Below, piece by piece: positions 1-64,000 of a stretch of 64,000 nucleotides of DNA. The stretch is taken from contig WHTT01000013.1 of assembly GCA_009377605.1 (NCBI GenBank), forward strand, positions 1 to 64,000, in the 5' to 3' direction. Under the pieces are notes generated by a model. It made no database searches and was not told the DNA's origin. It saw nothing but the letters and a program-made list of their open reading frames with translations. How positions within the stretch are numbered: the first letter of the stretch is position 1; the number at the start of each line of letters is the position of its first letter. The position numbers were made by a program, and so were the translations under genes. The DNA is from Luteitalea sp. Lineage in GTDB: Bacteria; Acidobacteriota; Vicinamibacteria; Vicinamibacterales; Vicinamibacteraceae.

Positions 1-577
1 CGGCGATCCAGCCCGCGCGACTGGTCGCTGTCCAGCTGCAGGCGGTGTCAGTTCTCACCGCCACGGCTTCGGAGGTTCGTGCGGCACCGACGGTCCGACT
101 CGCTGGTTGGAGGGCGTAGCTGCAGCCTGGCGGCGGCTCGGGGGACGGCGTCGGTGGCTCCGGCTCGGGCGTCGGTGGATCGGGCTCGGGCGGCTCAGGT
201 TGGGAAGGCGGCTCCGGCGTTTCCGGCGCGCCTTCCTGACTGATCTCGATCTGCTCGCCGCTCACCTCAATCGCGCCCTGCCGCGGTGCAGGCGCCGCGT
301 TCTCAGCAATGCCGTACTGGACGGTTGCATTACCTTGGCCACTGGTGGGCGCGCCGAGCGTGATCCAGTCGGCACCTGCTGCTGCGGACCATGCGCAGTC
401 GCGCGACGTGGTGACGCGCAGCTGTCCGCTTCCACCATCCGGTCCGAACGTCGTCTGCGCATCGGCCACCGACACGCCGCACCTCGTCTCGCTGGGAGCC
501 GTGACGTTGATCGACGAGTCGCTACATCCACCAGCGGCGAGGGCAAACAGCAGGATCGCCGCGACCGTCGTTCTCAT
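1..577 (-). CDS. BACON-domain lipoprotein, N-terminal part (runs off the left edge)
   Basis: The reading frame opens with an ATG at 577 and stays open to the window edge, giving 192 residues. Residues 1-18 form a lipoprotein signal ending in LAAGGC, with Cys18 as the likely lipidated residue. Residues about 33-118 are a BACON domain: it begins with Cys, has the GGSG turn, the motif CAWSA, then DWITL and a terminal ISQEG strand. A Pro/Glu-rich linker (about 119-151) leads to a second BACON repeat that starts CSYAL and contains CSWTATS and GWIA before the edge. BACON domains are beta-sandwich modules, often carbohydrate- or mucin-associated in secreted bacterial proteins. Probably an outer-membrane-anchored surface protein; the C-terminal function is outside the window. 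No strong ribosome binding site was seen before the ATG. Confidence 0.8.
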   Translation of the reverse strand, partial: MRTTVAAILLFALAAGGCSDSSINVTAPSETRCGVSVADAQTTFGPDGGSGQLRVTTSRDCAWSAAAGADWITLGAPTSGQGNATVQYGIAENAAPAPRQGAIEVSGEQIEISQEGAPETPEPPSQPEPPEPDPPTPEPEPPTPSPEPPPGCSYALQPASRTVGAARTSEAVAVRTDTACSWTATSRAGWIA

Positions 578-1526
578 GATCGAGATCGGCACTTGGGAGA
601 GAGCGGCGTGCCACTCCCGTACCAACGCTGACCAGGCGCGCAGCCTTGCTTTCGCAGAGTGCTGGTGACATACACGGGGAGAAATCATCTTCAGGCTGTC
701 TTCGTTCGGCTCGAAAGGAGACTTCGATCGCGCGTCATGAGAATGCGCTGCGGAACGCCAGAACGGCACCTTCGGCAAGCGCGCCCTACGGTGAACGAAC
801 AATCTCGGCGCGCATATCCCGAGGAGAGCATACGACGTGTCGCCGCCGTTCCTCAAGTTAACCTAGTGGAGTAGGGTATTAGCGCGCAAAGAGCGACCGC
901 TCGCTCGAGCGTCAGTGTTTGCGCGCGTCGCGCGCGAAACGCAGGCGTGTCCGCCGAAGCGAAGCGCGAACGTGGACCAACACCTCAGAGATTACAGGCT
1001 GAACGGTGGGAACGCGGACCCTACCTCTGGAGTAGCAACGTTGTCAAACCTTTTTGCGCAGATTGATGGCGCGCGGCGACTCCTCGTCGGCACGCTGACC
1101 GCCGTCGTTCAGCGTCACCCGAATGCGCGCGATGATTTTTTTGATGATGACGTTACAGGCGCTGGGGACGTGAGGCAATACCCTCAGACGCCGGCCTCCC
1201 TGCCTCCGACAGATCGGAGCGTTGCCATATATAGTAACTGAGCATTAGTTATACTATTTAACGTCCATATTAATAGTTAGATACAGACTTGCTAGTAGCT
1301 GTTATTGGCACGGCTCTCGGCTTGTGTGAACGATCGCTCGTCGAACCGACGACGCGATGTTGACGAGAGGGAAAGACCCTACAGGACTTATCTAATACCC
1401 ACTAATGACTGACATTGCTGTGCTTGACGGCTCCAGAAGTGATTTTCTATGCTCCTCCAGACCTGGAAACTGGCCTGCATGCTTGGGTCCGTTTCTCATC
1501 GCAGTCTGTAACAAGGAGAATCGACA
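578..1526. other. gene-poor stretch with an AT-richer core
   Basis: About 950 bases without a convincing gene. ORFs here show no family motifs and are Arg/Ser/Pro-rich in the way of chance frames in GC-rich DNA. Bases about 1225-1300 are conspicuously AT-rich compared with the rest of the window. A weak promoter-like pair pointing left (TTGACA in complement at 1042-1047, TAGGGT in complement at 1018-1023, 18-base spacer) could serve the BACON gene but is far from it. I see no tRNA, repeat array or recognisable mobile-element end. Confidence 0.5.
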
Positions 1527-1625
1527 ATGTTCGAATTGATTGCTGCTATTGGAGTCCCGCTGCTCGGAACCGTTTCGGCTAGCCTTGGCTTCGCCGTGAC
1601 CCTGCCGGCGCTGCCCTTGATCTAA
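1527..1625 (+). CDS. small hydrophobic peptide, 32 aa, unknown
   Basis: ATG at 1527, stop TAA at 1623-1625. A strong Shine-Dalgarno (AAGGAGAA, 1513-1520) sits six bases before the ATG, which is the main reason to call this a gene. The product is almost entirely hydrophobic (begins MFELIAAIGVPLLG, ends LPALPLI), with one acidic residue (Glu3) and no basic residues, so it would form a single membrane-spanning helix or a short hydrophobic peptide. It lies downstream of an AT-rich stretch and upstream of a palindromic repeat. It could be a small membrane protein or a type I toxin-like peptide; nothing in the sequence decides this. It is shorter than usual gene-caller cut-offs. Confidence 0.4.
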   Translation: MFELIAAIGVPLLGTVSASLGFAVTLPALPLI

Positions 1626-1669
1626 GAAGCGCGCCACGACAAGAGCTTGGGGAGAGCACTAGGGACCGT

Positions 1670-1752
1670 GCGTTCGGCGAGCATGCCCTACCATTGCGGC
1701 AGGGACGCTCGCCGAGGCGCCCTCTGTTACGGCGCGTTCGGCGAACGCGCCC
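1670..1752. repeat. composite palindromic repeat (GCGTTCGGCGA / CGCCGAGGCG family)
   Basis: Contains GCGTTCGGCGA, a GCCCTACC core, the palindrome-like CGCTCGCCGAGGCGCC, and a second GCGTTCGGCGAACGCGCC arm. The same building blocks recur at 28186-28273, 29579-29671, 36131-36158 and 41528-41589 in different orders. No transposase is encoded. Best described as a non-autonomous REP/MITE-like element. Confidence 0.7.
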
Positions 1753-1886
1753 ATCAGGGCCCCAGGGGAGGCGCGCAGGATCATGGGTTCTCCCCAAGCT
1801 TGGTTTGCGAACGAATCGATCCGCCGCGAGCTATCGACACCTCTGACCTCAGCCCAACGTAGACACGCCTTCACCCAGACCTCGGA

Positions 1887-2546
1887 TCACTTCTTCAACA
1901 GCTGGACGAACTCCGCGAGGATCATCGCGGTCGCGCCCCAGACGATCTCGCCGCCAAGGTCGAAGTACGGGATGTCGCAGTCGCGACCGTGAAGCAACCA
2001 GTGTGTCACGTGGACGCGCGCGGGGTCGAGCAACTCGCTGACCGGGACTTCCAACAGGCGACCAACCTCCCGCGGATCAGGGCGGAACGTCAGCGGGGTG
2101 TCAGCCACCGCGACGAACGGCTCGACGCGAAACCGGCTGACGGTGATGTGCACCGTCGAGAGCGGGGCGACGACCTGCAGCTGCGAGGGATCGACGCCGA
2201 CTTCCTCATAGGCCTCGCGCAGCGCGCCTGCCTGGGCCGTCTCTCCATCGGCGACTGCGCCGCCGGGCAATGACACTTGACCGGCGTGTTGGGGCAACGT
2301 CATCGCGCGCACTGTCAGAAGCACATGGGCCTCGACAGGCTCTGGGTACACCAGCAGGAGCGCCGCCGCACGGCGTGAGCCGGATGTCCGTCCATCGACG
2401 CGCTCCTGGCTGGGTGGATGCGTCTCACCACGCGGCCTCGGCTCCATGACCATCTGAGCCTGCCGGCCTGGGAGCACGCTTGCCGCCGCGCGCAATCGGG
2501 TTTCGATGTCAGCAACCGTCAACATCGCGCCTTGCATCGCTGCCAA
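1887..2546 (-). CDS. CoA pyrophosphatase, Nudix family
   Basis: A 219-residue Nudix hydrolase expected to cleave CoA or acyl-CoA into 3',5'-ADP and 4'-phosphopantetheine. The complete Nudix box runs from Gly96 to Val118: Gly96, Glu102, Arg110-Glu111, Glu114-Glu115 and Gly117 all fit GX5EX7REUXEEXGU. Immediately before it is the segment LLTVRAMTLPQHAGQVSLPG, which fits the LLTxR...G...PGG signature that separates CoA-type Nudix enzymes from other Nudix families. Length fits the family. ATG codons at 2546, 2537 and 2525 are all possible starts; the first is used here. It is transcribed alone and divergently from the gene at 2703. Confidence 0.85.
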   Translation of the reverse strand: MAAMQGAMLTVADIETRLRAAASVLPGRQAQMVMEPRPRGETHPPSQERVDGRTSGSRRAAALLLVYPEPVEAHVLLTVRAMTLPQHAGQVSLPGGAVADGETAQAGALREAYEEVGVDPSQLQVVAPLSTVHITVSRFRVEPFVAVADTPLTFRPDPREVGRLLEVPVSELLDPARVHVTHWLLHGRDCDIPYFDLGGEIVWGATAMILAEFVQLLKK

Positions 2547-2702
2547 GATATTCGCTCACTGACGGATCTGCACGAGGAAAGTCGACTCGGGGCTGGCTGC
2601 TGCGGCGTGCTTCGGCACGGATCCAGGGGACTCCTCCCCTTTCATGTAGCTATTCAGGCGAGTACTGAGGTGGTATCAATCAGTGGCTAGGGAGGGTTCC
2701 GC

Positions 2703-3302
2703 ATGACTGACACATCACTCGGCCGTCGACAACTATTGGCACGCACCGGCGTCGTCGGGGCGCTTGGCGCGCTTTGGGGGACACAGGCGGACGCGCGATC
2801 GAAGCCACAGACGTGGCGCTGGCCTGGGCATGTCGTGCTCGACGTCGCGTGTCTCGGTTACACGTTCGCGCCATTCTTCGACGCTGCCCTGTCCGACGAG
2901 GACATGCGCGGCGCCAGCTTCTTTGTCGAGGGGAACATCTATCGGGCGAGGACGATTCCCGATGGGCCAGATTGGGACCCCACATCTGCCGACGCGATAG
3001 GCCACTGGTTCTGTCGCGGCTGGTTCATCTTTCATCCGGATCGACCGCTGCCGCACGTCATCACGACACAAGAGTACTTACTCGGCATCATCACGGCCGA
3101 CGAGCCCACACCGGCGGACACGCTGGTGTCGTCTGGGCTCGAAGGCGGTGTCGAGCTGGCGCACCGTGCCGTCATTGGCGGCGCTGGCCGTTACCGCCAC
3201 GCGCGTGGCCATGTGCTGCAGCAGACGATTGGCACGAACACGACGGTGCTGACAGGCGGGACAGACGCCGCACCGAATTTCCGGTTCGTGTTCCAGTTCT
3301 GA
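2703..3302 (+). CDS. Tat-exported allene-oxide-cyclase/dirigent-like barrel protein
   Basis: 199 residues. The N-terminus has a twin-arginine signal: GRRQLLA at residues 7-13, a hydrophobic stretch and ADARS near the cleavage region. The start is supported by GGGAGGG at 2691-2697. The C-terminal part contains HRAVIGGAGRYRHARGHVLQ, which resembles the conserved GGTGKFRxARGxA segment of dirigent/AOC-barrel proteins, followed by a final FRFVFQF strand. The family is an eight-stranded beta barrel that binds or orients small hydrophobic ligands; dirigent proteins guide radical coupling in plants. The bacterial role is unknown. The fold assignment rests on this one motif and the strand-rich composition, so it is an inference. 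The gene appears monocistronic and ends before a hairpin shared with the convergent DUF1080 gene. Confidence 0.6.
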   Translation: MTDTSLGRRQLLARTGVVGALGALWGTQADARSKPQTWRWPGHVVLDVACLGYTFAPFFDAALSDEDMRGASFFVEGNIYRARTIPDGPDWDPTSADAIGHWFCRGWFIFHPDRPLPHVITTQEYLLGIITADEPTPADTLVSSGLEGGVELAHRAVIGGAGRYRHARGHVLQQTIGTNTTVLTGGTDAAPNFRFVFQF

Positions 3303-3396
3303 CCAGGCGACCGGAGGGCAGACGATGGAGCGCCGACCGACGGACGGTCAGTCAGCAACGCTTGCGACTGTGGAGCAGTACATCGGCTTACGTGAA

Positions 3397-3432
3397 GGGC
3401 TAGTGGGCTGTATCAGATATAGCCACTAGCCC
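3397..3432. terminator. bidirectional hairpin between convergent genes
   Basis: Perfect 10-base inverted repeat GGGCTAGTGG (3397-3406) and CCACTAGCCC (3423-3432) with a 16-base loop. It lies downstream of the barrel-protein gene and overlaps the stop codon (3426-3428) of the opposing DUF1080 gene. No long T-tract, so termination is inferred from position. Confidence 0.5.
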
Positions 3433-4367
3433 GCGCCCATGATGGGTGTCACCGTCACCCGACGAAACCACACCTTGCCGTGGTCCCCCTGTAACATGAT
3501 GGGGCCGGCCATGGACTCGTTGGCGTCCAGCGCACCGCCCGTGATCGCCTGGATCGCCACGTTGTCATGGACGGTCTGGCCATTGAGCGTGACCGTGACA
3601 CGATTGCCCACGAGCGTCGCCTCCATCGTCTGCCACTCGCCAGCCGGCTTGCTCGCGTTGACGCGCGGCGGCTCCCATGCGTAGATAGCCATGTGGCCGC
3701 CCTCAGCGATCGGCTTGCCATGGTCATCGAGCACCTGGAGCTCGTACCGACCACGCAGGTAGATCCCGCTGTTGCTCTCAGGCTCGAGCTTGTACTCCGC
3801 CTGGATCTTGAAGTCTGTGAACTTCTGCTTCGAAACCAAGTTGTTCGCCTTGGCCTGGTTGGTCATGGCGTCATCGACAACCGACCATCCTGAAGGCTGC
3901 TCCTTGTCTTGCACCTCCCAAGCATCGAGCGATCGGCCATCGAAGAGCTCCACCGGCGTACCGAAGGCGTGGTCGGCATTTGCATCGGCGTCACCCCATG
4001 TCGGAGGGCGCCGACCCAGCCACTTGATGGTGCGATCGCCCTCGGTAACGGTGCCGACGAGCTCGTCACCCTCGATGCGGGCGCGAAACTCCGGCGACGG
4101 TCGATCCGCCGGGCTCGCCGCGCGAAAGACCAGCTCTTCACCCTCCACTGAGATCGCCGGCAGAGGAAGTGGGCTTCCGCCACGGTTGAGGAGCGTGCCC
4201 GTGAGCGCACCGCCCTCCTCCCTGACCTCGAGCCAATAGACGTAGGTCGGCTCGTGATCAACGCTCGTCAGGTTCCACCGACCGAGAAATGGTGTCGGGT
4301 CGGCAGCGACGGGAATCACGTAGAGGACCACCACCAAGAACCCGACAACAGCGCGCGCGCGACGCAT
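3426..4367 (-). CDS. secreted DUF1080 (3-keto-disaccharide hydrolase-like) protein
   Basis: 313 residues from the ATG at 4367, chosen because AAGGAGA lies just upstream and a Sec signal (MRRARAVVGF to AA, about residues 1-22) begins there; a longer frame upstream adds no homology. Residues about 25-125 form a beta-rich N-terminal module. Residues about 136-313 are the DUF1080 jelly-roll: VELFDGRSLDAW, then NSGIYLRG, then a late GEWQTMEATLVGNRVTVTLN strand pair and GPIMLQGDHG. DUF1080 proteins are concanavalin-like lectin/glucanase folds, and some hydrolyse 3-keto sugars. Common in secreted glycan-degrading sets of Acidobacteriota and Planctomycetota. Probably periplasmic. Confidence 0.85.
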   Translation of the reverse strand: MRRARAVVGFLVVVLYVIPVAADPTPFLGRWNLTSVDHEPTYVYWLEVREEGGALTGTLLNRGGSPLPLPAISVEGEELVFRAASPADRPSPEFRARIEGDELVGTVTEGDRTIKWLGRRPPTWGDADANADHAFGTPVELFDGRSLDAWEVQDKEQPSGWSVVDDAMTNQAKANNLVSKQKFTDFKIQAEYKLEPESNSGIYLRGRYELQVLDDHGKPIAEGGHMAIYAWEPPRVNASKPAGEWQTMEATLVGNRVTVTLNGQTVHDNVAIQAITGGALDANESMAGPIMLQGDHGKVWFRRVTVTPIMGAG

Positions 4368-4595
4368 GAATGAATCTCCTTGGGTCAAGGGCCTACACAG
4401 CCCACTAGTGTAATCGGAAAATGGGAGAGGGCTCGGACCATCCACGCACCGCCCTTTCAACCTGCGGCGGTCCCGGCCGGTCTAATCCAAGTGGAGACGC
4501 TGGGTGAGTGGGAGACGAGAGTCGGCATGCTGAGCTACGCCGGGCGCGTGCCCTTCGCAGCGCTGCCGCGGATGGGCGAGAGTACTAGGCGTGAG

Positions 4596-5192
4596 ATGCG
4601 CGACGTGACGCCTAGCTCTGCCTCATCGCCCGCTTCCTCGGCTCCTCCTGCAGCAGACGAGCGTCGGTTGGTTGCCGCCGCCGGCGAGGGCGACTGTCAC
4701 GCCTTCGATGAGCTCGTCGAGCGCCACCAGCGCTTGGTCTACGCAGTCTGTTACCGCTTTGTCGGGAATCAGGAAGACGCACGTGATTTGACGCAGGACG
4801 TCTTCGTGCGCGCGTATCGAGGGATTCGCCGATTCCGGGGCAACGCGGGGGTCAGCACGTGGCTGCATCGGATTGCCGTGAACAGGTCCCTCAATCATCT
4901 CGCCTCACGGCGTCGAGCCCATGAGCCCATCGAGCCAGAGACGCGCGTAGACGAAGATGCGCCGGCTCCGGACGAGGGCGTGGCCTCCGCTGAGCGCGCT
5001 CGGCTCGTTCGCGCCGCCATTGCGAGGTTGCCGCGGGTACAGCGGGCAACGCTCATCTTGCGCCTCTATCGCGACCTGCCGCACGAGGAGATCGCACGTA
5101 TCCTTGGCAACTCGGTTGGGGCGTCCAAGGCCAACCTCTTTCACGCCCTCAACAACATCAGACGGCAGCTGGAGGGCAAGGACTTACGATGA
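4596..5192 (+). CDS. ECF RNA polymerase sigma factor
   Basis: 198 residues if translation starts at the ATG at 4596; the open frame extends to 4380, with another ATG at 4572, and no strong Shine-Dalgarno decides between them. Sigma region 2 covers about residues 36-104 (AFDELVERHQRLVYAVCYRF, then DLTQDVFVRAYRGI for core and -10 binding). Region 4 covers about 137-190 (LPRVQRATLILRLYRDLPHE followed by the helix-turn-helix IARILGNSVGASKANLFHAL). The stop overlaps the anti-sigma start by ATGA, so the two are translationally coupled. It probably directs transcription of its own operon in response to an envelope signal. Confidence 0.9.
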   Translation: MRDVTPSSASSPASSAPPAADERRLVAAAGEGDCHAFDELVERHQRLVYAVCYRFVGNQEDARDLTQDVFVRAYRGIRRFRGNAGVSTWLHRIAVNRSLNHLASRRRAHEPIEPETRVDEDAPAPDEGVASAERARLVRAAIARLPRVQRATLILRLYRDLPHEEIARILGNSVGASKANLFHALNNIRRQLEGKDLR

Positions 5193-5809
5193 GACATCTG
5201 TCCCGTACCGAGCTCGTCGACCTCGCCGAGGGCCTGCTTGCGGCCGAGCGCGCTGCCCACGTCGACGAGTGTGCTCGATGCCGAGCGGAGAGCCACGCGC
5301 TCCGACGCGTCGCGACCAATGTACGGGCCGTCGAGATGCCGGAGCCATCACCGCTCTTTTGGCAGCACCTCAGCGCGCAAATTCGCGGAGCCGTCGATCG
5401 CGAGCCGCAACCGAATCGCGTGGACGATGGCGCAGGTTGGTGGGGGACTGTCGGGCGCCGATTCCTGCCGCTCGCAATGGCGCTCGTCGCAGTCATGGCA
5501 GCCGGCTTGTGGTGGCTCGCCGCTTCGCGCTCCTCAGTGCCCGCGAGCACGGTGCCGCGGCTCGTCGAGCGTGAATCGCTATCTGCGCCGGAGCGGATCG
5601 AGCCCATATCACCGGACGTGGCCTGGGAGCTCGTGTGGAGCCTTGCCGATCAGCAGGGCGCACTCGACGTCGAGGGCCTAGACGTGGAGATCGCTCCGGG
5701 CGCGGCAGAACGAGCGGTTCTGGGCTTGACCCCTGATGAGCAGCGAGAGCTCGTGCGGTTGCTGGATGAAGCCATTGCGCATGGTCCGGAACCGACGACA
5801 GGGACCTAG
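5189..5809 (+). CDS. anti-sigma factor with zinc-finger motif and one membrane helix
   Basis: 206 residues, starting within the sigma stop codon (ATGA overlap). The N-terminal cytoplasmic domain holds the anti-sigma zinc motif His24, Cys28, Cys31 (HVDECARC). One transmembrane helix lies at about residues 92-112 (FLPLAMALVAVMAAGLWWLA). The remaining 95 residues would be periplasmic and acidic. This arrangement is typical of membrane-tethered ECF anti-sigma factors that release sigma on signal. Its gene order (sigma, anti-sigma, secreted helical protein, DUF1800, DUF1501) suggests it regulates the following genes. Confidence 0.85.
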   Translation: MRHLSRTELVDLAEGLLAAERAAHVDECARCRAESHALRRVATNVRAVEMPEPSPLFWQHLSAQIRGAVDREPQPNRVDDGAGWWGTVGRRFLPLAMALVAVMAAGLWWLAASRSSVPASTVPRLVERESLSAPERIEPISPDVAWELVWSLADQQGALDVEGLDVEIAPGAAERAVLGLTPDEQRELVRLLDEAIAHGPEPTTGT

Positions 5810-5817
5810 CACTAACG

Positions 5818-6387
5818 ATGTCGTCGACACGTCGACTAGCAGGCGCGGCTCTGTTGGTGATCATGGCGTATGCGGTGGTCCCGGCGCGTGTGTGCGCGCA
5901 GCCGGCGCAAGGAGCCGCCCGAGCGCCGCAGCGGGCGTTGCCAAAAGACCCGCAAAATCTGTCGCCAGGCGAGCTGCAGCGCCTATTCGATGCATACACG
6001 CTGATGAAGGCGCAGGAGGCCCTCAGGCTGAGCGACGATCAATACGGGACGTTCGCCGTGCGCTTGCGCGAGCTCCAGCGCGTGCGGCGCGCGAGCGTCC
6101 AGCGGCGTGCGCGGCTCCTGCAGCAACTCAACCACCTGTCGAAACAGACCCCGCCCGCAACCGAGCAGGCGCTGAACGGGGCGCTCGAGGCCTTGCAGGA
6201 TCATGACGCCACCGCGCACACCGCGCTCAGCCGTGCGTACCGGCGGCTGGACGAGGTCCTGGACGTCGCCCAACGCGCCCGCTTCCGCGTCATCGAGCAG
6301 CAGATCGAGCGGCGCAAGCTCGAGCTCATCGCACGAGCCCGGGAACGGCAGCGGTTGGAGCAGCGTGGGCCGCAACGGGATCCTTAA
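5818..6387 (+). CDS. secreted helical Spy/LTXXQ-like protein
   Basis: 189 residues, beginning nine bases after the anti-sigma stop. Signal peptide at about residues 1-28 (LAGAALLVIMAYAVVPARVCAQ). The mature part is alpha-helical and rich in Arg, Gln and Leu, with LSDDQYGTFAVRLRELQRVR resembling the LTxxQ helix of Spy/CpxP-type periplasmic chaperone or metal-sensor proteins, and a long amphipathic C-terminal helix. I expect a periplasmic sensor or chaperone linked to the sigma/anti-sigma pair. No metal ligands are conserved that I can see, so the family placement is moderate. Confidence 0.65.
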   Translation: MSSTRRLAGAALLVIMAYAVVPARVCAQPAQGAARAPQRALPKDPQNLSPGELQRLFDAYTLMKAQEALRLSDDQYGTFAVRLRELQRVRRASVQRRARLLQQLNHLSKQTPPATEQALNGALEALQDHDATAHTALSRAYRRLDEVLDVAQRARFRVIEQQIERRKLELIARARERQRLEQRGPQRDP

Positions 6388-6430
6388 ACTCAAACCGCAG
6401 TACTCGGGTCGTACTAGGTGGAGGCTGCCC

Positions 6431-8335
6431 GTGCATCAGATCCACCGTGAGTCGAAACTTCGCCAGCTCGACCGCTCGACCATCGGTGGCGCGGCGGCGG
6501 CGGTGCTGCTGTCGATTGCCAGCAGCTCGGTCCTCGTCGCCGACCGAACATCGTCGGCCATACCGAGCGACGCGGACGATCGAACGATTGTCCACGTCTT
6601 GAACCGCCTTGGCTTCGGTCCATCGAGCAACGACTTGGAGCGCGTGCGGCGCTTGGGGCTGGAGAAGTACATCGATGAGCAGCTACATCCCGAGCGCATC
6701 CGCGAAAATGAGGCGCTCGAGGCAAAGCTTGCGTCGTTTGAAACCTTGAAGCTCAGCACGCAAGTGCTCACGCAAGAGTACGATGAGCCCGTCAAGCAGC
6801 TTCGACGAGCGGCCGCTCGGCGACAGTCCGAGGACAGCGACCGGGGAACGGCGCCCATGGATGAAGCCGAGCGACCGAGCGAAGGGGTGCCTCCCGATGC
6901 GAGCCAGGCGTCTGCGATGACCGGCCGTAATGAGAACGGGCAGGTTGCGGATCCGGCCATGGATGACTCGCAGGGTGAACGCGAGACCGTCGTCGACAAG
7001 CGGTCACCTGAGAGGCGAGACGAGCTGAAAGCGGCAATACACAAGCGTGCGCTGGTCGGCCAAGAGCTCGCGCAGCAGAAGGTCCTGCGTGCGACCTACA
7101 GTGAGCGGCAGCTGGAGGAAGTCCTCGTGGACTTCTGGTTCAATCACTTCAACGTCTTTGGCGGAGGCAACACCTACACCTATGTCACCGAGTACGAACG
7201 CGACGTGATCCGACCGCACGCGCTTGGCAAGTTTCGGGATCTCCTTGGTACCGTGGCGCACAGCCCCGCCATGCTCCGCTATCTGGACAACTGGCGAAGC
7301 GTTGGTCCAAACGCGCCCGGGCCTCGTCGACCGAGCCGCCGATCTGCAGGCGTCGTGCGTCCGCGTGGTCGCGCACCGGTGTGGCGACAACCGCCGGGCA
7401 GAGTGGCACGACGCCTACCGACGACTCCGCCCACGCCGGCGGCATCCACCGTCGAGCCGAAGCGCGCGCAACAACAGCCGAAGACCAAGCCTGGTCTAAA
7501 CGAGAATTACGCGCGTGAGCTCATGGAGCTGCACACGCTCGGCGTAGAAGGCGGCTACACGCAGCAGGACGTCATTGAGGTGGCGAAGTGCTTCACTGGG
7601 TGGACCATCCGCCCGCCAAAGCAAGGGGGTGAGGCCATCTTCAATCCTGGCATGCACGAGCCGGCAGCGAAGCGGGTCCTCGGCCACGAGATCGATGCCG
7701 GCGGCGAGCGAGACGGAGAGGAGGTGCTGGATCTGCTGGCTCGACACCCCTCGACCGCCACCTTCATCGCGACCAAGCTCGCGCGGCGTTTCGTGGCAGA
7801 CGACCCGCCAGAGGCGGTCGTCGAGCGCGCAGCCGAGCGCTTCCGCGAGACCGACGGCGACATTCGCGAGGTGGTTCGCACGATTGTCACGGCGCCAGAG
7901 TTCTTGGACGCCCAGGCCCATCGGGCGAAGGTGAAGTCGCCGTTCGAGTTCGTGGTCAGCGCGTTGCGTGCAACCGATGCGCGTATCGAGGAAGGCGAAG
8001 TGCTCGTCCGAACCGTGCGGCAGCTTGGGATGCCACTCTACGGTGCGCAGCCACCGACGGGCTACATCGACCTCGCGAGCAGTTGGACGAGCTCCGGCGC
8101 GCTCTTGGCTCGTATGAACTTTGCGCTCGCGCTCGCCAACAATCGGCTCCCTGGCGTGACCGTTTCGCTCGCGCCGCTCCTCGGCAACGATCCAGCGGCC
8201 GCGCACGAGCGATTGCTCACCTCGTTGTTGCTGAACGACGCCTCATCGGAGACGCGCGCCACGACTGCCAAGGGCAAGAACGTCGCGCAGGTCACGGCGC
8301 TGACGCTCGGATCACCAGAGTTTCAGCGCAAGTGA
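6431..8335 (+). CDS. DUF1800 domain protein
   Basis: 634 residues from the GTG at 6431, chosen because GGTGGAGG lies seven bases upstream; an in-frame ATG at 6203 is buried in the preceding gene. A hydrophobic segment (about residues 20-36) suggests export. The DUF1800 signature parts are present in order: HVLNRLGFGPSSNDLERV near the start, DFWFNHFNVF in the middle, and the hallmark LNENYARELMELHTLGVEGG, followed by CFTGWTI. Between NWRSVGPNAPG and the hallmark is an unusual low-complexity Arg/Pro-rich insertion of about 70 residues. DUF1800 proteins are almost always encoded next to DUF1501 proteins, as here; their biochemical role is not established. Confidence 0.88.
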   Translation: MHQIHRESKLRQLDRSTIGGAAAAVLLSIASSSVLVADRTSSAIPSDADDRTIVHVLNRLGFGPSSNDLERVRRLGLEKYIDEQLHPERIRENEALEAKLASFETLKLSTQVLTQEYDEPVKQLRRAAARRQSEDSDRGTAPMDEAERPSEGVPPDASQASAMTGRNENGQVADPAMDDSQGERETVVDKRSPERRDELKAAIHKRALVGQELAQQKVLRATYSERQLEEVLVDFWFNHFNVFGGGNTYTYVTEYERDVIRPHALGKFRDLLGTVAHSPAMLRYLDNWRSVGPNAPGPRRPSRRSAGVVRPRGRAPVWRQPPGRVARRLPTTPPTPAASTVEPKRAQQQPKTKPGLNENYARELMELHTLGVEGGYTQQDVIEVAKCFTGWTIRPPKQGGEAIFNPGMHEPAAKRVLGHEIDAGGERDGEEVLDLLARHPSTATFIATKLARRFVADDPPEAVVERAAERFRETDGDIREVVRTIVTAPEFLDAQAHRAKVKSPFEFVVSALRATDARIEEGEVLVRTVRQLGMPLYGAQPPTGYIDLASSWTSSGALLARMNFALALANNRLPGVTVSLAPLLGNDPAAAHERLLTSLLLNDASSETRATTAKGKNVAQVTALTLGSPEFQRK

Positions 8336-8423
8336 TCAGGAATCAGGATCGGGAATCAGGAATGGGCATGTAGGCCCGACCTTTAGGTCGGGCGCATCAG
8401 GAATCGAATGTGGAGTCAGGACC
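8336..8423. repeat. GAATCAGG string and GCCCGACCT palindrome
   Basis: Three-fold variations of GAATCAGGA flank a perfect inverted repeat GCCCGACCTTTAGGTCGGGC (8374-8393). The palindrome recurs at 34256-34275 and the GAATCAGG strings recur near 41924, 42107 and 52362. The element fills most of the gap between the DUF1800 and DUF1501 genes. Confidence 0.75.
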
Positions 8424-9653
8424 ATGCAGACTCGCAGAATCTTCCTCAAGAACGGAGCCTTGGCGCTGGTCAGCCTTGGTTTTGCGCCCTCGTTTCTTGC
8501 CAGGACGGCGTCGGCAGAAACACGGCGCCAGCGCGTGCTCGTCGCGATCTTTCAGCGGGGCGCGGTCGACGGCTTGAACATGGTGGTGCCCTTTGGTGAC
8601 AACGCGTACTACGCGGCGCGGCCGACGATCGCCATTCGGCAGCCGCGTGGCGAGGGTGGCGCGCTCGATCTCGACGAGTTCTTTGGCTTCCACCCGCGCA
8701 TGGCGCCGCTGCATCCGTGGTACCAACAGGGGCAGCTCGCCATTGTGCATGCGTGCGGCTCACCGAATGCCACGCGCTCACACTTCGACGCCCAGGACTT
8801 CATGGAGACGGCAACCCCCGGAGCCAAGAGCACACAGGACGGTTGGCTCAATCGCTACTTGCAGGCTCGACGTGTCGAGGAGCAGACACCGCTTCGTGCC
8901 GTGTCGTTGACGCCGCAATTGCCGCGGAGCCTTCAGGGTACGGCGCCCGCGATTGCCATGACGCAGATCAAGAGATTCGACCTGCGCGCCGCGGCTGGTA
9001 TGCAGGCTTCGTTCGAAGAGCAGTACGCGGCGGCTGCGGACGAAGCGCTCGGCAAGACCGGCGGCGAAGCGTTCGAAGCCATCAAGATGCTCCGTACAGT
9101 AGGCGGGAAGCGCTATCAGCCGGAGAACCGTGCGCGGTATCCCCGCTCCCCGTTCGGACGGGCGCTCACACAGGTTGCACAGCTCATCAAGGCAAACGTT
9201 GGATTGGAGATTGCGTTTGCCGAGATGGGCGGCTGGGACACGCACTTCAGCCAGGGCGGGGACGTCGGCCAGCTCGCAACACGCCTGAACGACTTCTCCT
9301 CCGGCGTCGCGGCGTTTGCTCGAGATCTCGGCTCGCGACTCCAGGATGTTGTCATCCTGACGATGTCGGAGTTTGGACGAACGGTCAACGAGAATGGCAG
9401 CCGTGGAACGGACCACGGCCACGGGAACGTGATGCTCGCGCTCGGTGGGAATGTCCGCGGTGGCAAAGTCTACGGCAAGTGGCCCGGCTTGGCGCCCGAG
9501 CAGCGGTTCGAAGGACGTGATCTCGCGATCACCACGGACTTCCGCGACGTGTTTGGTGAGACTGTTGTCCGCCATCTCGGTATCCGTGACCCGAGCCACA
9601 TCTTCCCTGGTTACACCATCTCACCGGAGAACTTCGTTGGCATTCTCGGTTAG
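8424..9653 (+). CDS. DUF1501 domain protein with Tat signal
   Basis: 409 residues. Residues 1-30 carry a twin-arginine signal (TRRIFLKNGALALVSLGF). The body shows the DUF1501 pattern: LVAIFQRGAVDGLNMVVPFG, then HACGSPNATRSHFDAQDFME, MGGWDTHFSQGG, and VVILTMSEFGRTVNENGSRG with the TDHGHG metal-like motif following. These resemble the alkaline-phosphatase/sulfatase superfamily core, and DUF1501 belongs to that clan. Partner of the upstream DUF1800 gene. Exported folded, probably metal-bound; substrate unknown. Confidence 0.9.
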   Translation: MQTRRIFLKNGALALVSLGFAPSFLARTASAETRRQRVLVAIFQRGAVDGLNMVVPFGDNAYYAARPTIAIRQPRGEGGALDLDEFFGFHPRMAPLHPWYQQGQLAIVHACGSPNATRSHFDAQDFMETATPGAKSTQDGWLNRYLQARRVEEQTPLRAVSLTPQLPRSLQGTAPAIAMTQIKRFDLRAAAGMQASFEEQYAAAADEALGKTGGEAFEAIKMLRTVGGKRYQPENRARYPRSPFGRALTQVAQLIKANVGLEIAFAEMGGWDTHFSQGGDVGQLATRLNDFSSGVAAFARDLGSRLQDVVILTMSEFGRTVNENGSRGTDHGHGNVMLALGGNVRGGKVYGKWPGLAPEQRFEGRDLAITTDFRDVFGETVVRHLGIRDPSHIFPGYTISPENFVGILG

Positions 9654-9748
9654 TGTCGCCGCCTCTCGATGCAGGTCTTCAACCGTCCGGGAGGTGTTTC
9701 GATTCGAGGGCAGAGCGGGGCGCTCATGGGATGCTAGAATCACGGAAG

Positions 9749-10324
9749 ATGTCCAGCACAGGGCGGCGACTCCACTACACGTATGAGCAGTACCTCGCCC
9801 TCGAGGCAGAGAGCTTTATTCGCCACGAGTATCTGGACGGCGAGATCTACGCCATGGCAGGCGGGTCGCCGGACCATGCCGCTCTGGCGGCGACGATCAT
9901 TGGCCTGCTACGCCCCCAGCCGCCGCCGGGCTGCCGCGCATTCACATCAGATCTGCGGGTCCGTATTCCAGCCACGGGCCTTGCGACCTATCCGGATATC
10001 GCCGTCGTCTGCGGACGCACACAGCGGGCAACAGACGACGCGCTCGCGGTTGTGAATCCAGTGCTCCTGGTGGAGATCACTAGCAAGTCGACAGAGGAGT
10101 ACGACCGGGGCGAGAAGCTGCGCCACTACCAGCATCTCCTGAGCGTTCGAGAAATCCTCATCGTCTCGCACTGCGAGCCCTGTCTCACGCTGCATCGGCG
10201 CGAGCAAACGGCGTGGGTCACGATCGAAGCGAGACAACGGCAGGAAGTTGCTCTTGCCGCGGTCGCGGCTCGACTCTCCGTCGATGACGTGTACCGCGAC
10301 GAGCTCGAAGACGCACACCGATAG
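9749..10324 (+). CDS. Uma2 family endonuclease-like protein (first copy)
   Basis: 191 residues from the ATG at 9749; the frame is open upstream but the conserved region begins TYEQYLALEAESFIRHEYLDG, ten residues in. The Uma2 PD-(D/E)xK core is visible: YPDIAVVCG with Asp83, then PVLLVEITSKSTEEYDRGEK with Glu109. The family has a restriction-endonuclease fold and is expanded in many soil bacteria and cyanobacteria; its biological role is not settled. It forms a tandem pair with the gene at 10519, about 195 bases downstream. Confidence 0.85.
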   Translation: MSSTGRRLHYTYEQYLALEAESFIRHEYLDGEIYAMAGGSPDHAALAATIIGLLRPQPPPGCRAFTSDLRVRIPATGLATYPDIAVVCGRTQRATDDALAVVNPVLLVEITSKSTEEYDRGEKLRHYQHLLSVREILIVSHCEPCLTLHRREQTAWVTIEARQRQEVALAAVAARLSVDDVYRDELEDAHR

Positions 10325-10518
10325 CGCTCCTCCGTACGATCGCCTCAGCGCTGTGCAAGGGCTACGACGGGATCCACGCGGGCAAGCTGTGTACCGAGCT
10401 CGCCCGGGGCGCGTTGATTGAGTCGACTCGTGTCAAGATGCGCGACACGAATCCTAGTCATGTGCGTCGACTGCAGGTACCGTTTCGGCAGCGCGGGCAT
10501 CTCGGCTAGACTAGAGGC

Positions 10519-11133
10519 ATGCCTCTCCCGCAGGCGACGTCGTTCTCCAGCGTTGCGGAGTATCTCGCGTTCGAGCGCCAGGCCGAATGTCGCCACGAGT
10601 ACCTTGACGGGCAGATCTATGCGTTGGCCGGCGAAAGCCTGGAACACAGCGCAATCAACGCGAACGTCATGATACGGCTCGGCGTGCAGTTGGAGGGTAA
10701 ACCGTGCCGGGTCCTGTCTCCAAACATGAAGGTCCGCACGGCGACGGAGGGTCTGTACGCGTATCCGGACGTATCTCTTGTTTGCGGTGACCCCCGCGTT
10801 CACGACGAGCGTCGCGACATTCTGATCAATCCCACGGTCATCATCGAGATCCTGTCTCCCTCCACGGAAGCCTATGATCGCGGGGAGAAGTTCCTGCGGT
10901 ACCGCCAGATCGAAACGTTGCGAGACTACGTGCCGATCGGCCAGAGTCAGCCGCTCATCGAGCACTACGAGCGGCAACCTGATGAATCGTGGGTGTACCT
11001 CGCTGTGAACGACCTCGCGGGCACAGTGTCGATTGCGTCGATTGAATGCTCTCTACGTCTGATCGACGTCTACGATCGGATCACCTTCCCAGCGGTCACG
11101 CCAGCTCCGGCCGCCGATACCTTGAAGGGCTGA
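10519..11133 (+). CDS. Uma2 family endonuclease-like protein (second copy)
   Basis: 204 residues. Same architecture as the neighbour: FERQAECRHEYLDGQIYALA, then AYPDVSLVCG with Asp84 and PTVIIEILSPSTEAYDRGEK with Glu110. The EILSPST form here is closer to the family consensus than the EITSKST of the first copy. The two share the HEYLDGxIYAxAG segment and probably arose by duplication followed by divergence. A short unassigned gap of 194 bases separates them and holds no clear promoter. Confidence 0.88.
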   Translation: MPLPQATSFSSVAEYLAFERQAECRHEYLDGQIYALAGESLEHSAINANVMIRLGVQLEGKPCRVLSPNMKVRTATEGLYAYPDVSLVCGDPRVHDERRDILINPTVIIEILSPSTEAYDRGEKFLRYRQIETLRDYVPIGQSQPLIEHYERQPDESWVYLAVNDLAGTVSIASIECSLRLIDVYDRITFPAVTPAPAADTLKG

Positions 11134-11163
11134 CGCGGGTCCCTTGCGTTGGCGCAAACATTG

Positions 11164-12000
11164 TCAACGTGGCTGTGCCTTGTTCGCTGCCGGCGCGCCG
11201 AGCTCGAGTGCCATGATCGTGGCCCTGTCGCGGAGATAGAGCCGCGTGGCGACCAACGTAGGCGGCGTCCACGATATGCGCTTCAAGAGCGAGACGCGCG
11301 ACAACACTTGAAAGCGCTGCGGCGTGGCGCGTGCGAGCGCGAGCACGCCATCTTCGTCGAGGATGATGAGCTTGCCGTCCGCATGAAGCAACTGCGCTTT
11401 TGCGAAGCCGCGCCTTTGCCAGACGATGCGCCCTGTCTCGAGCTGCACGGCCGTCATGAATGCCGGCCCCGAGAAACCGCTCGACAAGAATGCGTAGCCG
11501 CTCTCGGTAATCGCATTACCGAAATGAAGCTGGATGCGGGGGTTGTGCCACAACTCGGTGACGGTGGTCTCGCCGCCGCTCCGTGCGAGCCGCAAGACGC
11601 GCGCGCCCCCGCTGTAGGCCGATGAAACGAACAGAAGGTTGCCGTCGGTCCAGACGGGCGTTGAAACGGCGAGGCCGTTTTGTGTTGGGTGGGGGTGACT
11701 CCAGAGCAGCTCGCCGGTCTCCGGGCTGAAGCCAATCACCTCGTCCGCGAGAAGCGCCACAGCTTGAGGCTGGCCGTCAACGTTGATCAACAGGGGCGAC
11801 GAGTGTGCATTGGTAAATGAGAGATCTTGCCAAGCAGTGGCGCCGTTGCGCTGTTGGAACGCCACGGCCGCGCTGCCCTGTCCAAAACCGAAGTACGGCG
11901 CCCGGCCGCCAGCCAGATAGATAATCGTGTTCTTGTACGCAAGCCCATGGCAGGAGTATCCGAACGGCAGCTGGGTCGCACGGAGCTCGGCGTACAGTGA
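11164..12000 (-). pseudogene. PQQ-type beta-propeller protein, 5'-truncated remnant
   Basis: The frame ends at 11164 and shows repeated blades of a PQQ-like propeller, such as SSPLLINVDGQPQAVALLAD, VIGFSPETGELLWSH, STPVWTDGNLLFVSS and TGRIVWQRRG. The first codon usable as a start is a GTG at 11865 (233 residues), but similarity to the family clearly continues upstream in the same frame to about 12000 (LPFGYSCHGLAYKNTIIYLA, then GQGSAAVAFQQRNG). There is no ATG, no signal peptide and no room for the first one or two blades, because the divergent gene at 12072 begins there. I read it as a gene that lost its 5' third. A short intracellular product from the GTG cannot be excluded. Confidence 0.6.
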
Positions 12001-12071
12001 TCTGCCTAGACGTCGCGGAGTAGACCAATCGCGACGTCGCAGGAGTAAGCTGGAGTCGAGGAGAACGCGAA

Positions 12072-12326
12072 ATGACCCAGCTCCAGGAACTTCTGGAGCG
12101 CTGCCGCGAGCAGCTGCACGCCGTTCCCGGGGTGACCGGCACGGGTCTCGGCCTCAAGCAGGGCACCACCAGTGACATCGTCATTTGCGTGTTCGTGCGG
12201 CCGAGCACCGACGTTACCAAGGTCAAGGAGGTCGTAGAGGCCCTCGTGGGGACGGATCGAGTCGAGATTCAAGCGATGGATACGCCCGAGGGCTCCTCGA
12301 GCCTGCCCCCGACAGACGATAGGTAA
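12072..12326 (+). CDS. free-standing copy of the N-terminal domain of the adjacent protease
   Basis: 84 residues, with GAGGAGAA eight bases before the ATG. After a short helix, residues about 17-75 align with the N-terminal 90 residues of the next gene: PGVTGTGLGLKQG versus SNVVGVGTGYKVRG, DIVICVFVRP versus DLCVQVFVQR, and TDRVEIQA versus TDVVEIGI. The shared unit looks like a small alpha/beta domain with a glycine-rich turn and a central hydrophobic strand, as seen in pro-domains and oligomerising domains near trypsin-like proteases. It is followed after 14 bases by the protease gene and is surely co-transcribed. Possible roles are inhibitor, chaperone or regulatory subunit. No family name recognised. 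Confidence 0.7.
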   Translation: MTQLQELLERCREQLHAVPGVTGTGLGLKQGTTSDIVICVFVRPSTDVTKVKEVVEALVGTDRVEIQAMDTPEGSSSLPPTDDR

Positions 12327-12340
12327 CCAAGGAGTGGGCC

Positions 12341-13828
12341 GTGGCCTCAACGGATCGAATCAGTCGAACTGCGTTTGCCCAAGAGCAGCACACGCCGCGG
12401 CTGCTCGGCATGTCGAACGTCGTGGGCGTCGGCACGGGGTACAAGGTCCGCGGTGGCAGACAGACGCGAGACCTGTGCGTCCAGGTGTTCGTGCAGCGCA
12501 AGCTTCCAGAATCGGCGCTTGCCGCTGACGACCTCGTGTCACGGACCGTCGAGGGCCGTGAAGGGGAAGCCGTACGGACCGACGTGGTCGAGATTGGCAT
12601 TCCGGAGGCACTCCAGGACACCACGCGCTATCGCCCGGTCCCCGGCGGCTGCAGCATCGGGCCGGAGATGAGCGTCTCGGCGGGCACGCTCGGCGGGTGG
12701 GCTTGCGATCAGAGCGACGACACCATCGTCCTGCTGACCAACAACCACGTCATTTCCAACCTCGACACCGAGCCGACACTGCGCCGCGTGGTGCAACCTG
12801 GCCGACTGGATGGCGGTACCCTGCCAGCCGATGTGATTGGATCGCTCAAGCGCGACGTGACCGTTTCAACGGTGGTCAACACGCCTACCGCCGTGGCGCC
12901 GGTGTCGGTGGTGGACGCCGCCATTGGCACCGTCACCCCAGACCGAACGGACAATGTGATCGACATTGCGCCGGCCGTCTACGAGGTGCAAGCGCCAGGG
13001 CTCGGCATGCGCCTCCAGAAACGAGGCCGGACGACCCTCCTGACGACGAATGGGCGGGTGACGAGCGTCAACGTTACCATCAATATCACCTATCGAAATC
13101 GGACGCGGCTGGGTCAGATCGCCAATAGCTTCATCATCTCCTCGACCGACGGGAACGCCTTCAGCGCCGCAGGCGACTCCGGCTCGCTCATCTTCAATCA
13201 CCAGACGGGCGAGGTCGACGGCACGCTCCCGGTCGTCGGGCTGCTGTTCGCCGGCGGCCAGGCCAGCGACGGCACGCCGATTACCATTGCCAACGACATC
13301 AACGCCGTGTTCGGCGCGCTGAACCTGACCACGGTCTGCACCTGCGCGGCCCGGGCCGTTCTGGGAGCGATCTTCAGCGCATCCGAGGTCTCAGGGCCGC
13401 TGTCCGCGCGTTCGGAGATCCTGGCGTCGAAAGAGCGGCAGTTGCGCCGGCTACGCTTACAGCTCGCGGGCGCCACGGTGTTCGGCAAGCGCTTGGACCG
13501 CTTCATCACGAAGGCGGCAGCAGAAGTCGGCCAGGTGTTGACCGAAGACGAGGAGGGCTTCGGCCTCGCGGTACGGCTCGTGGAACCGTGGCTGAAGCAC
13601 CGCACGAATCTCGATCTGCTCGACGCGACGCTCGACAAGGCAACGATCGAGCGATTTGGTGAGTTCGCCGAGCAGGTCGCCAAGCGCCGACCCGCGGTGA
13701 GAGCTCAGATGCGAATGCTCAAGGCGATTGTCGCGCGCTTCGAGGGTGAGACACTGCGGCAGCTGTTCGAGCGAGCGCGCTTTGCCGAAGGCACCTCACG
13801 CAGGCGCCGCCGGCCGCTGGCGAAGTGA
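12341..13828 (+). CDS. trypsin-like serine protease with N-terminal GVGxG domain and helical tail
   Basis: 495 residues from a GTG preceded by AAGGAG. No signal peptide, so it is probably cytoplasmic. Residues about 20-95 match the small protein encoded upstream. Residues about 100-330 are a chymotrypsin-fold protease: His136 in LLTNNHVIS, Asp192 in VVDAAIG, and Ser280 in SAAGDSGSLIF, with oxyanion glycine Gly278. Residues about 340-495 are highly charged and helical, with many Arg/Leu repeats. The intact triad suggests activity. Cytoplasmic trypsin-like proteases with extra domains are often found in regulatory or conflict modules; here that is only an inference. Confidence 0.8.
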   Translation: MASTDRISRTAFAQEQHTPRLLGMSNVVGVGTGYKVRGGRQTRDLCVQVFVQRKLPESALAADDLVSRTVEGREGEAVRTDVVEIGIPEALQDTTRYRPVPGGCSIGPEMSVSAGTLGGWACDQSDDTIVLLTNNHVISNLDTEPTLRRVVQPGRLDGGTLPADVIGSLKRDVTVSTVVNTPTAVAPVSVVDAAIGTVTPDRTDNVIDIAPAVYEVQAPGLGMRLQKRGRTTLLTTNGRVTSVNVTINITYRNRTRLGQIANSFIISSTDGNAFSAAGDSGSLIFNHQTGEVDGTLPVVGLLFAGGQASDGTPITIANDINAVFGALNLTTVCTCAARAVLGAIFSASEVSGPLSARSEILASKERQLRRLRLQLAGATVFGKRLDRFITKAAAEVGQVLTEDEEGFGLAVRLVEPWLKHRTNLDLLDATLDKATIERFGEFAEQVAKRRPAVRAQMRMLKAIVARFEGETLRQLFERARFAEGTSRRRRRPLAK

Positions 13829-13839
13829 TTGGGTGGCTG

Positions 13840-14940
13840 TCACCGTGTCACCTGCTCAGCGTTACTCCCGAGCTCTTCGTCGATGATCTCGCTGAATGCG
13901 TCGAGCGGGAGCCCGCCGACGAGCGGCCGGCCGTTGATGAAGAAGGTTGGTGTCCCGGTCAACCCAAGCCGTTGCGCCTCTTCGAGGTCGCTGTTAACGC
14001 CTGCAGGCGCTTCGGCGCCCGCCGTACACGTCTTGAACTTGGCCTCGTCCAAGCCAATCTTACTGGCGACCTTCTCGAGCGCTGCGGGGCTGGCGTCGTT
14101 GCCCGCCTCGAAGAGCCCGTCGTGGTACTCCCAGAACTTGCCCTGCTGCTGCGCGCACCACGCCGCCTCGGATGCCTTCCGAGCCGTCGGGTGGAGCTGG
14201 TCGATCGGAAAGTGCCGAAAGACCAGGCGCACTTTGCCTTTGTACTTCGCGAGGAGCTCCATGAGCGTCGGCTGCACCCGCCGGCAGTACGGGCAGTGGA
14301 AGTCTGTGAACTCGATGACCGTGACGGGTGCGGAAACGTCGCCTCTCACAGGCGCCTCGTCAACCTCCAGAGACGTGCGTCGCGGAGCAGGTGGGGTCAG
14401 ACGACGGTCGACGCTGGCTGCCTTCTCGAGCGTGCTCACGTATGCGCGCCGCCGCTCGTCGCGCTTCTGCTCGTGGACCTGGTCTCGGATGAAGGTCTTC
14501 AGCCGTTCGGGATTCCCCTGCGCCTGATTTTTGTAGCGCTCGAAGACGGCCGCAACCTCGCTGTCGGATGGCGGCGTCACTCCGGCAGCGATCTCCTGCT
14601 GCTCCAGCACCTCGACGGTCATCCCGCGACGTTTGGCTTCAGCGGCGATGAGCCGCTCGGCAATCAGGTCTTCGAGTCGATCCTTGCGCAGGTCGTACAG
14701 GCGCTCCTCGATTTCTGAGAGCTGCATGCCGATAGCGCCGTCCAGCTCCGCCTGCGTAATCGCGGAGCCGTCGACCACAGCGACCGCGGTCTTGGCATCC
14801 CGCGTCGCGCTGGCGTCGCGCGCTGGTGACCCGTTGGGCTGCTCGGCTGGCGCGTTGTCTGGACTCGGCTGTGCGGCGCTGCCGCAGCCGACTACGCTTA
14901 CCCACCCCGCGAGGACGGTTGCACCCACTCGGACTGACAT
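13840..14940 (-). CDS. lipoprotein with SurA-like N-terminus fused to DsbA-type thioredoxin domain
   Basis: 366 residues from the ATG at 14940, supported by GGAAGGA upstream and a lipobox (VVGC, Cys19). Residues about 50-175 match the N-terminal chaperone helix region of SurA/parvulin-type proteins (VAVVDGSAITQAELDGAIG, then LEDLIAERLIAAEAKRRGM). Residues about 195-366 are a DsbA/thioredoxin_4 domain with redox motif Cys216-Pro-Tyr-Cys219 and cis-proline Pro331 in GTPTFFINGRPL. It probably acts as a periplasmic, membrane-tethered thiol oxidoreductase with built-in substrate binding. It converges on the protease gene, with 11 bases between stops. Confidence 0.85.
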   Translation of the reverse strand: MSVRVGATVLAGWVSVVGCGSAAQPSPDNAPAEQPNGSPARDASATRDAKTAVAVVDGSAITQAELDGAIGMQLSEIEERLYDLRKDRLEDLIAERLIAAEAKRRGMTVEVLEQQEIAAGVTPPSDSEVAAVFERYKNQAQGNPERLKTFIRDQVHEQKRDERRRAYVSTLEKAASVDRRLTPPAPRRTSLEVDEAPVRGDVSAPVTVIEFTDFHCPYCRRVQPTLMELLAKYKGKVRLVFRHFPIDQLHPTARKASEAAWCAQQQGKFWEYHDGLFEAGNDASPAALEKVASKIGLDEAKFKTCTAGAEAPAGVNSDLEEAQRLGLTGTPTFFINGRPLVGGLPLDAFSEIIDEELGSNAEQVTR

Positions 14941-15114
14941 TATCGGTGTTCCTTCCATCCTCTTGACCCTACCACGGCCCGGCGGAGACGACTCCGGGAC
15001 ATTTATGGCCCGAAAGCCTCTCTATGGCAACTATTCTGTTGAAATCGCCTCATGGGCCGACACCTGTCGACATTTCCCGTGGATGACCCGGGCCCGCCAG
15101 CTCCCATGGACATG

Positions 15115-15143
15115 ATTGTCGGCTTCTCAAAAATGGCGACAAT
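15115..15143. promoter_or_regulatory. candidate enhancer/operator palindrome upstream of the activator gene
   Basis: ATTGTCGGC (15115-15123) and GGCGACAAT (15135-15143) form an inverted repeat with one mismatch per arm, 48 bases before the ATG of the sigma-54 activator. The half-site GGCGACAAT occurs again at 21646-21654, upstream of the sigma-54 promoter of glnB. A shared binding site for this activator is inferred. Confidence 0.45.
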
Positions 15144-15191
15144 TATGTATGTAGGCTTGTTAGCAACCGCAATTCTGTAGTATCCTGCATC

Positions 15192-16766
<1,575 letters not shown>

Positions 16767-16778
16767 AACCACGAATTC

Positions 16779-16893
16779 AGTGACGAGTGAGGGCACATCC
16801 GTAGGTGGGGGCTAGCGGCGAGCGCATCGGAGCTTCGCCGGAACCCCAACGTTAGCCGTAGTGCCACGCTGCGCCGGCTCGGCACTCGTCACT
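16779..16893. repeat. AGTGACGAGTG inverted repeat at the activator/glnD junction
   Basis: AGTGACGAGTG (16779-16789) is repeated inverted as CACTCGTCACT (16883-16893). The glnD stop codon (16852-16854) and its last codons lie inside the element, so the C-terminal residues (TSDECRAG and following) derive from repeat sequence. Between the arms, GGGG/CCCC stretches could form a terminator hairpin for both convergent genes. Confidence 0.6.
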
Positions 16894-19476
16894 CGTCGCG
16901 TCGCGCGCGCCGGCCAGGACTTCGAGAAGCTCAGCGCGCAACGGCCGCTGCACATCTCCAGTCAGCTTGCGTCCTTCGCGGGTAATGTGAAAGACGTCAA
17001 TCGCGCGCCGGCCCTCGGTCGAGATGAGCACCAGGTCGATGTCGCAGCCGTGACGAGAGACGACGCGGCTGACGCGGAAGAGGAGTCCCCAGGCGTTATC
17101 GGCCACGATTTCGAGAATCGTGTGGCGCTGGGAGTACTGCTCGTCGAAATGGACCACCGGTTTGATCCGCCGTGGACGATGCCGGCCGAGAAGGCCGCGC
17201 GCCTTGCCACGGAGCCTGGACGCGACATCGAGCCGGCCGGCGACAGCCTCCTGCAGCACGCGAATGAGCTCGCGGTCCGCGGCGGCGTTCAGGCGGAGGA
17301 AGTCGTCGCCGTCCACGAACTCGAAGAGGTCGAGCACGAGTCCGTGCCGGTTGGTCATGGCCTGCCCCCGCAGGATGTCCATGCCGAAGTACGACAGCAC
17401 GCCGCAGATGTTGGAGAAGAGCAGCGGCTTGTTGAGCGAGACGACGGTCAGGTGCCAGATGTCGCGGCCACGGCCCCCGTCGTGCTTGCGCGTCAACGCG
17501 CAGTGGACTTCCTCCGGTTGGATGTTTTGCGAGAGCCGCACGTGCTCGCAGATCGTAGGCGGGGCGACCAGACGTAAGTATCGACGGGGCAGCCCGTCGA
17601 GGAATCTCTCGAGCGTGGCCTCGGACACGTCAGGGAGCCCCCTGGCGAGCTCTTCCAGGTTGTTGTCGGTTGCCCGAATGATCTCCTCGCCGTAAGCGAG
17701 CGTCAGGTAGTTGTACGTGTCGACGTACAGCCGCCAGAGCAGATCCTCTTGCCATGGCGTGAGGACGTCGGGGCCCACCGCGTCGATGTCGACCAAGGTC
17801 ATGAGGCAGAGCAGCTTGAGATTCAGCTCTGTCCCCACCAGATTCGCGAAACGCTTGACCACTTGCGGGTCTTCGATATCCCGCCGAAACGCCACCGCAG
17901 ACATTTCCAGATGGTTGGCGATGAGGAACTGCACCGTGTCGGCGATGTCCGGTGCCACCTGAAACCGCGCGAGGGGACCCTGCACGAGCCGCACACTCTC
18001 GCCGGCGTGCCCGCCGTCGGTCCATTTGCCCACGTCGTGGAACACGAGGGCGAAGACCAGCACCTCTGGCTCCTCGAGCTCCTGAAGGAGTGCGGCAAAC
18101 CGCCGCCACCTGACGGGCGGCCGCGTGCTCAGGCGCTCGAGGCCGCGAATCGTGAGGAGCGTGTGCTCGTCGACCGTGTACTTGTGGAAGAAATCACGAA
18201 TGACACGGCAGTACACCTTGCGGAACTCCGGGAACATCTGGCCGAGCAGCCCGCAGTCGTGCATCTCGGAGAGCCGGTCGTACAGGCCGGTGTGGGGACG
18301 CAGGAACAGAAGGAACGCGTCACACTCGGCGTCGGTAGGGAGGAACTGTTCGGCGCTGTATCGGCCGACATGGCGCTCGATGCAGAGAAGCGCCTCTGGC
18401 GAGACCGGACAACCGCGCTCGAGCGCGACACGAAACGCGCCGGGCCAGGTCTGCGGCTGGAGGGAGGCGCGCGCCATGTCGACGAACCGAACGCCGGACG
18501 CAACCAGCTCGAGGTTTTCGCCCGCCTTCGCTTCGCTTCGGCGAGGCAAGCCCGACCTGGCACGCTCGACTGGACGCGGCGCGGCGGCTTGCACGGCCGC
18601 CTCCAGCGCCCGGAAGACGAGGCGCGCGTGGTAGAAGTAAGCGCTCATGAGCGCTTCGACCTGGTGGTGCGGCTCGGCACCCGGACAGCCGAACAGTGCG
18701 GCCACCCGTTCCTGCAGGGCCGCATCCAGGACGTTCGCGTTGCGGCCGCGCTCCAGATGCAAGATCGATCGAATGCGGAACAGGAAATCCTCCGCCTCGT
18801 CGAGACGATTGCCATCGTCCGCCCGGGCCGCATCCATTGGACCGAGCGCGCGAATGGCCGTGACGTCGCGCAACGCGCCGGGCGCCTCCTTGACGTCGGG
18901 CTCGAGCTGATAAATGGTCCCGTTGAAGCGTGTGTGCCGCCGATCGATGAGCGAGCGGAGCATCTGGCTGGCCGGCGTCCGCCACGGGGAGCTGTCCTCG
19001 AGGCAGAGTCGCGCGAAGGTCTCGTAGACGGCCTTGTCGCCGTCGAGCAGCCTCGCGTCGAGCAGCGCCAGCAAGAACTCGGGATTGTCGTGGTCGACCT
19101 GCTGCAGCTCTGCGAGCTCACGAACCTGGTGGCCCACCTGCAACTGCAGGTCCCAGAGCGGGTGGAGCAACGCCCTCACGAATCGCGCTTCGGCGTCGCG
19201 GATCGGACCGTCGACCAGCACCAAGATGTCGATATCGGAGTGGAGGCAGAGCTGCCTGCGTCCATAACCGCCCAGAGCCACCAGGGCGAGTGGCGTGTCG
19301 GTATGCCGGCGCGCGGTCGAGTACAGACGACGAACAATCTGATCGATGTCGTTGGTATACCGGCCGATTGCGTCGATTCCACCGCGCGCAACGGCGATCT
19401 CAGCGGACACGGCCGCGCGGGCGGCTTCGAGCGCCCGGACGAGCGGGAGGTCAGTTTCTGAGGCTTGGACGTTCAC
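16852..19476 (-). CDS. glnD: [protein-PII] uridylyltransferase / uridylyl-removing enzyme
   Basis: 874 residues from the GTG at 19476, close to the usual length near 890; the frame is open another 133 codons upstream, but that part only shadows amtB. A nucleotidyltransferase domain carries ALGGYGRRQLCLHSDIDILV (about residues 67-86; Ser80, Asp81, Asp83). An HD domain follows with HTLLTI and FHDVGKW. Two C-terminal ACT domains show SLNKPLLFSNICGVLSYFGM and DNAWGLLFRVSRVVSRHG, which sense glutamine. The enzyme uridylylates PII at low nitrogen and removes the group at high nitrogen. It lies downstream of glnB and amtB on the same strand; a strong hairpin separates amtB from glnD, so read-through may be limited. 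No clear ribosome binding site was seen for the GTG. Confidence 0.92.
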   Translation of the reverse strand: MNVQASETDLPLVRALEAARAAVSAEIAVARGGIDAIGRYTNDIDQIVRRLYSTARRHTDTPLALVALGGYGRRQLCLHSDIDILVLVDGPIRDAEARFVRALLHPLWDLQLQVGHQVRELAELQQVDHDNPEFLLALLDARLLDGDKAVYETFARLCLEDSSPWRTPASQMLRSLIDRRHTRFNGTIYQLEPDVKEAPGALRDVTAIRALGPMDAARADDGNRLDEAEDFLFRIRSILHLERGRNANVLDAALQERVAALFGCPGAEPHHQVEALMSAYFYHARLVFRALEAAVQAAAPRPVERARSGLPRRSEAKAGENLELVASGVRFVDMARASLQPQTWPGAFRVALERGCPVSPEALLCIERHVGRYSAEQFLPTDAECDAFLLFLRPHTGLYDRLSEMHDCGLLGQMFPEFRKVYCRVIRDFFHKYTVDEHTLLTIRGLERLSTRPPVRWRRFAALLQELEEPEVLVFALVFHDVGKWTDGGHAGESVRLVQGPLARFQVAPDIADTVQFLIANHLEMSAVAFRRDIEDPQVVKRFANLVGTELNLKLLCLMTLVDIDAVGPDVLTPWQEDLLWRLYVDTYNYLTLAYGEEIIRATDNNLEELARGLPDVSEATLERFLDGLPRRYLRLVAPPTICEHVRLSQNIQPEEVHCALTRKHDGGRGRDIWHLTVVSLNKPLLFSNICGVLSYFGMDILRGQAMTNRHGLVLDLFEFVDGDDFLRLNAAADRELIRVLQEAVAGRLDVASRLRGKARGLLGRHRPRRIKPVVHFDEQYSQRHTILEIVADNAWGLLFRVSRVVSRHGCDIDLVLISTEGRRAIDVFHITREGRKLTGDVQRPLRAELLEVLAGARDATSDECRAGAAWHYG

Positions 19477-19524
19477 GGGAACTAGGAATCGGGCCGGAGC
19501 GCGTGACGCCTTGCATTGTATTCT

Positions 19525-19580
19525 CGTACGTAGCGGGCGAGGGGCCCTGAGCTTGTCGAAGGGACCCCTCGCTACGTACG
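19525..19580. terminator. long hairpin between amtB and glnD
   Basis: CGTACGTAGCG (19525-19535) pairs with CGCTACGTACG (19570-19580), and the inner GCGAGGGG pairs with CCCCTCG, around a loop containing GAGCTTGTCGAAGGG. The inner part belongs to the common CCCTGAGCTTGTCGAAGGG-type repeat. It probably attenuates amtB transcripts before glnD. Confidence 0.6.
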
Positions 19581-19595
19581 GATCCTGATTCCTGC

Positions 19596-21032
19596 CTAGA
19601 CGTGGGCAATCGAATCGCCCGGGTAGGCCTCCATCCCCATCTCGGTGACGTCGAGGCCTTGCATTTCGCCCTGAGGATCCACGCGGATCCCGCCCAGCGC
19701 TTTCAGCACTCCCCAGACCACGAGCGAGAGTGCCAGGGTGAAGACTCCAACGGCCACCACGCCGACGATTTGGCTCCCGAGCAAACCGAAACCGCCGCCG
19801 GTGAACAGGCCATTGCGGTCGATGCCGCCAGGCGCCGCCGTGGTGGCAAACAGCCCGACCGCGAGCGTGCCCCACACCCCGTTGGTCAAGTGGACCGACA
19901 GCGCGCCGACCGGGTCGTCAATCCGAGCCTTGTCGAAGCCCATCACGCTCAGAACCACGAGCACGCCGGCGATCAGCCCGATGATGAGCGACGCCCCGAC
20001 CGAGACGAACGCGCACGGTGCCGTGATGGCAACCAGTCCGGCCAGCGCGCCGTTGATCGTCATGCTGAAGTCCGGCTTGCCGAGCACCGCCCACGCGGTG
20101 ATGGTGGCCGCCAGCAGACCGGCCGCGCACGCGATGTTGGTGGTGACCACGATGTGTGAGACCGCAGCGGCACCTTCGCCTGAGATGCCCATCGTGCTGC
20201 CTGGATTGAACCCGAACCATCCGAGCCAGAGGATCATGCCGCCCAGGAACGCGAGCGCCATACTGTGCCCTGGAATCGGGTGCACGCGGCCGTCCCGGTA
20301 CTTCCCGATTCGCGGGCCGAGCAGCAGAATACCGGCGAGCCCGGCCCAGCCGCCGACCGAGTGCACGACCGTCGACCCGGCGAAGTCCCACATGCCGAGC
20401 TCGGCGAGCCAGCCGCCGCCCCAGATCCAGTGGCCGGTCACCGGATAGCCGATGGCCACGAGGACGAACGCGAAGATCATGAAGGCTCGGTAGTGGATCC
20501 GCTCAGCGACGCAGCCCGAGACGATCGTGGCCGCGGTCCCGGCGAAGACGAGCTGGAAGAAGAATTTCGCAAACAGCGGCACACCGGTCCAATTGATGGA
20601 CGAATAGACGCCCTGGTACGCGTCGCCGGTCACGGGGCTGTTGTCCGCACCCAGCAGCATCCATCCGGACGTGCCGAACCAGGACGTGCCATCGCCGAAC
20701 ATGAGCGACCAGCCGACGAGCCAGAACGCGATGGACGAGATGCCGAACACCACGAAGTTCTTGGCCAGGATGTTGACGGCGTTCTTGGCCCGACAGAATC
20801 CGGCCTCCACGCAGCCGAATCCGGTGTTCATGAAGAACACCAGGAATCCGGCGACGAGGACCCACAGCGTGTCGACCGCCACGTCGGTCGTCCACACTGT
20901 CTCGGCCGCCTCCGCCGCTTCCTGCGCCCATGCGGCGCCAGGGATGGCAAACACCATACCCATGCCGAGCAAGGCCAACGCTAAACGCGGCCGACGCCGG
21001 TCCGAAATCTGTCGTCGATCGGTGTGCATCAT
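19596..21032 (-). CDS. amtB: ammonium transporter
   Basis: 478 residues from the ATG at 21032, where AGGGAG precedes adjacent ATG codons; a longer frame to 21086 lacks support. A signal peptide (about residues 14-36, ending AAWA) is normal for Amt proteins. Eleven membrane helices follow. The pore twin histidines are His224 (VVHSVGGWAG) and His381 (SVHLTNGVWG). The phenylalanine-gate region KFFFQLVFAGTAATIVSG and the FGFNPGS motif are intact. It conducts ammonium and is normally blocked by de-uridylylated PII. It is co-transcribed with glnB, whose stop is 66 bases upstream. Confidence 0.95.
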   Translation of the reverse strand: MMHTDRRQISDRRRPRLALALLGMGMVFAIPGAAWAQEAAEAAETVWTTDVAVDTLWVLVAGFLVFFMNTGFGCVEAGFCRAKNAVNILAKNFVVFGISSIAFWLVGWSLMFGDGTSWFGTSGWMLLGADNSPVTGDAYQGVYSSINWTGVPLFAKFFFQLVFAGTAATIVSGCVAERIHYRAFMIFAFVLVAIGYPVTGHWIWGGGWLAELGMWDFAGSTVVHSVGGWAGLAGILLLGPRIGKYRDGRVHPIPGHSMALAFLGGMILWLGWFGFNPGSTMGISGEGAAAVSHIVVTTNIACAAGLLAATITAWAVLGKPDFSMTINGALAGLVAITAPCAFVSVGASLIIGLIAGVLVVLSVMGFDKARIDDPVGALSVHLTNGVWGTLAVGLFATTAAPGGIDRNGLFTGGGFGLLGSQIVGVVAVGVFTLALSLVVWGVLKALGGIRVDPQGEMQGLDVTEMGMEAYPGDSIAHV

Positions 21033-21098
21033 GACTCCCTGTCCTCGCTCTCTTTCGCCTGGTAATGAAATCGCGCGACCACTCATGGAAGGCGTCCT

Positions 21099-21452
<354 letters not shown>

Positions 21453-21500
21453 TCAGGTTCGATGACGGCAGACGCCTGCCGAGACAACCCGTAGAATCCC

Positions 21501-21516
21501 AGCAAGACGTTGGCCA
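21501..21516 (-). promoter_or_regulatory. sigma-54 promoter of glnB-amtB
   Basis: On the minus strand the sequence reads TGGCCAACGTCTTGCT. It has GG and GC exactly 12 bases apart, as required for the -24/-12 elements (consensus TGGCACN5TTGCW). It lies about 64 bases upstream of the glnB ATG, leaving a leader of about 50 bases. Its presence at a PII/ammonium-transporter operon next to a sigma-54 activator is the expected arrangement. Confidence 0.75.
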
Positions 21517-21645
21517 GGTTAGCTCGACGAGCTGTTTCTGGTCGGATTTCCAATGATTAGCCGCAAAAATGTGGAGATCTCCTGCGAGCGCGGCGAGAGG
21601 CATCACAGGATCATTACAACAATTACGTCGCAAGTTTGCCGCATA

Positions 21646-21654
21646 GGCGACAAT
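21646..21654. promoter_or_regulatory. candidate upstream activator half-site
   Basis: GGCGACAAT, about 145 bases upstream of the glnB -12 element, a normal enhancer distance. It matches a half-site of the palindrome at 15115-15143 in front of the activator gene. Confidence 0.35.
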
Positions 21655-21764
21655 CGTGTCAGATTGAGCCGCCCGTCCTTCATCAGCGAAGCGACACACG
21701 TTCCCCTTCTTCTCTTCGTCTGCATTCCGCACCCCCCTTTACCGCAGTCCTCCCGTTGGGCACA

Positions 21765-23069
21765 ATGCGAGGGATGGATCGACGCGCATTCCTCGGGTGG
21801 GCAGGCGGCCTGGCCGGCGTTGCCGGCTTCCCCCGCGAGATCGACGACACTCCGGCGTTTCGCGTCGACGGTCGACGCGACGTTCCCAGATACAGCTCCA
21901 GTGCGACATCTGCGAGCGGCGCCGCGGATCGACAGCGCTGGATCGAGCTCCTCACGCGGCTGGCGGATCCGGTGCTCACCAACCTCGCGGAGGGGCGGCT
22001 GAAAGAGCGCATGCCGGTCGAGGCAGCGCCGGAGACCGTCGACGAGCGCCGGCTCTTCACCCACCTGGAAGCCGTGGGACGTCTTCTCGCCGGTCTCGCA
22101 CCCTGGATTGAGCTGGGAGACGATGGCAGTGAAGAAGGACGGTTGCGTGGGAAGTACGCAGAGCTGGCGCGCCGAGCGATTGCCGTCGGCACCGATCCGG
22201 CGTCGCCGGACGCCCTCGATTTCACCAACGGTGGCCAGGCGCTGGTCGATGCTGCCTTTCTCGCGCACGCCACGCTACGCGCCCCACGCGCGCTGAACGA
22301 CGGGCTCGATACGGCGACGCGCGAGCGACTCGTGGCGGCGTTGGGCGCCGCCCGCGTGCACCTGCCCGGGTTCAACAACTGGCTGTTGTTCTCCGCGACG
22401 CTCGAGGCAGCGCTGTGCAGAATGGGTGCGGATTGGGACCGGATGCGCGTCGACTACGCGCTCCGCCAGCACGAGCAGTGGTACGTCGGGGATGGGCTGT
22501 ACAGTGACGGTCCCAACTTCAAGTGGGACTACTACAACAGCTACGTCATTCAGCCGATGCTCATCGACATCCTCGCATCGTGTGGCAAGGAAAGTAGCCA
22601 ATGGCTGCCGTTTCGCGAGCCGGTGCTCCGTCGCGCCCGCCGGTACGCCGGCGTCCTCGAGCGGCTGATCGCGGCCGATGGGTCGTTTCCGGCCATCGGA
22701 CGCTCGATCGCATACCGCTGTGGCGCATTCCAGCTCTTGGCGCAAATGGCGCTCAGGCGCGAGCTCCCGTGGCCGATGCCGCCCGCGCAGGCGCGCACCG
22801 CGCTCACGGCTGTCATTCGGCGCACGCTCGAAGCGCCCGGGACGTTCGATGACGACGGCTGGCTCACGATTGGTCTCTGCGGGCACCAGCCGGAGATCGG
22901 CGAGACGTATATGTCCACGGGCAGTCTGTACCTGTGTGCCACGGCGTTCCTGCCGCTTGGCCTGCCTCCATCCGACGAGTTCTGGACGGCACCGCCGCAG
23001 CCCTGGACCTCCCAGCTTGCCTGGTCCGGCCAGCCGGTTCGCGGCGATCACGCGTTGCAGCCCACATAA
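21765..23069 (+). CDS. DUF2264 family protein with Tat-type signal
   Basis: 434 residues from the ATG at 21765; an ATG at 21774 is also possible. MDRRAFLGWAGGLAGVAG is a twin-arginine-like signal. The DUF2264 pattern is clear: LTRLADPVLTNLAEGRLKER, then FNNWLLFSATLEAALCRMG, WYVGDGLYSDGPNFKWDYYN, and late TIGLCGHQPEIGETYMSTGS. The fold is an (alpha/alpha)6 toroid like many polysaccharide-active enzymes, and members have been placed among glycoside hydrolases; the substrate here cannot be named. It shares an upstream region with glnB but points away. A run of TTCGAGG repeats follows the stop. Confidence 0.85.
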   Translation: MRGMDRRAFLGWAGGLAGVAGFPREIDDTPAFRVDGRRDVPRYSSSATSASGAADRQRWIELLTRLADPVLTNLAEGRLKERMPVEAAPETVDERRLFTHLEAVGRLLAGLAPWIELGDDGSEEGRLRGKYAELARRAIAVGTDPASPDALDFTNGGQALVDAAFLAHATLRAPRALNDGLDTATRERLVAALGAARVHLPGFNNWLLFSATLEAALCRMGADWDRMRVDYALRQHEQWYVGDGLYSDGPNFKWDYYNSYVIQPMLIDILASCGKESSQWLPFREPVLRRARRYAGVLERLIAADGSFPAIGRSIAYRCGAFQLLAQMALRRELPWPMPPAQARTALTAVIRRTLEAPGTFDDDGWLTIGLCGHQPEIGETYMSTGSLYLCATAFLPLGLPPSDEFWTAPPQPWTSQLAWSGQPVRGDHALQPT

Positions 23070-23070
23070 A

Positions 23071-23263
23071 GGTTCGAGGTTCGAGGTTCAAGGTTCGAGG
23101 TTCAACGTACGTGCAAGGTTCAACGCCGGAGGTGTCCTTCGATGCTTCAGAGTAAGGGCTTGACGGAAGGGTTCGGCGTTCCAGCCCCGGCGCTCGACGC
23201 CAACCCGTCCGCAGGAACTCACCTCCCACCTCGAACCTCTTACCTCGAACCTCGTACCTCCTT
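23071..23263. repeat. TTCGAGG string repeats, inverted across a 190-base region
   Basis: The left part reads GGTTCGAGGTTCGAGGTTCA with further copies to about 23123. The right part (about 23221-23263) has the same unit inverted (CCTCGAACCTCTTACCTCGA and on). The right arm overlaps the 3' end of pncA and supplies its last codons. Confidence 0.8.
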
Positions 23264-23851
23264 CATCAATGCCTCGGAGGAGGCGACCCGCGCGCCGGCG
23301 TGCTGCATCGCGTCGATGGCTGCCTCGGCGTCTCCAGGCTTCACGCCAACCGCCGCCACCGCGTCGCGAATCACGTCCACCTCGAGGCCGTGCCGCCGTG
23401 CGTCGGTGACGCTGTTCTTCACACAGTAGTCGGTTGCCAGGCCGCCGACGTAGAGATGCGTGACGGCGCGCCGCCGCAGATCGGTCAGGAAATCGGTCCC
23501 GTCATGTGTGGTTCCCTCGAACGCCGAGTAGCCGTGGCTCTCCGCATCTTGTCCTTTGCTGATGACGAGCACGGTCTCGGGGAGCGCGAGATCCGGATGG
23601 AACGCCGCGCCAGCCGTATTCTGCACACAGTGCACTGGCCATGGGCCGCCGTATGCGGCGAAGTGGCTGGTGCGCGGCGGATGCCAGTCACGCGACGCAT
23701 ACACCGGCCAGCCCTTTGCCCGAGCGTAGTCGATCCATCCATTCAACACAGGAACGACGGTGTCTCCCCGCGATACGGCGAGTGCCCCTCCCTCACAAAA
23801 GTCGTTCTGCACGTCGACGATCAACAGCGCAGCGTGAGATTCGTCGCTCAT
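23240..23851 (-). CDS. pncA: nicotinamidase
   Basis: 203 residues from the ATG at 23851. It deamidates nicotinamide to nicotinate in NAD salvage. The catalytic triad is Asp13 (IVDVQNDFC), Lys99 (VISKGQDAES) and Cys143 (LATDYCVKNS). Metal ligands Asp55 and His57 lie in SRDWHP and His74 in WPVHC. Fits the bacterial PncA length. The last residues (VRGSR) and stop come from a TTCGAGG-type repeat. It is divergent from pncB, with 62 bases between start codons, which suggests coordinated control from one promoter region. Confidence 0.93.
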   Translation of the reverse strand: MSDESHAALLIVDVQNDFCEGGALAVSRGDTVVPVLNGWIDYARAKGWPVYASRDWHPPRTSHFAAYGGPWPVHCVQNTAGAAFHPDLALPETVLVISKGQDAESHGYSAFEGTTHDGTDFLTDLRRRAVTHLYVGGLATDYCVKNSVTDARRHGLEVDVIRDAVAAVGVKPGDAEAAIDAMQHAGARVASSEALMKEVRGSR

Positions 23852-23913
23852 GAGATCATGATAGCCCGGGCGTGACGTCCGGGAGTCTTGAGTCCTCAAC
23901 GCCTTTGACCCTT

Positions 23914-25248
23914 ATGCGGGTGAGTGCTCTCGTTAGCGATCTGTACGAGCTCACGATGACGGCTGGCTACCACGCGTCTGGCCAGGCGCGTGCCACCTTC
24001 GAGCTGTTCGTGCGTGAGCTCCCGCCGACAAGGTCTTTTCTCATCGCGGCCGGGATCGATCAAGCCCTCGAGTACCTCGAGCCGCTGGCGTTCGCCCAGG
24101 ATGAGATCGCGTACTTGCGCTCGGTACCGGCGCTCGGCAACGCACCGGCGTCGTTCTTCGACGACTACTTGGCGCGGTTTCGTTTCACTGGTGAGGTATG
24201 GGCCGTCGCGGAGGGAACGCTGGTGTTTGCGCAGCAACCGCTGCTGCGTGTGACCGCACCCGTCGGCGAGGCCCAAATCGTCGAAACGGCGCTCCTCAGT
24301 ATTGTCGGATTCCAAACATCGGTTGCCAGCAAAGCCGCGCGGGTGGTCGCGGCGGCCGAGGGGCGGCCCGTGGTCGAGTTCGGCAGCCGCCGCGCGCATG
24401 GACCGGAGGCGGCTCGCTACGCGGCGCGCGCTGCGTATCTGGCTGGCTGCGCCTCGACGTCGAATGTCGAAGCCGGCTTCCTCTTCGGCATCCCGGTCTC
24501 GGGGACGATGGCGCACTCCTGGGTGATGTCGTTTGCTTCCGAGCTCGATGCGTTTCGGACGTTTGCATCGGTGCACGGACCGGATAGCGTGTTCATCATC
24601 GACACCTACGATCCGCTGGTGGCGGTCGGCCGCATCGTCGACGCTGGGCTGCGTCCGTCCGGCGTGCGGCTCGATAGCGGAGATCTCGTGGCGCTGAGCC
24701 GTGCTGTCCGCCAGGCGCTCGATGCTGGCGGTCTTCGTGAAACGCGTGTGTTCGCGAGCGGCGACCTCGATGAGCACCGCGTGGCAGCCCTCCTTGCCGC
24801 CCAGGCGCCCATCGATGCGTTTGGGGTCGGCACGGCCGTGAGCACGTCGAGTGACGCCCCCGCGCTCGGTGCCGTCTACAAGCTGATCGAGATCGAGCGG
24901 CAGGGCGTGCCGGCGCCCGCCATGAAGCTGAGCCCAGGCAAGCGCCTCTATCCTGGGCGCAAACAGATCTGGCGTCTCGTCGAGGATGGCGTGATGCGGC
25001 GCGACGTTGTCGCCACGGCCGACGAAGCCGGTCCTCCAGGCGCCACGCCGCTTCTCACGTGCGTCATGCGTGGCGGACGCCGACTCGACGTGCGCGCCTC
25101 GCTCGCGGCCCTGCGCGATCGGTCGGCCGCCGAGCAGCTGCGCCTTCCGCCGCGCGTGCGGCAGCTCCGCGACGGCGACCGGTACCCGGTGGCGATGAGT
25201 GAGGGGCTCGAGCGCCTCGCCGACGAAGTTGCGGGACGAATACAGTGA
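23914..25248 (+). CDS. pncB: nicotinate phosphoribosyltransferase
   Basis: 444 residues from the ATG at 23914, chosen because the conserved LVSDLYELTMTAGYH begins seven residues later; a GTG at 23872 is possible but adds nothing recognisable. Conserved segments include FELFVRELPPTRSFLIAAGI, EFGSRRAHGPEAARYAARAA, STSNVEAGFLFGIPVSGTMA, and VRLDSGDLVALSRAVRQ with GVGTAVSTSSDAP near the phosphate-binding end. It converts nicotinate to its mononucleotide (Preiss-Handler pathway), using the product of the divergent pncA. Confidence 0.93.
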   Translation: MRVSALVSDLYELTMTAGYHASGQARATFELFVRELPPTRSFLIAAGIDQALEYLEPLAFAQDEIAYLRSVPALGNAPASFFDDYLARFRFTGEVWAVAEGTLVFAQQPLLRVTAPVGEAQIVETALLSIVGFQTSVASKAARVVAAAEGRPVVEFGSRRAHGPEAARYAARAAYLAGCASTSNVEAGFLFGIPVSGTMAHSWVMSFASELDAFRTFASVHGPDSVFIIDTYDPLVAVGRIVDAGLRPSGVRLDSGDLVALSRAVRQALDAGGLRETRVFASGDLDEHRVAALLAAQAPIDAFGVGTAVSTSSDAPALGAVYKLIEIERQGVPAPAMKLSPGKRLYPGRKQIWRLVEDGVMRRDVVATADEAGPPGATPLLTCVMRGGRRLDVRASLAALRDRSAAEQLRLPPRVRQLRDGDRYPVAMSEGLERLADEVAGRIQ

Positions 25249-25279
25249 CCACTGACCACTGATCACTGATCACTGTATT
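25239..25279. terminator. palindromic heptad repeat between convergent pncB and TraB genes
   Basis: AATACAGTGA (25239-25248) and TCACTGTATT (25270-25279) form a perfect 10-base inverted repeat around heptads TGACCAC, TGACCAC, TGATCAC, TGATCAC. Both convergent genes stop inside it (25246-25248 and 25263-25265). Confidence 0.65.
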
Positions 25280-26240
25280 TGATCCGTGTGACTCGGAAGC
25301 GTGCGTCGCGCAAGAGCGCCGGGATTCCTTCCGGGCCCGAGAGGTGGAGGGCGCCGACCGCGAAGAAGTGCACTGTGGATGGCTCGGCGCGCCGAATCGC
25401 GGCGATGCGCTCCGCCATCCGCCGGTTGCGCGAGACGAGCATGACGTCGTGAAACTTGCGGGCGAGCGCCACATCAGTCGCGGTGTCCATCAGAAGCTCG
25501 TTCAGTTGGTGGAGATTGCCAGCGAGATAGGCCTCGACCAGCTCCTCTGCCGGCGTGGTGTGCGTTTGACGCGCGCGATCCAATTCGTCGAGTGCTGCGC
25601 GCAGCATGGCAGTCTGCTCGGCGTGGGTGAAGCGGTCGAAGGCTGCAACCTGCTCGTCCACCGTTTCGAGGGCTGCGACCTGTTTGCCGTCTGCGTGGGC
25701 GCGTGCATACAGCACGGCGTCGAGCGGCTGGCGTCCTGCGGCAAGCTCAGGGAGGTAGTCGAGCAGCGCGACCTGCCCGAGGGCGGCCCACGGCTTCAAG
25801 CGGTCGAGCATCGTTTCGAGTGCGTCGGCAGTGGCGTCCGGCACTGCGGCGTCGCTCATCGCGGTCTGGAAGGTCTTCAACAGCCGTGTGTGTAGCGCCT
25901 CCCCGAGAATGTCTTGCAGGCGCTGGTGAGGCGGCAGCGTCACGCGATCGTTGAGCGTCAGCCGCGTCGTGAGATCCATGGGAATCTCGGTGTAGAGCGC
26001 GCTCGCCTCGGCAAGCGCGTCGTCGACGGGTACCGGGAGCTGCAGCACCCGCGCGTCTGGGACGTGAATCGTGCCAAAGAGGTAAGCAGGAGCACGACCG
26101 TCGACCCGCCAGAGGAGCGGGTCGCTTGCTGCAGGTCGGTCGGCGGCGTCGCCTTTGGGTTGTGGCGCTGCGCCCGTGAGGGCGATCGTCAGCGCGAGCA
26201 GCACCGCGGTTGCCGTCGAGACCAATAGCCTCACAGCCAC
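25263..26240 (-). CDS. TraB/GumN family protein
   Basis: 325 residues from a GTG at 26240 preceded by AAGGGG. Signal peptide at about residues 1-24. The family marks are near the two ends: PAYLFGTIHVPDARVL and VHFFAVGALHLSGPEGIPAL, the paired GTxH and GxxH motifs of the TIKI/TraB/GumN metal-dependent protease-like clan. Probably periplasmic. It starts eight bases after the GH15 stop and is likely in one operon with it. The last residues (KYSDQ) overlap the terminal repeat. Confidence 0.88.
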   Translation of the reverse strand: MAVRLLVSTATAVLLALTIALTGAAPQPKGDAADRPAASDPLLWRVDGRAPAYLFGTIHVPDARVLQLPVPVDDALAEASALYTEIPMDLTTRLTLNDRVTLPPHQRLQDILGEALHTRLLKTFQTAMSDAAVPDATADALETMLDRLKPWAALGQVALLDYLPELAAGRQPLDAVLYARAHADGKQVAALETVDEQVAAFDRFTHAEQTAMLRAALDELDRARQTHTTPAEELVEAYLAGNLHQLNELLMDTATDVALARKFHDVMLVSRNRRMAERIAAIRRAEPSTVHFFAVGALHLSGPEGIPALLRDARFRVTRIKYSDQ

Positions 26241-26248
26241 AGACCCCT

Positions 26249-28099
26249 TTATCCCTTCCTCCCCAGAGCTCTATCGAGATTGAACGCGGCGCTGATAAGG
26301 GCCAAGTGCGTAAAGGCCTGTGGGAAGTTGCCGAGGGCTTCACCGCTCGGGCCCGTCTGTTCTGCGTAGAGCCCGAGATGGTTCGCGTAGCCCAGCATCT
26401 GCTCGAACAGGAGACGCGCTTCCTCCAGACGCTGGCCGTCGAACTGCCCTGCACGCGTCAGCGCCTCGACCAACCAAAACGTGCACATGTTGAACGAGCC
26501 CTCGTGGCCCCGTAGGCCGTCGACGCCGGTGCGCGGATCGTAACGATAGACGGCGCTGCTCGACATCAGGCCCCCCTCGTGAAGTGGCTTCATCACCGCA
26601 TCGATTGTGCGCAGCATCCGTGGATCGCTCGGCGAGACGAAGAACACGAGCGGCATCAGCAGCGTCGCTGCATCGAGGTCGTCGGAGCCATAGTACTGCA
26701 CGAACGCGTTGCGCTGCTGGCTCCAGCCGCGCTCCATGATCTCCAGGAACAGCTTGTCGCGCTCGGCGAGCCACACCGTTCGGTTGGAAGGGAGTGAGCG
26801 CTTGTCCGCCAGGCGGACGGCGCGATCCAGCGCGACCCAACACATAAGCTTCGAGTAGACGAAAGGCTTCCGTCCACCGCGCACTTCCCAGATGCTCTCG
26901 TCGTCTTCGGCCCAGTTCTCCACGACCCAGTCGACCAGGCGGGAAACGGCGCGCCAGAGGTCGGTCGAGATCGGCCGACCGTACTTGTTGAACAGATATA
27001 CGGCGTCCAACAGCTCACCGTAGATATCCAGCTGCAGTTGTTCCGAAGCGCCGTTGCCAATGCGGACGGGACGTGAGCCGCGGTAGCCGGCGAGATGATC
27101 GAGCGTCACTTCCGGCAGATACGGGCGGCCATCGATGCTGTACATCGTTTGAAGGCCCACGTTGGTGGCTTCGTGACATCGCGCTTCGATCCAGCCCATG
27201 AAGTCTGCGGCTTCACTGGTGAAACCGATCCGGATCAGCGCGTAGAGGGTGAACGCCGCATCGCGGACCCAGACGTAGCGATAGTCCCAATTGCGCTCGC
27301 CGCCGATGTGCTCGGGCAGGCTACAGGTTGGCGCGGCAATGAGCGCGCCGGTTGGCTCGAAGGTGAGCAGCTTCAAGGCGAGTGCCGAGCGATACACCGT
27401 CTCGCGCCAGCGGCCGGTATAGGTACAGCGTTCGAGCCAGCGTCGCCAGAATTGCACCGTCTCGCGAAAGAGCGCCTCTCCCTCTTCATGCGCCAGGCAT
27501 GACAACAGCGGCCTGTCGTCCCGGAGCTCGTAGAGGACGAAGACGTGCTCCTCCCCCTCCTGCAGCACGAACTCCGCCGCGACGCCTGATCCGTCGCGGA
27601 CGAGCGGCACCGGTCCACACAACGCCAGACGCAGTCGACGGCCGCTGAACCGGGCGCCATCCTGGACCAGCTCACACTCAGGGACCTCGCGCGCGTAGTC
27701 GAACATGAGGCGACACTCGAGCCGAAAGCGGATCTCGCCGCGCGAGCAGCGGACGCGGCGGATGATCGCGCGCCGGAACGGGTGATCTTCGGCAACATTG
27801 ACCGGCATGAAGTCCACGACCTCACCGACACCCTGCGGTGAGAGAAAACGTGTGACGAGCACGTTCGTGTCCGGCCAGTAGAACTGCCTCGTGACGCTGT
27901 CGTGATCGGTGTAGATGCGGAACGAACCGCCACGCGCTGGGTCGAGCAGCGCGGCACAGACAGTTGGCGAATCGAAGAACGGCCAGCAAAGCCAATCGAT
28001 CGATCCGTCGCGACCAACGAGCGCGACCGTGCGCATGTTGCCGATGATGCCGTAGTCCTCGATAGGCTTGAACGCGTCCAAGGTATGGGTTGTGTGCAT
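26249..28099 (-). CDS. glycoside hydrolase family 15 (trehalase/glucoamylase-like)
   Basis: 616 residues, normal for bacterial GH15. An N-terminal beta-sandwich ([20 protein letters not shown], then [20 protein letters not shown]) is followed by the (alpha/alpha)6 catalytic domain: [38 protein letters not shown], and [20 protein letters not shown] with the catalytic glutamate region. No signal peptide, so it acts in the cytoplasm. Many similar proteins hydrolyse trehalose; that is the best guess but not proven. First gene of a likely operon with the TraB/GumN gene. Confidence 0.9.
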
Positions 28100-28185
28100 G
28101 GTCTCGCGTTAGTTTTTACGTTCTTAACAAACTCTTAGCCGGCCGTTAACCACGTCGCCGGGCAAGTCGTATCACAATCACCTCG

Positions 28186-28273
28186 GTAGGGCCGCCTCGC
28201 CGAGGCGGCCGCGACGGCGCGTTCCGCCTTCGCACTTAGCGCTACGGCGGACGAGTCGGCGAACGCGCCCTAC
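28186..28273. repeat. GTAGGG...CCCTAC composite palindrome
   Basis: Bounded by GTAGGG and CCCTAC, with inner hairpins CCGCCTCGCCGAGGCGG and GGCGCGTTCCGCC...GGCGAACGCGCC. Most complete copy of the family seen also at 1670, 29579, 36131 and 41528. Lies upstream of the gene at 28309. Confidence 0.75.
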
Positions 28274-28308
28274 CTGATTCGAGGCGCGCACGCGCGCGGA
28301 GGTGAATC

Positions 28309-29400
28309 ATGCAGGCCAGGATCCCGTACAGAGCAGCGATAGTGATCTCGGCGGCGCTGGCCATGCTGGCGAGCGGGGCGCCGAATCCGCAAGTCGTGAG
28401 CGCTGCGAGCGCGACCCGCGCGCAGGAGCCTGCATCGCGGCCAGTCACGGAGGCCGCACCCGGAGGGGAGCAGGGCTCTACGCCGGCTCCACCCTCCGAA
28501 GCCAGTATTGCGAAAGCCAAAGAGGTGCTTCAAGCGGTCAACGAGGCGGTGGGCGGTGCCGCGGTCGCTGATTTGCGCAGCTTGGCCTTCGAGGCGGACA
28601 CGCGCCGTGTATTCGGTGAACGCCAGATGTCGAGCACGTTCACCATGCGCGTCTTGTTTCCCGACAAGTTCCAACGCGTCGAGGAGACTGAGCGACCAGA
28701 CGGTACGCCGGGCGGTACCGTCACGCTGACCGTGAACGGACAAGAGAGCTGGATGGAGCGTGAGGGCGGTGGCGGTTTCCGGGGGCGCGGGCGAGGCGCT
28801 CGGGAGGGCGGATCCGGCGAGGCGGGAGCGGCACAGGGAGGACCGGGCGGGCCGGCAATGGGCGGTAGCCGCGGCGGCGGCCGCGGGCGTGCCATGCACG
28901 GCGAGTTCTACCGTGCCCTGCTCGGCGTGCTGCCCAGCGCAGCCCCGCTCGCCGGGCTCACGCTCGCGCACGTCGGCGAGGCACAGGCGCCGAACGGCCA
29001 GACGGCTGACGTGCTCGATGTGGCAGGTGACGGGTTCAAGGCTCGCGTGTTCGTCGACCGGCAAACGCACCTCCTCCTCATGATGACCTATCAGGCGCCG
29101 TCCTTCCGAGGTATGCGCCGCATGGGGCCGCAACGGGGCGGGAGCGAGGACGAGCGGCGCAAGGCTCTCGAGGAGATCCGCCGGGAGAGGCAGGCGCAGG
29201 GGCCGCCACCCTTGGTCGAGACCCAGCTCTTCTTCAGCGACTACGGTGACGAAGGTGGCGTGCAGGTACCGCACAAGATCATCCGTCAGGTCGACGACCA
29301 GGTCGAGGAAGAGTGGACGATCACCAAGGTCGAGCTAAATCCAGACCTCGAGCCCGAGCAGTTCAAGGATAAGAGAAAGCAGTCAAGGAATCCTGAGTAA
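28309..29400 (+). CDS. periplasmic LolA-like protein with Gly/Arg-rich loop
   Basis: 363 residues; GGAGG six bases before the ATG. Signal peptide at about residues 1-32. Residues about 65-145 have the strand pattern of outer-membrane lipoprotein sorting domains (FTMRVLFPDKFQRVEETERP, then VTLTVNGQESWMERE). A glycine/arginine-rich loop at about 150-200 (GGGGFRGRGRGAREGG and similar) interrupts the fold, which then resumes with DVLDVAGDGFKARVFVDRQT and EEEWTITKVELNPDL. Probably a LolA/LppX-like lipid- or ligand-binding periplasmic protein. Eleven bases upstream of a TonB receptor that has its own Gly-rich loop, so the two products may work together. Confidence 0.65.
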   Translation: MQARIPYRAAIVISAALAMLASGAPNPQVVSAASATRAQEPASRPVTEAAPGGEQGSTPAPPSEASIAKAKEVLQAVNEAVGGAAVADLRSLAFEADTRRVFGERQMSSTFTMRVLFPDKFQRVEETERPDGTPGGTVTLTVNGQESWMEREGGGGFRGRGRGAREGGSGEAGAAQGGPGGPAMGGSRGGGRGRAMHGEFYRALLGVLPSAAPLAGLTLAHVGEAQAPNGQTADVLDVAGDGFKARVFVDRQTHLLLMMTYQAPSFRGMRRMGPQRGGSEDERRKALEEIRRERQAQGPPPLVETQLFFSDYGDEGGVQVPHKIIRQVDDQVEEEWTITKVELNPDLEPEQFKDKRKQSRNPE

Positions 29401-29411
29401 GCAGGTTGACG

Positions 29412-32249
29412 ATGGTTTGTCGTATCAGATATGCCGGCGCGTGGTTCGTCGTTGGTCTGATGGCCGCGGCGCTCACGCCGGCTCGGTGGGCCGGAGCGGC
29501 GCAGATTGCAACGCAGTCGTCGTCGGTGGGGGCACAGGCGGCCTTCGCGGGGCAGTCTGCAGCTCCGGCCACACTAGCGGCGCGTTCGGCGAACGCGCCC
29601 TACCCCGATGGTTCGGCGAACGCGCCGTACCACGATGGCGGTAGGGACGCCTCGCCGAGGCGCGCTGACGATGCTGCGGGTCAATCCGCCGGAACCGTCA
29701 GCGTCGTTGTCACCGATCCCCTCGGTGATCGTATCCCTGGCGCAGATGTGACGCTGGTCGGCCCGCAACCTGCCACAACGCCTATCCCCATGGTGACGGA
29801 TGACCGCGGCGAGGCGCTCTTCGAGAGCCTGGCGCCTGGAACCTATGCGCTGCGTGTCGAGCTGTCCGGGTTCGAGCCATTCGACGAGCCGAGACTGGTG
29901 GTCACCGACCGGCAGCGGGTCACGAGAGAGGTGGAGCTCGCGCTGAGCAAGGTTCTCGAAGACGTGGCGGTCACGCAAGACCCGACCGAGACGGCGCTCG
30001 CCAACAACTTCACGCAAGCCTTGACCCAAGAGCAGATCGAAAATCTCCCGGACGATCCCGAGGAGATGGCGGAGGTCATCGAGGCGATAGCCGGTCCTGG
30101 CGCCGTCATGCGAGTGAACGGGTTCGAGGGCGGGCAGTTGCCGCCCAAGTCTCAAATTCAGGAGATTCGCTTCCGTTTCGATCCGTATTCGGCAGACAAC
30201 CATCAGGCCGGCCGGCCGCGCATCGACATCGTGACCAGGCCGGGCAGCGGCGACTTTCGGAATCAGGTGAATCTCGGCTTTCGTGATCAATCGCTCGATG
30301 CGCGCAGCCCCCTCGCCCCAGAGCGAGGCGATGGCCAGACCCGCCGGTTGCGATGGAGCACGAGTGGCCCCATCGTGAGGAACAAGACCTCGTATGCGAT
30401 CTCGGTCAGCGGCTGGGACGCGTTCGATGCACAGACGATCAACGCGCGGCTGGACAGCGGGCCATTCAGCGACATCGTCGAACAGGGCAATCGTCGGCTC
30501 GAGATGGACTTTCGCCTCGAGCATGCCTTGACGAGCGAGCAGATGCTGCGCTTCGAGTACCAGCGTGAATCGCGCTGGCAGCGCGATCTCGGTGCCACTG
30601 AGCTCGATTTACAGGAGCGTGCCTACGATCGGGATTCTTTCGAGAACCGTGCCCGTATCAGCACGTCGGGCACGTTCGCGAAGCGCTTTCTCAACCACGT
30701 GCGCTTCGAGTACGCGTGGGATGACACCGAGACGATGTCGGCCAGCATGGAGCCGACCATCGACGTGCTCGGCTCGTTTACCTCGGGCGGCGCGCAGCTC
30801 GCCGGCGGCGAGCGCGCGCGGGAGATCGAGGTGGCCGACGACCTCCAGTTCACGCTCGGCAAAATGCACAGTCTCAGTGCCGGCTTCGAGATCGACGTCT
30901 CCCGTTACCGCACCAACGAGCAGTCGAACATGGGCGGGACGTTCACCTTCGCGAGCCTCGACGATTATGTCGCGGGACGCCCGCTCCAGTTCTCCCAGCG
31001 TGAGGGCAACCCGGAGGCGACCTACTCTCGCCACGAGGTCGGCTGGTATGTTCAGGACGACATCCGTCTGCGCAAGGACCTCATGCTCGGCGTTGGCCTG
31101 AGGCACGAGTTTCAGTCACAAATTGACGGCAAGGCAAACTTCTCACCGCGCGCCAGCATCGGTTGGACGCCGTTCGCCAGTGGACGAACGACCATCCGCG
31201 CAGGCGGGGGCATCTTCTATGACTGGTACGGGGCGGACACGTACGCGCAGACCGTGCTCGTCGATGGACTTCGTCAACGGGACATCATCATCCAGAATCC
31301 CTCTTATCCAGATCCGTTCGCAGGGGCGGCCAGTGAGACGATTCCACCGAGCCGGATTCAGGCTGCCGAGGATCTCCGGCTGCCCAGGCTGACACGCGTG
31401 TCGGTCGGCGTCGACCAACAGCTGACAGAGTGGGCACGGCTTCGCACCAACTATTTCCGCGAGGAGACCTCGCATCGACTGCGTGGGCTGAACATCAACG
31501 CGCCTATCGACGGCGTGCGACCGTCTCCGGAGTTCGAGCGTATCACCGAGATCCAGTCGATTGGACGGGCCGAGGAGCAGGGGGTCGACCTGAGCCTCAT
31601 GATGTCCTACATGCCGCGCAGTCTGTTCGGCGTCATCAGCTATCGATACGGCAGGTCCATGAACGACGCAGACGGACCGCTCAGCCTGCCGGCCGACGGC
31701 TCCGACCTCGCCAGCGAGTGGGGACCGGCGAGCGGCGACATTCGCCACCAGATCTTCAGCTTCATCAACGTGCAACTCCCGAAGGGCTTTGGTCTAGGAC
31801 TCCACGCGCGCGTGAGCTCTGGTGCGCCCTACAACAGAACGCTGGGCACTGATGCCAACGGGGATACGGCCACCAACGACCGGTCCGAGGGGGTGTCACG
31901 TAATAGTGAGCTGGGCGACTGGCAGAAGAACGTGGATCTGCGTTTGAGCTGGGGGTTCGGCTCCGGCGTTGGCCGCGGCGGTGGTGGCGGTCGCGGTGGT
32001 GGTGGACGGGGCCCTGGTGGGCCCCGCGGTGGTGGTGGTCCACCCGGCGGTGGGCCTCAGACCGTCGGCATGCGAGATCGGCAGCAAGGGCGTCCGACGG
32101 GGCTCGAGGTCTATATTCAGGCGCTCAACGTGTTCAATATTGCCAACTACACACGATATGGCGGTGTCGAAAGCGCGCCGAACTTTGGCGAGCCCATCAG
32201 CGCCATGCCTGGCCGCCAGCTGGAGCTCGGCATGCGCGTCTCCTTCTAG
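29412..32249 (+). CDS. TonB-dependent receptor, Oar-like, with repeat-derived insertion
   Basis: 945 residues from the ATG at 29412 (AGCAGG upstream; a TTG at 29406 is in frame). Signal peptide at about 1-30. A carboxypeptidase-regulatory beta-sandwich covers about 95-180 (VVVTDPLGDRIPGADVTL, then SLAPGTYALRVELSGFEPFD). A plug-like region and a long barrel follow, ending in the aromatic C-terminus RQLELGMRVSF. Between signal and regulatory domain, residues about 58-90 are encoded by an in-frame copy of the intergenic GCGTTCGGCGAACGCGCC repeat. A Gly-rich loop lies near residues 855-880. It probably imports large or complex ligands across the outer membrane. Confidence 0.9.
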   Translation: MVCRIRYAGAWFVVGLMAAALTPARWAGAAQIATQSSSVGAQAAFAGQSAAPATLAARSANAPYPDGSANAPYHDGGRDASPRRADDAAGQSAGTVSVVVTDPLGDRIPGADVTLVGPQPATTPIPMVTDDRGEALFESLAPGTYALRVELSGFEPFDEPRLVVTDRQRVTREVELALSKVLEDVAVTQDPTETALANNFTQALTQEQIENLPDDPEEMAEVIEAIAGPGAVMRVNGFEGGQLPPKSQIQEIRFRFDPYSADNHQAGRPRIDIVTRPGSGDFRNQVNLGFRDQSLDARSPLAPERGDGQTRRLRWSTSGPIVRNKTSYAISVSGWDAFDAQTINARLDSGPFSDIVEQGNRRLEMDFRLEHALTSEQMLRFEYQRESRWQRDLGATELDLQERAYDRDSFENRARISTSGTFAKRFLNHVRFEYAWDDTETMSASMEPTIDVLGSFTSGGAQLAGGERAREIEVADDLQFTLGKMHSLSAGFEIDVSRYRTNEQSNMGGTFTFASLDDYVAGRPLQFSQREGNPEATYSRHEVGWYVQDDIRLRKDLMLGVGLRHEFQSQIDGKANFSPRASIGWTPFASGRTTIRAGGGIFYDWYGADTYAQTVLVDGLRQRDIIIQNPSYPDPFAGAASETIPPSRIQAAEDLRLPRLTRVSVGVDQQLTEWARLRTNYFREETSHRLRGLNINAPIDGVRPSPEFERITEIQSIGRAEEQGVDLSLMMSYMPRSLFGVISYRYGRSMNDADGPLSLPADGSDLASEWGPASGDIRHQIFSFINVQLPKGFGLGLHARVSSGAPYNRTLGTDANGDTATNDRSEGVSRNSELGDWQKNVDLRLSWGFGSGVGRGGGGGRGGGGRGPGGPRGGGGPPGGGPQTVGMRDRQQGRPTGLEVYIQALNVFNIANYTRYGGVESAPNFGEPISAMPGRQLELGMRVSF
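29579..29671. repeat. GCGTTCGGCGAACGCGCC/CGCCTCGCCGAGGCG repeat inside a coding sequence
   Basis: Contains GCGTTCGGCGAACGCGCCCT, a second TTCGGCGAACGCGCC, and GTAGGGACGCCTCGCCGAGG. The same modules occur in non-coding DNA at 1670, 28186 and 41528. It is translated in frame as NAPYPDGSANAPYHDGGRDA within the TonB receptor. Confidence 0.85.
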
Positions 32250-32280
32250 TGGTCTGCTGGACCCTCCAACCTCCTCCCAA

Positions 32281-32313
32281 GGGGCAGGTCAAACCCACCT
32301 GCCCCTATTTTTT
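32281..32313 (+). terminator. rho-independent terminator after the TonB receptor
   Basis: Perfect arms GGGGCAGGT (32281-32289) and ACCTGCCCC (32297-32305) with a 7-base loop, followed by TATTTTTT. Textbook intrinsic terminator. Confidence 0.9.
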
Positions 32314-32391
32314 CCCGCGAGCGTCGCTCCTCGACTCGCCCGCTCCAACCTCGGACAGTAGTAAACTCGCGGCGAGAACGGAGGCGCGTCG

Positions 32392-32835
32392 ATGGAAGCT
32401 GACAGCGTACGGCGGTATCAGGTGCAGGCCCGCTCGACGGATATGCTCGGCCGGGTCTTGTGCAGCGCCAGGCAACATCACTTCGTCGTGGATGGTCCGG
32501 CGCAGAACGGCTGTCCCGGCGAAGCGGTGACGCCAGCCGAGGTCTTTCTCGCGGGCGTCGCCTCCTGCGGTGTCGAGCTGATTCAGGTGATCGCGCGCGA
32601 TCAGGGTATGACGCTCGGTGGCGTCACGGCGCAAATCGACGGCTGGGTCGACCGCGAGCACCCTGTCCGCAGCGATCACACTGTCTTCAACGGGGCCCGG
32701 CTCCGGCTCCAACTCACCGGCGTGACGTCCAAGGAGGCTGAGGAGCTCGTGGAGAAGTTCAAGTCGAGATGACCGCTCTATGGCACGCTTGCAGTTGCAA
32801 GCCCGGACGTTGCGGTTGAGCTCGACGTCATTTGA
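32392..32835 (+). CDS. OsmC-family peroxiredoxin, probable selenoprotein (UGA at codon 127)
   Basis: GGAGG seven bases before the ATG. The first 126 residues show the OsmC fold: VVDGPAQNGCPGEAVTPAEV, the first reactive-cysteine helix FLAGVASCGVELIQVIA (Cys63), and LTGVTSKEAEELVEKFKSR. At 32770-32772 an in-frame TGA stands exactly where the family has its second conserved cysteine (CPLY or CPVY); the frame then continues with PLYGTLAVASPDVAVELDVI and stops at 32833-32835, giving 147 residues, the usual OsmC length. A hairpin with a G-containing tetraloop follows the TGA at SECIS distance. Known family chemistry is thiol reduction of organic hydroperoxides, and Sec-containing OsmC-like proteins are known from metagenomes. 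If UGA is a plain stop, the product is a 126-residue protein without the second active-site residue. Confidence 0.7.
32770..32804 (+). promoter_or_regulatory. in-frame UGA with bacterial SECIS-like hairpin
   Basis: UGA at 32770-32772. The upper stem is CTTGC (32788-32792) with GCAAG (32797-32801), closed further by G32787-C32802, and beyond a three-base bulge GG (32782-32783) with CC (32803-32804). The apical loop AGTT has G at its second position and starts 20 bases after UGA. These values fit the bacterial SECIS rules (loop 16-37 bases after UGA, G among the first two loop bases). Confidence 0.6.
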
Positions 32836-32856
32836 CTGCCTTGCCGCCATCCGAAC

Positions 32857-32879
32857 CTCGGTAACGTGGCGTCACCGAG
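32857..32879 (+). terminator. hairpin after the extended osmC reading frame
   Basis: CTCGGT (32857-32862) pairs with ACCGAG (32874-32879), with an inner ACG/CGT stem and a TGG loop. It begins 22 bases after the second stop of the osmC frame, not after the UGA. No T-tract. Confidence 0.4.
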
Positions 32880-33053
32880 ATCTGTTCCTGCCGCGTAGTG
32901 TCTCAGTACACCGTCTGCTAAGGGGCCGATCGCACCGACCAGCCTCGGCCGTAGCGTTCCCGGCGGATAGCGCGCGGTGTGGTGCGTCCAGCGTTCCGTA
33001 TTTTCAGCACACGGATCAACTGGCGCGGATCTCGCATAGGCTGCACAGCACGA

Positions 33054-34235
33054 ATGGTCCGAGGAGGGACGACAAGGGCATTCGATGGGTGCCAAACTGA
33101 GCCGTGCATCGCATTGGATCGTCACGGCAATAGCCGGGGCGGGCCGGCGCGAGCCGTCCGACACCGGCGTTGCACACGGCGTCGCTGCTTGGCCGTTGTG
33201 GCGGTTGCCGCATCGATTCTCTTGCCGTCTGCGAGCGTCAGCGTTCAGGAGGAGCGCCGAACGCTGCAGAATGTCCTCCACGATATCGGTCTGAATGCTC
33301 GCGATGTGCGAACGGTCGAGAGCGGGCGCCCTGTCTCGATGCTCCTGAGCACGGATCTCGCGCACGAGATTGCGGTGTTCGGCAGCGTCCGCATTGACGT
33401 CTCTGCAGCGACATTCGTGGAGCGCTTTCGCGACATTGCCAGGTTCGAGTCCGGAGAGAGCGTCAGGCAGATCGGCACATTCCGTCAGCCGCCAACGCTC
33501 GACGACGTCAAGGCACTTCGCATGCCACTCGACGATCTCCGGGCGTTGTCGCAGTGCGAGATTGGCAAGTGCGCCGTGAAGTTGCCCGCGGAGGCAATGA
33601 CGCGCATCCGGCGAGAGGGGGGAGGAGGGACCAGCGCGCGCGCGCGTGCCGACGCGATACTCAAAGACATGCTCGTCGGCTTCGTCACGGCGTATCGCGC
33701 ACAGGGCAACGGCGCCCTGCCGGAGCTGAGCGACCAGGATCAGCCCCTGCGTTCCGGCGACGCGTTCGAGGAGATGCTGGAGGAGAGCAGCTCGCTCCTC
33801 TCCAGTCAGCCGGAGCTCAGCGACTATCTGCGATCCTACCCCAGAGCGCGCCTTGCCAACGCCGACGACTTCTTCTACTGGTCGTTGGTGGACTTCGGTA
33901 TCAAGCCCACGCTCCGCGTCAATCACGTCACCATCTACCAGCCACCGCCTGATCGAGGGATCGACTACGCCATTGCCTCGAAGCAGATCTACGCGAGTCA
34001 CTACTTCGACGCGGCGCTGGAACTGAAGTTCCTGGTGGAGGACCCGCTGCAGGAGGGGCTCGATCGCGTGTATCTTCTGGTTGTGAACCGCGCTCGGATT
34101 GGCGGACTGACAGGCCTCCTCCGCGCGCTGATCCGTCCCTCGGCGCGCCGCAGGACGCGCGACGCTCTGGACCGCTATCTTCGAAGCACAAAGGCGCGAC
34201 TCGAACAGGCGTCGGCCGAGGCCGTGACGCGGTGA
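33054..34235 (+). CDS. exported protein of unknown function
   Basis: The start is uncertain: the frame is open from a GTG at 32979, has an ATG at 33054 and a TTG at 33189, and none has a convincing Shine-Dalgarno. The hydrophobic stretch CLAVVAVAASILLPSASVS looks like a signal peptide, which would suit a start nearer to it. The mature part is about 330 residues, mixed alpha/beta, with SDYLRSYPRARLANADDFFY, DFGIKPTLRVNHVTIYQPPP and ALELKFLVEDPLQEGLDRVY as probable core strands and a basic C-terminal helix. I recognise no family. It stands alone between the osmC terminator and the palindrome at 34256. Confidence 0.6.
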   Translation: MVRGGTTRAFDGCQTEPCIALDRHGNSRGGPARAVRHRRCTRRRCLAVVAVAASILLPSASVSVQEERRTLQNVLHDIGLNARDVRTVESGRPVSMLLSTDLAHEIAVFGSVRIDVSAATFVERFRDIARFESGESVRQIGTFRQPPTLDDVKALRMPLDDLRALSQCEIGKCAVKLPAEAMTRIRREGGGGTSARARADAILKDMLVGFVTAYRAQGNGALPELSDQDQPLRSGDAFEEMLEESSSLLSSQPELSDYLRSYPRARLANADDFFYWSLVDFGIKPTLRVNHVTIYQPPPDRGIDYAIASKQIYASHYFDAALELKFLVEDPLQEGLDRVYLLVVNRARIGGLTGLLRALIRPSARRRTRDALDRYLRSTKARLEQASAEAVTR

Positions 34236-34255
34236 CCGGAGATAATCGTCTGTAG

Positions 34256-34275
34256 GCCCGACCTTCAGGTCGGGC
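34256..34275. repeat. GCCCGACCT palindrome
   Basis: GCCCGACCTTCAGGTCGGGC, same family as 8374-8393 (one central base differs). Preceded in both places by GTAG. Located just upstream of pdxH. Confidence 0.75.
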
Positions 34276-34295
34276 GCTGGAGCGTCTACACGTCG

Positions 34296-34877
34296 ATGAA
34301 CGATTCAGATCCGCTCGCACTGTTCCGTCACGCCTTCGAGCGCGCCGCGGCACAGGCGCCGTTCGATCACACCGCGTGCGCGCTGGCGACCGCGTTGTCC
34401 GACGGCCGGCCTTCCGTCCGGGTGGTGCTCCTCCACGGCTTGGATGAGCGGGGCTTCGTCTTCTACACCAACTACGCGAGCCGCAAGGCGCGCGAGCTCG
34501 ACGACAACCCGCGCGCGGCGCTGTGCTTCTACTGGCCCTGGATCGACGAGCAGGTTCGCGTCGAGGGTGTCGCGGCACGAATTGCGCCCGACGAATCGGA
34601 CGCGTACTTCGTGACCCGTCCGCGCGGAAGCCGGCTTGGCGCGTGGGCGTCGAAGCAGAGCCAGGTGCTCACGTCGCGTGACGAGCTGCTGGCGCGCTTG
34701 CGCGAGACCGAGGCACGATTCCCTGGCGAAGACGTGCCGCGGCCATCGTTCTGGGGGGGATATCGCCTGACGCCAGACGTCATCGAGTTCTGGAAATCCG
34801 AGGAGTTTCGGCTGCACGATCGCGTTCGGTACCGGCGAGTCGAGCACGGTTGGCAACGCGAGCGACTCTATCCGTGA
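34296..34877 (+). CDS. pdxH: pyridoxamine 5'-phosphate oxidase
   Basis: 193 residues. Oxidises pyridoxamine or pyridoxine 5'-phosphate to pyridoxal 5'-phosphate using FMN. Conserved parts are ALATALSDGRPSVRVVLLHG and GFVFYTNYASRKARELDDNP (FMN-binding barrel), GSRLGAWASKQSQVL, and the C-terminal signature VIEFWKSEEFRLHDRVRY, matching the PdxH pattern with the substrate-binding HDR. Slightly shorter than the E. coli enzyme because the N-terminal arm is reduced. Its stop codon directly abuts the stop of the convergent gene, without a base between. Confidence 0.93.
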   Translation: MNDSDPLALFRHAFERAAAQAPFDHTACALATALSDGRPSVRVVLLHGLDERGFVFYTNYASRKARELDDNPRAALCFYWPWIDEQVRVEGVAARIAPDESDAYFVTRPRGSRLGAWASKQSQVLTSRDELLARLRETEARFPGEDVPRPSFWGGYRLTPDVIEFWKSEEFRLHDRVRYRRVEHGWQRERLYP

Positions 34878-36029
34878 CTATCGAGAGGGCTTCGTGACGT
34901 CTCGCATGCTCAATAGCTGCGTGAAATCCTCGTATTGATCGGTGGCGACGAAGTCCACGCCCGCCTCGATGGAGGCGCGCCATCGTTGCTGCACGGCGTC
35001 GAGTGAGCCGAAATTGTAGCTGGCGGTCCAGCCGAGCGCCTTCGACGTTTCTGGTCGGGACCCGTTGAGGGTGTAGAAGCGGATCCAGAGTCCTTGGGCG
35101 TGTGCTCGATCGACGAGCGCCTGGAGCCGCGCGCTGTCCTCGGTCGTCCACTCTGCTGCGCGCACCTGACCGCCTGCTTCGACGACTGCCCACGGGAAGT
35201 TGACCCAGCGCCGATAGTTGGTCGCGCGCTCACCAATCGCCACCTCTGGCGTCGCGCGTGCCGCCGACATGAGCCGCTCCTCGTCGGTCGTCCCGGATGG
35301 CGGCGGGACCCGCGTTGCGCCGAACACGCGTAGACGCGTGCCGATCGGCAGGCGGTCATGGAAGCTCTTCTGCTGCGCGTCATTGCTCCCGGTGAGGACG
35401 AGAAGAGGCTTGACGTCGAGCGGCATCACGCGCGCCGGATCAGCATCCTTGACCGCGGTCGTGAGCCAAGCCTCGTATTCGCCGAGGAGCGTCCAGATGG
35501 CGGCGTGGTGCTCGGGCTCGTCCGACTTGAGGTCGAGATTCAACGTGATGAGAGGCCAGTCGCCGCGGCGCTGCTCCGCCAGCGCACGCTCGACGTACGG
35601 CCGGACGCGCTCGAAGAAATGCTCGCGCAAGCTTGGTGCCGAAGGGGCCTCTTCGAGGCCGTGCGCAACAACCGACCGCGACGTTCCTTTCTGGGTGTCC
35701 GTGTACCAGATGAGGTCTTGCTCGATGGCCAGCGGAGCACCGGTCGCGAGAGCACGGTCCACTCGATCCGTCCAACGTCCACTGTACGGATAGCAATTGT
35801 GAGCATCCAACAACACGCGTCCGCCAGGGAGGGCGGCTTCGTCTCCAGCAGACGACGGAGCGGCGGCTTGTGGGGATGTTCCCGCGGCCGGTGGCACGGA
35901 GCGTCCGGCATCGGCTCGAGACGCCCAGCTCTCGGTACGATCGGCACGGGTCGACGATAGCTCAACGGCGCCGAGTGCAACCAAGAGCAGCAACCACGCA
36001 AGAAGAGACTGTCGCTTGGGCTTCGTCAC
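34878..36029 (-). CDS. PI-PLC/glycerophosphodiesterase-like exported protein
   Basis: 383 residues. Signal peptide or anchor at about 8-28 (LLAWLLLLVALGAVELSS), then a low-complexity linker. The catalytic barrel begins VLLDAHNCYPYSGRWTDRVD, with a His in DAHN, and AIEQDLIWY; later DLDLKS-like LITLNLDLKSDEPEHHAAIW and the terminal GVDFVATDQYEDF are typical of PLC-like phosphodiesterases. Predicted periplasmic phosphodiesterase, possibly on phospholipid head groups or glycerophosphodiesters. Substrate not determinable. Confidence 0.75.
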   Translation of the reverse strand: MTKPKRQSLLAWLLLLVALGAVELSSTRADRTESWASRADAGRSVPPAAGTSPQAAAPSSAGDEAALPGGRVLLDAHNCYPYSGRWTDRVDRALATGAPLAIEQDLIWYTDTQKGTSRSVVAHGLEEAPSAPSLREHFFERVRPYVERALAEQRRGDWPLITLNLDLKSDEPEHHAAIWTLLGEYEAWLTTAVKDADPARVMPLDVKPLLVLTGSNDAQQKSFHDRLPIGTRLRVFGATRVPPPSGTTDEERLMSAARATPEVAIGERATNYRRWVNFPWAVVEAGGQVRAAEWTTEDSARLQALVDRAHAQGLWIRFYTLNGSRPETSKALGWTASYNFGSLDAVQQRWRASIEAGVDFVATDQYEDFTQLLSMRDVTKPSR

Positions 36030-36130
36030 GGCGCTCGGGCAATCCTTGGAGATACTATGCCACGATTGGTTGACGAAGTTGTGTCGCTTGGTCAGGATAT
36101 GAGACCTCGTCTGCCTGCGTGATCGTGAGG

Positions 36131-36158
36131 TAGGGCCGCCTCGCCGAGGCGGCCCTTA
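36131..36158. repeat. GTAGGGCCGCCTCGCCGAGGCGG palindrome (short copy)
   Basis: GGTAGGGCC followed by the palindrome CCGCCTCGCCGAGGCGG and GCCC. One half of the composite element at 28186-28273. Upstream of the ABC transporter genes. Confidence 0.75.
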
Positions 36159-36205
36159 TCTCGCCGAGGACGCGCTGGCAGAGCTGCTCGACGCCGATCG
36201 CATCC

Positions 36206-36985
36206 ATGATCGAGGTCCATGATCTCACGCACCGTTACGGGCAGCTCCTGGCTCTCGACGGGCTCTCGTTCCGCGCCGATCCCGGTGAAATTCTCGGCCT
36301 GCTCGGCCCGAACGGCGCCGGAAAGTCGACCACGGTGCGCATCCTCACGGGCATGATGAAGCCAACCGCCGGGCAGGCACGGGTGGCGGGATTCGATGTG
36401 CTCGCCGAGCCGCTTGCGGTCAAGCAGCGCGTTGGCTACGTGCCGGAATCTGGCGCGTTGTACGAGGCGCTGACGCCAGACGAGTACCTGAGCTTCGTTG
36501 CGTTGCTCTATCACCTCGAAGATCGCGTCGCGACCGTTCGTGCCAACGAGCTGGTGCAGCTGTTCGATCTGGCCGACGTCCGAGCGAAGCGGATGGTGGA
36601 GCTCTCGAAGGGGATGAAGCAAAAGGTGCTGATTGCGGCCGCGCTCATTCATGCACCGGATGTCCTCGTTCTCGACGAGCCACTCACCGGGCTCGACGCG
36701 AACGCTGCGCTCGTCGTCAAGCAGCTCCTGCGTGGTTTGGCGGCGCAGGGACGGACCGTGCTCTTCTGTTCGCATATCCTCGACGTCGTGGAGCGCGTGT
36801 GCTCGCGGATCCTCATTCTCGACAAAGGACGGAAAGTCGTCGAGGGAACTGCCCCCGAGATCGTGAAAGACGCCGGCCGCGCGACGCTCGAAGAGGCGTT
36901 CGTGGCGCTCACCGAGACGCGCGATGCGGGCCGCGTGACTGCCGACGTGCTCAGCACGCTGTCGCGCTCCATTCGACTCGACTGA
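36206..36985 (+). CDS. ABC transporter ATP-binding protein
   Basis: 259 residues. Walker A GPNGAGKST (34-42), signature LSKGMKQ (133-139), Walker B VLVLDEP (153-159) and the switch His in SHI (FCSHILDVVERV). This belongs to the drug/Na+/CcmA type of single-domain ATPases, which work with a separate membrane protein, here almost certainly the gene at 37156. No good Shine-Dalgarno in front of the ATG. Confidence 0.93.
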   Translation: MIEVHDLTHRYGQLLALDGLSFRADPGEILGLLGPNGAGKSTTVRILTGMMKPTAGQARVAGFDVLAEPLAVKQRVGYVPESGALYEALTPDEYLSFVALLYHLEDRVATVRANELVQLFDLADVRAKRMVELSKGMKQKVLIAAALIHAPDVLVLDEPLTGLDANAALVVKQLLRGLAAQGRTVLFCSHILDVVERVCSRILILDKGRKVVEGTAPEIVKDAGRATLEEAFVALTETRDAGRVTADVLSTLSRSIRLD

Positions 36986-37046
36986 CGGCACACCTTCGGC
37001 GAGCCGTCAGCCTCGCTCATGGCGAGCCACAGAGGAGTCGAATGCC

Positions 37047-37117
37047 CTGAGCCCCTCGACTGTCGCTCGGGGCTCCCTGAGCGAAGTCGAAGGGAGCGAG
37101 CGAAGCGAGTCGAAGGG
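37047..37117. repeat. CCCTGAGCGAAGTCGAAGG repeat
   Basis: CCCTCGACTGTCGCTCGGGG followed by CCCTGAGCGAAGTCGAAGGG and GCGAAGCGAGTCGAAGGG. A widespread type of bacterial intergenic repeat, here between the ABC ATPase and its permease; a related core is in the hairpin at 19525-19580. Confidence 0.75.
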
Positions 37118-37155
37118 TGAATTCTGTTTCCTGTTTCCTGCTTCCCGATCACCTC

Positions 37156-38754
37156 ATGCCTTTTGGAATCGACGTGCAGCAGTGGCGGGCCCTCGTCCGA
37201 CTCTCGCTGGTGCTCGACTTGCGGCGGACGCGTGGCTTCAGCTTTGGCGTGCACGAGCGCCGCGGCGCGCGTGGGACGTTGATCGGGCTGTTCCTGTTCC
37301 AGGCCGCGCTCGGCGGCCTGCTCGCGTACTTGATCGCCGTCCTGCCGGATCCGTTCGCCTCGGCCACGCTCTACTTTCTCTTACTCATTGCCTCGTTGGC
37401 TGCGCTGCTGCTGACCGACTTTCATACGGTCGTCCTCGCGCCCGACGACTTCGCGATCCTCGGCTATCGCCCTGTCGCGTCTCGAACGTTCTTCGCCGCC
37501 CGGCTGACGAGTCTGCTGTTGTTTGCGTGGGTGCTCGCGCTTGCGACAAGCGCCGCGCCGCTCGTCGTGTGGATACGGCTGGCCGGCGGACCGCTGGTTG
37601 GCGTGGCGGCCCTCGCGGCGACGCTAGTGGCGAGCGCGCTGACGGCGGTGACCGTCGCAACGGTCTACGGAATGCTTCTGCGCGTGCTACCGGCGGATCG
37701 GCTGCACCGGTGGCTCGGCTACGCGCAGCTCCTGTTCACCTTCGTCGTTTACGGCAGTTTCCTGTTGCTGTCACGCCTTCAATCGGCGCTGTTGCACGTC
37801 CGCGTCGAGAAGGGATGGTATCTCTATCTCGATCCTGCGGCGTGGTTTGCCGCATGGCTGGAGATCGCCGCTGGCCGCGCCGGGTCACTCGACTTCACAG
37901 CCGCAGCGGTGCCTGCTGTGTTACTTCTCTTGCTGGGCCCCGTTGCAGCGAGGCGCCTCTCGCTCGAGTATGCCGACCGTCTGGCCAGCCTCTCTGCGGC
38001 GACACGTGTGTCGGATACGCCAATCACCTCGCTCGGCCCGCGGATCCTCACGCCGGAGCATCGTGCGGTCGACCTGCTGGTACGCGCCCAGTTTCGCGTC
38101 GATCAACGGTTTCGTCTCGCGATCTTGAGCATCCTTCCACTCACCGTGCTCTACCTCTTCATGGGAATTGGCGGCGCCACGCCGTCGAGTGGGCTCGGCG
38201 TGACGCTGCTGGACGTGGCGGTCGTGGTCTTTCCGTCGGTGCTCCGCCAGGCGCTCACGCGCAGCGACTGGTTCCGCGCGGCCTGGGTGTACTTTGCGTT
38301 GCCAGCCGATCTGATGGCGATTGTGATCGCGACCAAGAACGTCGTGCTCGTCCGCTTTCTCCTGCCTTACCTGCTCTTCGTCACCGCGCTGCTTCTCGTC
38401 CAAAGCCTGTCCGAGGGCGCGCCAACCGGCGGTGTCGTGGTATTCCACGTGACTCACGCACTCTGGCTGGGCCTTCTCAGCCACGCGATTCTCATGGTCG
38501 AGCTCGCCGCCAATCCGGCGCTTCCATTCTCCGTCCCTGGGGGCAAGGGTGAGCGGACGTGGCACATCGCCCTGATCACCGTTGCCGCGATTGCCTTGGC
38601 AGAAGCCATGCCGTTCGCCTACGGCATCCTGTTTGGGTCGGCCGCGCACATGGCTGCGGCGCTGGCCGGCCTGCTGATCATCAACGTGCTGTTACACCGG
38701 GTGCTGCTATGGCGGACGCGACGGATCATTCGCCATCTCGCGTACGCCGGCTGA
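37156..38754 (+). CDS. ABC transporter membrane protein (export type)
   Basis: 532 residues from the ATG at 37156; the frame to 37117 runs into repeat sequence (TTCCTGTTTCCTGCTTCC). Very hydrophobic, with about 11-12 predicted membrane helices (for example LIGLFLFQAALGGLLAYLIA, ATLYFLLLIASLAALLL and IALITVAAIALAEAMPFAYG). No periplasmic substrate-binding domain nearby, so an exporter with the ATPase at 36206 is likely. Ligand unknown. Confidence 0.85.
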   Translation: MPFGIDVQQWRALVRLSLVLDLRRTRGFSFGVHERRGARGTLIGLFLFQAALGGLLAYLIAVLPDPFASATLYFLLLIASLAALLLTDFHTVVLAPDDFAILGYRPVASRTFFAARLTSLLLFAWVLALATSAAPLVVWIRLAGGPLVGVAALAATLVASALTAVTVATVYGMLLRVLPADRLHRWLGYAQLLFTFVVYGSFLLLSRLQSALLHVRVEKGWYLYLDPAAWFAAWLEIAAGRAGSLDFTAAAVPAVLLLLLGPVAARRLSLEYADRLASLSAATRVSDTPITSLGPRILTPEHRAVDLLVRAQFRVDQRFRLAILSILPLTVLYLFMGIGGATPSSGLGVTLLDVAVVVFPSVLRQALTRSDWFRAAWVYFALPADLMAIVIATKNVVLVRFLLPYLLFVTALLLVQSLSEGAPTGGVVVFHVTHALWLGLLSHAILMVELAANPALPFSVPGGKGERTWHIALITVAAIALAEAMPFAYGILFGSAAHMAAALAGLLIINVLLHRVLLWRTRRIIRHLAYAG

Positions 38755-38769
38755 GGCGTGAACGCGATT

Positions 38770-38789
38770 GGCGGGGCTGCAGCCCCGCC
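38770..38789. repeat. perfect 20-base palindrome
   Basis: GGCGGGGCTGCAGCCCCGCC, directly after the permease stop. Could terminate the ABC operon. A common type of acidobacterial intergenic palindrome. Confidence 0.7.
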
Positions 38790-38825
38790 TTCAGTTGAGA
38801 CCAAGTAGGGTACAGTAGGAACATC

Positions 38826-39938
38826 ATGGTTGACCGGGCGTTCGCGATCGACCAGCGTTACATGGCCCTCCTGGAGCAAATCCGCGACGCCGTGTTGGTG
38901 GTCGACGGTCATGGTCTGCTGACGCTCGTCAACGCCGCCTTGGTTCGCCTCGCCGGACAGACCGCCGATCAGCTCGTCGGTCAGCCCTTCACGGCGCTGG
39001 TCGCGCCCGAGAACCGGGGAAGCCTCCGTCATGGTCTCGAGAGCCTGACGACCGATGCTGAGGTCCAGTTGGCGATGACCCTTGTCCGCCCGGATGGCGC
39101 GCGCGTCGACACCGCCGCGCGCGCTCGCCGCATCGGACCGGACGCCGTGCAGTTGCTCTTCGATCCGGTCATCCAGTCGCCTCAGCACGAGGAGCGCCTG
39201 AGACATGCGCAACGCATGGAGGTCGTGGGCCGCCTTGCCGGCGGCATCGCCCACGACTTCAACAACTTGCTCACGGCAATCGTTGGCTATTGCGATCTGC
39301 TCGAAGAGCAGCTCATGGAGGCCGACGTGCGTCGCGGCGACCTCGAAGAGATCCGTGTAGCGGCCATGCGGGGCGCAGCGCTCACACGCCAGCTGCTCGC
39401 GCTGGGCCGCCGTCATGTCTCGCAGCGGTCGCCACTCGACCTGAACGCGCTGCTGCATCAAATGGACCATCTGTTGGAGCGCCTCGTTGGCGGCGAGGTC
39501 GCCGTGGTGTTCGACCTGGCCTCCGATCTCCTGATCATCGAGGCGGACAGGGCCCACGTCGAGCAAGTCGTCCTCAACCTTGCGACGAATGCTCGCGACG
39601 CGATGCCCGATGGTGGTACCTTGACGATTCGCACGGCGAACGAGGTGCTCGAGGCGGCACAGGTCCAAGACCACCCGGGGATGCCGCCGGGGCTCTTCAT
39701 CCTGCTCGAAGTGAGCGACACGGGTGTGGGCATGACGCCGGATGTCCAGGCGCGCATGTTCGAGCCCTTCTACACGACGAAGGAGCCGACCAAGGGGACG
39801 GGGCTCGGATTGCCAATGGTGCAGGCGATCGTGTCCGAAGGCCACGGGTTCGTGGAGGTCGAGAGCGCGTCCGAGCGCGGCTCGACGTTTCGCGTGCACC
39901 TGCCGGCCGCCGAGCTCGCGTCGGATGACGCGAGATGA
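38826..39938 (+). CDS. PAS sensor histidine kinase
   Basis: 370 residues, soluble. A PAS domain covers about 12-115 (EQIRDAVLVVDGHGLLTLVN). The HisKA region carries LAGGIAHDFNNLLTAIVGY with phospho-acceptor His143. HATPase_c has the N box (NLATNARDAMPDGG), G1 (DTGVGM), F (FEPFYTTKE) and G2 (GTGLGL). No receiver domain is attached and no response regulator follows; the next gene overlaps by four bases (ATGA) and encodes a TPR protein, so the output partner must lie elsewhere. Confidence 0.92.
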   Translation: MVDRAFAIDQRYMALLEQIRDAVLVVDGHGLLTLVNAALVRLAGQTADQLVGQPFTALVAPENRGSLRHGLESLTTDAEVQLAMTLVRPDGARVDTAARARRIGPDAVQLLFDPVIQSPQHEERLRHAQRMEVVGRLAGGIAHDFNNLLTAIVGYCDLLEEQLMEADVRRGDLEEIRVAAMRGAALTRQLLALGRRHVSQRSPLDLNALLHQMDHLLERLVGGEVAVVFDLASDLLIIEADRAHVEQVVLNLATNARDAMPDGGTLTIRTANEVLEAAQVQDHPGMPPGLFILLEVSDTGVGMTPDVQARMFEPFYTTKEPTKGTGLGLPMVQAIVSEGHGFVEVESASERGSTFRVHLPAAELASDDAR

Positions 39939-41557
39939 TCCGAGCATCCGTTGTCCGCACAGCGGCGGCGCTCGTCTGCGCTAGCGGCCTCGTTGCTCGC
40001 GCCGATGTCACGGTTGACCAGGCCGACTCAGGGAAGCAGTGCAGCGCTGAGGCGTCCGCGCACGCGGATAAGGGGAAGCGCCTCGCCCTCGTGCTCGCGA
40101 TGGACGAGGCGCGCCAAGCCTTTCAACGAGCCGCCACGCTCGACCCGCAGTGCCCAGTTGTTCAGTGGGGGCTGGCGGTCAGCAATCTGCCATGGCCCGG
40201 GGCAACGCCCACGCGTCTTGCGGAGGCACGAGCCCGCGACGAGCTGACGCGGGCAGGTGAGGCCGCAACCGGCCTGCAGCGCGCACACGTTCAGGCGCTC
40301 ACCTCGCTGTTCGAGCCGGCAGACGAGCCGTTCCCTCGCCGCAGACTGGCGTATCGCGACGCGCTCCGCCGACTCGTCAAGGCGCATCCAGGCGACAACG
40401 AAGCGGTCGTGTGGCTCGCATTTGCCGAGCTGGCGCTTTCGACGGTGCCAGGTGACGAGGCGGCCAAGCGGGCAGCGGCGGTCGTCGGCGAGCGCTTCGG
40501 TGGCGTGCCGCGCGTGGCGAGCGCAGCGTTCGCACTGCTGCTGGCGATTGACGACGGCGCCAGTCCCGGTGACGATGCCCATCGGGTGGCGGATGTGGTG
40601 GCGCGCACCGCACCTGCTGTGCCTGGGCCGCGTCACGCCTCTGCACGACTGTATCGAGAGCTTGGTCTGTGGGAAGAGGCGGCGCGGCAGGACGAGGTGG
40701 CCCTGGGGCTCGTGGACGCGCTGATCGATCGGCGCTTGATGTACGGTCCGGGGCAGCAGTCGTTCATGCCGGAATCGCTACTCAGCTCGTACACGGAGCT
40801 GGGGCGGTTCGAGGACGCGGCCGCGCTCGTCGAAAGGATCGAGGAGGCGCTCGCGCGACCGGATGAAGCGCCGGAGCCCGCGACCGTCGATCGTGCGCGG
40901 CGTGGGCTCGCCGAGATGCGGGTGCGCCTGGCTCTCGAGCGCCAGGACTTGACCCTGGGCGCATCGCTTCCTCGTCGCCTCTTCGCCGATCAGGACCTCG
41001 ATCTCTATTGGTTTGCGCGCGGGATGAGCGCCGCACGCTCCGCGTTTCCGCACCAGGATCAGGCCGCCTTTGCCGAGGCGCGTGAAGCGGCTGCCGAGCT
41101 CGAGGTCCTTGCGCGCGCGGCTGGTGCGTCGAGCGAGAGCATGCGCCGTTGGCTGTTGGTGCGGGCGGCGATCGCGGGCGGGCAGTATGAGCGCGACGAG
41201 ATGACCGTGATGCTACGCCAAGCGCAAGAGATCGAGGGAAACCTGCGCGCGAGCGGCCAGCTCCGCCAGCCGCTCCTCTGGGCAGAGGAAGTCGCAGGCG
41301 ATCTCCGCTTGCAGGTCGACGAGACCGGCCACGCCCGGCTGCATTACGTCAACCTCTTGGCGAAACAGCCACGCCGCGCACGGGCATTGCTCGGTCTGGC
41401 ACGGGCAGAGCGCCTGCGCGACCAGCCTGCCGCGGCTGGCGCGGCCTACCGCCGCTTTCTCGAGGTCTGGGGCCAGGCGGATGCGGGGCGGCCCGAGCTC
41501 GACGAGGCGCGGACGTTTCTAGCAGAGGGCGCGTTCGGCGAACGCGCCCTACCATAG
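39935..41557 (+). CDS. exported TPR-type protein
   Basis: 540 residues, starting in the ATGA overlap with the kinase. Signal peptide at about 1-23. The body is alpha-helical with TPR-like repeats (DEARQAFQRAATLDPQCPVV, RLYRELGLWEEAARQDEVAL, SYTELGRFEDAAALVERIEE, LLGLARAERLRDQPAAAGAA). It resembles periplasmic TPR proteins of about 500-600 residues common in soil bacteria. The last eleven residues (AEGAFGERALP) and the stop are encoded by the palindromic repeat at 41528-41589, so the native C-terminus may have been replaced. Confidence 0.75.
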   Translation: MIRASVVRTAAALVCASGLVARADVTVDQADSGKQCSAEASAHADKGKRLALVLAMDEARQAFQRAATLDPQCPVVQWGLAVSNLPWPGATPTRLAEARARDELTRAGEAATGLQRAHVQALTSLFEPADEPFPRRRLAYRDALRRLVKAHPGDNEAVVWLAFAELALSTVPGDEAAKRAAAVVGERFGGVPRVASAAFALLLAIDDGASPGDDAHRVADVVARTAPAVPGPRHASARLYRELGLWEEAARQDEVALGLVDALIDRRLMYGPGQQSFMPESLLSSYTELGRFEDAAALVERIEEALARPDEAPEPATVDRARRGLAEMRVRLALERQDLTLGASLPRRLFADQDLDLYWFARGMSAARSAFPHQDQAAFAEAREAAAELEVLARAAGASSESMRRWLLVRAAIAGGQYERDEMTVMLRQAQEIEGNLRASGQLRQPLLWAEEVAGDLRLQVDETGHARLHYVNLLAKQPRRARALLGLARAERLRDQPAAAGAAYRRFLEVWGQADAGRPELDEARTFLAEGAFGERALP

Positions 41558-41589
41558 GCAGGAGGTAGGGACGCCTCGCCGAGGCGTCC
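41528..41589. repeat. double palindrome, GGCGCGTTCG/CGAACGCGCC and GGACGCCTCG/CGAGGCGTCC
   Basis: Two perfect 10+1+10 palindromes (41528-41548 and 41569-41589) separated by CTACCATAGGCAGGAGGTAG. The stop codon of the TPR gene (41555-41557) lies between them. Confidence 0.85.
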
Positions 41590-41668
41590 GTTACTGATCC
41601 CGGCGTCAGCTGAGTTACACTATTTGGATGTTCGCCGGTACTTTCCGGCAGGGAGAAGGGGACAACCT

Positions 41669-41917
41669 ATGAGTGACGCTGGAGAGGGCCTAATCGACGC
41701 CGAGGCCCGGTTACAAGAGCAGCTTGACGCACGTGAGCATGACCGTCGCCGGCGAGGACTGGCGGCTGGTCTCGACCCCGAGCGGGTGCGGCAACTCGAA
41801 TCGTGGCGTCTCGCTCGGGCCGAGCTCCTCAGCCAGCTCGAGGCGACGCAACATCCCGTCCGGCGCGAGCAGCTCGCCCTGGCAATCGCCGAGCTCGACC
41901 GGCGCCTCGCCGAATAG
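41669..41917 (+). CDS. small charged coiled-coil protein, unknown
   Basis: 82 residues from the ATG at 41669; GGAGAAGGGGA lies seven bases upstream, so the longer frame from 41624 is rejected. Highly charged and helical, with heptad-like spacing (EARLQEQLDAREHDRRRRGL, then RAELLSQLEATQHPVRREQL and ALAIAELDRRLAE). No signal or membrane segment. Function unknown; probably a small cytoplasmic dimer. Confidence 0.6.
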   Translation: MSDAGEGLIDAEARLQEQLDAREHDRRRRGLAAGLDPERVRQLESWRLARAELLSQLEATQHPVRREQLALAIAELDRRLAE

Positions 41918-42143
41918 AGCAGGAATCAGGATTCAGGAAATAGAAAACGGGAAACGGGACGGAAACCGTGGGAATCGGGGCTCCGGCGTCAGCCAGGGGC
42001 GGCGAGCGGGCGGCCGACCTGCAACGCTTGCCTCAGGCTGGACCGTGCTCCCTTTAACCCTGATCGCTCGCAGTCCTTCCTGACCATGCTGATGCCTGAC
42101 CCTACACGTGATTCCCGATTCCTGAATCCCGATTCCTGATTTC
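41918..42143. repeat. GAATCAGG strings, inverted ends
   Basis: Begins AGGAATCAGGATTCAGGAAA and ends GATTCCTGAATCCCGATTCC, so the two ends are inverted copies of the GAATCAGGA unit found also at 8332 and 52362. The middle shows no coding signal. Confidence 0.65.
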
Positions 42144-42860
42144 ATGTCCTTCGTCCGCTGCGCCGCGGCGTACGCAGTACACGTCTACACGGCCTCTGGC
42201 GCGCTTTGTGCGTTGGCGGCGCTTGGTCCAATCACACGGCACGATTCAAGGACCGCGTTCCTGTGGTTATCGCTGGCCGTCATCATCGACGCCAGTGACG
42301 GTGCGCTCGCGCGTTTGGTCCGCGTTCGCGAGCACGCGCCCCTCATCGATGGCGCCCGCCTCGACGATATCGTCGACTATCTGACGTACGTCCTCGTCCC
42401 CGTGCTGCTCTTGCTGGAGGCGGGCATGTTTCCGGCGGGCTGGGGTGCTCTGGCTGCGAGCGCTGTCCTCCTGGCAAGCGCGCTAGGTTTTGCGCGGCGC
42501 GACGCCAAGTCAGCGGATCACTTCTTCACCGGATTTCCATCCTATTGGAACGTCGTCGCTCTCTATCTCGTCGCGTTCGAGTGGTCGCCGTTCACCAACA
42601 TGTTGGTCGTGTCGTTGTTCGTCGTGTTGGTGTTCGTGCCGATCGGGTACGTCTACCCCTCGCAGATTCCCACGCTTCGTCTCCTGACGGTAGCCTGGTG
42701 CGCGGTGTGGGGCATTCAGGTGCTGGCGATTATCTGGGCGTTGCCTGACGTCAGCCGCACGTTGCTCTGGAGCTCGCTAGCATTCCCGGTGTACTACGGG
42801 ACGTTGTCCATTGTGCTGCATACGCACCGCCCAAGGATTCATCGCAGCGGCGCGTGTTGA
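42144..42860 (+). CDS. pcs: phosphatidylcholine synthase
   Basis: 238 residues with about eight membrane helices. Condenses CDP-diacylglycerol with choline to make phosphatidylcholine in one step. It carries a CDP-alcohol phosphotransferase motif of the Pcs type: Asp49, Asp52-Gly53, Ala56-Arg57, then Gly70, Asp74 and Asp78 (DASDGALARLVRVREH, then DGARLDDIVDYLTYVLVP). AYAVHVYTASGALCALAAL and GFPSYWNVVALYLVAFEWSP also match Pcs proteins of rhizobia and other bacteria. Needs external choline. Monocistronic. Confidence 0.88.
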   Translation: MSFVRCAAAYAVHVYTASGALCALAALGPITRHDSRTAFLWLSLAVIIDASDGALARLVRVREHAPLIDGARLDDIVDYLTYVLVPVLLLLEAGMFPAGWGALAASAVLLASALGFARRDAKSADHFFTGFPSYWNVVALYLVAFEWSPFTNMLVVSLFVVLVFVPIGYVYPSQIPTLRLLTVAWCAVWGIQVLAIIWALPDVSRTLLWSSLAFPVYYGTLSIVLHTHRPRIHRSGAC

Positions 42861-42923
42861 CTGCTGACCGTCATGGCGCGAGACCTGAAGGCCCCGCGCT
42901 ACGCCGAGACTTTGAGTGCGTAG

Positions 42924-42945
42924 CGCGCGGGCTCTAGCCCGCGCG
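42924..42945. repeat. CGCGCGGGCT palindrome
   Basis: CGCGCGGGCT and AGCCCGCGCG around CT. Holds the stop codon (42934-42936) of the M61 peptidase gene. Related GC-rich palindromes occur at 38770. Confidence 0.75.
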
Positions 42946-44796
42946 TCCTCCAGTGCTGGCGCCTGGTTCGCTGCCGTTGAGCCAGGCGCGGAGGTTCGCG
43001 CGCTGCGCGTCGGTCGCATCCGAATCCACTTCCAGCGTCCAACGGTCAGCTGCTGGTTCTTCTCCCAGCGTGATATCGAGGTGCATCAGTTGGTCCCGTC
43101 GTGCCACGAGCATCGACACGTTGCTGCCCGGTTGGTAGCTCGCGAGCCGCCGATCGAGCTGCCCACGCTCAGGGGGCACGCGGAAGTCATCGATCGCCAA
43201 GATCTCGTCATCCGCGTTGAGGCCTCCGTCGAAGGCAGGCGAATCTCTCACCACTCCTGTCGCAACGAGACGCCCCTCCTTCACAGCCGTCTCCGTACCG
43301 AGCCACGCCTTGGAGCGGCGATTTGGATCAGTCGGTTTGAAGCGGAGGCCGTACCACTCGAGCGCCGCGCTGTAATCGAGCTCCTTGGTCGTATCAATGG
43401 CATCCTGTAGCCATGACTCCAGGTCTACGCCTGCGACCTCGGTGAATGTTTGCCTGAGCTCCGCTTGCGTGTACCCACGAGGGCCCGCGAAGCGCTCGTA
43501 CGCGAGCCGCATCGCATCGTCGAGCGATTGCCGTCCATTGGTCGCCTGCCGAATCCTGGCGTCGAGCAGAAACCCGACGACGGCGCCCTTGGTGTAGTAG
43601 CTGATCGTGGTATTGGCCGTGTTCTCATCGGGCCGGTAATGCTTGATCCAGGCGTCGTACGAGGCGCCGCTGACCGGCTGGACAGCCCTTCCTGGCGTCG
43701 TCTGCAGCCCTTTGATCGTGTTGCCGAGGCTTCCCAAGTACTCATCGTCGGTCGTGAGACCTGCACGACGCACCAGCAGGTCGCCATAGTAACTCGTGAA
43801 TCCTTCGCCCACCCATAGCCCGGTTGTGTGGACCTCGTTTTCGTAGTCGAACGGGCCGAGCTCACGCGGGCGCAGGCGCTTGATGTTCCATGTGTGGAAG
43901 AACTCGTGGCTGACGAGGCCGAGCCAGTCGCGATAGCGCTCTCGCGTGCGGGTCCCCCAGCGGCTGAACATCAACGTCGTCGAGTTCTTGTGCTCGAGCC
44001 CGCCGCCCGCCTCGGTGAGAAGATTGAGGAAGACGTACTTCTCGTACGGCAGGGTGCCCCAGAAACGCTCGGTGGCACGCACGACCTGCTCCACATCGCG
44101 CGCCGAGCGTGGGCCGTCCCACACACCGTCCTCGCTGTCGTTGACGAGCGCGTGCTTCTTGCCTGCCACCTCGAACTCGTACACGGCAGGATTGCCCGCG
44201 ACGATCGGCGAATCCACGAGCGTATCGAAATCAGGCGCCACATAGTGGTGTGGTGTGCCCTCTGGCGCCGCCGGCAGGGAGGTCTGTGTCGTCTTCCATC
44301 CATCCGGCAGGCTGAGCGTTACATCGTGCGGCCGCGCCACGCTTGTCTCTGCAAGCGTGATGAACGTCGGCGCACCATTGAGCAGCGCAAATCCGGCGTC
44401 GACCCAGTTGGTTCGCACCGACATCTCATGTGCGTACACTCGGTACTGGACCACGACGGAGGAGGCGCCTTGGGTGGTCACGCGCCAGCGGTTCTTGCGG
44501 GTCTTCTCGACGGGAAGGGCAGAGCCGGTTGGTGCCTTCGCCGTCAGATCCTCGACGTGTCTGGAATATTCGCGCACGAGATACGAGCCAGGTGTCCAGA
44601 CAGCCATCATGAGCTCAATCGCTGGCCGGCCACCGGTCGGGTATGTCGCTTCGATCTCCACGTAGTTCGTCTGTGGGGCGGCGAAGCGAACAGTGTAGCG
44701 AATGGGCTCAGGGACGGTTTGCCCAGCGAGATTAGAGGCCATCGTCATGAGGCACAGAGCGGCGAGGAGCGAGAGTCGAAGACAACCCACGTGCAT
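42934..44796 (-). CDS. M61 family metallopeptidase (glycyl aminopeptidase type) with PDZ domain
   Basis: 620 residues. Signal peptide at about 1-25. An N-terminal beta domain (IRYTVRFAAPQTNYVEIEAT, then AVWTPGSYLVREYSRHVEDL) leads to the zinc-binding motif HEFFH at 297-301 (VSHEFFHTWNIKRLRP) and third ligand Glu331 in GLWVGEGFTSYY. A PDZ domain lies at about 500-590 (GVVRDSPAFDGGLNADDEIL). Predicted periplasmic aminopeptidase acting on glycine or alanine N-termini. The C-terminal GGRAG and stop come from the palindrome at 42924-42945. Confidence 0.92.
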   Translation of the reverse strand: MHVGCLRLSLLAALCLMTMASNLAGQTVPEPIRYTVRFAAPQTNYVEIEATYPTGGRPAIELMMAVWTPGSYLVREYSRHVEDLTAKAPTGSALPVEKTRKNRWRVTTQGASSVVVQYRVYAHEMSVRTNWVDAGFALLNGAPTFITLAETSVARPHDVTLSLPDGWKTTQTSLPAAPEGTPHHYVAPDFDTLVDSPIVAGNPAVYEFEVAGKKHALVNDSEDGVWDGPRSARDVEQVVRATERFWGTLPYEKYVFLNLLTEAGGGLEHKNSTTLMFSRWGTRTRERYRDWLGLVSHEFFHTWNIKRLRPRELGPFDYENEVHTTGLWVGEGFTSYYGDLLVRRAGLTTDDEYLGSLGNTIKGLQTTPGRAVQPVSGASYDAWIKHYRPDENTANTTISYYTKGAVVGFLLDARIRQATNGRQSLDDAMRLAYERFAGPRGYTQAELRQTFTEVAGVDLESWLQDAIDTTKELDYSAALEWYGLRFKPTDPNRRSKAWLGTETAVKEGRLVATGVVRDSPAFDGGLNADDEILAIDDFRVPPERGQLDRRLASYQPGSNVSMLVARRDQLMHLDITLGEEPAADRWTLEVDSDATDAQRANLRAWLNGSEPGASTGGRAG

Positions 44797-44857
44797 AGCG
44801 ATATCGTATCAGGGCTTGGTCTACTGGCATCGTCGTGACATTGAAAAGGAGCTGTCC

Positions 44858-45823
44858 ATGAGAATGCTGACCTGCTTGGCCGGGGCCGTGCTGCTGGTAG
44901 GGGGCGCGGCGCGAGCGGAAACACATCGGCTGACGCCAACTGTCGGCCACCGCACGTTTGCCGCGCGGCCACCGGTGCTGACCATCAAGCCGGGCGACGT
45001 GGTCGAGAGCGAGACGTTGTGGGGCGAATGGTATGAAAAGGCAGGCGGCAAGTGGCCCGGCGAGGTCGGTCCGATCGCCATCGAGGGTGCGGAGCCCGGC
45101 GACACTCTCGTTGTCGAGGTGCTTCAGGTGCAGCCCAATCGCGACACCGCCGTGTCGACCCAGGGCGGCACGTTTGGCGCGCTGGTGCCGGACAGCGGCA
45201 CTGCATTTCTCAACGAGTCGTTTCCGCGCGGCCGATATATCTGGCGACTCGATCGCGAGAAGATGACGGGGACGCTCGACATGCCAGCCAGTCGCATGAC
45301 GTCCATCACCGTGCCCCTCAGACCCATGCTCGGCCGTGTGGCGGTGGCGCCCCCGGGTGAAGAGGCGTTCGATGGCCTGTGGCCAGGACGATTCGGCGGC
45401 AACATGGATATCTCGGACGTGCACGAGGGAACGACGGTCTACCTGCCCGTCTTTCACAAGGGCGCGCTGTTCTATTTTGGCGATGGCCATGCTCTTCAGG
45501 GCGACGGAGAGGTATGCGGCTCTGGTCTCGAAACGTCGATGAAGGTGGCGTTTCGGTTCAATCTCTTGAAGGGAAAGAGTATTACCTGGCCGCGTCTCGA
45601 GGACGAGCAGTTTCTCATGGTTGCTGGCAGCGCGCGTCCCCTGACCGATGCGCTTCGTATCGCGTACGTCGAGCTCATCAAGTGGTTGGTCGACGAGCAT
45701 GGGTTCGACAAGCAGGACGCGTATCAGCTCGTGTCACAGGTTGGTGTCGTCCGCGTCGCGCAGGTCGTGGACCCCATCTACACGGTGGTCGCCAAGTTCC
45801 CGAAGCAGTACCTGCCTCGATAA
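44858..45823 (+). CDS. acetamidase/formamidase family protein, exported
   Basis: 321 residues from the ATG at 44858 (AAGGAG six bases upstream). Signal peptide at about 1-20 (MLTCLAGAVLLVGGAARA). Conserved parts are GDVVESETLWGEWYEKAGGK, VGPIAIEGAEPGDTLVVEVL, FGGNMDISDVHEGTTVYLPV, and GALFYFGDGHALQGDGEVCG, the metal-binding core of the family. It hydrolyses short-chain amides, giving ammonia; the substrate is unproven. The periplasmic location is somewhat unusual. Confidence 0.88.
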   Translation: MRMLTCLAGAVLLVGGAARAETHRLTPTVGHRTFAARPPVLTIKPGDVVESETLWGEWYEKAGGKWPGEVGPIAIEGAEPGDTLVVEVLQVQPNRDTAVSTQGGTFGALVPDSGTAFLNESFPRGRYIWRLDREKMTGTLDMPASRMTSITVPLRPMLGRVAVAPPGEEAFDGLWPGRFGGNMDISDVHEGTTVYLPVFHKGALFYFGDGHALQGDGEVCGSGLETSMKVAFRFNLLKGKSITWPRLEDEQFLMVAGSARPLTDALRIAYVELIKWLVDEHGFDKQDAYQLVSQVGVVRVAQVVDPIYTVVAKFPKQYLPR

Positions 45824-45897
45824 AAGGAACCGGGTACCTTTTCGGGAGCGAAAGGTACCCGGTTCCTTTTCGAGTGTCGAAAATGGCGGGTGCCATT
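45822..45897. terminator. GGTACC hairpin and AATGGC/GCCATT hairpin
   Basis: Arms AAAAGGAACCGGGTACCTTT (45822-45841) and AAAGGTACCCGGTTCCTTTT (45851-45870), a perfect 20-base inverted repeat that begins in the acetamidase stop codon and ends in TTTT. A second small hairpin AATGGC/GCCATT lies at 45882-45897. Works as a terminator and belongs to the REP-like group. Confidence 0.75.
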
Positions 45898-45944
45898 CGA
45901 CTAGTGGGTGTGGCCGGGCTGTGATCCGGCAAAGGAGAATAGAC

Positions 45945-46852
45945 ATGCGTTACATGCTACTGATCTACGACCGCGAAGCCGACTGTGCGACCTCACGACC
46001 GAGGAGATCGCGCGGGCGTTCCTCGTGCCGGCGCCGACCATGGGGCAACGCTTGGTGCGGGCGCAGCGGAAGATCCGGGACGCGCGAATTCCGTACGAGG
46101 TGCCACCGGAGTCAGACCTCAGCACTCGTCTCAGTGCCGTGCTTCGCGTCATCTATCTCGTGTTCAACGAAGGATATGCGCCAACGCACGGTGAGACGTT
46201 GATCCGTCCAGAGCTGTGCGTCGAGGCGATCCGTCTCGGGCGACTGCTCGTCGAGCTCTTACCCAACGAGGGAGAGGCTCGCGGCCTGCTGGCGCTCATG
46301 CTGCTGCACGACGCCCGGCGCGGCGCTCGTGTTGGCGCGGATGGCGAGCCGCTGCTCCTCGACGAACAGGATCGTTCAGCCTGGGATCGCCGACAGATTC
46401 GCCAGGGCGTCGGGCTGGTCGAGAGCGCGATCAAGAGGCGGAAGGGACCGCTGCCGGGCTCGTACGCGCTTCAAGCGGCGATTGCCGCGCTGCATGCCGA
46501 GGCCAAGCGTTCGGAAGATACGGACTGGCGGCAGATCACCGCCCTCTACGGTCTGCTGTTACGCGTCGAGCCGTCGCCGATCGTCGAGCTCAATCGCGCC
46601 GTGGCAGTGGCCATGGCGGAGGGAGTCGAGCATGGACTCCGCATCCTCGATGGCTTGGAGTCACGCGGCGTGCTCGGTGAGTATCACCTACTGCCCGCCG
46701 CTCGCGCGGCTTTGCTGCTGCAGCTTGGCCGCGAAGCCGAGGCACGCGGCGCCTATGAAGCTGCTCTGTCTCTCGCGCAAAACGCGGCCGAGCGCCGCTT
46801 CTACGAGCGTCGAATTGCCAGCCCTCGCTCGCCTCCGGTGAGCTCCGGCTAG
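45945..46852 (+). pseudogene. YCII/DGPF gene start fused by deletion to an ECF42-type sigma factor
   Basis: A perfect ribosome binding site (AAAGGAGAA) and ATG at 45945 open with [13 protein letters not shown], the start of a DGPF/YCII-domain protein. After 13 codons the sequence switches, in another frame, to region 4 of a sigma factor ([20 protein letters not shown]) followed by the long C-terminal helical/TPR domain of the ECF42 type ([20 protein letters not shown] through [20 protein letters not shown]) ending at 46852. In intact loci the two are neighbours; here the rest of the YCII gene and sigma region 2 are missing. A GTG or ATG start for the sigma frame (45908) gives no region 2, so no functional sigma factor is expected. 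Confidence 0.75.
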
Positions 46853-46912
46853 GCAAGCCTGCTTCCAGCCTTCGCTCGCCCCCGCGAGCTACGGCTGGCA
46901 GGCCTGTTTCCT
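46822..46912. repeat. two CCAGCC(T)TCGCTCGCC...GAGCTACGGCT repeats
   Basis: CCAGCCCTCGCTCGCCTCCG...GAGCTCCGGCTAGGCAAGCC and a second, slightly different copy directly after it. An inverted copy is at 52385-52432. The first overlaps the stop of the sigma remnant. Confidence 0.8.
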
Positions 46913-46924
46913 GACTCCTGATCC

Positions 46925-49900
46925 TTAGAACGTGTACTTGAGGCCCATTTGGATCTTCCGTGACGAGCTGATCACGTTGTTGAGGATTTGGCCAAAGTTT
47001 GAGTTCGTCATCACCGCCGCGCTCGTGGGCAGAGCGAACGTCGGTGTATTGGTCAAGTTGGTAATGTCCAGTCGGTACTCAACCGCGTGAGTGCCAAACA
47101 ACGAGAACCGCTTCGTCACCGACAGGTCCGACCTGAACGAGCCCGGGCTGCGGAAGGCATTTCGGCCGACGTCGCTGAAGCCACCACCTTCCGGACCGCT
47201 GAACGCCGCGCGCTCGTCGCCGTTGAGGTACCAAAGGATGCCATCCTCCTCGGCGAAGACGCTGCCTGCGCTGCCACTGCAGCCGGCGCAGTTGGCCGGT
47301 GTCTGCACGACGTTTGAGAGCGTATGCGCGCCGCTGTAGACGGTAAATGGCCGACCGGTGTAATAACGGAGGATCCCCGCGACCTGCCAGCCACCAATGA
47401 GCGCGTCGAGCGCTGGGCCGGCGTCATCGCCGACAAGCTTGCCGCGCCCGAACGGCAGCTCGGTCACGAAGCTCCCCTGGAACACGTGGGTGCGGTCGAA
47501 GTCGGACGGTGCGAAGTTGAGCTCTCGGTTCTGAATATCGAACGGCGTGCTGGATGCGGACTGGTTGGTACCCGTCGACACGCGCGTAAATGCCGGGTCG
47601 AACGAGCGTGTGTCCTTCGACTGCGAGAGCGTATATCCCAGCAAGTAGCCAAAGCCGTTGCCGAACCGTCGCTGCCACGTGACCTCGAGCGCATGGTACG
47701 TGGAGCGATCATTCGAGTCGATCACGTTCATCCCGCCGAGATACTGCGGATACGGATAAAAGAAGTACGGCCCGAGGCCGGCCAGCTCGGAGAGCGTCTG
47801 ATCATTCTGTACGCGTTCGGCGAGTGAATCGGCCACCTCGGCGACTGAGTCTCGGCTGATCTCCGACGAGAACTCCCGTCGCAGGAAATCCGATCCGGTC
47901 TCACCTGGGCCGAGACGGGAATCGACGCCCAACAACTGATTCATCAACGCACTCTGGCCGCCGGCCTTGACCGTATTGAACGCGTCGAGGAAGCCGTTGT
48001 CATGCAGCTCCGTCTGGTTGACGTTGTAAGCGCCAAACAGGTTCTGTCCTCGGCGTCCGATGTACGCGACCTCGAGCACCGACTTGCCCCACAGCTCGCG
48101 CTGGTAGCTCAGGGCCCAGCCGTGGGTCAGGGGCGCCTCGAACTCCGTATCCATGACGTGAATGCTGCTGTTACTGACCGGGGGCGGCGTGACGAAGTCT
48201 TCGGGTTGCCCTGTCGGTTGGAGCGTCGGCAAGTTTGGCAAGCGGCCGCCGTTTTGACCGAATTCCGTATTCGTTTCCGTCCGCGTGATGCCGGGGATAC
48301 TCTGAAAGATCGTGGAGGAGAGGACAAATGTGTTGATGCGGTCGTAGGCGATGCGGTAGTTCCCACGAACGACGCTCTTTCCGTCACTCCCAACGTCCCA
48401 GGCGACGCCAACCGACGGCGCCAGGTTGTTGATGTCGTCGTCGTAGAGCGATTCCTGCACCCACGTGAGGGCGTTGCTGGGAGGTTCAGCAACAGCCACG
48501 CGCTGGTTCGGCCGGAGGATGAGATTCTCGGGATTGCTCGGCGCCATCTTGAGCTCCCATCGAAGGCCAGCGTCGATCGTGATGTTGGGTCGAATCTTCC
48601 AGTTGTCTTGCAGATATAGATCCAGCTCTGGGAAGCGAGCGTCGTAGTTGAAAGGCGTTCCACCCGGCGCGTAGCCGTCCCCCTGTTGGACGAAGCCCTG
48701 CGCGACGGTACCCACCCTGCCGAGGAGGAAGTTGACGGAGTCTCGCAGGTCCGGCAGGTCGTTCTCCACGTCGATGTCGGACGGCAGACCGAACACTGCC
48801 GAATCGACCGTATTGACGTCGTCATCGAAGTTCACGATTGCGTTGACGTTCGTCGTGCCGACTGAGCCACGGACGTCCTTGTGTTGCTGATACCGGAAGT
48901 TCAGACCGCCCTTGAACGTGTGCGCGCCCCGAACGTACGTCGTGTTGTTGACGATCTGGTAGGTGTTGACGGTTCGCAGATTCCCGATCTGAAAGCCGTG
49001 CGGCATGGTGATGTCACCAAAGGTGAGATCGACCAAGCCTGGTTGCGCCTCAGGCGTCACGAAATCGAAAGTAAAGTGATTGCCACCCACGACCAGTTCG
49101 TTGACGACACTGCCAACGGGATTCCAGCGCCAGCTGGCGGCAACGTTCAACGGTGAACGCTCGGTATCCACGAGGCAGGACAGGCCAGGGAACGGCGCGG
49201 TGCCATCATTGACCTCGTCACACAGCGTGTTCTGTTGGCCCCAGGCCACACGAGCGAACGCATAGTGCTTCGGCCCGAGCACCTGATCGACGCGCAGGAG
49301 CACATCGTGCTGCTCCTCTTCTTCTTCGGGATTCCAAGTGTATCCAGCAAGGTTCAAGCCGTCGCCCACCGAAAAGTCATTCGGCAGCGGCGTCTCGCCG
49401 ATGAGCCCCTGGACCTGCTGATCGAGACCGATACCTTGGGGATCCTTTCCCGCAATGTTGTAGCTTGCCACGCCGACGATGGGGTTGCCCGAGCTGTCGA
49501 CCGAAGCGCCGCTGACGCCCGCGGGTGCGTTGCGACCACCCGGAACGTACCGCCAAATCCCTTGGCGAGCACTCTCCGTATAGACGTTACGCGTCAGCGT
49601 GTGTTGCTGCTGCCCGCGTAGGATCTGCACGTTGCCAAAGAAGAACGTCTTGCTCCGGCGAATGGGTCCACCGACGCTGAAGCCGCTGATGTTGAGCCGT
49701 TCTTCCGCCTTGGGCAGGTCGCTGAAGTTGTTCTCCCACTCGTTGGCGTTGAACTGCGGCCGCCGTGCGAAGTAAAAACCGGTGCCGTGGAACTCGTTGG
49801 TCCCGGACCGCGACACCATCGCCACCTGGCCACCGCTGTTCCGCCCATACTCGGCGGTAAAATTGCCCGTCAACACCTTGAACTCGGTAATGGCGTCCGG

Positions 49901-50548
49901 ATTCGTACGGAGCGGCGAGAAGTTGCTGCCGCCTGCGCTCGACTCGTTCGTGTCGATGCCGTCGAGCGTGAAGTTCCAGGCTCGGTCGCGCGCGCCGTGC
50001 ACGTGCGTGCCACCTCCGGTGTTCGCGCCGGATACGACGCCCGGCTGCGTGAGGACGAGTTCGAGGGGGTTGCGCCCGCGGCCGCCAATGATTGGCAGCG
50101 ACTCGACCGACCTCTGATCGATGACGGAGCCGTAGTTCCCGGAATCGGTCGTTTGTACCGCCGGCGCAGCCGCCGTGACTTCGACGGTCTCCGTGAGGCT
50201 GCCGGTTTCGAGCACGGCGTTCACCGTTGCCGGCGTACCGATGTTGACGATGGTGCCCGGCGCGACGAACGTCTTGAAGCCGTCCAGCTCGACCTTCACG
50301 GTATACATGCCGACGCCAACCGCCTCGAAGACGTACACACCCGTGCCAGACGTGATCGTCGTGAACGAGACGCCCATCGACTCGTTGGTCAGCGTGACCG
50401 TGGCGCCAGGAATTGCCCCGCCGCTCGTATCGGTGACGGCGCCGCCGATGCGCGACGTCGTACCTTGGGCCCACACGCGTGGTGCCGGCCCCATCAGTAC
50501 GGCGCACATCGCTGCCGCACACACGACGATAAGGAATCGCTTCACCAT
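46925..50548 (-). CDS. TonB-dependent receptor, Oar-like
   Basis: 1207 residues from the ATG at 50548, with GGGAGG upstream. Signal peptide at about 1-27. A carboxypeptidase-regulatory domain lies at about 33-120 (GGAVTDTSGGAIPGATVTLT, then YTVKVELDGFKTFVAPGTIV). The plug begins near SVIDQRSVESLPIIGGRGRN and contains FTLDGIDTNESSAGG. The long barrel ends with the aromatic strand SRKIQMGLKYTF. Such 1000-1200-residue receptors take up glycans, peptides or unknown ligands. The upstream GntR regulator, 33 bases away on the same strand, is the likely controller. Confidence 0.93.
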   Translation of the reverse strand: MVKRFLIVVCAAAMCAVLMGPAPRVWAQGTTSRIGGAVTDTSGGAIPGATVTLTNESMGVSFTTITSGTGVYVFEAVGVGMYTVKVELDGFKTFVAPGTIVNIGTPATVNAVLETGSLTETVEVTAAAPAVQTTDSGNYGSVIDQRSVESLPIIGGRGRNPLELVLTQPGVVSGANTGGGTHVHGARDRAWNFTLDGIDTNESSAGGSNFSPLRTNPDAITEFKVLTGNFTAEYGRNSGGQVAMVSRSGTNEFHGTGFYFARRPQFNANEWENNFSDLPKAEERLNISGFSVGGPIRRSKTFFFGNVQILRGQQQHTLTRNVYTESARQGIWRYVPGGRNAPAGVSGASVDSSGNPIVGVASYNIAGKDPQGIGLDQQVQGLIGETPLPNDFSVGDGLNLAGYTWNPEEEEEQHDVLLRVDQVLGPKHYAFARVAWGQQNTLCDEVNDGTAPFPGLSCLVDTERSPLNVAASWRWNPVGSVVNELVVGGNHFTFDFVTPEAQPGLVDLTFGDITMPHGFQIGNLRTVNTYQIVNNTTYVRGAHTFKGGLNFRYQQHKDVRGSVGTTNVNAIVNFDDDVNTVDSAVFGLPSDIDVENDLPDLRDSVNFLLGRVGTVAQGFVQQGDGYAPGGTPFNYDARFPELDLYLQDNWKIRPNITIDAGLRWELKMAPSNPENLILRPNQRVAVAEPPSNALTWVQESLYDDDINNLAPSVGVAWDVGSDGKSVVRGNYRIAYDRINTFVLSSTIFQSIPGITRTETNTEFGQNGGRLPNLPTLQPTGQPEDFVTPPPVSNSSIHVMDTEFEAPLTHGWALSYQRELWGKSVLEVAYIGRRGQNLFGAYNVNQTELHDNGFLDAFNTVKAGGQSALMNQLLGVDSRLGPGETGSDFLRREFSSEISRDSVAEVADSLAERVQNDQTLSELAGLGPYFFYPYPQYLGGMNVIDSNDRSTYHALEVTWQRRFGNGFGYLLGYTLSQSKDTRSFDPAFTRVSTGTNQSASSTPFDIQNRELNFAPSDFDRTHVFQGSFVTELPFGRGKLVGDDAGPALDALIGGWQVAGILRYYTGRPFTVYSGAHTLSNVVQTPANCAGCSGSAGSVFAEEDGILWYLNGDERAAFSGPEGGGFSDVGRNAFRSPGSFRSDLSVTKRFSLFGTHAVEYRLDITNLTNTPTFALPTSAAVMTNSNFGQILNNVISSSRKIQMGLKYTF

Positions 50549-50581
50549 GGCTGCTCGTCCTCCCCCCAAAAGTAAGACGAC

Positions 50582-51271
50582 CTACAAATGCACGGCCGCT
50601 TCGCCGCTGGCATCGAACGCATCGTCGATGTAGCGCCGATTGCGGTCGTAGCTCCAGTGGATATCACGAAAGTACGCGCCGAGTGCCTCGCCGTCCTTCG
50701 CGATCGCCAGTCGAATGATCTCGCGGTGCTCGCGAACGGACTTCCTCAGCCATTCTGGAATCGAGTGGCGCCGAACCGGAAACGTGTAGAGACGGTCGCG
50801 GACGATGTCGCAGACTTCGCGCAGCGTCCGGTTCTCCAGCTTCGAGAGCAGGACGTCATGAAACTCGCGGTTCCACGCGCCGAACGCCTGCAAGTCGCCC
50901 TGCTTGGCGGCGGCACGCATCTTCGCGTTGAGGCGCCGGAGCGCGCCGAGATCCCTGTCGTCGATCACGCTGGCGATTTGGCGAACAGCCGCGCCTTCCA
51001 GGATGCCCAGCGTTTCGTAGATCTCCTTGACGTCGTGAACGGTGAGCAGCCGCACGTTGTAGCTGCGCCGGCTGTTGCAGACGACAATGCCCTCACTCTC
51101 GAGTCGGAGCAGCGCTTCCCGGATCGGCGTGCGGCTGATCTGCAGCCGCGCCACCAGCAGCTTCTCGACAATCCGCTCGCCAGGACGAAACTGCCCGGCG
51201 GCGATCTCGTGCCTCAGTAGCCGATAGACTTTATCGGCAATCGATTCGGGCCGTATGTCTTCCGTATCCAA
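50582..51271 (-). CDS. GntR family regulator (FadR/FCD type)
   Basis: 229 residues. The N-terminal winged helix-turn-helix is at about 10-75 (SIADKVYRLLRHEIAAGQFR, then RLQISRTPIREALLRLESEG). The C-terminal FCD ligand-binding domain is all-helical, with the acidic/His metal ligands typical of the group (NREFHDVLLSK, SVREHREIIRLAI). FCD regulators usually respond to organic acids or sugar acids. Transcribed ahead of the TonB receptor. Short repeats CTGATAT occur just upstream (51286-51303) and could be the operator. Confidence 0.9.
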   Translation of the reverse strand: MDTEDIRPESIADKVYRLLRHEIAAGQFRPGERIVEKLLVARLQISRTPIREALLRLESEGIVVCNSRRSYNVRLLTVHDVKEIYETLGILEGAAVRQIASVIDDRDLGALRRLNAKMRAAAKQGDLQAFGAWNREFHDVLLSKLENRTLREVCDIVRDRLYTFPVRRHSIPEWLRKSVREHREIIRLAIAKDGEALGAYFRDIHWSYDRNRRYIDDAFDASGEAAVHL

Positions 51272-51285
51272 TCCAGTGGGCTGGC

Positions 51286-51303
51286 GCGAAGATATATCAG
51301 AAT
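51286..51303 (-). promoter_or_regulatory. possible operator upstream of the GntR gene
   Basis: On the minus strand: CTGATATTCTGATATATC, two direct CTGATAT units, 15 bases before the GntR ATG. GntR regulators often bind near their own start. Weak evidence. Confidence 0.25.
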
Positions 51304-51313
51304 ATCAGCATCG

Positions 51314-52345
51314 TCAAGATGCGTTTACAGGGTTCACGAGGGGCGAGCGGTCCAGGGAACGTCCCGTCATGGCAGAAGCGTACACCGCGGCGCCGAGGAG
51401 GCCCGCGCGCCGATTGAGGATCACATGGATCGGGATGCGCTTGAGCATGTGCTCCATGGGCGGTTTGCGCAGGAATGCCTCGAGGAAGAGCGGAAGGTCG
51501 AACGCGTCAAGGATCTTGGAGGGGATGCCACCGCCGAGGAACACGCCGCCCGTGGCCACGGACTGCAAGGCGAAATTGCCGGCGGCGGCGCCGAACACAC
51601 CGAGAAACAGGTGGAGCGCCTCCACGCAGTGCGGGTCGGATCCCTCGATGCCTCGCTTGGTGATGGCGGCCGGGATCTCGCGGTCGGAGCAGCGGTCCCC
51701 ATTCTCCTTCAAGAGCGGCGACTGGCCCTCGCTCGTGAAGCGAAGGAGGTTCACGAGGCCGGGACCAGAGACGATGTGCTCGGTATGCGTACGGCCATGT
51801 TCGCGGGTCAGATACTGGAGTAGCTCGATCTCGCGTGCCGTCCGAGCGGCGAAGTCCCCGTGGCCGCCCTCGGATGGGCAGGGGAGCAGCCGACCCTGAT
51901 GACGCACCAGAATCGCCTGTCCGAGGCCCGTCCCGGCGGTCACCAGACACATGTTCCCGTCGGCGTTGAAGACGCCTTCTTGCAGCGTGTGCAGCTCGTC
52001 GGCCTCGAGCGCCGACACGGCGTAGGCCATGGCCTCGACGTCGTTCAGCAGCCACAATCGTGAGATGCCGGTCTCCTCGATGACGTCCCGCCCATTCACC
52101 CGCCACGGGACGTTGCTCAATCGCACGACCTGCTTGATGATGGGCCCGGCCACCCCAAGACACGCCGCTTCGATCTCGTTCGGCCGGGTGCCGGTCGCGT
52201 GCAAGAAGCTCACGAGGATTGCCGAGAGACCGGGAAAATCGAGCGTCGGGAACTCTCGCGTGTCGAGCAGCTCGGGGCGCCCGCCCGTTCGTTTGAACAA
52301 CCCGACCAACGTCTTGGTGCCGCCCAGATCACTCGCCAACAGCAT
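51314..52345 (-). CDS. glk: glucokinase
   Basis: 343 residues. Phosphorylates glucose with ATP. The phosphate-binding signature LLASDLGGTKTLVGLF is at the N-terminus, followed by ACLGVAGPIIKQVVRLSNVP with the NVPW sugar-site region, VTAGTGLGQAILVRHQGRLL, CPSEGGHGDFAARTAREIEL and GGGIPSKILDAF at the end. This is the Glk (PF02685) type, not ROK. It stands upstream of the GntR-TonB receptor pair on the same strand, 42 bases away, which suggests sugar-linked uptake. Confidence 0.92.
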   Translation of the reverse strand: MLLASDLGGTKTLVGLFKRTGGRPELLDTREFPTLDFPGLSAILVSFLHATGTRPNEIEAACLGVAGPIIKQVVRLSNVPWRVNGRDVIEETGISRLWLLNDVEAMAYAVSALEADELHTLQEGVFNADGNMCLVTAGTGLGQAILVRHQGRLLPCPSEGGHGDFAARTAREIELLQYLTREHGRTHTEHIVSGPGLVNLLRFTSEGQSPLLKENGDRCSDREIPAAITKRGIEGSDPHCVEALHLFLGVFGAAAGNFALQSVATGGVFLGGGIPSKILDAFDLPLFLEAFLRKPPMEHMLKRIPIHVILNRRAGLLGAAVYASAMTGRSLDRSPLVNPVNAS

Positions 52346-52361
52346 GGTTGTAAGAAGATAG

Positions 52362-52442
52362 CATCAGGAATCAGGATTGAGGAATCAAGCTTGCTTAGCC
52401 GTAGCTCGCCAGAGGCGAGCGAAGGCTGGAACATAATTCACC
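52362..52442. repeat. GAATCAGG string and inverted CCAGCCTTCGCTCGCC repeat
   Basis: Starts with AGGAATCAGGATTGAGGAAT and continues with the inverted form of the 46822 repeat (TTGCTTAGCCGTAGCTCGCC...GCGAGCGAAGGCTGG). Lies between glk and the deacetylase. Confidence 0.75.
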
Positions 52443-53153
52443 ATGGTGTGGTTGCTCCTGATTGGCCTGGGCGCCACCTGGCTCGCCCACACGGCACCGT
52501 TTCCGTTCTTGCTGGACTACGGCTTCCGGTCACGCGCCGTGTGGAAGATGCCGACGCGGCCCGGCGACCGGGTCGTCTATCTGACGTTCGATGATGGCCC
52601 GAACCCGGACGCAACGCCGGCGTTGCTCGATGTCCTACGTGCCAATGACGCACGCGCGACGTTCTTCGTGATCGATCGGTACATCACGGAGGATACCGCG
52701 CCCATCGTGGCGCGCATGGCGGCGGAAGGGCACGACGTCGCGCTGCACTCCGATCAGCGGGAGCTCATGTTTCTCACGCCGGACGCGCTCGCCGAGCACC
52801 TCGGCCAGGCCGCGCGGCACATCCAGGAGATCACCGGCCGACCGCCGTGCGCGGCGTTTCGACCTCACGGCGGCTGGCGCGGCGGGAACATGTTTCGCGG
52901 TCTCGCGCGGCTCGGCTATCGCCTGGTCGGGTGGGGTTGGAACCTGTGGGACTGGAACTGGTTTCGGCGTCGCCGTGCCGAGACCATCGTGCCCCGGTTG
53001 CTCGAGAACGTCGACAACGGCGAGATCATCGTCATTCACGACGGCCACCACCGCAACCCACGCGCCGACCGCCGCTATGCCGTGGAGACGGTGGAGCGCC
53101 TGGTGCCCGCCTTGGAGGCGCGCGGGTTCCGCTTCGGGACGATCTGCGAGTGA
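52443..53153 (+). CDS. polysaccharide deacetylase family protein
   Basis: 236 residues. An N-terminal hydrophobic helix (VWLLLIGLGATWLAHTAPFP) may anchor it. NodB-type motifs are present: VVYLTFDDGPNPDATPALLD (motif 1, TFDDGPN), ATFFVI, GHDVALHSDQRELM (motif 2 variant, HxxxHS-like) and AAFRPHGGWRGGNMFR (motif 3), plus IIVIHDGHHRN (final His motif). It removes N- or O-acetyl groups from a polysaccharide or peptidoglycan. Motif 2 departs somewhat from the usual HSxxH. Confidence 0.88.
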   Translation: MVWLLLIGLGATWLAHTAPFPFLLDYGFRSRAVWKMPTRPGDRVVYLTFDDGPNPDATPALLDVLRANDARATFFVIDRYITEDTAPIVARMAAEGHDVALHSDQRELMFLTPDALAEHLGQAARHIQEITGRPPCAAFRPHGGWRGGNMFRGLARLGYRLVGWGWNLWDWNWFRRRRAETIVPRLLENVDNGEIIVIHDGHHRNPRADRRYAVETVERLVPALEARGFRFGTICE

Positions 53154-53173
53154 GCTATCTTTACATCGAGAGA

Positions 53174-53200
53174 AAATGGGGACAGTCCAGGGCTGTCCTC
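53174..53200. repeat. partial GGGGACAG element
   Basis: AATGGGGACAGTCCAGGGCTGTCC: one half of the GGGGACAG repeat family (full copies at 54031, 54423 and 57266). Confidence 0.6.
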
Positions 53201-53218
53201 GTTCTCCCGCAACCGCGC

Positions 53219-54031
53219 ATGACCCAGGAACGGTACACGGCACGCTCGATTCGGCAGAGATACCCCCACTTGCGCGATGATCATTTGCGCTACCTCGCCA
53301 AGTGGGGACTCATCCACCCAGCCCGAGCGGGCGGCGAGACGACCTACGGGTTTGCCGACCTGGTCGTCATCCGACAGGCGGCAGCCGAGCTCGAGCGAGG
53401 CGCCCGCTTTCGCAGCGTGGTCCGGAGCCTCGTGGCCGAGCGCGAGGGACAGCTCGCGCTCGACTTCCAGTCTGCGCGCCAGGAGTCCTCTCAGGCGCGC
53501 ATCGTCACCTTGCGACCGCGGCCGCAGCGCCCGACGCCGATCGAGGCGTATCCCTCGGTGACGCGCGAAGACCAGGAGCTGGCCGAGCGGTACTTCCTCG
53601 AGGGCACGTCGCTGGACGAGGCCGGACTGGACATGCAGGAACAGGCCATGGCCACGTACCGCAAGGCGCTGGCCCTCGACCCGGAGCTCGTCCCCGCCAT
53701 CGTCAACCTCGGGAACATCCGCTATGGACGCAACGAGATTCCAGAGGCGCAAGGCCTCTATGAGCGCGGCGCCCGCCTCGATCCGTCCTCCTTCGAAGCG
53801 CTCTTCAATCTCGGCAACGTCCACCACGACAGCGGCCACTACGCTGAGGCTGCCCACTACTACGAGCAAGCGCTGACGATCGATCCGAGCTACGCCGACG
53901 CGTACTTTTACCTGGCCGTTACCCTCGAGAAGATGGGCCGGTCGGTTGAAGCCCGGCCCCACTGGCAGACGTACCAAGAGCTCGCGCCTGAGGGGGAGTG
54001 GGTCGAGCTGGCAAAGGAGTTTTCGGAGTAA
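53219..54031 (+). CDS. MerR-like DNA-binding domain fused to TPR
   Basis: 270 residues from the ATG at 53219; the open frame upstream shadows the deacetylase and a repeat. Residues about 3-55 are a MerR-like winged helix (RYTARSIRQRYPHLRDDHLR, then GETTYGFADLVVIRQAAAEL). Residues about 120-270 contain four TPRs (MATYRKALALDPELVPAIVN, RNEIPEAQGLYERGARLDPS, SGHYAEAAHYYEQALTIDPS, GRSVEARPHWQTYQELAPEG). The combination suggests a transcription regulator with a protein-binding output. A GGGGACAG element lies directly before the start. Confidence 0.8.
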   Translation: MTQERYTARSIRQRYPHLRDDHLRYLAKWGLIHPARAGGETTYGFADLVVIRQAAAELERGARFRSVVRSLVAEREGQLALDFQSARQESSQARIVTLRPRPQRPTPIEAYPSVTREDQELAERYFLEGTSLDEAGLDMQEQAMATYRKALALDPELVPAIVNLGNIRYGRNEIPEAQGLYERGARLDPSSFEALFNLGNVHHDSGHYAEAAHYYEQALTIDPSYADAYFYLAVTLEKMGRSVEARPHWQTYQELAPEGEWVELAKEFSE

Positions 54032-54100
54032 CGGAAAAGGGGACAGGCCCCTTTTTCGGCCGCATACGTTCACGAAAAAGGGGCCTGTCCCCTTTTCCGT
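54031..54100. terminator. 28-base perfect inverted repeat between convergent TPR and infA genes
   Basis: ACGGAAAAGGGGACAGGCCC... (54031-54058) and its exact complement at 54073-54100, loop of 14 bases. Begins at the last base of the MerR-TPR stop and ends at the last base of the infA stop. Has T-runs on both strands, so it should terminate both genes. Confidence 0.85.
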
Positions 54101-54318
54101 CACTTGGCCCGGAACGTGATGATGCCGCGCACCGGATCGTATGGGGAGATACCAACGGTGACTCGGTCGCCCGGCACCACCTTGATGCGGAATCGCCGCA
54201 TTCGGCCGCTGAGTTGCGCGAGCACTTCTTGGCCCGAGTCGGATTGCACACGGTAGATGCCGCCGCTGTGCACGGCAAGCACCGTTCCCTGAATATCGAT
54301 CAGATCATCTTTGCTCAA
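54100..54318 (-). CDS. infA: translation initiation factor IF-1
   Basis: 72 residues, starting with TTG at 54318 (GGAG five bases upstream). The OB-fold sequence is clear: DLIDIQGTVLAVHSGGIYRV, VLAQLSGRMRRFRIKVVPGD and RVTVGISPYDPVRGIITFRA, matching IF-1 length and motifs. It is not near ribosomal protein genes, so it may be an extra copy. The TTG start and the flanking repeats are noteworthy. Confidence 0.93.
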   Translation of the reverse strand: MSKDDLIDIQGTVLAVHSGGIYRVQSDSGQEVLAQLSGRMRRFRIKVVPGDRVTVGISPYDPVRGIITFRAK

Positions 54319-54422
54319 AGCGTCTCCAGGACCTCGAGGTCCGCCACGGCATGATTCTGCGCCACGGGCGCTCCCGCCCCTGTATGCAGTCTGCCATGAG
54401 TTGCTATAGGGCTGCAACGCGA

Positions 54423-54482
54423 TGGGGAAGAGGGACAGCCTTGTTTTACGCCCTTCGTAAAACGGGGGCTGTCCCCTTTTTT
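54423..54482. repeat. GGGGACAG-type inverted repeat
   Basis: GGGGAAGAGGGACAGCCTTG and TTTACG on the left, CGTAAAACGGGGGCTGTCCC on the right, ending in TTTTTT. It sits downstream of the cupredoxin gene (stop at 54485) and can terminate the metal operon. Confidence 0.75.
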
Positions 54483-54484
54483 CG

Positions 54485-54901
54485 TTATTGGGCCTCGATT
54501 ACACCGTGCATCAGCGCGGCATGTGGCGTGCAGACATAGGAGTATCGGCCGGGGCGGTCGGGCACGCGGACGACGACTGAGGCGGTTTCACCGGGCTCGC
54601 GAGGGAGCGGCTGAGAGAGCTGCCAACTGCTCACCGCGAAGTCGTGTGCCATGCCGCGGTCCTCGTTGCGGAACAGAAACCGCACCTGCTCGCCCGCTTC
54701 GACGCGCAGCACGGGGTTCGCTTCGGGCTGCCCATCGACGTAGAACGCGACGCCGCGCGCCACGAGCGTGATGTCGCGCACCTCGCTCTTCGAGCCGGCA
54801 GCCAATGCCACGACCGCCATGCATGCCAGCAGGAGCAGGATTGACAGCAAACCTACCGTCGGCCGGCCCACCTGACGCTGCCAGAAGTCTGTCATGGCCA
54901 T
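54485..54901 (-). CDS. membrane-anchored cupredoxin (plastocyanin-like)
   Basis: 138 residues from the ATG at 54901; its first base is the last base of the ZIP stop codon (TAATG), so it is translationally coupled. An alternative ATG is at 54895. One N-terminal anchor (GLLSILLLLACMAVVALAAG). Cupredoxin fold with type 1 copper ligands: His in MAHDFAVS, then Cys-Thr-Pro-His and Met in YVCTPHAALMHGVIEA. Third gene of the multicopper oxidase-ZIP-cupredoxin operon. Electron carrier or copper chaperone. Confidence 0.85.
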   Translation of the reverse strand: MAMTDFWQRQVGRPTVGLLSILLLLACMAVVALAAGSKSEVRDITLVARGVAFYVDGQPEANPVLRVEAGEQVRFLFRNEDRGMAHDFAVSSWQLSQPLPREPGETASVVVRVPDRPGRYSYVCTPHAALMHGVIEAQ

Positions 54902-56130
54902 TACCCCACGAGCATGCCTGTGACGTACATGACCGCGACGCCGCTCATCAGCCCGGCCGCTGTCGCCGTTCTCGTGAAGTAACTGCTGATTGGCTGATCT
55001 CCCGCCATCTGCCGGGCAATCTGCACGACCACCTGCGCGATCGCGCCGGCGCCAATCGCGAGGAACAGGACCGACCAGACCGGCGAATACACGAAGCCGC
55101 CGAGCCAGGCGCCTGCAATGGTCGGCGCTCCAGCCACGAGACCGAGCTTGACGAGATTCCACAGGCGAACGCGCTCGCGGGCGAGCGGGGCAACGATGGC
55201 GAGACCCTCGGTCGTGTTGTGCAACGTAAAGCCTACGATGAGCATCGTTCCCAGTGCAGCTTCGCCCAGCGCGAACGCGGCGCCAATCGCCAGGCCTTCG
55301 CCGAAGTTGTGCAGGCCAATGCCAATGGCGACCAGCAGCGCCAATACCCAGCCCGTCCGATCGCCTGCGCGCCCCGCCCGCGCTCGACGCAACCACGCGC
55401 CGAGCGTTTCCAACGCGAGATAGGCGGCCGCTGCGCCGAACACGAAGAGGACGGGCCCCTGGAACGAGCCTGGCAGCCCCGCGGCGAGCTCCAGTCCCTC
55501 ACCGCTTGCGTCCACCAACAGGAAGAGGAGGAGACCGATCGTCAGCGCAAGCACGAAATCGAGTCCTCCCCGGCCGAGGCGGACGACCATCGAGCGCCAG
55601 AGTAGGCCGATTGCCACCGGGATCACGCCCACATACAGGCCAATGAGCGCGAACGCCAGCACGGCTCGCGGGCTTGCCTGCGGCGTCTCGATCGCCACGG
55701 CAATCTCGTGGTCGAAGGTCACACCCGTCGAGGTCACGAGACGCAGTGCGTGCGCTTCACCCCAAACCCACGGATACGGGATCGTCAACCGCGCTCGTCC
55801 GAGGTGGCCGAGCGTCGCGCTGGGCTCCGCCGAGAACGACCAATACGCATCGTCTACTTGCACCTGGGCAATCGTGACGGGGTCGGGACCGTCGTTGAGC
55901 ACCGTGGCGACCATGCCCTCCGGACGGAGCTGCACCGCCTGGAACGTCAGACGCTCCGTCGGCGGGACGTTCGTGCCGCGCACCAGCTCCGACGGCCCTT
56001 GCCAGGCGAGCAGCGCGAGCAGCAGCCCGAGCAGCACCAACGGGAGCAGTGCCACGAGCCACAGTGCCGCGCGCGGCCGGCCAAGGGCGGGCGCCAGCCT
56101 CGGCGAGTGCGACGCCACCTCAGGTTTCAT
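54901..56130 (-). CDS. ZIP family metal transporter with large N-terminal domain
   Basis: 409 residues from the ATG at 56130, which overlaps the end of the oxidase gene by 11 bases. Residues 1-45 contain one hydrophobic helix; about 50-150 form a beta-rich extracytoplasmic domain (ERLTFQAVQLRPEGMVATVL, then RARLTIPYPWVWGEAHALRL). The ZIP core has two HNxxEG signatures: GLHNFGEGLAIG and FTLHNTTEGLAI. Probably moves zinc, iron or copper-linked divalent metal. The extra N-terminal domain is unusual for ZIP transporters. Confidence 0.9.
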   Translation of the reverse strand: MKPEVASHSPRLAPALGRPRAALWLVALLPLVLLGLLLALLAWQGPSELVRGTNVPPTERLTFQAVQLRPEGMVATVLNDGPDPVTIAQVQVDDAYWSFSAEPSATLGHLGRARLTIPYPWVWGEAHALRLVTSTGVTFDHEIAVAIETPQASPRAVLAFALIGLYVGVIPVAIGLLWRSMVVRLGRGGLDFVLALTIGLLLFLLVDASGEGLELAAGLPGSFQGPVLFVFGAAAAYLALETLGAWLRRARAGRAGDRTGWVLALLVAIGIGLHNFGEGLAIGAAFALGEAALGTMLIVGFTLHNTTEGLAIVAPLARERVRLWNLVKLGLVAGAPTIAGAWLGGFVYSPVWSVLFLAIGAGAIAQVVVQIARQMAGDQPISSYFTRTATAAGLMSGVAVMYVTGMLVG

Positions 56131-57202
56131 GGCGAGTGCCCTCAGCACGGAACAGGCCCATCCAGCCGAGCTCCGCGAACTCGGTCTGATGCGCATGGAA
56201 CATGAAATCGCCCGGGTAGCGGAACGTCGTTTCGATGATGCACCGCTCTGCCTGACACAGCATGACGGTATCGGTGTGCTCGGTCGTCGTAAGCCGCGTG
56301 CCCGTGCGGTACACGTCGAAGAACATTCCGTGCAAATGAAAGCTGTTCAGGACATCGAACTCGGTCACGTTCACGAGGAAGATCCGAACGGGCCGTCCAA
56401 CGGTCACACGAATGGGCTCCTGCGCATAGAAGTTCGCCACCGTGTTGACCGCGTACACCTCATTCTCGACATCGAAGTTCGTGTCGAACCCGTTCATCAC
56501 CATGACGAGCTCGTCTGGCGTGCGCTCGTGCGATCCCCACGAGCCATCGCGCGGGTCGATGATGAACGCGCCGTAGAGGCCCTTGTGGATGTGTCGCTTC
56601 AGCGGTACGGCATGACAGTGATAGAGGTGCAGGCCAAAAGGCTCCGCCGTGAACTCGTAGAGAAACCTGCCGCCAGGCGGCACCTGATGCTCGGGCAGCG
56701 ACCCATCCATCTCCGGCGGGTGCCATCCATGAAAGTGAATGGTGTGGGGATGCGTGCTCTGGTTGACGAACGTGACCCGGACGCGGTCGCCTTCCGTTGC
56801 CCGAATCGTTGGGCCCGGCACTTGGCCGTTGTAGGTCCAGGCCGGAAAGAAGACCCCTGGCGCGATCTCAATCTCACGATCGACCGCAAACAGGTTGTAC
56901 TCGCGAAGCAGCGTGCCGTCCGGCTGCCGCGTCTCGCGATAGTACTTGGCCCGCTCGTTGGCCGCTAGATCAGAGAAATTCCACGCGCGGACGAAACTGG
57001 TGGGATTGAATTGATCGGTGCCGACGTGGCCAACCGGACCCATGACGTGCCCCTGATGGCTGGGGGAGGTCTCATGCGTCAGAGGCGCGTGAGCACCGTC
57101 CCGTTGGAGCGCTGCCGTTTGACGCGCCAAAACTCCGGCGCTCCCCACCAACGAGCCCAAGCCCGCGAACCGAAGCCACGACCGCCGAGTCACAGTGCCC
57201 AT
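56120..57202 (-). CDS. two-domain multicopper oxidase-type protein with Tat signal
   Basis: 360 residues from the ATG at 57202. Twin-arginine signal TRRSWLRFAG at 5-14. Domain 1 has HTIHFHGW (His156, His158) and YHCHAVPLKRHIH (His195, Cys196, His197, His204). Domain 2 has NSFHLHG (His289, His291) and FHAHQTEFAELGWMG (His336, His338) but Ala337 where three-domain oxidases have cysteine. The type 1 site is thus in domain 1, as in NirK-type two-domain enzymes. Possible copper or metal oxidase. First gene of the operon, with promoter and operator just upstream. Confidence 0.85.
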   Translation of the reverse strand: MGTVTRRSWLRFAGLGSLVGSAGVLARQTAALQRDGAHAPLTHETSPSHQGHVMGPVGHVGTDQFNPTSFVRAWNFSDLAANERAKYYRETRQPDGTLLREYNLFAVDREIEIAPGVFFPAWTYNGQVPGPTIRATEGDRVRVTFVNQSTHPHTIHFHGWHPPEMDGSLPEHQVPPGGRFLYEFTAEPFGLHLYHCHAVPLKRHIHKGLYGAFIIDPRDGSWGSHERTPDELVMVMNGFDTNFDVENEVYAVNTVANFYAQEPIRVTVGRPVRIFLVNVTEFDVLNSFHLHGMFFDVYRTGTRLTTTEHTDTVMLCQAERCIIETTFRYPGDFMFHAHQTEFAELGWMGLFRAEGTRHET

Positions 57203-57203
57203 A

Positions 57204-57219
57204 TTTTGACCAGTCAAAA
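57204..57219 (-). promoter_or_regulatory. operator at the metal operon start
   Basis: TTTTGACCAGTCAAAA, a perfect inverted repeat (7+2+7), between the -10 box and the ATG of the multicopper oxidase gene. Position over the transcription start implies a repressor. Confidence 0.65.
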
Positions 57220-57247
57220 ATATAGGCTCCGCATCTCAAAAAGTCAA
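57219..57247 (-). promoter_or_regulatory. sigma-70 promoter of the metal operon
   Basis: On the minus strand: TTGACT (57247-57242), 17-base spacer, TATATT (57224-57219). Near-consensus. Transcription would begin about 10 bases before the ATG, leaving almost no leader and no Shine-Dalgarno. Confidence 0.75.
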
Positions 57248-57265
57248 GAGCATATCGGCAGAAGA

Positions 57266-57320
57266 AAACGGGGACAGCCCTCGTTTTCCGACATGCGGAA
57301 AACGAGGGCTGTCCCCGTTT
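57266..57320. terminator. 25-base perfect GGGGACAG hairpin
   Basis: AAACGGGGACAGCCCTCGTT... (57266-57290) pairs exactly with 57296-57320 around ACATG. It lies at the 3' end of the acyl-activating gene (stop at 57323-57325) and upstream of the metal operon promoter, so it insulates the two. Confidence 0.8.
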
Positions 57321-57322
57321 CG

Positions 57323-59905
57323 TCAATTCTCGACAGGGTCCAGCGCCCGGACAGCCTCCTCGACCTGCTTGGCCAGGGCTGGGTAGTCATCGCCGTCGAG
57401 ATGCAGCGGGGGGCCAAATCGCACCGTGGCCGGGTGCACGGCCGGCCACTTCCAGGACTGGTGCAGGACCTTATCCAGATCTTTGATACGCACGGGAACG
57501 ACGGTCACGTGGAGTCGCGCCGCGATCATGCCGATGCCGGGCCGAAATGCATTGATTTCGCCCTGCTCGGTGCGCTTCCCCTCCGGATAGATAAGCACGG
57601 AGTAGTCATCTTCGATGAGCTCGCCGATGTACCGCAGCGTGTGCCGCGTTCCCGCTTCACGTTGCGGCAGCGGGAATGCATTGAAGAAGAGCGAGGACAG
57701 ATAGTAGTTGAGGCTGTTGGTGAACCGTGCACGGAAGCTGTGCTGCTCTGGGAAGAAGTGTGCCTTGAAGAACTCCTTGGCCATGGCGACGGCCGTCTTG
57801 TAGCGATAGCGCCGGGGCAGCGCCATGAAGATCACCGGCGTGTCCAAGTGGCTCTGGTGATTGGCTGCGAAGACCACCGGCTCACCGCCGAGCGCCTCCA
57901 AGTGCTCGTGCCCCGTGACGTGCAGGCGTGCGAACAGGCGTCCGGGGGGCAGAATCCATGTTGGTAGGCTCAGCCGACGCAGCAACTGCGCCCATGCGCT
58001 ACGGTTCCAGGCGGGGAACTCGATTGGCTCGCGCCATGTCGCGGCCCGTCCCGCCGGGTCGCTGGTTGTGGCAGCGATCTCAGGGCCGCTGACTCCGCCC
58101 GGGCCCGCCGGGGCGGCGACGAGCGATCGGAGATCGGCGACGGTACGCACGCCAGCGTAGGCGGCTTCGTCGATCGTCGTTTGAAACCGTTCCTCGAGTG
58201 CCATCATGAGCTCCACGCGCTCGAGCGAGCTCAACCCGAGCTCGTCGAGCGTGGTCTCATCCGAGATCGCTGAACGGCCGGACGCGAACCGGCCGACGAT
58301 CGCCTCGAGTGGCGCACCCTCGGCGGGCCGAGCGGGCGCGCCGGCTCGTTCACCCGCATCTACCCACTGCTTGATCTCGCGTCGCCGAAGCTTGCGCGTG
58401 CCCTCGGTGCGCGGCAGCTCGGTGTCCGGCCAGACAGAGACGCTCCTGATCTTCTGGTGATCGTCCAGCATCGCATTTGCCCGCCGAACGATCTCGTCGC
58501 TGTCCCGATCTCCACCCTCGAGCAGGAGCACGGCATGTACACGCTCCTCGCTCCCGAGGCGCCTACCAACCACGGCGGCGTCGCGCACGCCTGGCAGCTG
58601 GATCAGCGCGCGCTCGACATCTTCGGGGAAGACATTGAGCCCTTCGGGCGTGACGATCATCTCTTTCTTGCGCCCGCGGATGAACAATCGTCCCCGATCG
58701 TCGATGCCGCCGATGTCGCCCGTGTGCAGCCAGCCGTCCTCGAACGCGCTGGCGGCGGTGGCGTCCCCGCCCACGTACCCGCGCGTCACGTTCTCGCCGC
58801 GCACGAGGATCTCGCCGTCGTCGGCAATCTTGACGTCGACGCCTGCAATGGGCTTACCCACCGATCCTTTCTGCGTCGAGAAGGGATGATTGAGCGTCAC
58901 GATCGGTGCCGTCTCGGTGAGGCCGTAGCCCTGGACGACGAGAAACCCCAGGCGAGACCAGAGCTCTTCGAGCTCGGTGTCGAGCGGCGCAGCCCCAACG
59001 ACGAAGCACCAGAACTTCCAGCCGAACGCCCGATGGATCGCGCGATAGCGCCACCAGCGAAACAACCAGTGTCGTTCTGGCGCAAGGCTATTGGCAATCT
59101 CTGGCGCTCGCCGCAGCACGTGCTCGCGCAACACGTCCAGCATCTTTGGCACCGACACCAGCACCGACACACGCCCAACGTTGATCTGCCGCTCGATCTC
59201 GTGCGGGCTGTAGCCCCGCATGAAGATCACCGTGCCGGTCAGCATGGGCGGCACGAACGTGGCCATCGCCTGACCGAACATGTGGCTGAGCGGCAGTAGG
59301 TTCAGGAAGCGAATCGGCGAGAACGGGCGCGCGTACTTCAGGTACTTCGCCATCTCGCGCTCGATCGGGACGATGTTTGCGAGGATATTGCGGTGAGTGA
59401 TGATCACGCCCTTCGGCTCTGCGGTCGCGCCTGACGTGAAGATGATCTCCGCAACATCATCGCGGGCGACGTCGACTGGCGGCGGCTCGGCCGTCTCGCG
59501 CGTGACAGGGTCGAGGAGCTCGGCAAATCGCCACATCGTCAGCTCGTGCCCGAGCGCCGAGCGATCGACCTCCTCCCCAACCAAGACGATGCGCGCGCCG
59601 ACGACCCGGCGCACGCGTTGGAGGAACTCCGGTGACGCGCGATAGTCGATGGGCACCACGACAACGCCACGTAAGAGGCATCCCCAAAAGGCGGCGATCC
59701 ACTCCGGGCGGTTCTCGCCCCAGAAGATCACCTTGTCTTCCTTCTGAAGGCCGGCATCGGCAAGTCGCGCGGCGAACCGTCGTGCACCCTGTCCGACCTC
59801 GCCATACCCATACGCTCGGCGCCGGTATCCGTTGTCGTAGACCAGGAAGTCCCCGTCGAGAGCCGTCAGATCAGCGAAGAAGTCGAGCAGTGTGGTCCGC
59901 ACCAT
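57323..59905 (-). CDS. fusion of AMP-forming acyl ligase, acyl carrier domain and PlsC acyltransferase
   Basis: 860 residues. Residues 1-515 are an adenylate-forming ligase (IIFTSGATAEPKGVIITHRN at 154-173, GYGLTETAP at 326-334, GWLHTGDIGGID at 391-402). Residues about 535-600 are an acyl carrier domain with the attachment serine in DELGLSSLERVELM (Ser559 or Ser560). Residues about 645-860 are a 1-acylglycerol-phosphate acyltransferase-type domain with NHQSHLD (682-688) and YPEGKRTEQGE (773-783). It could activate a fatty acid, hold it on the carrier and pass it to a lipid acceptor in one polypeptide. A perfect 17-base palindrome lies right before the start. Confidence 0.9.
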   Translation of the reverse strand: MVRTTLLDFFADLTALDGDFLVYDNGYRRRAYGYGEVGQGARRFAARLADAGLQKEDKVIFWGENRPEWIAAFWGCLLRGVVVVPIDYRASPEFLQRVRRVVGARIVLVGEEVDRSALGHELTMWRFAELLDPVTRETAEPPPVDVARDDVAEIIFTSGATAEPKGVIITHRNILANIVPIEREMAKYLKYARPFSPIRFLNLLPLSHMFGQAMATFVPPMLTGTVIFMRGYSPHEIERQINVGRVSVLVSVPKMLDVLREHVLRRAPEIANSLAPERHWLFRWWRYRAIHRAFGWKFWCFVVGAAPLDTELEELWSRLGFLVVQGYGLTETAPIVTLNHPFSTQKGSVGKPIAGVDVKIADDGEILVRGENVTRGYVGGDATAASAFEDGWLHTGDIGGIDDRGRLFIRGRKKEMIVTPEGLNVFPEDVERALIQLPGVRDAAVVGRRLGSEERVHAVLLLEGGDRDSDEIVRRANAMLDDHQKIRSVSVWPDTELPRTEGTRKLRRREIKQWVDAGERAGAPARPAEGAPLEAIVGRFASGRSAISDETTLDELGLSSLERVELMMALEERFQTTIDEAAYAGVRTVADLRSLVAAPAGPGGVSGPEIAATTSDPAGRAATWREPIEFPAWNRSAWAQLLRRLSLPTWILPPGRLFARLHVTGHEHLEALGGEPVVFAANHQSHLDTPVIFMALPRRYRYKTAVAMAKEFFKAHFFPEQHSFRARFTNSLNYYLSSLFFNAFPLPQREAGTRHTLRYIGELIEDDYSVLIYPEGKRTEQGEINAFRPGIGMIAARLHVTVVPVRIKDLDKVLHQSWKWPAVHPATVRFGPPLHLDGDDYPALAKQVEEAVRALDPVEN

Positions 59906-59907
59906 CT

Positions 59908-59924
59908 CTCGCTATGATAGCGAG
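59908..59924. promoter_or_regulatory. 17-base palindrome in the divergent promoter region
   Basis: CTCGCTATGATAGCGAG, 8+1+8 perfect, three bases upstream of the ligase-fusion start and 31 bases before the divergent M28 peptidase start. A likely operator serving one or both genes. Confidence 0.5.
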
Positions 59925-59954
59925 TAGGTCGCTCTATCGAATACAATCGGACAT

Positions 59955-61619
59955 GTGTTCTGGTTGACCGTTCTCCTCATCAGCACCTTCAATGCAGGTG
60001 GTCAAGCGGCGGACGCTCCCCCGATGCCAGGCGCTTCCGCGCGGTCCGGCAAGGCGCCGTTGCCGTACGACGTGATTCGCGAAGACGACCTGTTGGCGCA
60101 CGCGGCGTTCCTGGCAGACGACCTGCTCGACGGACGAGCGCCGGCGACGCGCGGCGGCAACCTCGCCGCACGCTACATCGCCGCACAGTTCGCCCAGCTC
60201 GGCTTGCAGCCGGGTGGTGACGATGGCTCCTGGTTCCAGCAGGTGCCCATCGTCGAATCGGTCGTGCAGCCTGGGTTCTCGCTGCGCGCCCGCCCGACCG
60301 CGGCTGGGGCAGGACGCGAAGCGCGCTTCACGTACGGCACTGAGGTAGTCGCGTTCTCCGGTCAGACCGCGCCGACGGTCGACGTCGATGGAGAAGTGGT
60401 GTTCGTGGGATTCGGCATCGTTGCACCGGAGTACAAGTGGGACGATTACGCCGGCATGGACGTGAAAGGGAAAGTCGTCCTCGTCATGGTGAACGATCCG
60501 CCCGCGACGCCGGAGGAGCCAGAGCTCTTTGGCGGCAAAGCGCTGACCTACTACGGGCGCTGGACGTACAAATACGAGGAGGCGGCTCGCCGTGGTGCGG
60601 CGGGGGCGGTGTTGATTCACACCGACGAGTCCGCAACCTATCCGTGGCAAGTGGTGGAGTCCTCGTGGACAGGCAGTCAGTACGCCATCGAGCCCTCCTC
60701 CGGGACCCCGACGCTCGCGCTCAAGGCGTGGATAACCGACAGCGCCGCCCGCACGCTCGCCGAGCTCGGAGGCCAGGACCTCGACGCGCTGCGTGCCGCC
60801 GCCTCCACGCGGGGGGCCCGGCCGACCCCTCTCGGCGTGCGCGTTGACGGCTCGATCGAGCAGCGCGTCACTCGAAAGGCGTCGCCGAACGTGATTGGCG
60901 TGCTGCCGGGAGAGCGTACGAGCGAAGCTATCATCTACACGTCGCACTACGATCACCTAGGCCGTCGAGATGACGCGCCGAAAGAGGACACGATCTACAA
61001 CGGTGCGGTCGACAATGCGTCAGGCGTGGCAGGCCTGCTGGAGGTGGCAGACGCGTTCGGGCGTGCAGAAGCGACGCCCGGTCGATCCGTCTACTTCGTG
61101 GCGACGACGGCGGAGGAATCGGGCTTGCTGGGCTCGGAATACTTCGCCGCGCATCCGCCCATTCCGCTGGAGCGCTTTGCGGCCAACATCAACATGGACG
61201 CCATGAACGTCTACGGCCCGACGCGCGATCTCGTCTTGTTGGGTGCAGAACGATCGACGCTCGGCGAGGTCGCGGCCGAGGTCGCTCGCGATTGGGGCCG
61301 TGTGCTGGGGGAGGACCAGCACGCCGAGCGCGGGTATTTCTTCAGGTCGGATCACTTCCCGCTCGCGAAGGCGGGGGTCCCCGCACTTTCATTCGAAGAT
61401 GGCTCGGATTTCGAATCATCTGCTGCACAACAGCGAGCGGAGGCTTACAACGAGACCGACTATCACCAGCCGTCAGATGAGGTCAAATCGGACTGGGACC
61501 TCAGCGGCATGGTGCTCGATGTCAGCCTGCTCGCCGATCTCGGCTGGCGGACCGCTGCGTCATCCGAGATGCCGGCCTACGCCGCCGAGGATCTTTTTGC
61601 TCGTCCCCGCGCACGCTAA
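59955..61619 (+). CDS. M28 family metallopeptidase with PA domain
   Basis: 554 residues from a GTG. Signal peptide at about 1-18. The PA insert is at about 110-250 (VVFVGFGIVAPEYKWDDYAG, then VKGKVVLVMVNDPPATPEEP). Zinc ligands in order: His in YTSHYDHLG, Asp in GAVDNASGVAGLLE, Glu-Glu in TTAEESGLLGSEYF, Asp in NINMDAMNVYG and His in ETDYHQPSDE. A co-catalytic di-zinc aminopeptidase, exported. Confidence 0.93.
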   Translation: MFWLTVLLISTFNAGGQAADAPPMPGASARSGKAPLPYDVIREDDLLAHAAFLADDLLDGRAPATRGGNLAARYIAAQFAQLGLQPGGDDGSWFQQVPIVESVVQPGFSLRARPTAAGAGREARFTYGTEVVAFSGQTAPTVDVDGEVVFVGFGIVAPEYKWDDYAGMDVKGKVVLVMVNDPPATPEEPELFGGKALTYYGRWTYKYEEAARRGAAGAVLIHTDESATYPWQVVESSWTGSQYAIEPSSGTPTLALKAWITDSAARTLAELGGQDLDALRAAASTRGARPTPLGVRVDGSIEQRVTRKASPNVIGVLPGERTSEAIIYTSHYDHLGRRDDAPKEDTIYNGAVDNASGVAGLLEVADAFGRAEATPGRSVYFVATTAEESGLLGSEYFAAHPPIPLERFAANINMDAMNVYGPTRDLVLLGAERSTLGEVAAEVARDWGRVLGEDQHAERGYFFRSDHFPLAKAGVPALSFEDGSDFESSAAQQRAEAYNETDYHQPSDEVKSDWDLSGMVLDVSLLADLGWRTAASSEMPAYAAEDLFARPRAR

Positions 61620-61664
61620 GGGGACTTCCGGGTTGCACCACGCTGCTGCATGCATTGTCGAAAC

Positions 61665-61830
61665 CTAGTGTCCCGGCCCAGTGATTCGCGACATAATTCC
61701 CGGGCGGGGCATCCCGCCTGGTTTCGTTGCTCGTCGGTCAAATACGGCCTGTATGCTCCCTCCTCGCGTCTCGCCAGCCGGGCGCCGCGCTCCGGGACTT
61801 ATGCCACGAATCACTGGGCCGGGACACTAG
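61665..61830. mobile_element. MITE-like element with 39-base inverted ends
   Basis: The left end CTAGTGTCCCGGCCCAGTGA... (61665-61703) and right end ...TCACTGGGCCGGGACACTAG (61792-61830) are inverted copies with about 36 of 39 matches. Outermost CTAG at both ends could be a 4-base target duplication, as with some IS5-group elements. The 88-base middle has no ORF. It ends 12 bases before the LacI gene. Confidence 0.75.
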
Positions 61831-61842
61831 TTACACTTGGCT

Positions 61843-62910
61843 ATGAAGCGTAAGAAGCTTCGCTTACAGGACATCGCGCGGGCCGCCGGCGTCAGCCCCT
61901 CAACGGTCTCGCGCATTGTCAACGGGACAGCCCGCGTGAGCGCGGAGATCGAGGAGCGCGTTCACCAGACTGCGGAGCGCCTCCAGTTCGATCTTCGGCG
62001 CCGCCGAAAGCCGCGGCTCATTGCCTTTCTCCTCGGCAATCGCCACCGCCTCCATCCGTTCCACTCGCGCATTCTCGCCGGCGCCGAGGCGTACTGCACC
62101 GAGCGCGAGTACCATCTCGTGTTCCTCTCGCTCCAGTACTCGCCGCGTGTCGCCTGGCAGGATCTGCAGGTGCCGCGCATCGTGCAGCGGCGCGACATCG
62201 TGGACGGCTTCATTCTCGCCGGTGCGCACTCGCAGAACCTCCTCGACCTGATCGGACGCACCAAGCTGCCCTTCGCGGTCCAGGCCAACAGCATCCTCGA
62301 GCCCTTGAGCGACAACCGCTGCGACGCCGTCTATTACGACGACATGGATGGCTGCTATCAGATGACACGCTATCTCCAGTCGTTGGGACATGTGCACATC
62401 TGGTTTGTCGGGAACCGACGATTTCCCTGGTTCGATCGCCCCTACGAGGGATATGCGCGGGCCATGGGCGAGTCGAACATTCCCGCGCGTGCGGTGAGTC
62501 CCGATTCGGACCAGCCGCGCGAGACCGGCTATCTCGGCACGAAGTCGATTCTCGCGCAAGCTGCGCCAGTGACCGCCATCTTTGCCGGCTCGGACGCAAC
62601 GGCGCAGGGCGTGTACGAGGCGTTGCGCGATTCCCGCTTGCGCGTGCCCGAGGACGTCAGCGTCGTGGCGCTGGATGACATCGAAGCGCAGACGATGCAC
62701 CCGCGGCTGTCCACGGTCCATGTGTATCTGGAACAACTGGGTAAGCAGTTGGCTGAGCTCGTCGTTGCGCGGATTGCTGAACCGAGGCTGCTGCCGCGCC
62801 AGTTGGTCGTCCCGACGAGTCTCGTGAAAGGCGAGTCATGCCGGGCCCTGACTCGGCACGAGCTGGCAGACAAGACCGAGAAATCGCCATCCGAGCTCGT
62901 CGTGCCGTGA
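61843..62910 (+). CDS. LacI family transcriptional regulator
   Basis: 355 residues from the ATG at 61843. HTH at about 7-30 (LRLQDIARAAGVSPSTVSRI, then VNGTARVSAEIEERV with the hinge helix). The periplasmic-binding-like domain has LIAFLLGNRHRLHPFHSRIL, TAIFAGSDATAQGVYEALRD and VSVVALDDIEAQTMHPRLST. A sugar-responsive repressor or activator. No Shine-Dalgarno is visible, since the MITE-like element ends 12 bases upstream, so its own promoter may lie in the element. Converges on the sulfatase gene. Confidence 0.92.
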   Translation: MKRKKLRLQDIARAAGVSPSTVSRIVNGTARVSAEIEERVHQTAERLQFDLRRRRKPRLIAFLLGNRHRLHPFHSRILAGAEAYCTEREYHLVFLSLQYSPRVAWQDLQVPRIVQRRDIVDGFILAGAHSQNLLDLIGRTKLPFAVQANSILEPLSDNRCDAVYYDDMDGCYQMTRYLQSLGHVHIWFVGNRRFPWFDRPYEGYARAMGESNIPARAVSPDSDQPRETGYLGTKSILAQAAPVTAIFAGSDATAQGVYEALRDSRLRVPEDVSVVALDDIEAQTMHPRLSTVHVYLEQLGKQLAELVVARIAEPRLLPRQLVVPTSLVKGESCRALTRHELADKTEKSPSELVVP

Positions 62911-62914
62911 TACT

Positions 62915-64000
62915 TCACAAAGAACGCCGGGAGCCACCCGCATCGGCGGGCAGCTCGACATTCCACTGCAGCACGGCCTTCTTCAGCCGCGCGACGACGT
63001 CGGGCTGCTGCTCCGCCAAGTTCTTTGACTCGCTAATATCGGTGCTCAGGTCGTAGAGCTGCGGCGCCGTGCCGTCATAGCTCGAGTAGAACTTCCACTT
63101 TCCATCCCGGACGGCGAGGTCGGGATTGGGTGCTTCGTTCGTGCCCGGGCGATCGGGAGGGCGCCGCCAGAAAATCGGCGCCTTGCGGCTCTCGTTCGAG
63201 CGTCCAAGCAGCGTGTCGAGCACGTTTTCGCCATCCAGTCTGGCACCCTCCGGTAGCGGCGTATCGGTCAGGGTATAGAGAGAGCGATTCAGATCGAGCG
63301 CGCTCAGAATCGACGTGTCGTTGGTGCCTGCGGCGTCTGACGCAAGCAGGCCCGGTCCCCACACCACCAGCGGAGATCGCACCCCGCCTTCGTAGAGCCA
63401 GCTCTTGGTGCCGCGCAGCGGAACGGAGATCCCCGCACCCGGTTCGGGGCCGTTGTCGGAGGCGATGACGATCAGGGTGTTGTCTCTGAGCTGCTCATCG
63501 TTGCGCACGCGATCGAACAGGGCGCCGAGCTGTTGGTCCATGGCGTCGAGCACAGCGTAGTACAAAGCGCGCTTGCTTCCATCGGTGGCATCGCGCAGAG
63601 CTCTTGGCGGGAAGAACGGCGAGTGGACGTCGTCCGGCCAGAGATTCAGATAGAACGGCTGACCCATCGCCTGCGCGCGATCGACAAACGTCAGCGCGTC
63701 CTTCACAAACGCGGCGGTCACCTCCGAGCGGTCCTCCCACCGGATGGGGCCGTGCCCGAGGGTACCGGAACCGAGATCATGCTTCGCAGGCGGCTGGCCG
63801 TCGTACGCATCCTTCAACGGCAGGACTCGCGGACCGAGCCCCTCGAAGTTGGTGAGACTGCGATCGAACCCATAGCGCGCGATGAGCGGCGCGTTGCCGA
63901 CGTCGCGCTGCCCGCCCATGTGCCACTTGCCGAAATGACCGGTGGCGTAGCCGGCGAGGTTCAACGCGCGCGGCAGCACGGGCGCCCGCGGGTCGAGCCA
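62915..64000 (-). CDS. sulfatase (arylsulfatase type), C-terminal part (runs off the right edge)
   Basis: The frame is open from the right edge to 62915, giving at least 361 residues. Sulfatase S1 features include GYATGHFGKWHMGG (second signature), PFYLNLWPDDVHSPFFPPRA, IASDNGPEPGAGISVPLRGT with the metal-binding Asp-Asn, and a C-terminal DGKWKFYSSYDGTAPQLYDL module. The catalytic formylglycine motif (C/S-x-P-x-R) is beyond the edge, so activity cannot be judged. It would remove sulfate from a glycan or aryl sulfate in the periplasm; the adjacent LacI regulator may control it. Confidence 0.9.
   Translation of the reverse strand, partial: WLDPRAPVLPRALNLAGYATGHFGKWHMGGQRDVGNAPLIARYGFDRSLTNFEGLGPRVLPLKDAYDGQPPAKHDLGSGTLGHGPIRWEDRSEVTAAFVKDALTFVDRAQAMGQPFYLNLWPDDVHSPFFPPRALRDATDGSKRALYYAVLDAMDQQLGALFDRVRNDEQLRDNTLIVIASDNGPEPGAGISVPLRGTKSWLYEGGVRSPLVVWGPGLLASDAAGTNDTSILSALDLNRSLYTLTDTPLPEGARLDGENVLDTLLGRSNESRKAPIFWRRPPDRPGTNEAPNPDLAVRDGKWKFYSSYDGTAPQLYDLSTDISESKNLAEQQPDVVARLKKAVLQWNVELPADAGGSRRSL

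Follow-up and report, generated by a model that had tools for sequence, protein, structure and literature searches.

OsmC-like selenoproteins have already been described as a predicted family, in which selenocysteine (Sec, U) lies within a UxxT motif (PMC1088965, PMC2398784, PMC13188914). The published members located in this analysis come from marine metagenomes, those of the Sargasso Sea and the GOS collection, and belong to COG1765/PF02566 (PMC1088965, PMC2398784). A gene of this kind is found at 32392–32835 of the window, the whole 64,000-nucleotide stretch of Luteitalea sp. DNA analysed here (features are on the plus strand unless stated otherwise). Its product has in common with the known UxxT proteins the PF02566 fold, an in-frame UGA directly followed by a SECIS element, and homologues that carry Cys. 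By comparison, the motif at the UGA is UPLY instead of UxxT in all four Sec forms of the window type.

We estimate a probability of about 95% that the gene encodes an OsmC/Ohr selenoprotein in which SelB reads the hairpin and inserts Sec127, with Cys59 and Sec127 as a redox pair whose chemistry would follow that of the superfamily. In the decoding step, SelB with Sec-tRNA would bind the hairpin that directly follows the UGA and thereby place Sec at residue 127, and translation would continue past Sec127 until the terminal TGA beginning at 32833. What this analysis shows by computation, as set out below, is the family membership, the presence of the decoding machinery, the conservation of UGA or Cys at the site and the SECIS element.

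The gene, its protein family and the predicted redox pair

The gene starts with ATG at 32392, preceded by GGAGG at 32380–32384, and ends with a TGA at 32833–32835, giving a protein of 147 residues. The in-frame TGA at 32770–32772 is read as Sec (U127), and the 20 codons between it and the second TGA include PLYGTLAVA. The upstream TonB-receptor-type gene has its own intrinsic terminator at 32280–32306, which separates it from the OsmC-like gene and is the sole terminator-like site at 32200–33200. The sequence-only reading had placed a terminator-like hairpin after the second stop, a claim that calls for a small correction: a hairpin near 32859–32882 has no T-run, and within the region searched no intrinsic terminator lies 3' of that stop. 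On the minus strand, an open frame of 181 amino acids (window 32305–32850) spans the whole OsmC-like gene and is probably a GC-rich shadow frame.

Read through the UGA, the protein matches PF02566 over profile positions 3–98 of 100 at 48.4 bits, above the gathering cut-off of 27.5, whereas the protein ended at the UGA matches positions 3–82 at 34.5 bits. The phmmer alignments to 6mjn and 4mh4 place the UGA codon at the second conserved Cys of Ohr/OsmC proteins and Cys59 (32566–32568) at the first, the peroxidatic Cys. Two claims made from the sequence alone are upheld by these matches, namely that the TGA falls on the second conserved OsmC Cys and that the frame runs on through PLYGTLAVA to a length of 147 residues. 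The Ohr family model TIGR03561 gives 29.3 bits, below its curated cut-off of 88.85, and the NCBIfam Ohr models match weakly overall (19–29 bits; cut-offs 88.85 and 240). An AlphaFold model built on two sequences (pLDDT 62, pTM 0.62, residues 1–45 poor) is best matched in Foldseek by Ohr/OsmC structures.

In Ohr, the N-terminal Cys is peroxidatic and the C-terminal Cys is resolving, and we take Cys59 and residue 127 to be the two redox positions of the Ohr/OsmC superfamily. By analogy, the redox pair of Ohr/OsmC peroxidases would here consist of Sec127 and of Cys59 in the central helix: one of the two would attack the hydroperoxide, the other would resolve the intermediate to a Cys–Se bond, and this bond would then be reduced by a dithiol. 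The superfamily is our guide to the thiol/selenol peroxidase-type chemistry, to the residue that may attack first and to the likely substrate.

A different mechanism for a true selenoprotein, compatible with the decoding part of this explanation, is possible at somewhat less than even odds: Sec127 may be peroxidatic with Cys59 resolving, C24 or C41 may take part, or the substrate may be something other than a peroxide. Sec is usually found as the attacking residue, all eight aligned sequences have Cys24 and the Sec forms also share Cys41, and the weak matches to the Ohr models likewise leave room for another chemistry. On the other side, in the alignment with Ohr-type proteins Cys59 stands at the peroxidatic Cys and residue 127 at the C-terminal, resolving one, which favours the Ohr-like assignment of the Cys59/Sec127 pair.

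Conservation of the UGA codon and the downstream frame

Orthologues were sought in six frames with stops read through, in 396 genomes sampled across the phylum. The orthologue in a second genome of the genus (G001; Luteitalea sp. Dino_bin50, WHTZ01000031.1) is 84% identical and has a single TGA at the same codon. The phylum sample yielded two further TGA forms (G231 and G098) from other acidobacterial families, which are 59 and 56% identical, score about 200 bits and likewise have a single TGA at this codon, together with four Cys forms, all in family f35 (G082, G106, G331 and G354). The TGA thus occupies the same codon in four genomes from three acidobacterial families, and the protein downstream is conserved. 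In family f35 the codon is TGC or TGT, and the motif RCPLYGTVA stands against RUPLYGTVA/LA of the Sec forms; the consensus around the site in the eight aligned proteins is R-[U/C]-P-L-Y-G-T-[LV]-A-x-A-x-P. The sequence-only reading had named downstream conservation among relatives as a point on which it could fail, and we see no loss of it, the downstream protein being kept in all four UGA genomes.

In an unrooted gene tree, the Sec forms and the Cys forms lie on opposite sides of a fully supported branch. Within the order of the window, the gene occurs in 2 of 162 genomes, both of the same genus, and the orders to which G231 and G098 belong yielded no further full-length Sec form when searched. 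A search of genome contigs using the alignment had the Luteitalea record as its sole match. Two contig-edge fragments from the family of G098 (G424:C466:4-222 and G434:C220:1-102), which end 5' of the Sec/Cys site, are probable orthologues of the OsmC-like gene.

Codon-level comparison points in the same direction as the protein alignment. Of the 126 codons 5' of the UGA, 58 (46%) differ between the window and G001, as against 1 of 15 directly 3' of it, where third positions are nearly frozen. Synonymous change past the UGA, a comparison proposed beforehand, is nearly absent between these two closest genomes. This freeze exceeds what protein constraint alone would lead one to expect and fits an overlapping RNA signal.

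These observations bear on the simplest alternative, in which the UGA is a plain stop and the gene a 126-residue OsmC fragment or pseudogene. An open frame past the TGA says little by itself, since 61% of TGAs in the GC-rich window have twenty open codons after them, which makes such a frame common rather than unusual. A plain stop is nevertheless very improbable: four genomes of three families share the TGA and conserve the protein beyond it, relatives have Cys in its place, synonymous change is suppressed directly past it, and a protein ending there would lack the second conserved Cys together with the end of the OsmC domain. The selenoprotein reading accommodates all of these features.

No neighbour gene is common to the three Sec lineages when their ORF lists are inspected by eye, so the genomic context gives no function. 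The upstream TonB-receptor-type gene is in place in both same-genus genomes. The two genes downstream of the OsmC-like gene (an unassigned ORF and a pdxH-like gene; window 32979–34877 versus 5520–7341 of L056) are inverted in the other genome of the genus, which is a small local inversion.

The SECIS hairpin and the selenocysteine machinery

The SECIS hairpin lies at 32787–32802, with a 6-bp stem (GCTTGC/GCAAGC), the loop AGTT at 32793–32796 and a conserved G at 32794. Its stem begins 14 nt past the UGA and its loop lies at 20 nt; the sequence-only reading had the stem itself at 20 bases, and what stands of that description is the 4-nt apical loop at this distance and the G within it. The hairpin is GCTTGC-AGTT-GCAAGC in the window and in G001, GGTCGC-AGTT-GCGACC in G231 and CGTCGC-AGTT-GCGACG in G098. 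Over these four sequences, on which the comparison rests, 100% of the stem cells are paired, three of the six pairs are changed on both sides, the AGTT loop is invariant, and shifted pairings fail.

The published bSECIS model specifies a loop of 3–9 nt, a stem of 4–16 bp, a G in the first two loop positions, a spacing of 16–37 nt and an MFE of −7.5 or lower (PMC13188914). The hairpin falls within every one of these limits, with the G second in the loop. Its SECIS-like character, proposed from the sequence alone, therefore gains from the published constraints and from the compensatory pairs between lineages, but not from the single-sequence folding energy, which is not significant (z about −0.3); folding z-scores were dropped as evidence.

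Given the protein and the local codon usage, the stem alone has a probability of 6–14%, and the stem together with the AGTT loop about 0.001–0.002 per lineage. Of the 1,623 TGAs in the window, 3.3% have a model-compatible 6-bp hairpin after them, and one has such a hairpin with a 4-nt loop at exactly 20 nt, the arrangement present in this gene. The Cys forms (L042–L045) also have a hairpin in this position, GTCGC-CGCC-GCGAC, which is similarly long and has the loop CGCC in place of AGTT; it is possibly a relic SECIS, or else reflects codon bias for V-A-A-A-T. Because the Cys forms fold a similar hairpin and the stem alone is 6–14% probable, the hairpin alone is not decisive, and the case for Sec is carried by the comparative evidence, not by the RNA fold.

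As the sequence-only reading had stated, no selA, selB, selC or selD is seen in the window; all are located elsewhere in the genome, a 6.79-Mb draft assembly of 382 contigs that is 97.5% complete. selA (528.7 bits), selB (333.7 bits), selD (344.7 bits) and tRNA-Sec (64.7 bits) are all above their curated cut-offs, and ARAGORN reports a tRNA-SeC with anticodon TCA. The genome-wide search proposed beforehand thus recovers the four components, and the absence of machinery that would speak against Sec is not what is found. Among relatives, tRNA-Sec matches of at least 56 bits occur in about 45 of 60 genomes, matches of 47–53 bits having been left out as probable tRNA-Ser, and every tested carrier of the OsmC-like gene, Cys carriers included, has selA; in G424 a contig edge truncates the gene.

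The selD gene of the same genome has an in-frame TGA of its own (YAACAGU-ASK), the usual Sec site of SelD, and its product is predicted to be a selenoprotein itself. This TGA points independently to the decoding of UGA as Sec in this genome. A GC-rich hairpin is also present directly 3' of the UGA in the SelD region (L036 1483–1533; G000:C30, about 27537–27587).

Programmed readthrough of the UGA, or its reassignment to another amino acid such as Trp, would also account for a frame that is open and conserved. We consider it highly improbable, as the terminal stop of the gene is itself TGA, the genome encodes all of the Sec machinery and its SelD is of the Sec type, the SECIS-type hairpin is conserved, and relatives have Cys at this position, which is the usual counterpart of Sec. 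A sequencing or assembly error in which TGC or TGT was misread as TGA might be entertained for a draft in 382 contigs, and its probability is negligible given that the assemblies of G001, G231 and G098 show this TGA as well. The selenoprotein reading is supported by the Sec machinery, the shared UGA codon, Cys in relatives, downstream conservation and a SECIS hairpin with compensatory changes.

Comparison with known OsmC-like proteins

The Ohr/OsmC organic hydroperoxide resistance proteins (for example, PDB 6mjn, 1nye and 1n2f) have the same fold and the Cys positions 59 and 127, and Glu50, shortly before the first Cys, is invariant and common to them and the window protein. By comparison, identity of the window protein to the closest structure is about 26%, Sec replaces the second Cys, and the window type has an extra conserved Cys24, plus Cys41 in the Sec forms. 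The Cys relatives of family f35 are 37–38% identical to the window protein and, in addition to the codon, motif and loop differences given above, are without its NGCPGE segment.

NF041052 (OsmC_like_Se), which models OsmC-related (seleno)proteins, is the best NCBIfam match of the window protein, yet the four Sec forms score 31.1–32.9 bits against a cut-off of 95. The suggestion that this is a known but rare class of selenoprotein is thus right as to the class, whereas the known members have UxxT and the window protein has UPLY and lies far under the cut-off. The standard code (table 11) ends the gene at the UGA, and with NF041052 also under its cut-off, such genes are likely to be overlooked, being entered in annotations as fragments of 126 residues.

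UxxT was not accepted on its own as establishing Sec at the first Cys, since three relatives (L022, L026 and L031) have CxxT (CLIT/CLVT) at the second Cys, which makes the motif ambiguous; for this reason, the NF041052 profile was probed with single-residue variants. With T placed at +3 from the first Cys (E62T) the score rises by 3.8 bits, against 0.1 for T at +3 from the second (Y130T), and masking the first Cys costs 8.7 bits. As T lifts the score after the first Cys and not after the second, the first Cys is probably where the known UxxT proteins carry Sec, on condition that NF041052 covers the published proteins; the profile probing is indirect in this respect.

It is likely that the window protein represents an undescribed OsmC subfamily, patchy in acidobacterial families, with Sec at the second, resolving-type Cys and Cys retained at the first. 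The Acidobacteriota set, with both Sec and Cys forms, would then offer a natural test of the advantage of Sec over Cys at the second, resolving-type position of a two-cysteine peroxidase fold. Should the known family instead have Sec at the second Cys, the window protein would be a new member of that family rather than a variant. As the comparison stands, the known UxxT type probably has Sec at the first Cys, whereas the window type has Sec at the second and keeps Cys at the first; if this holds, the OsmC fold would have acquired Sec on separate occasions at its two catalytic cysteines.
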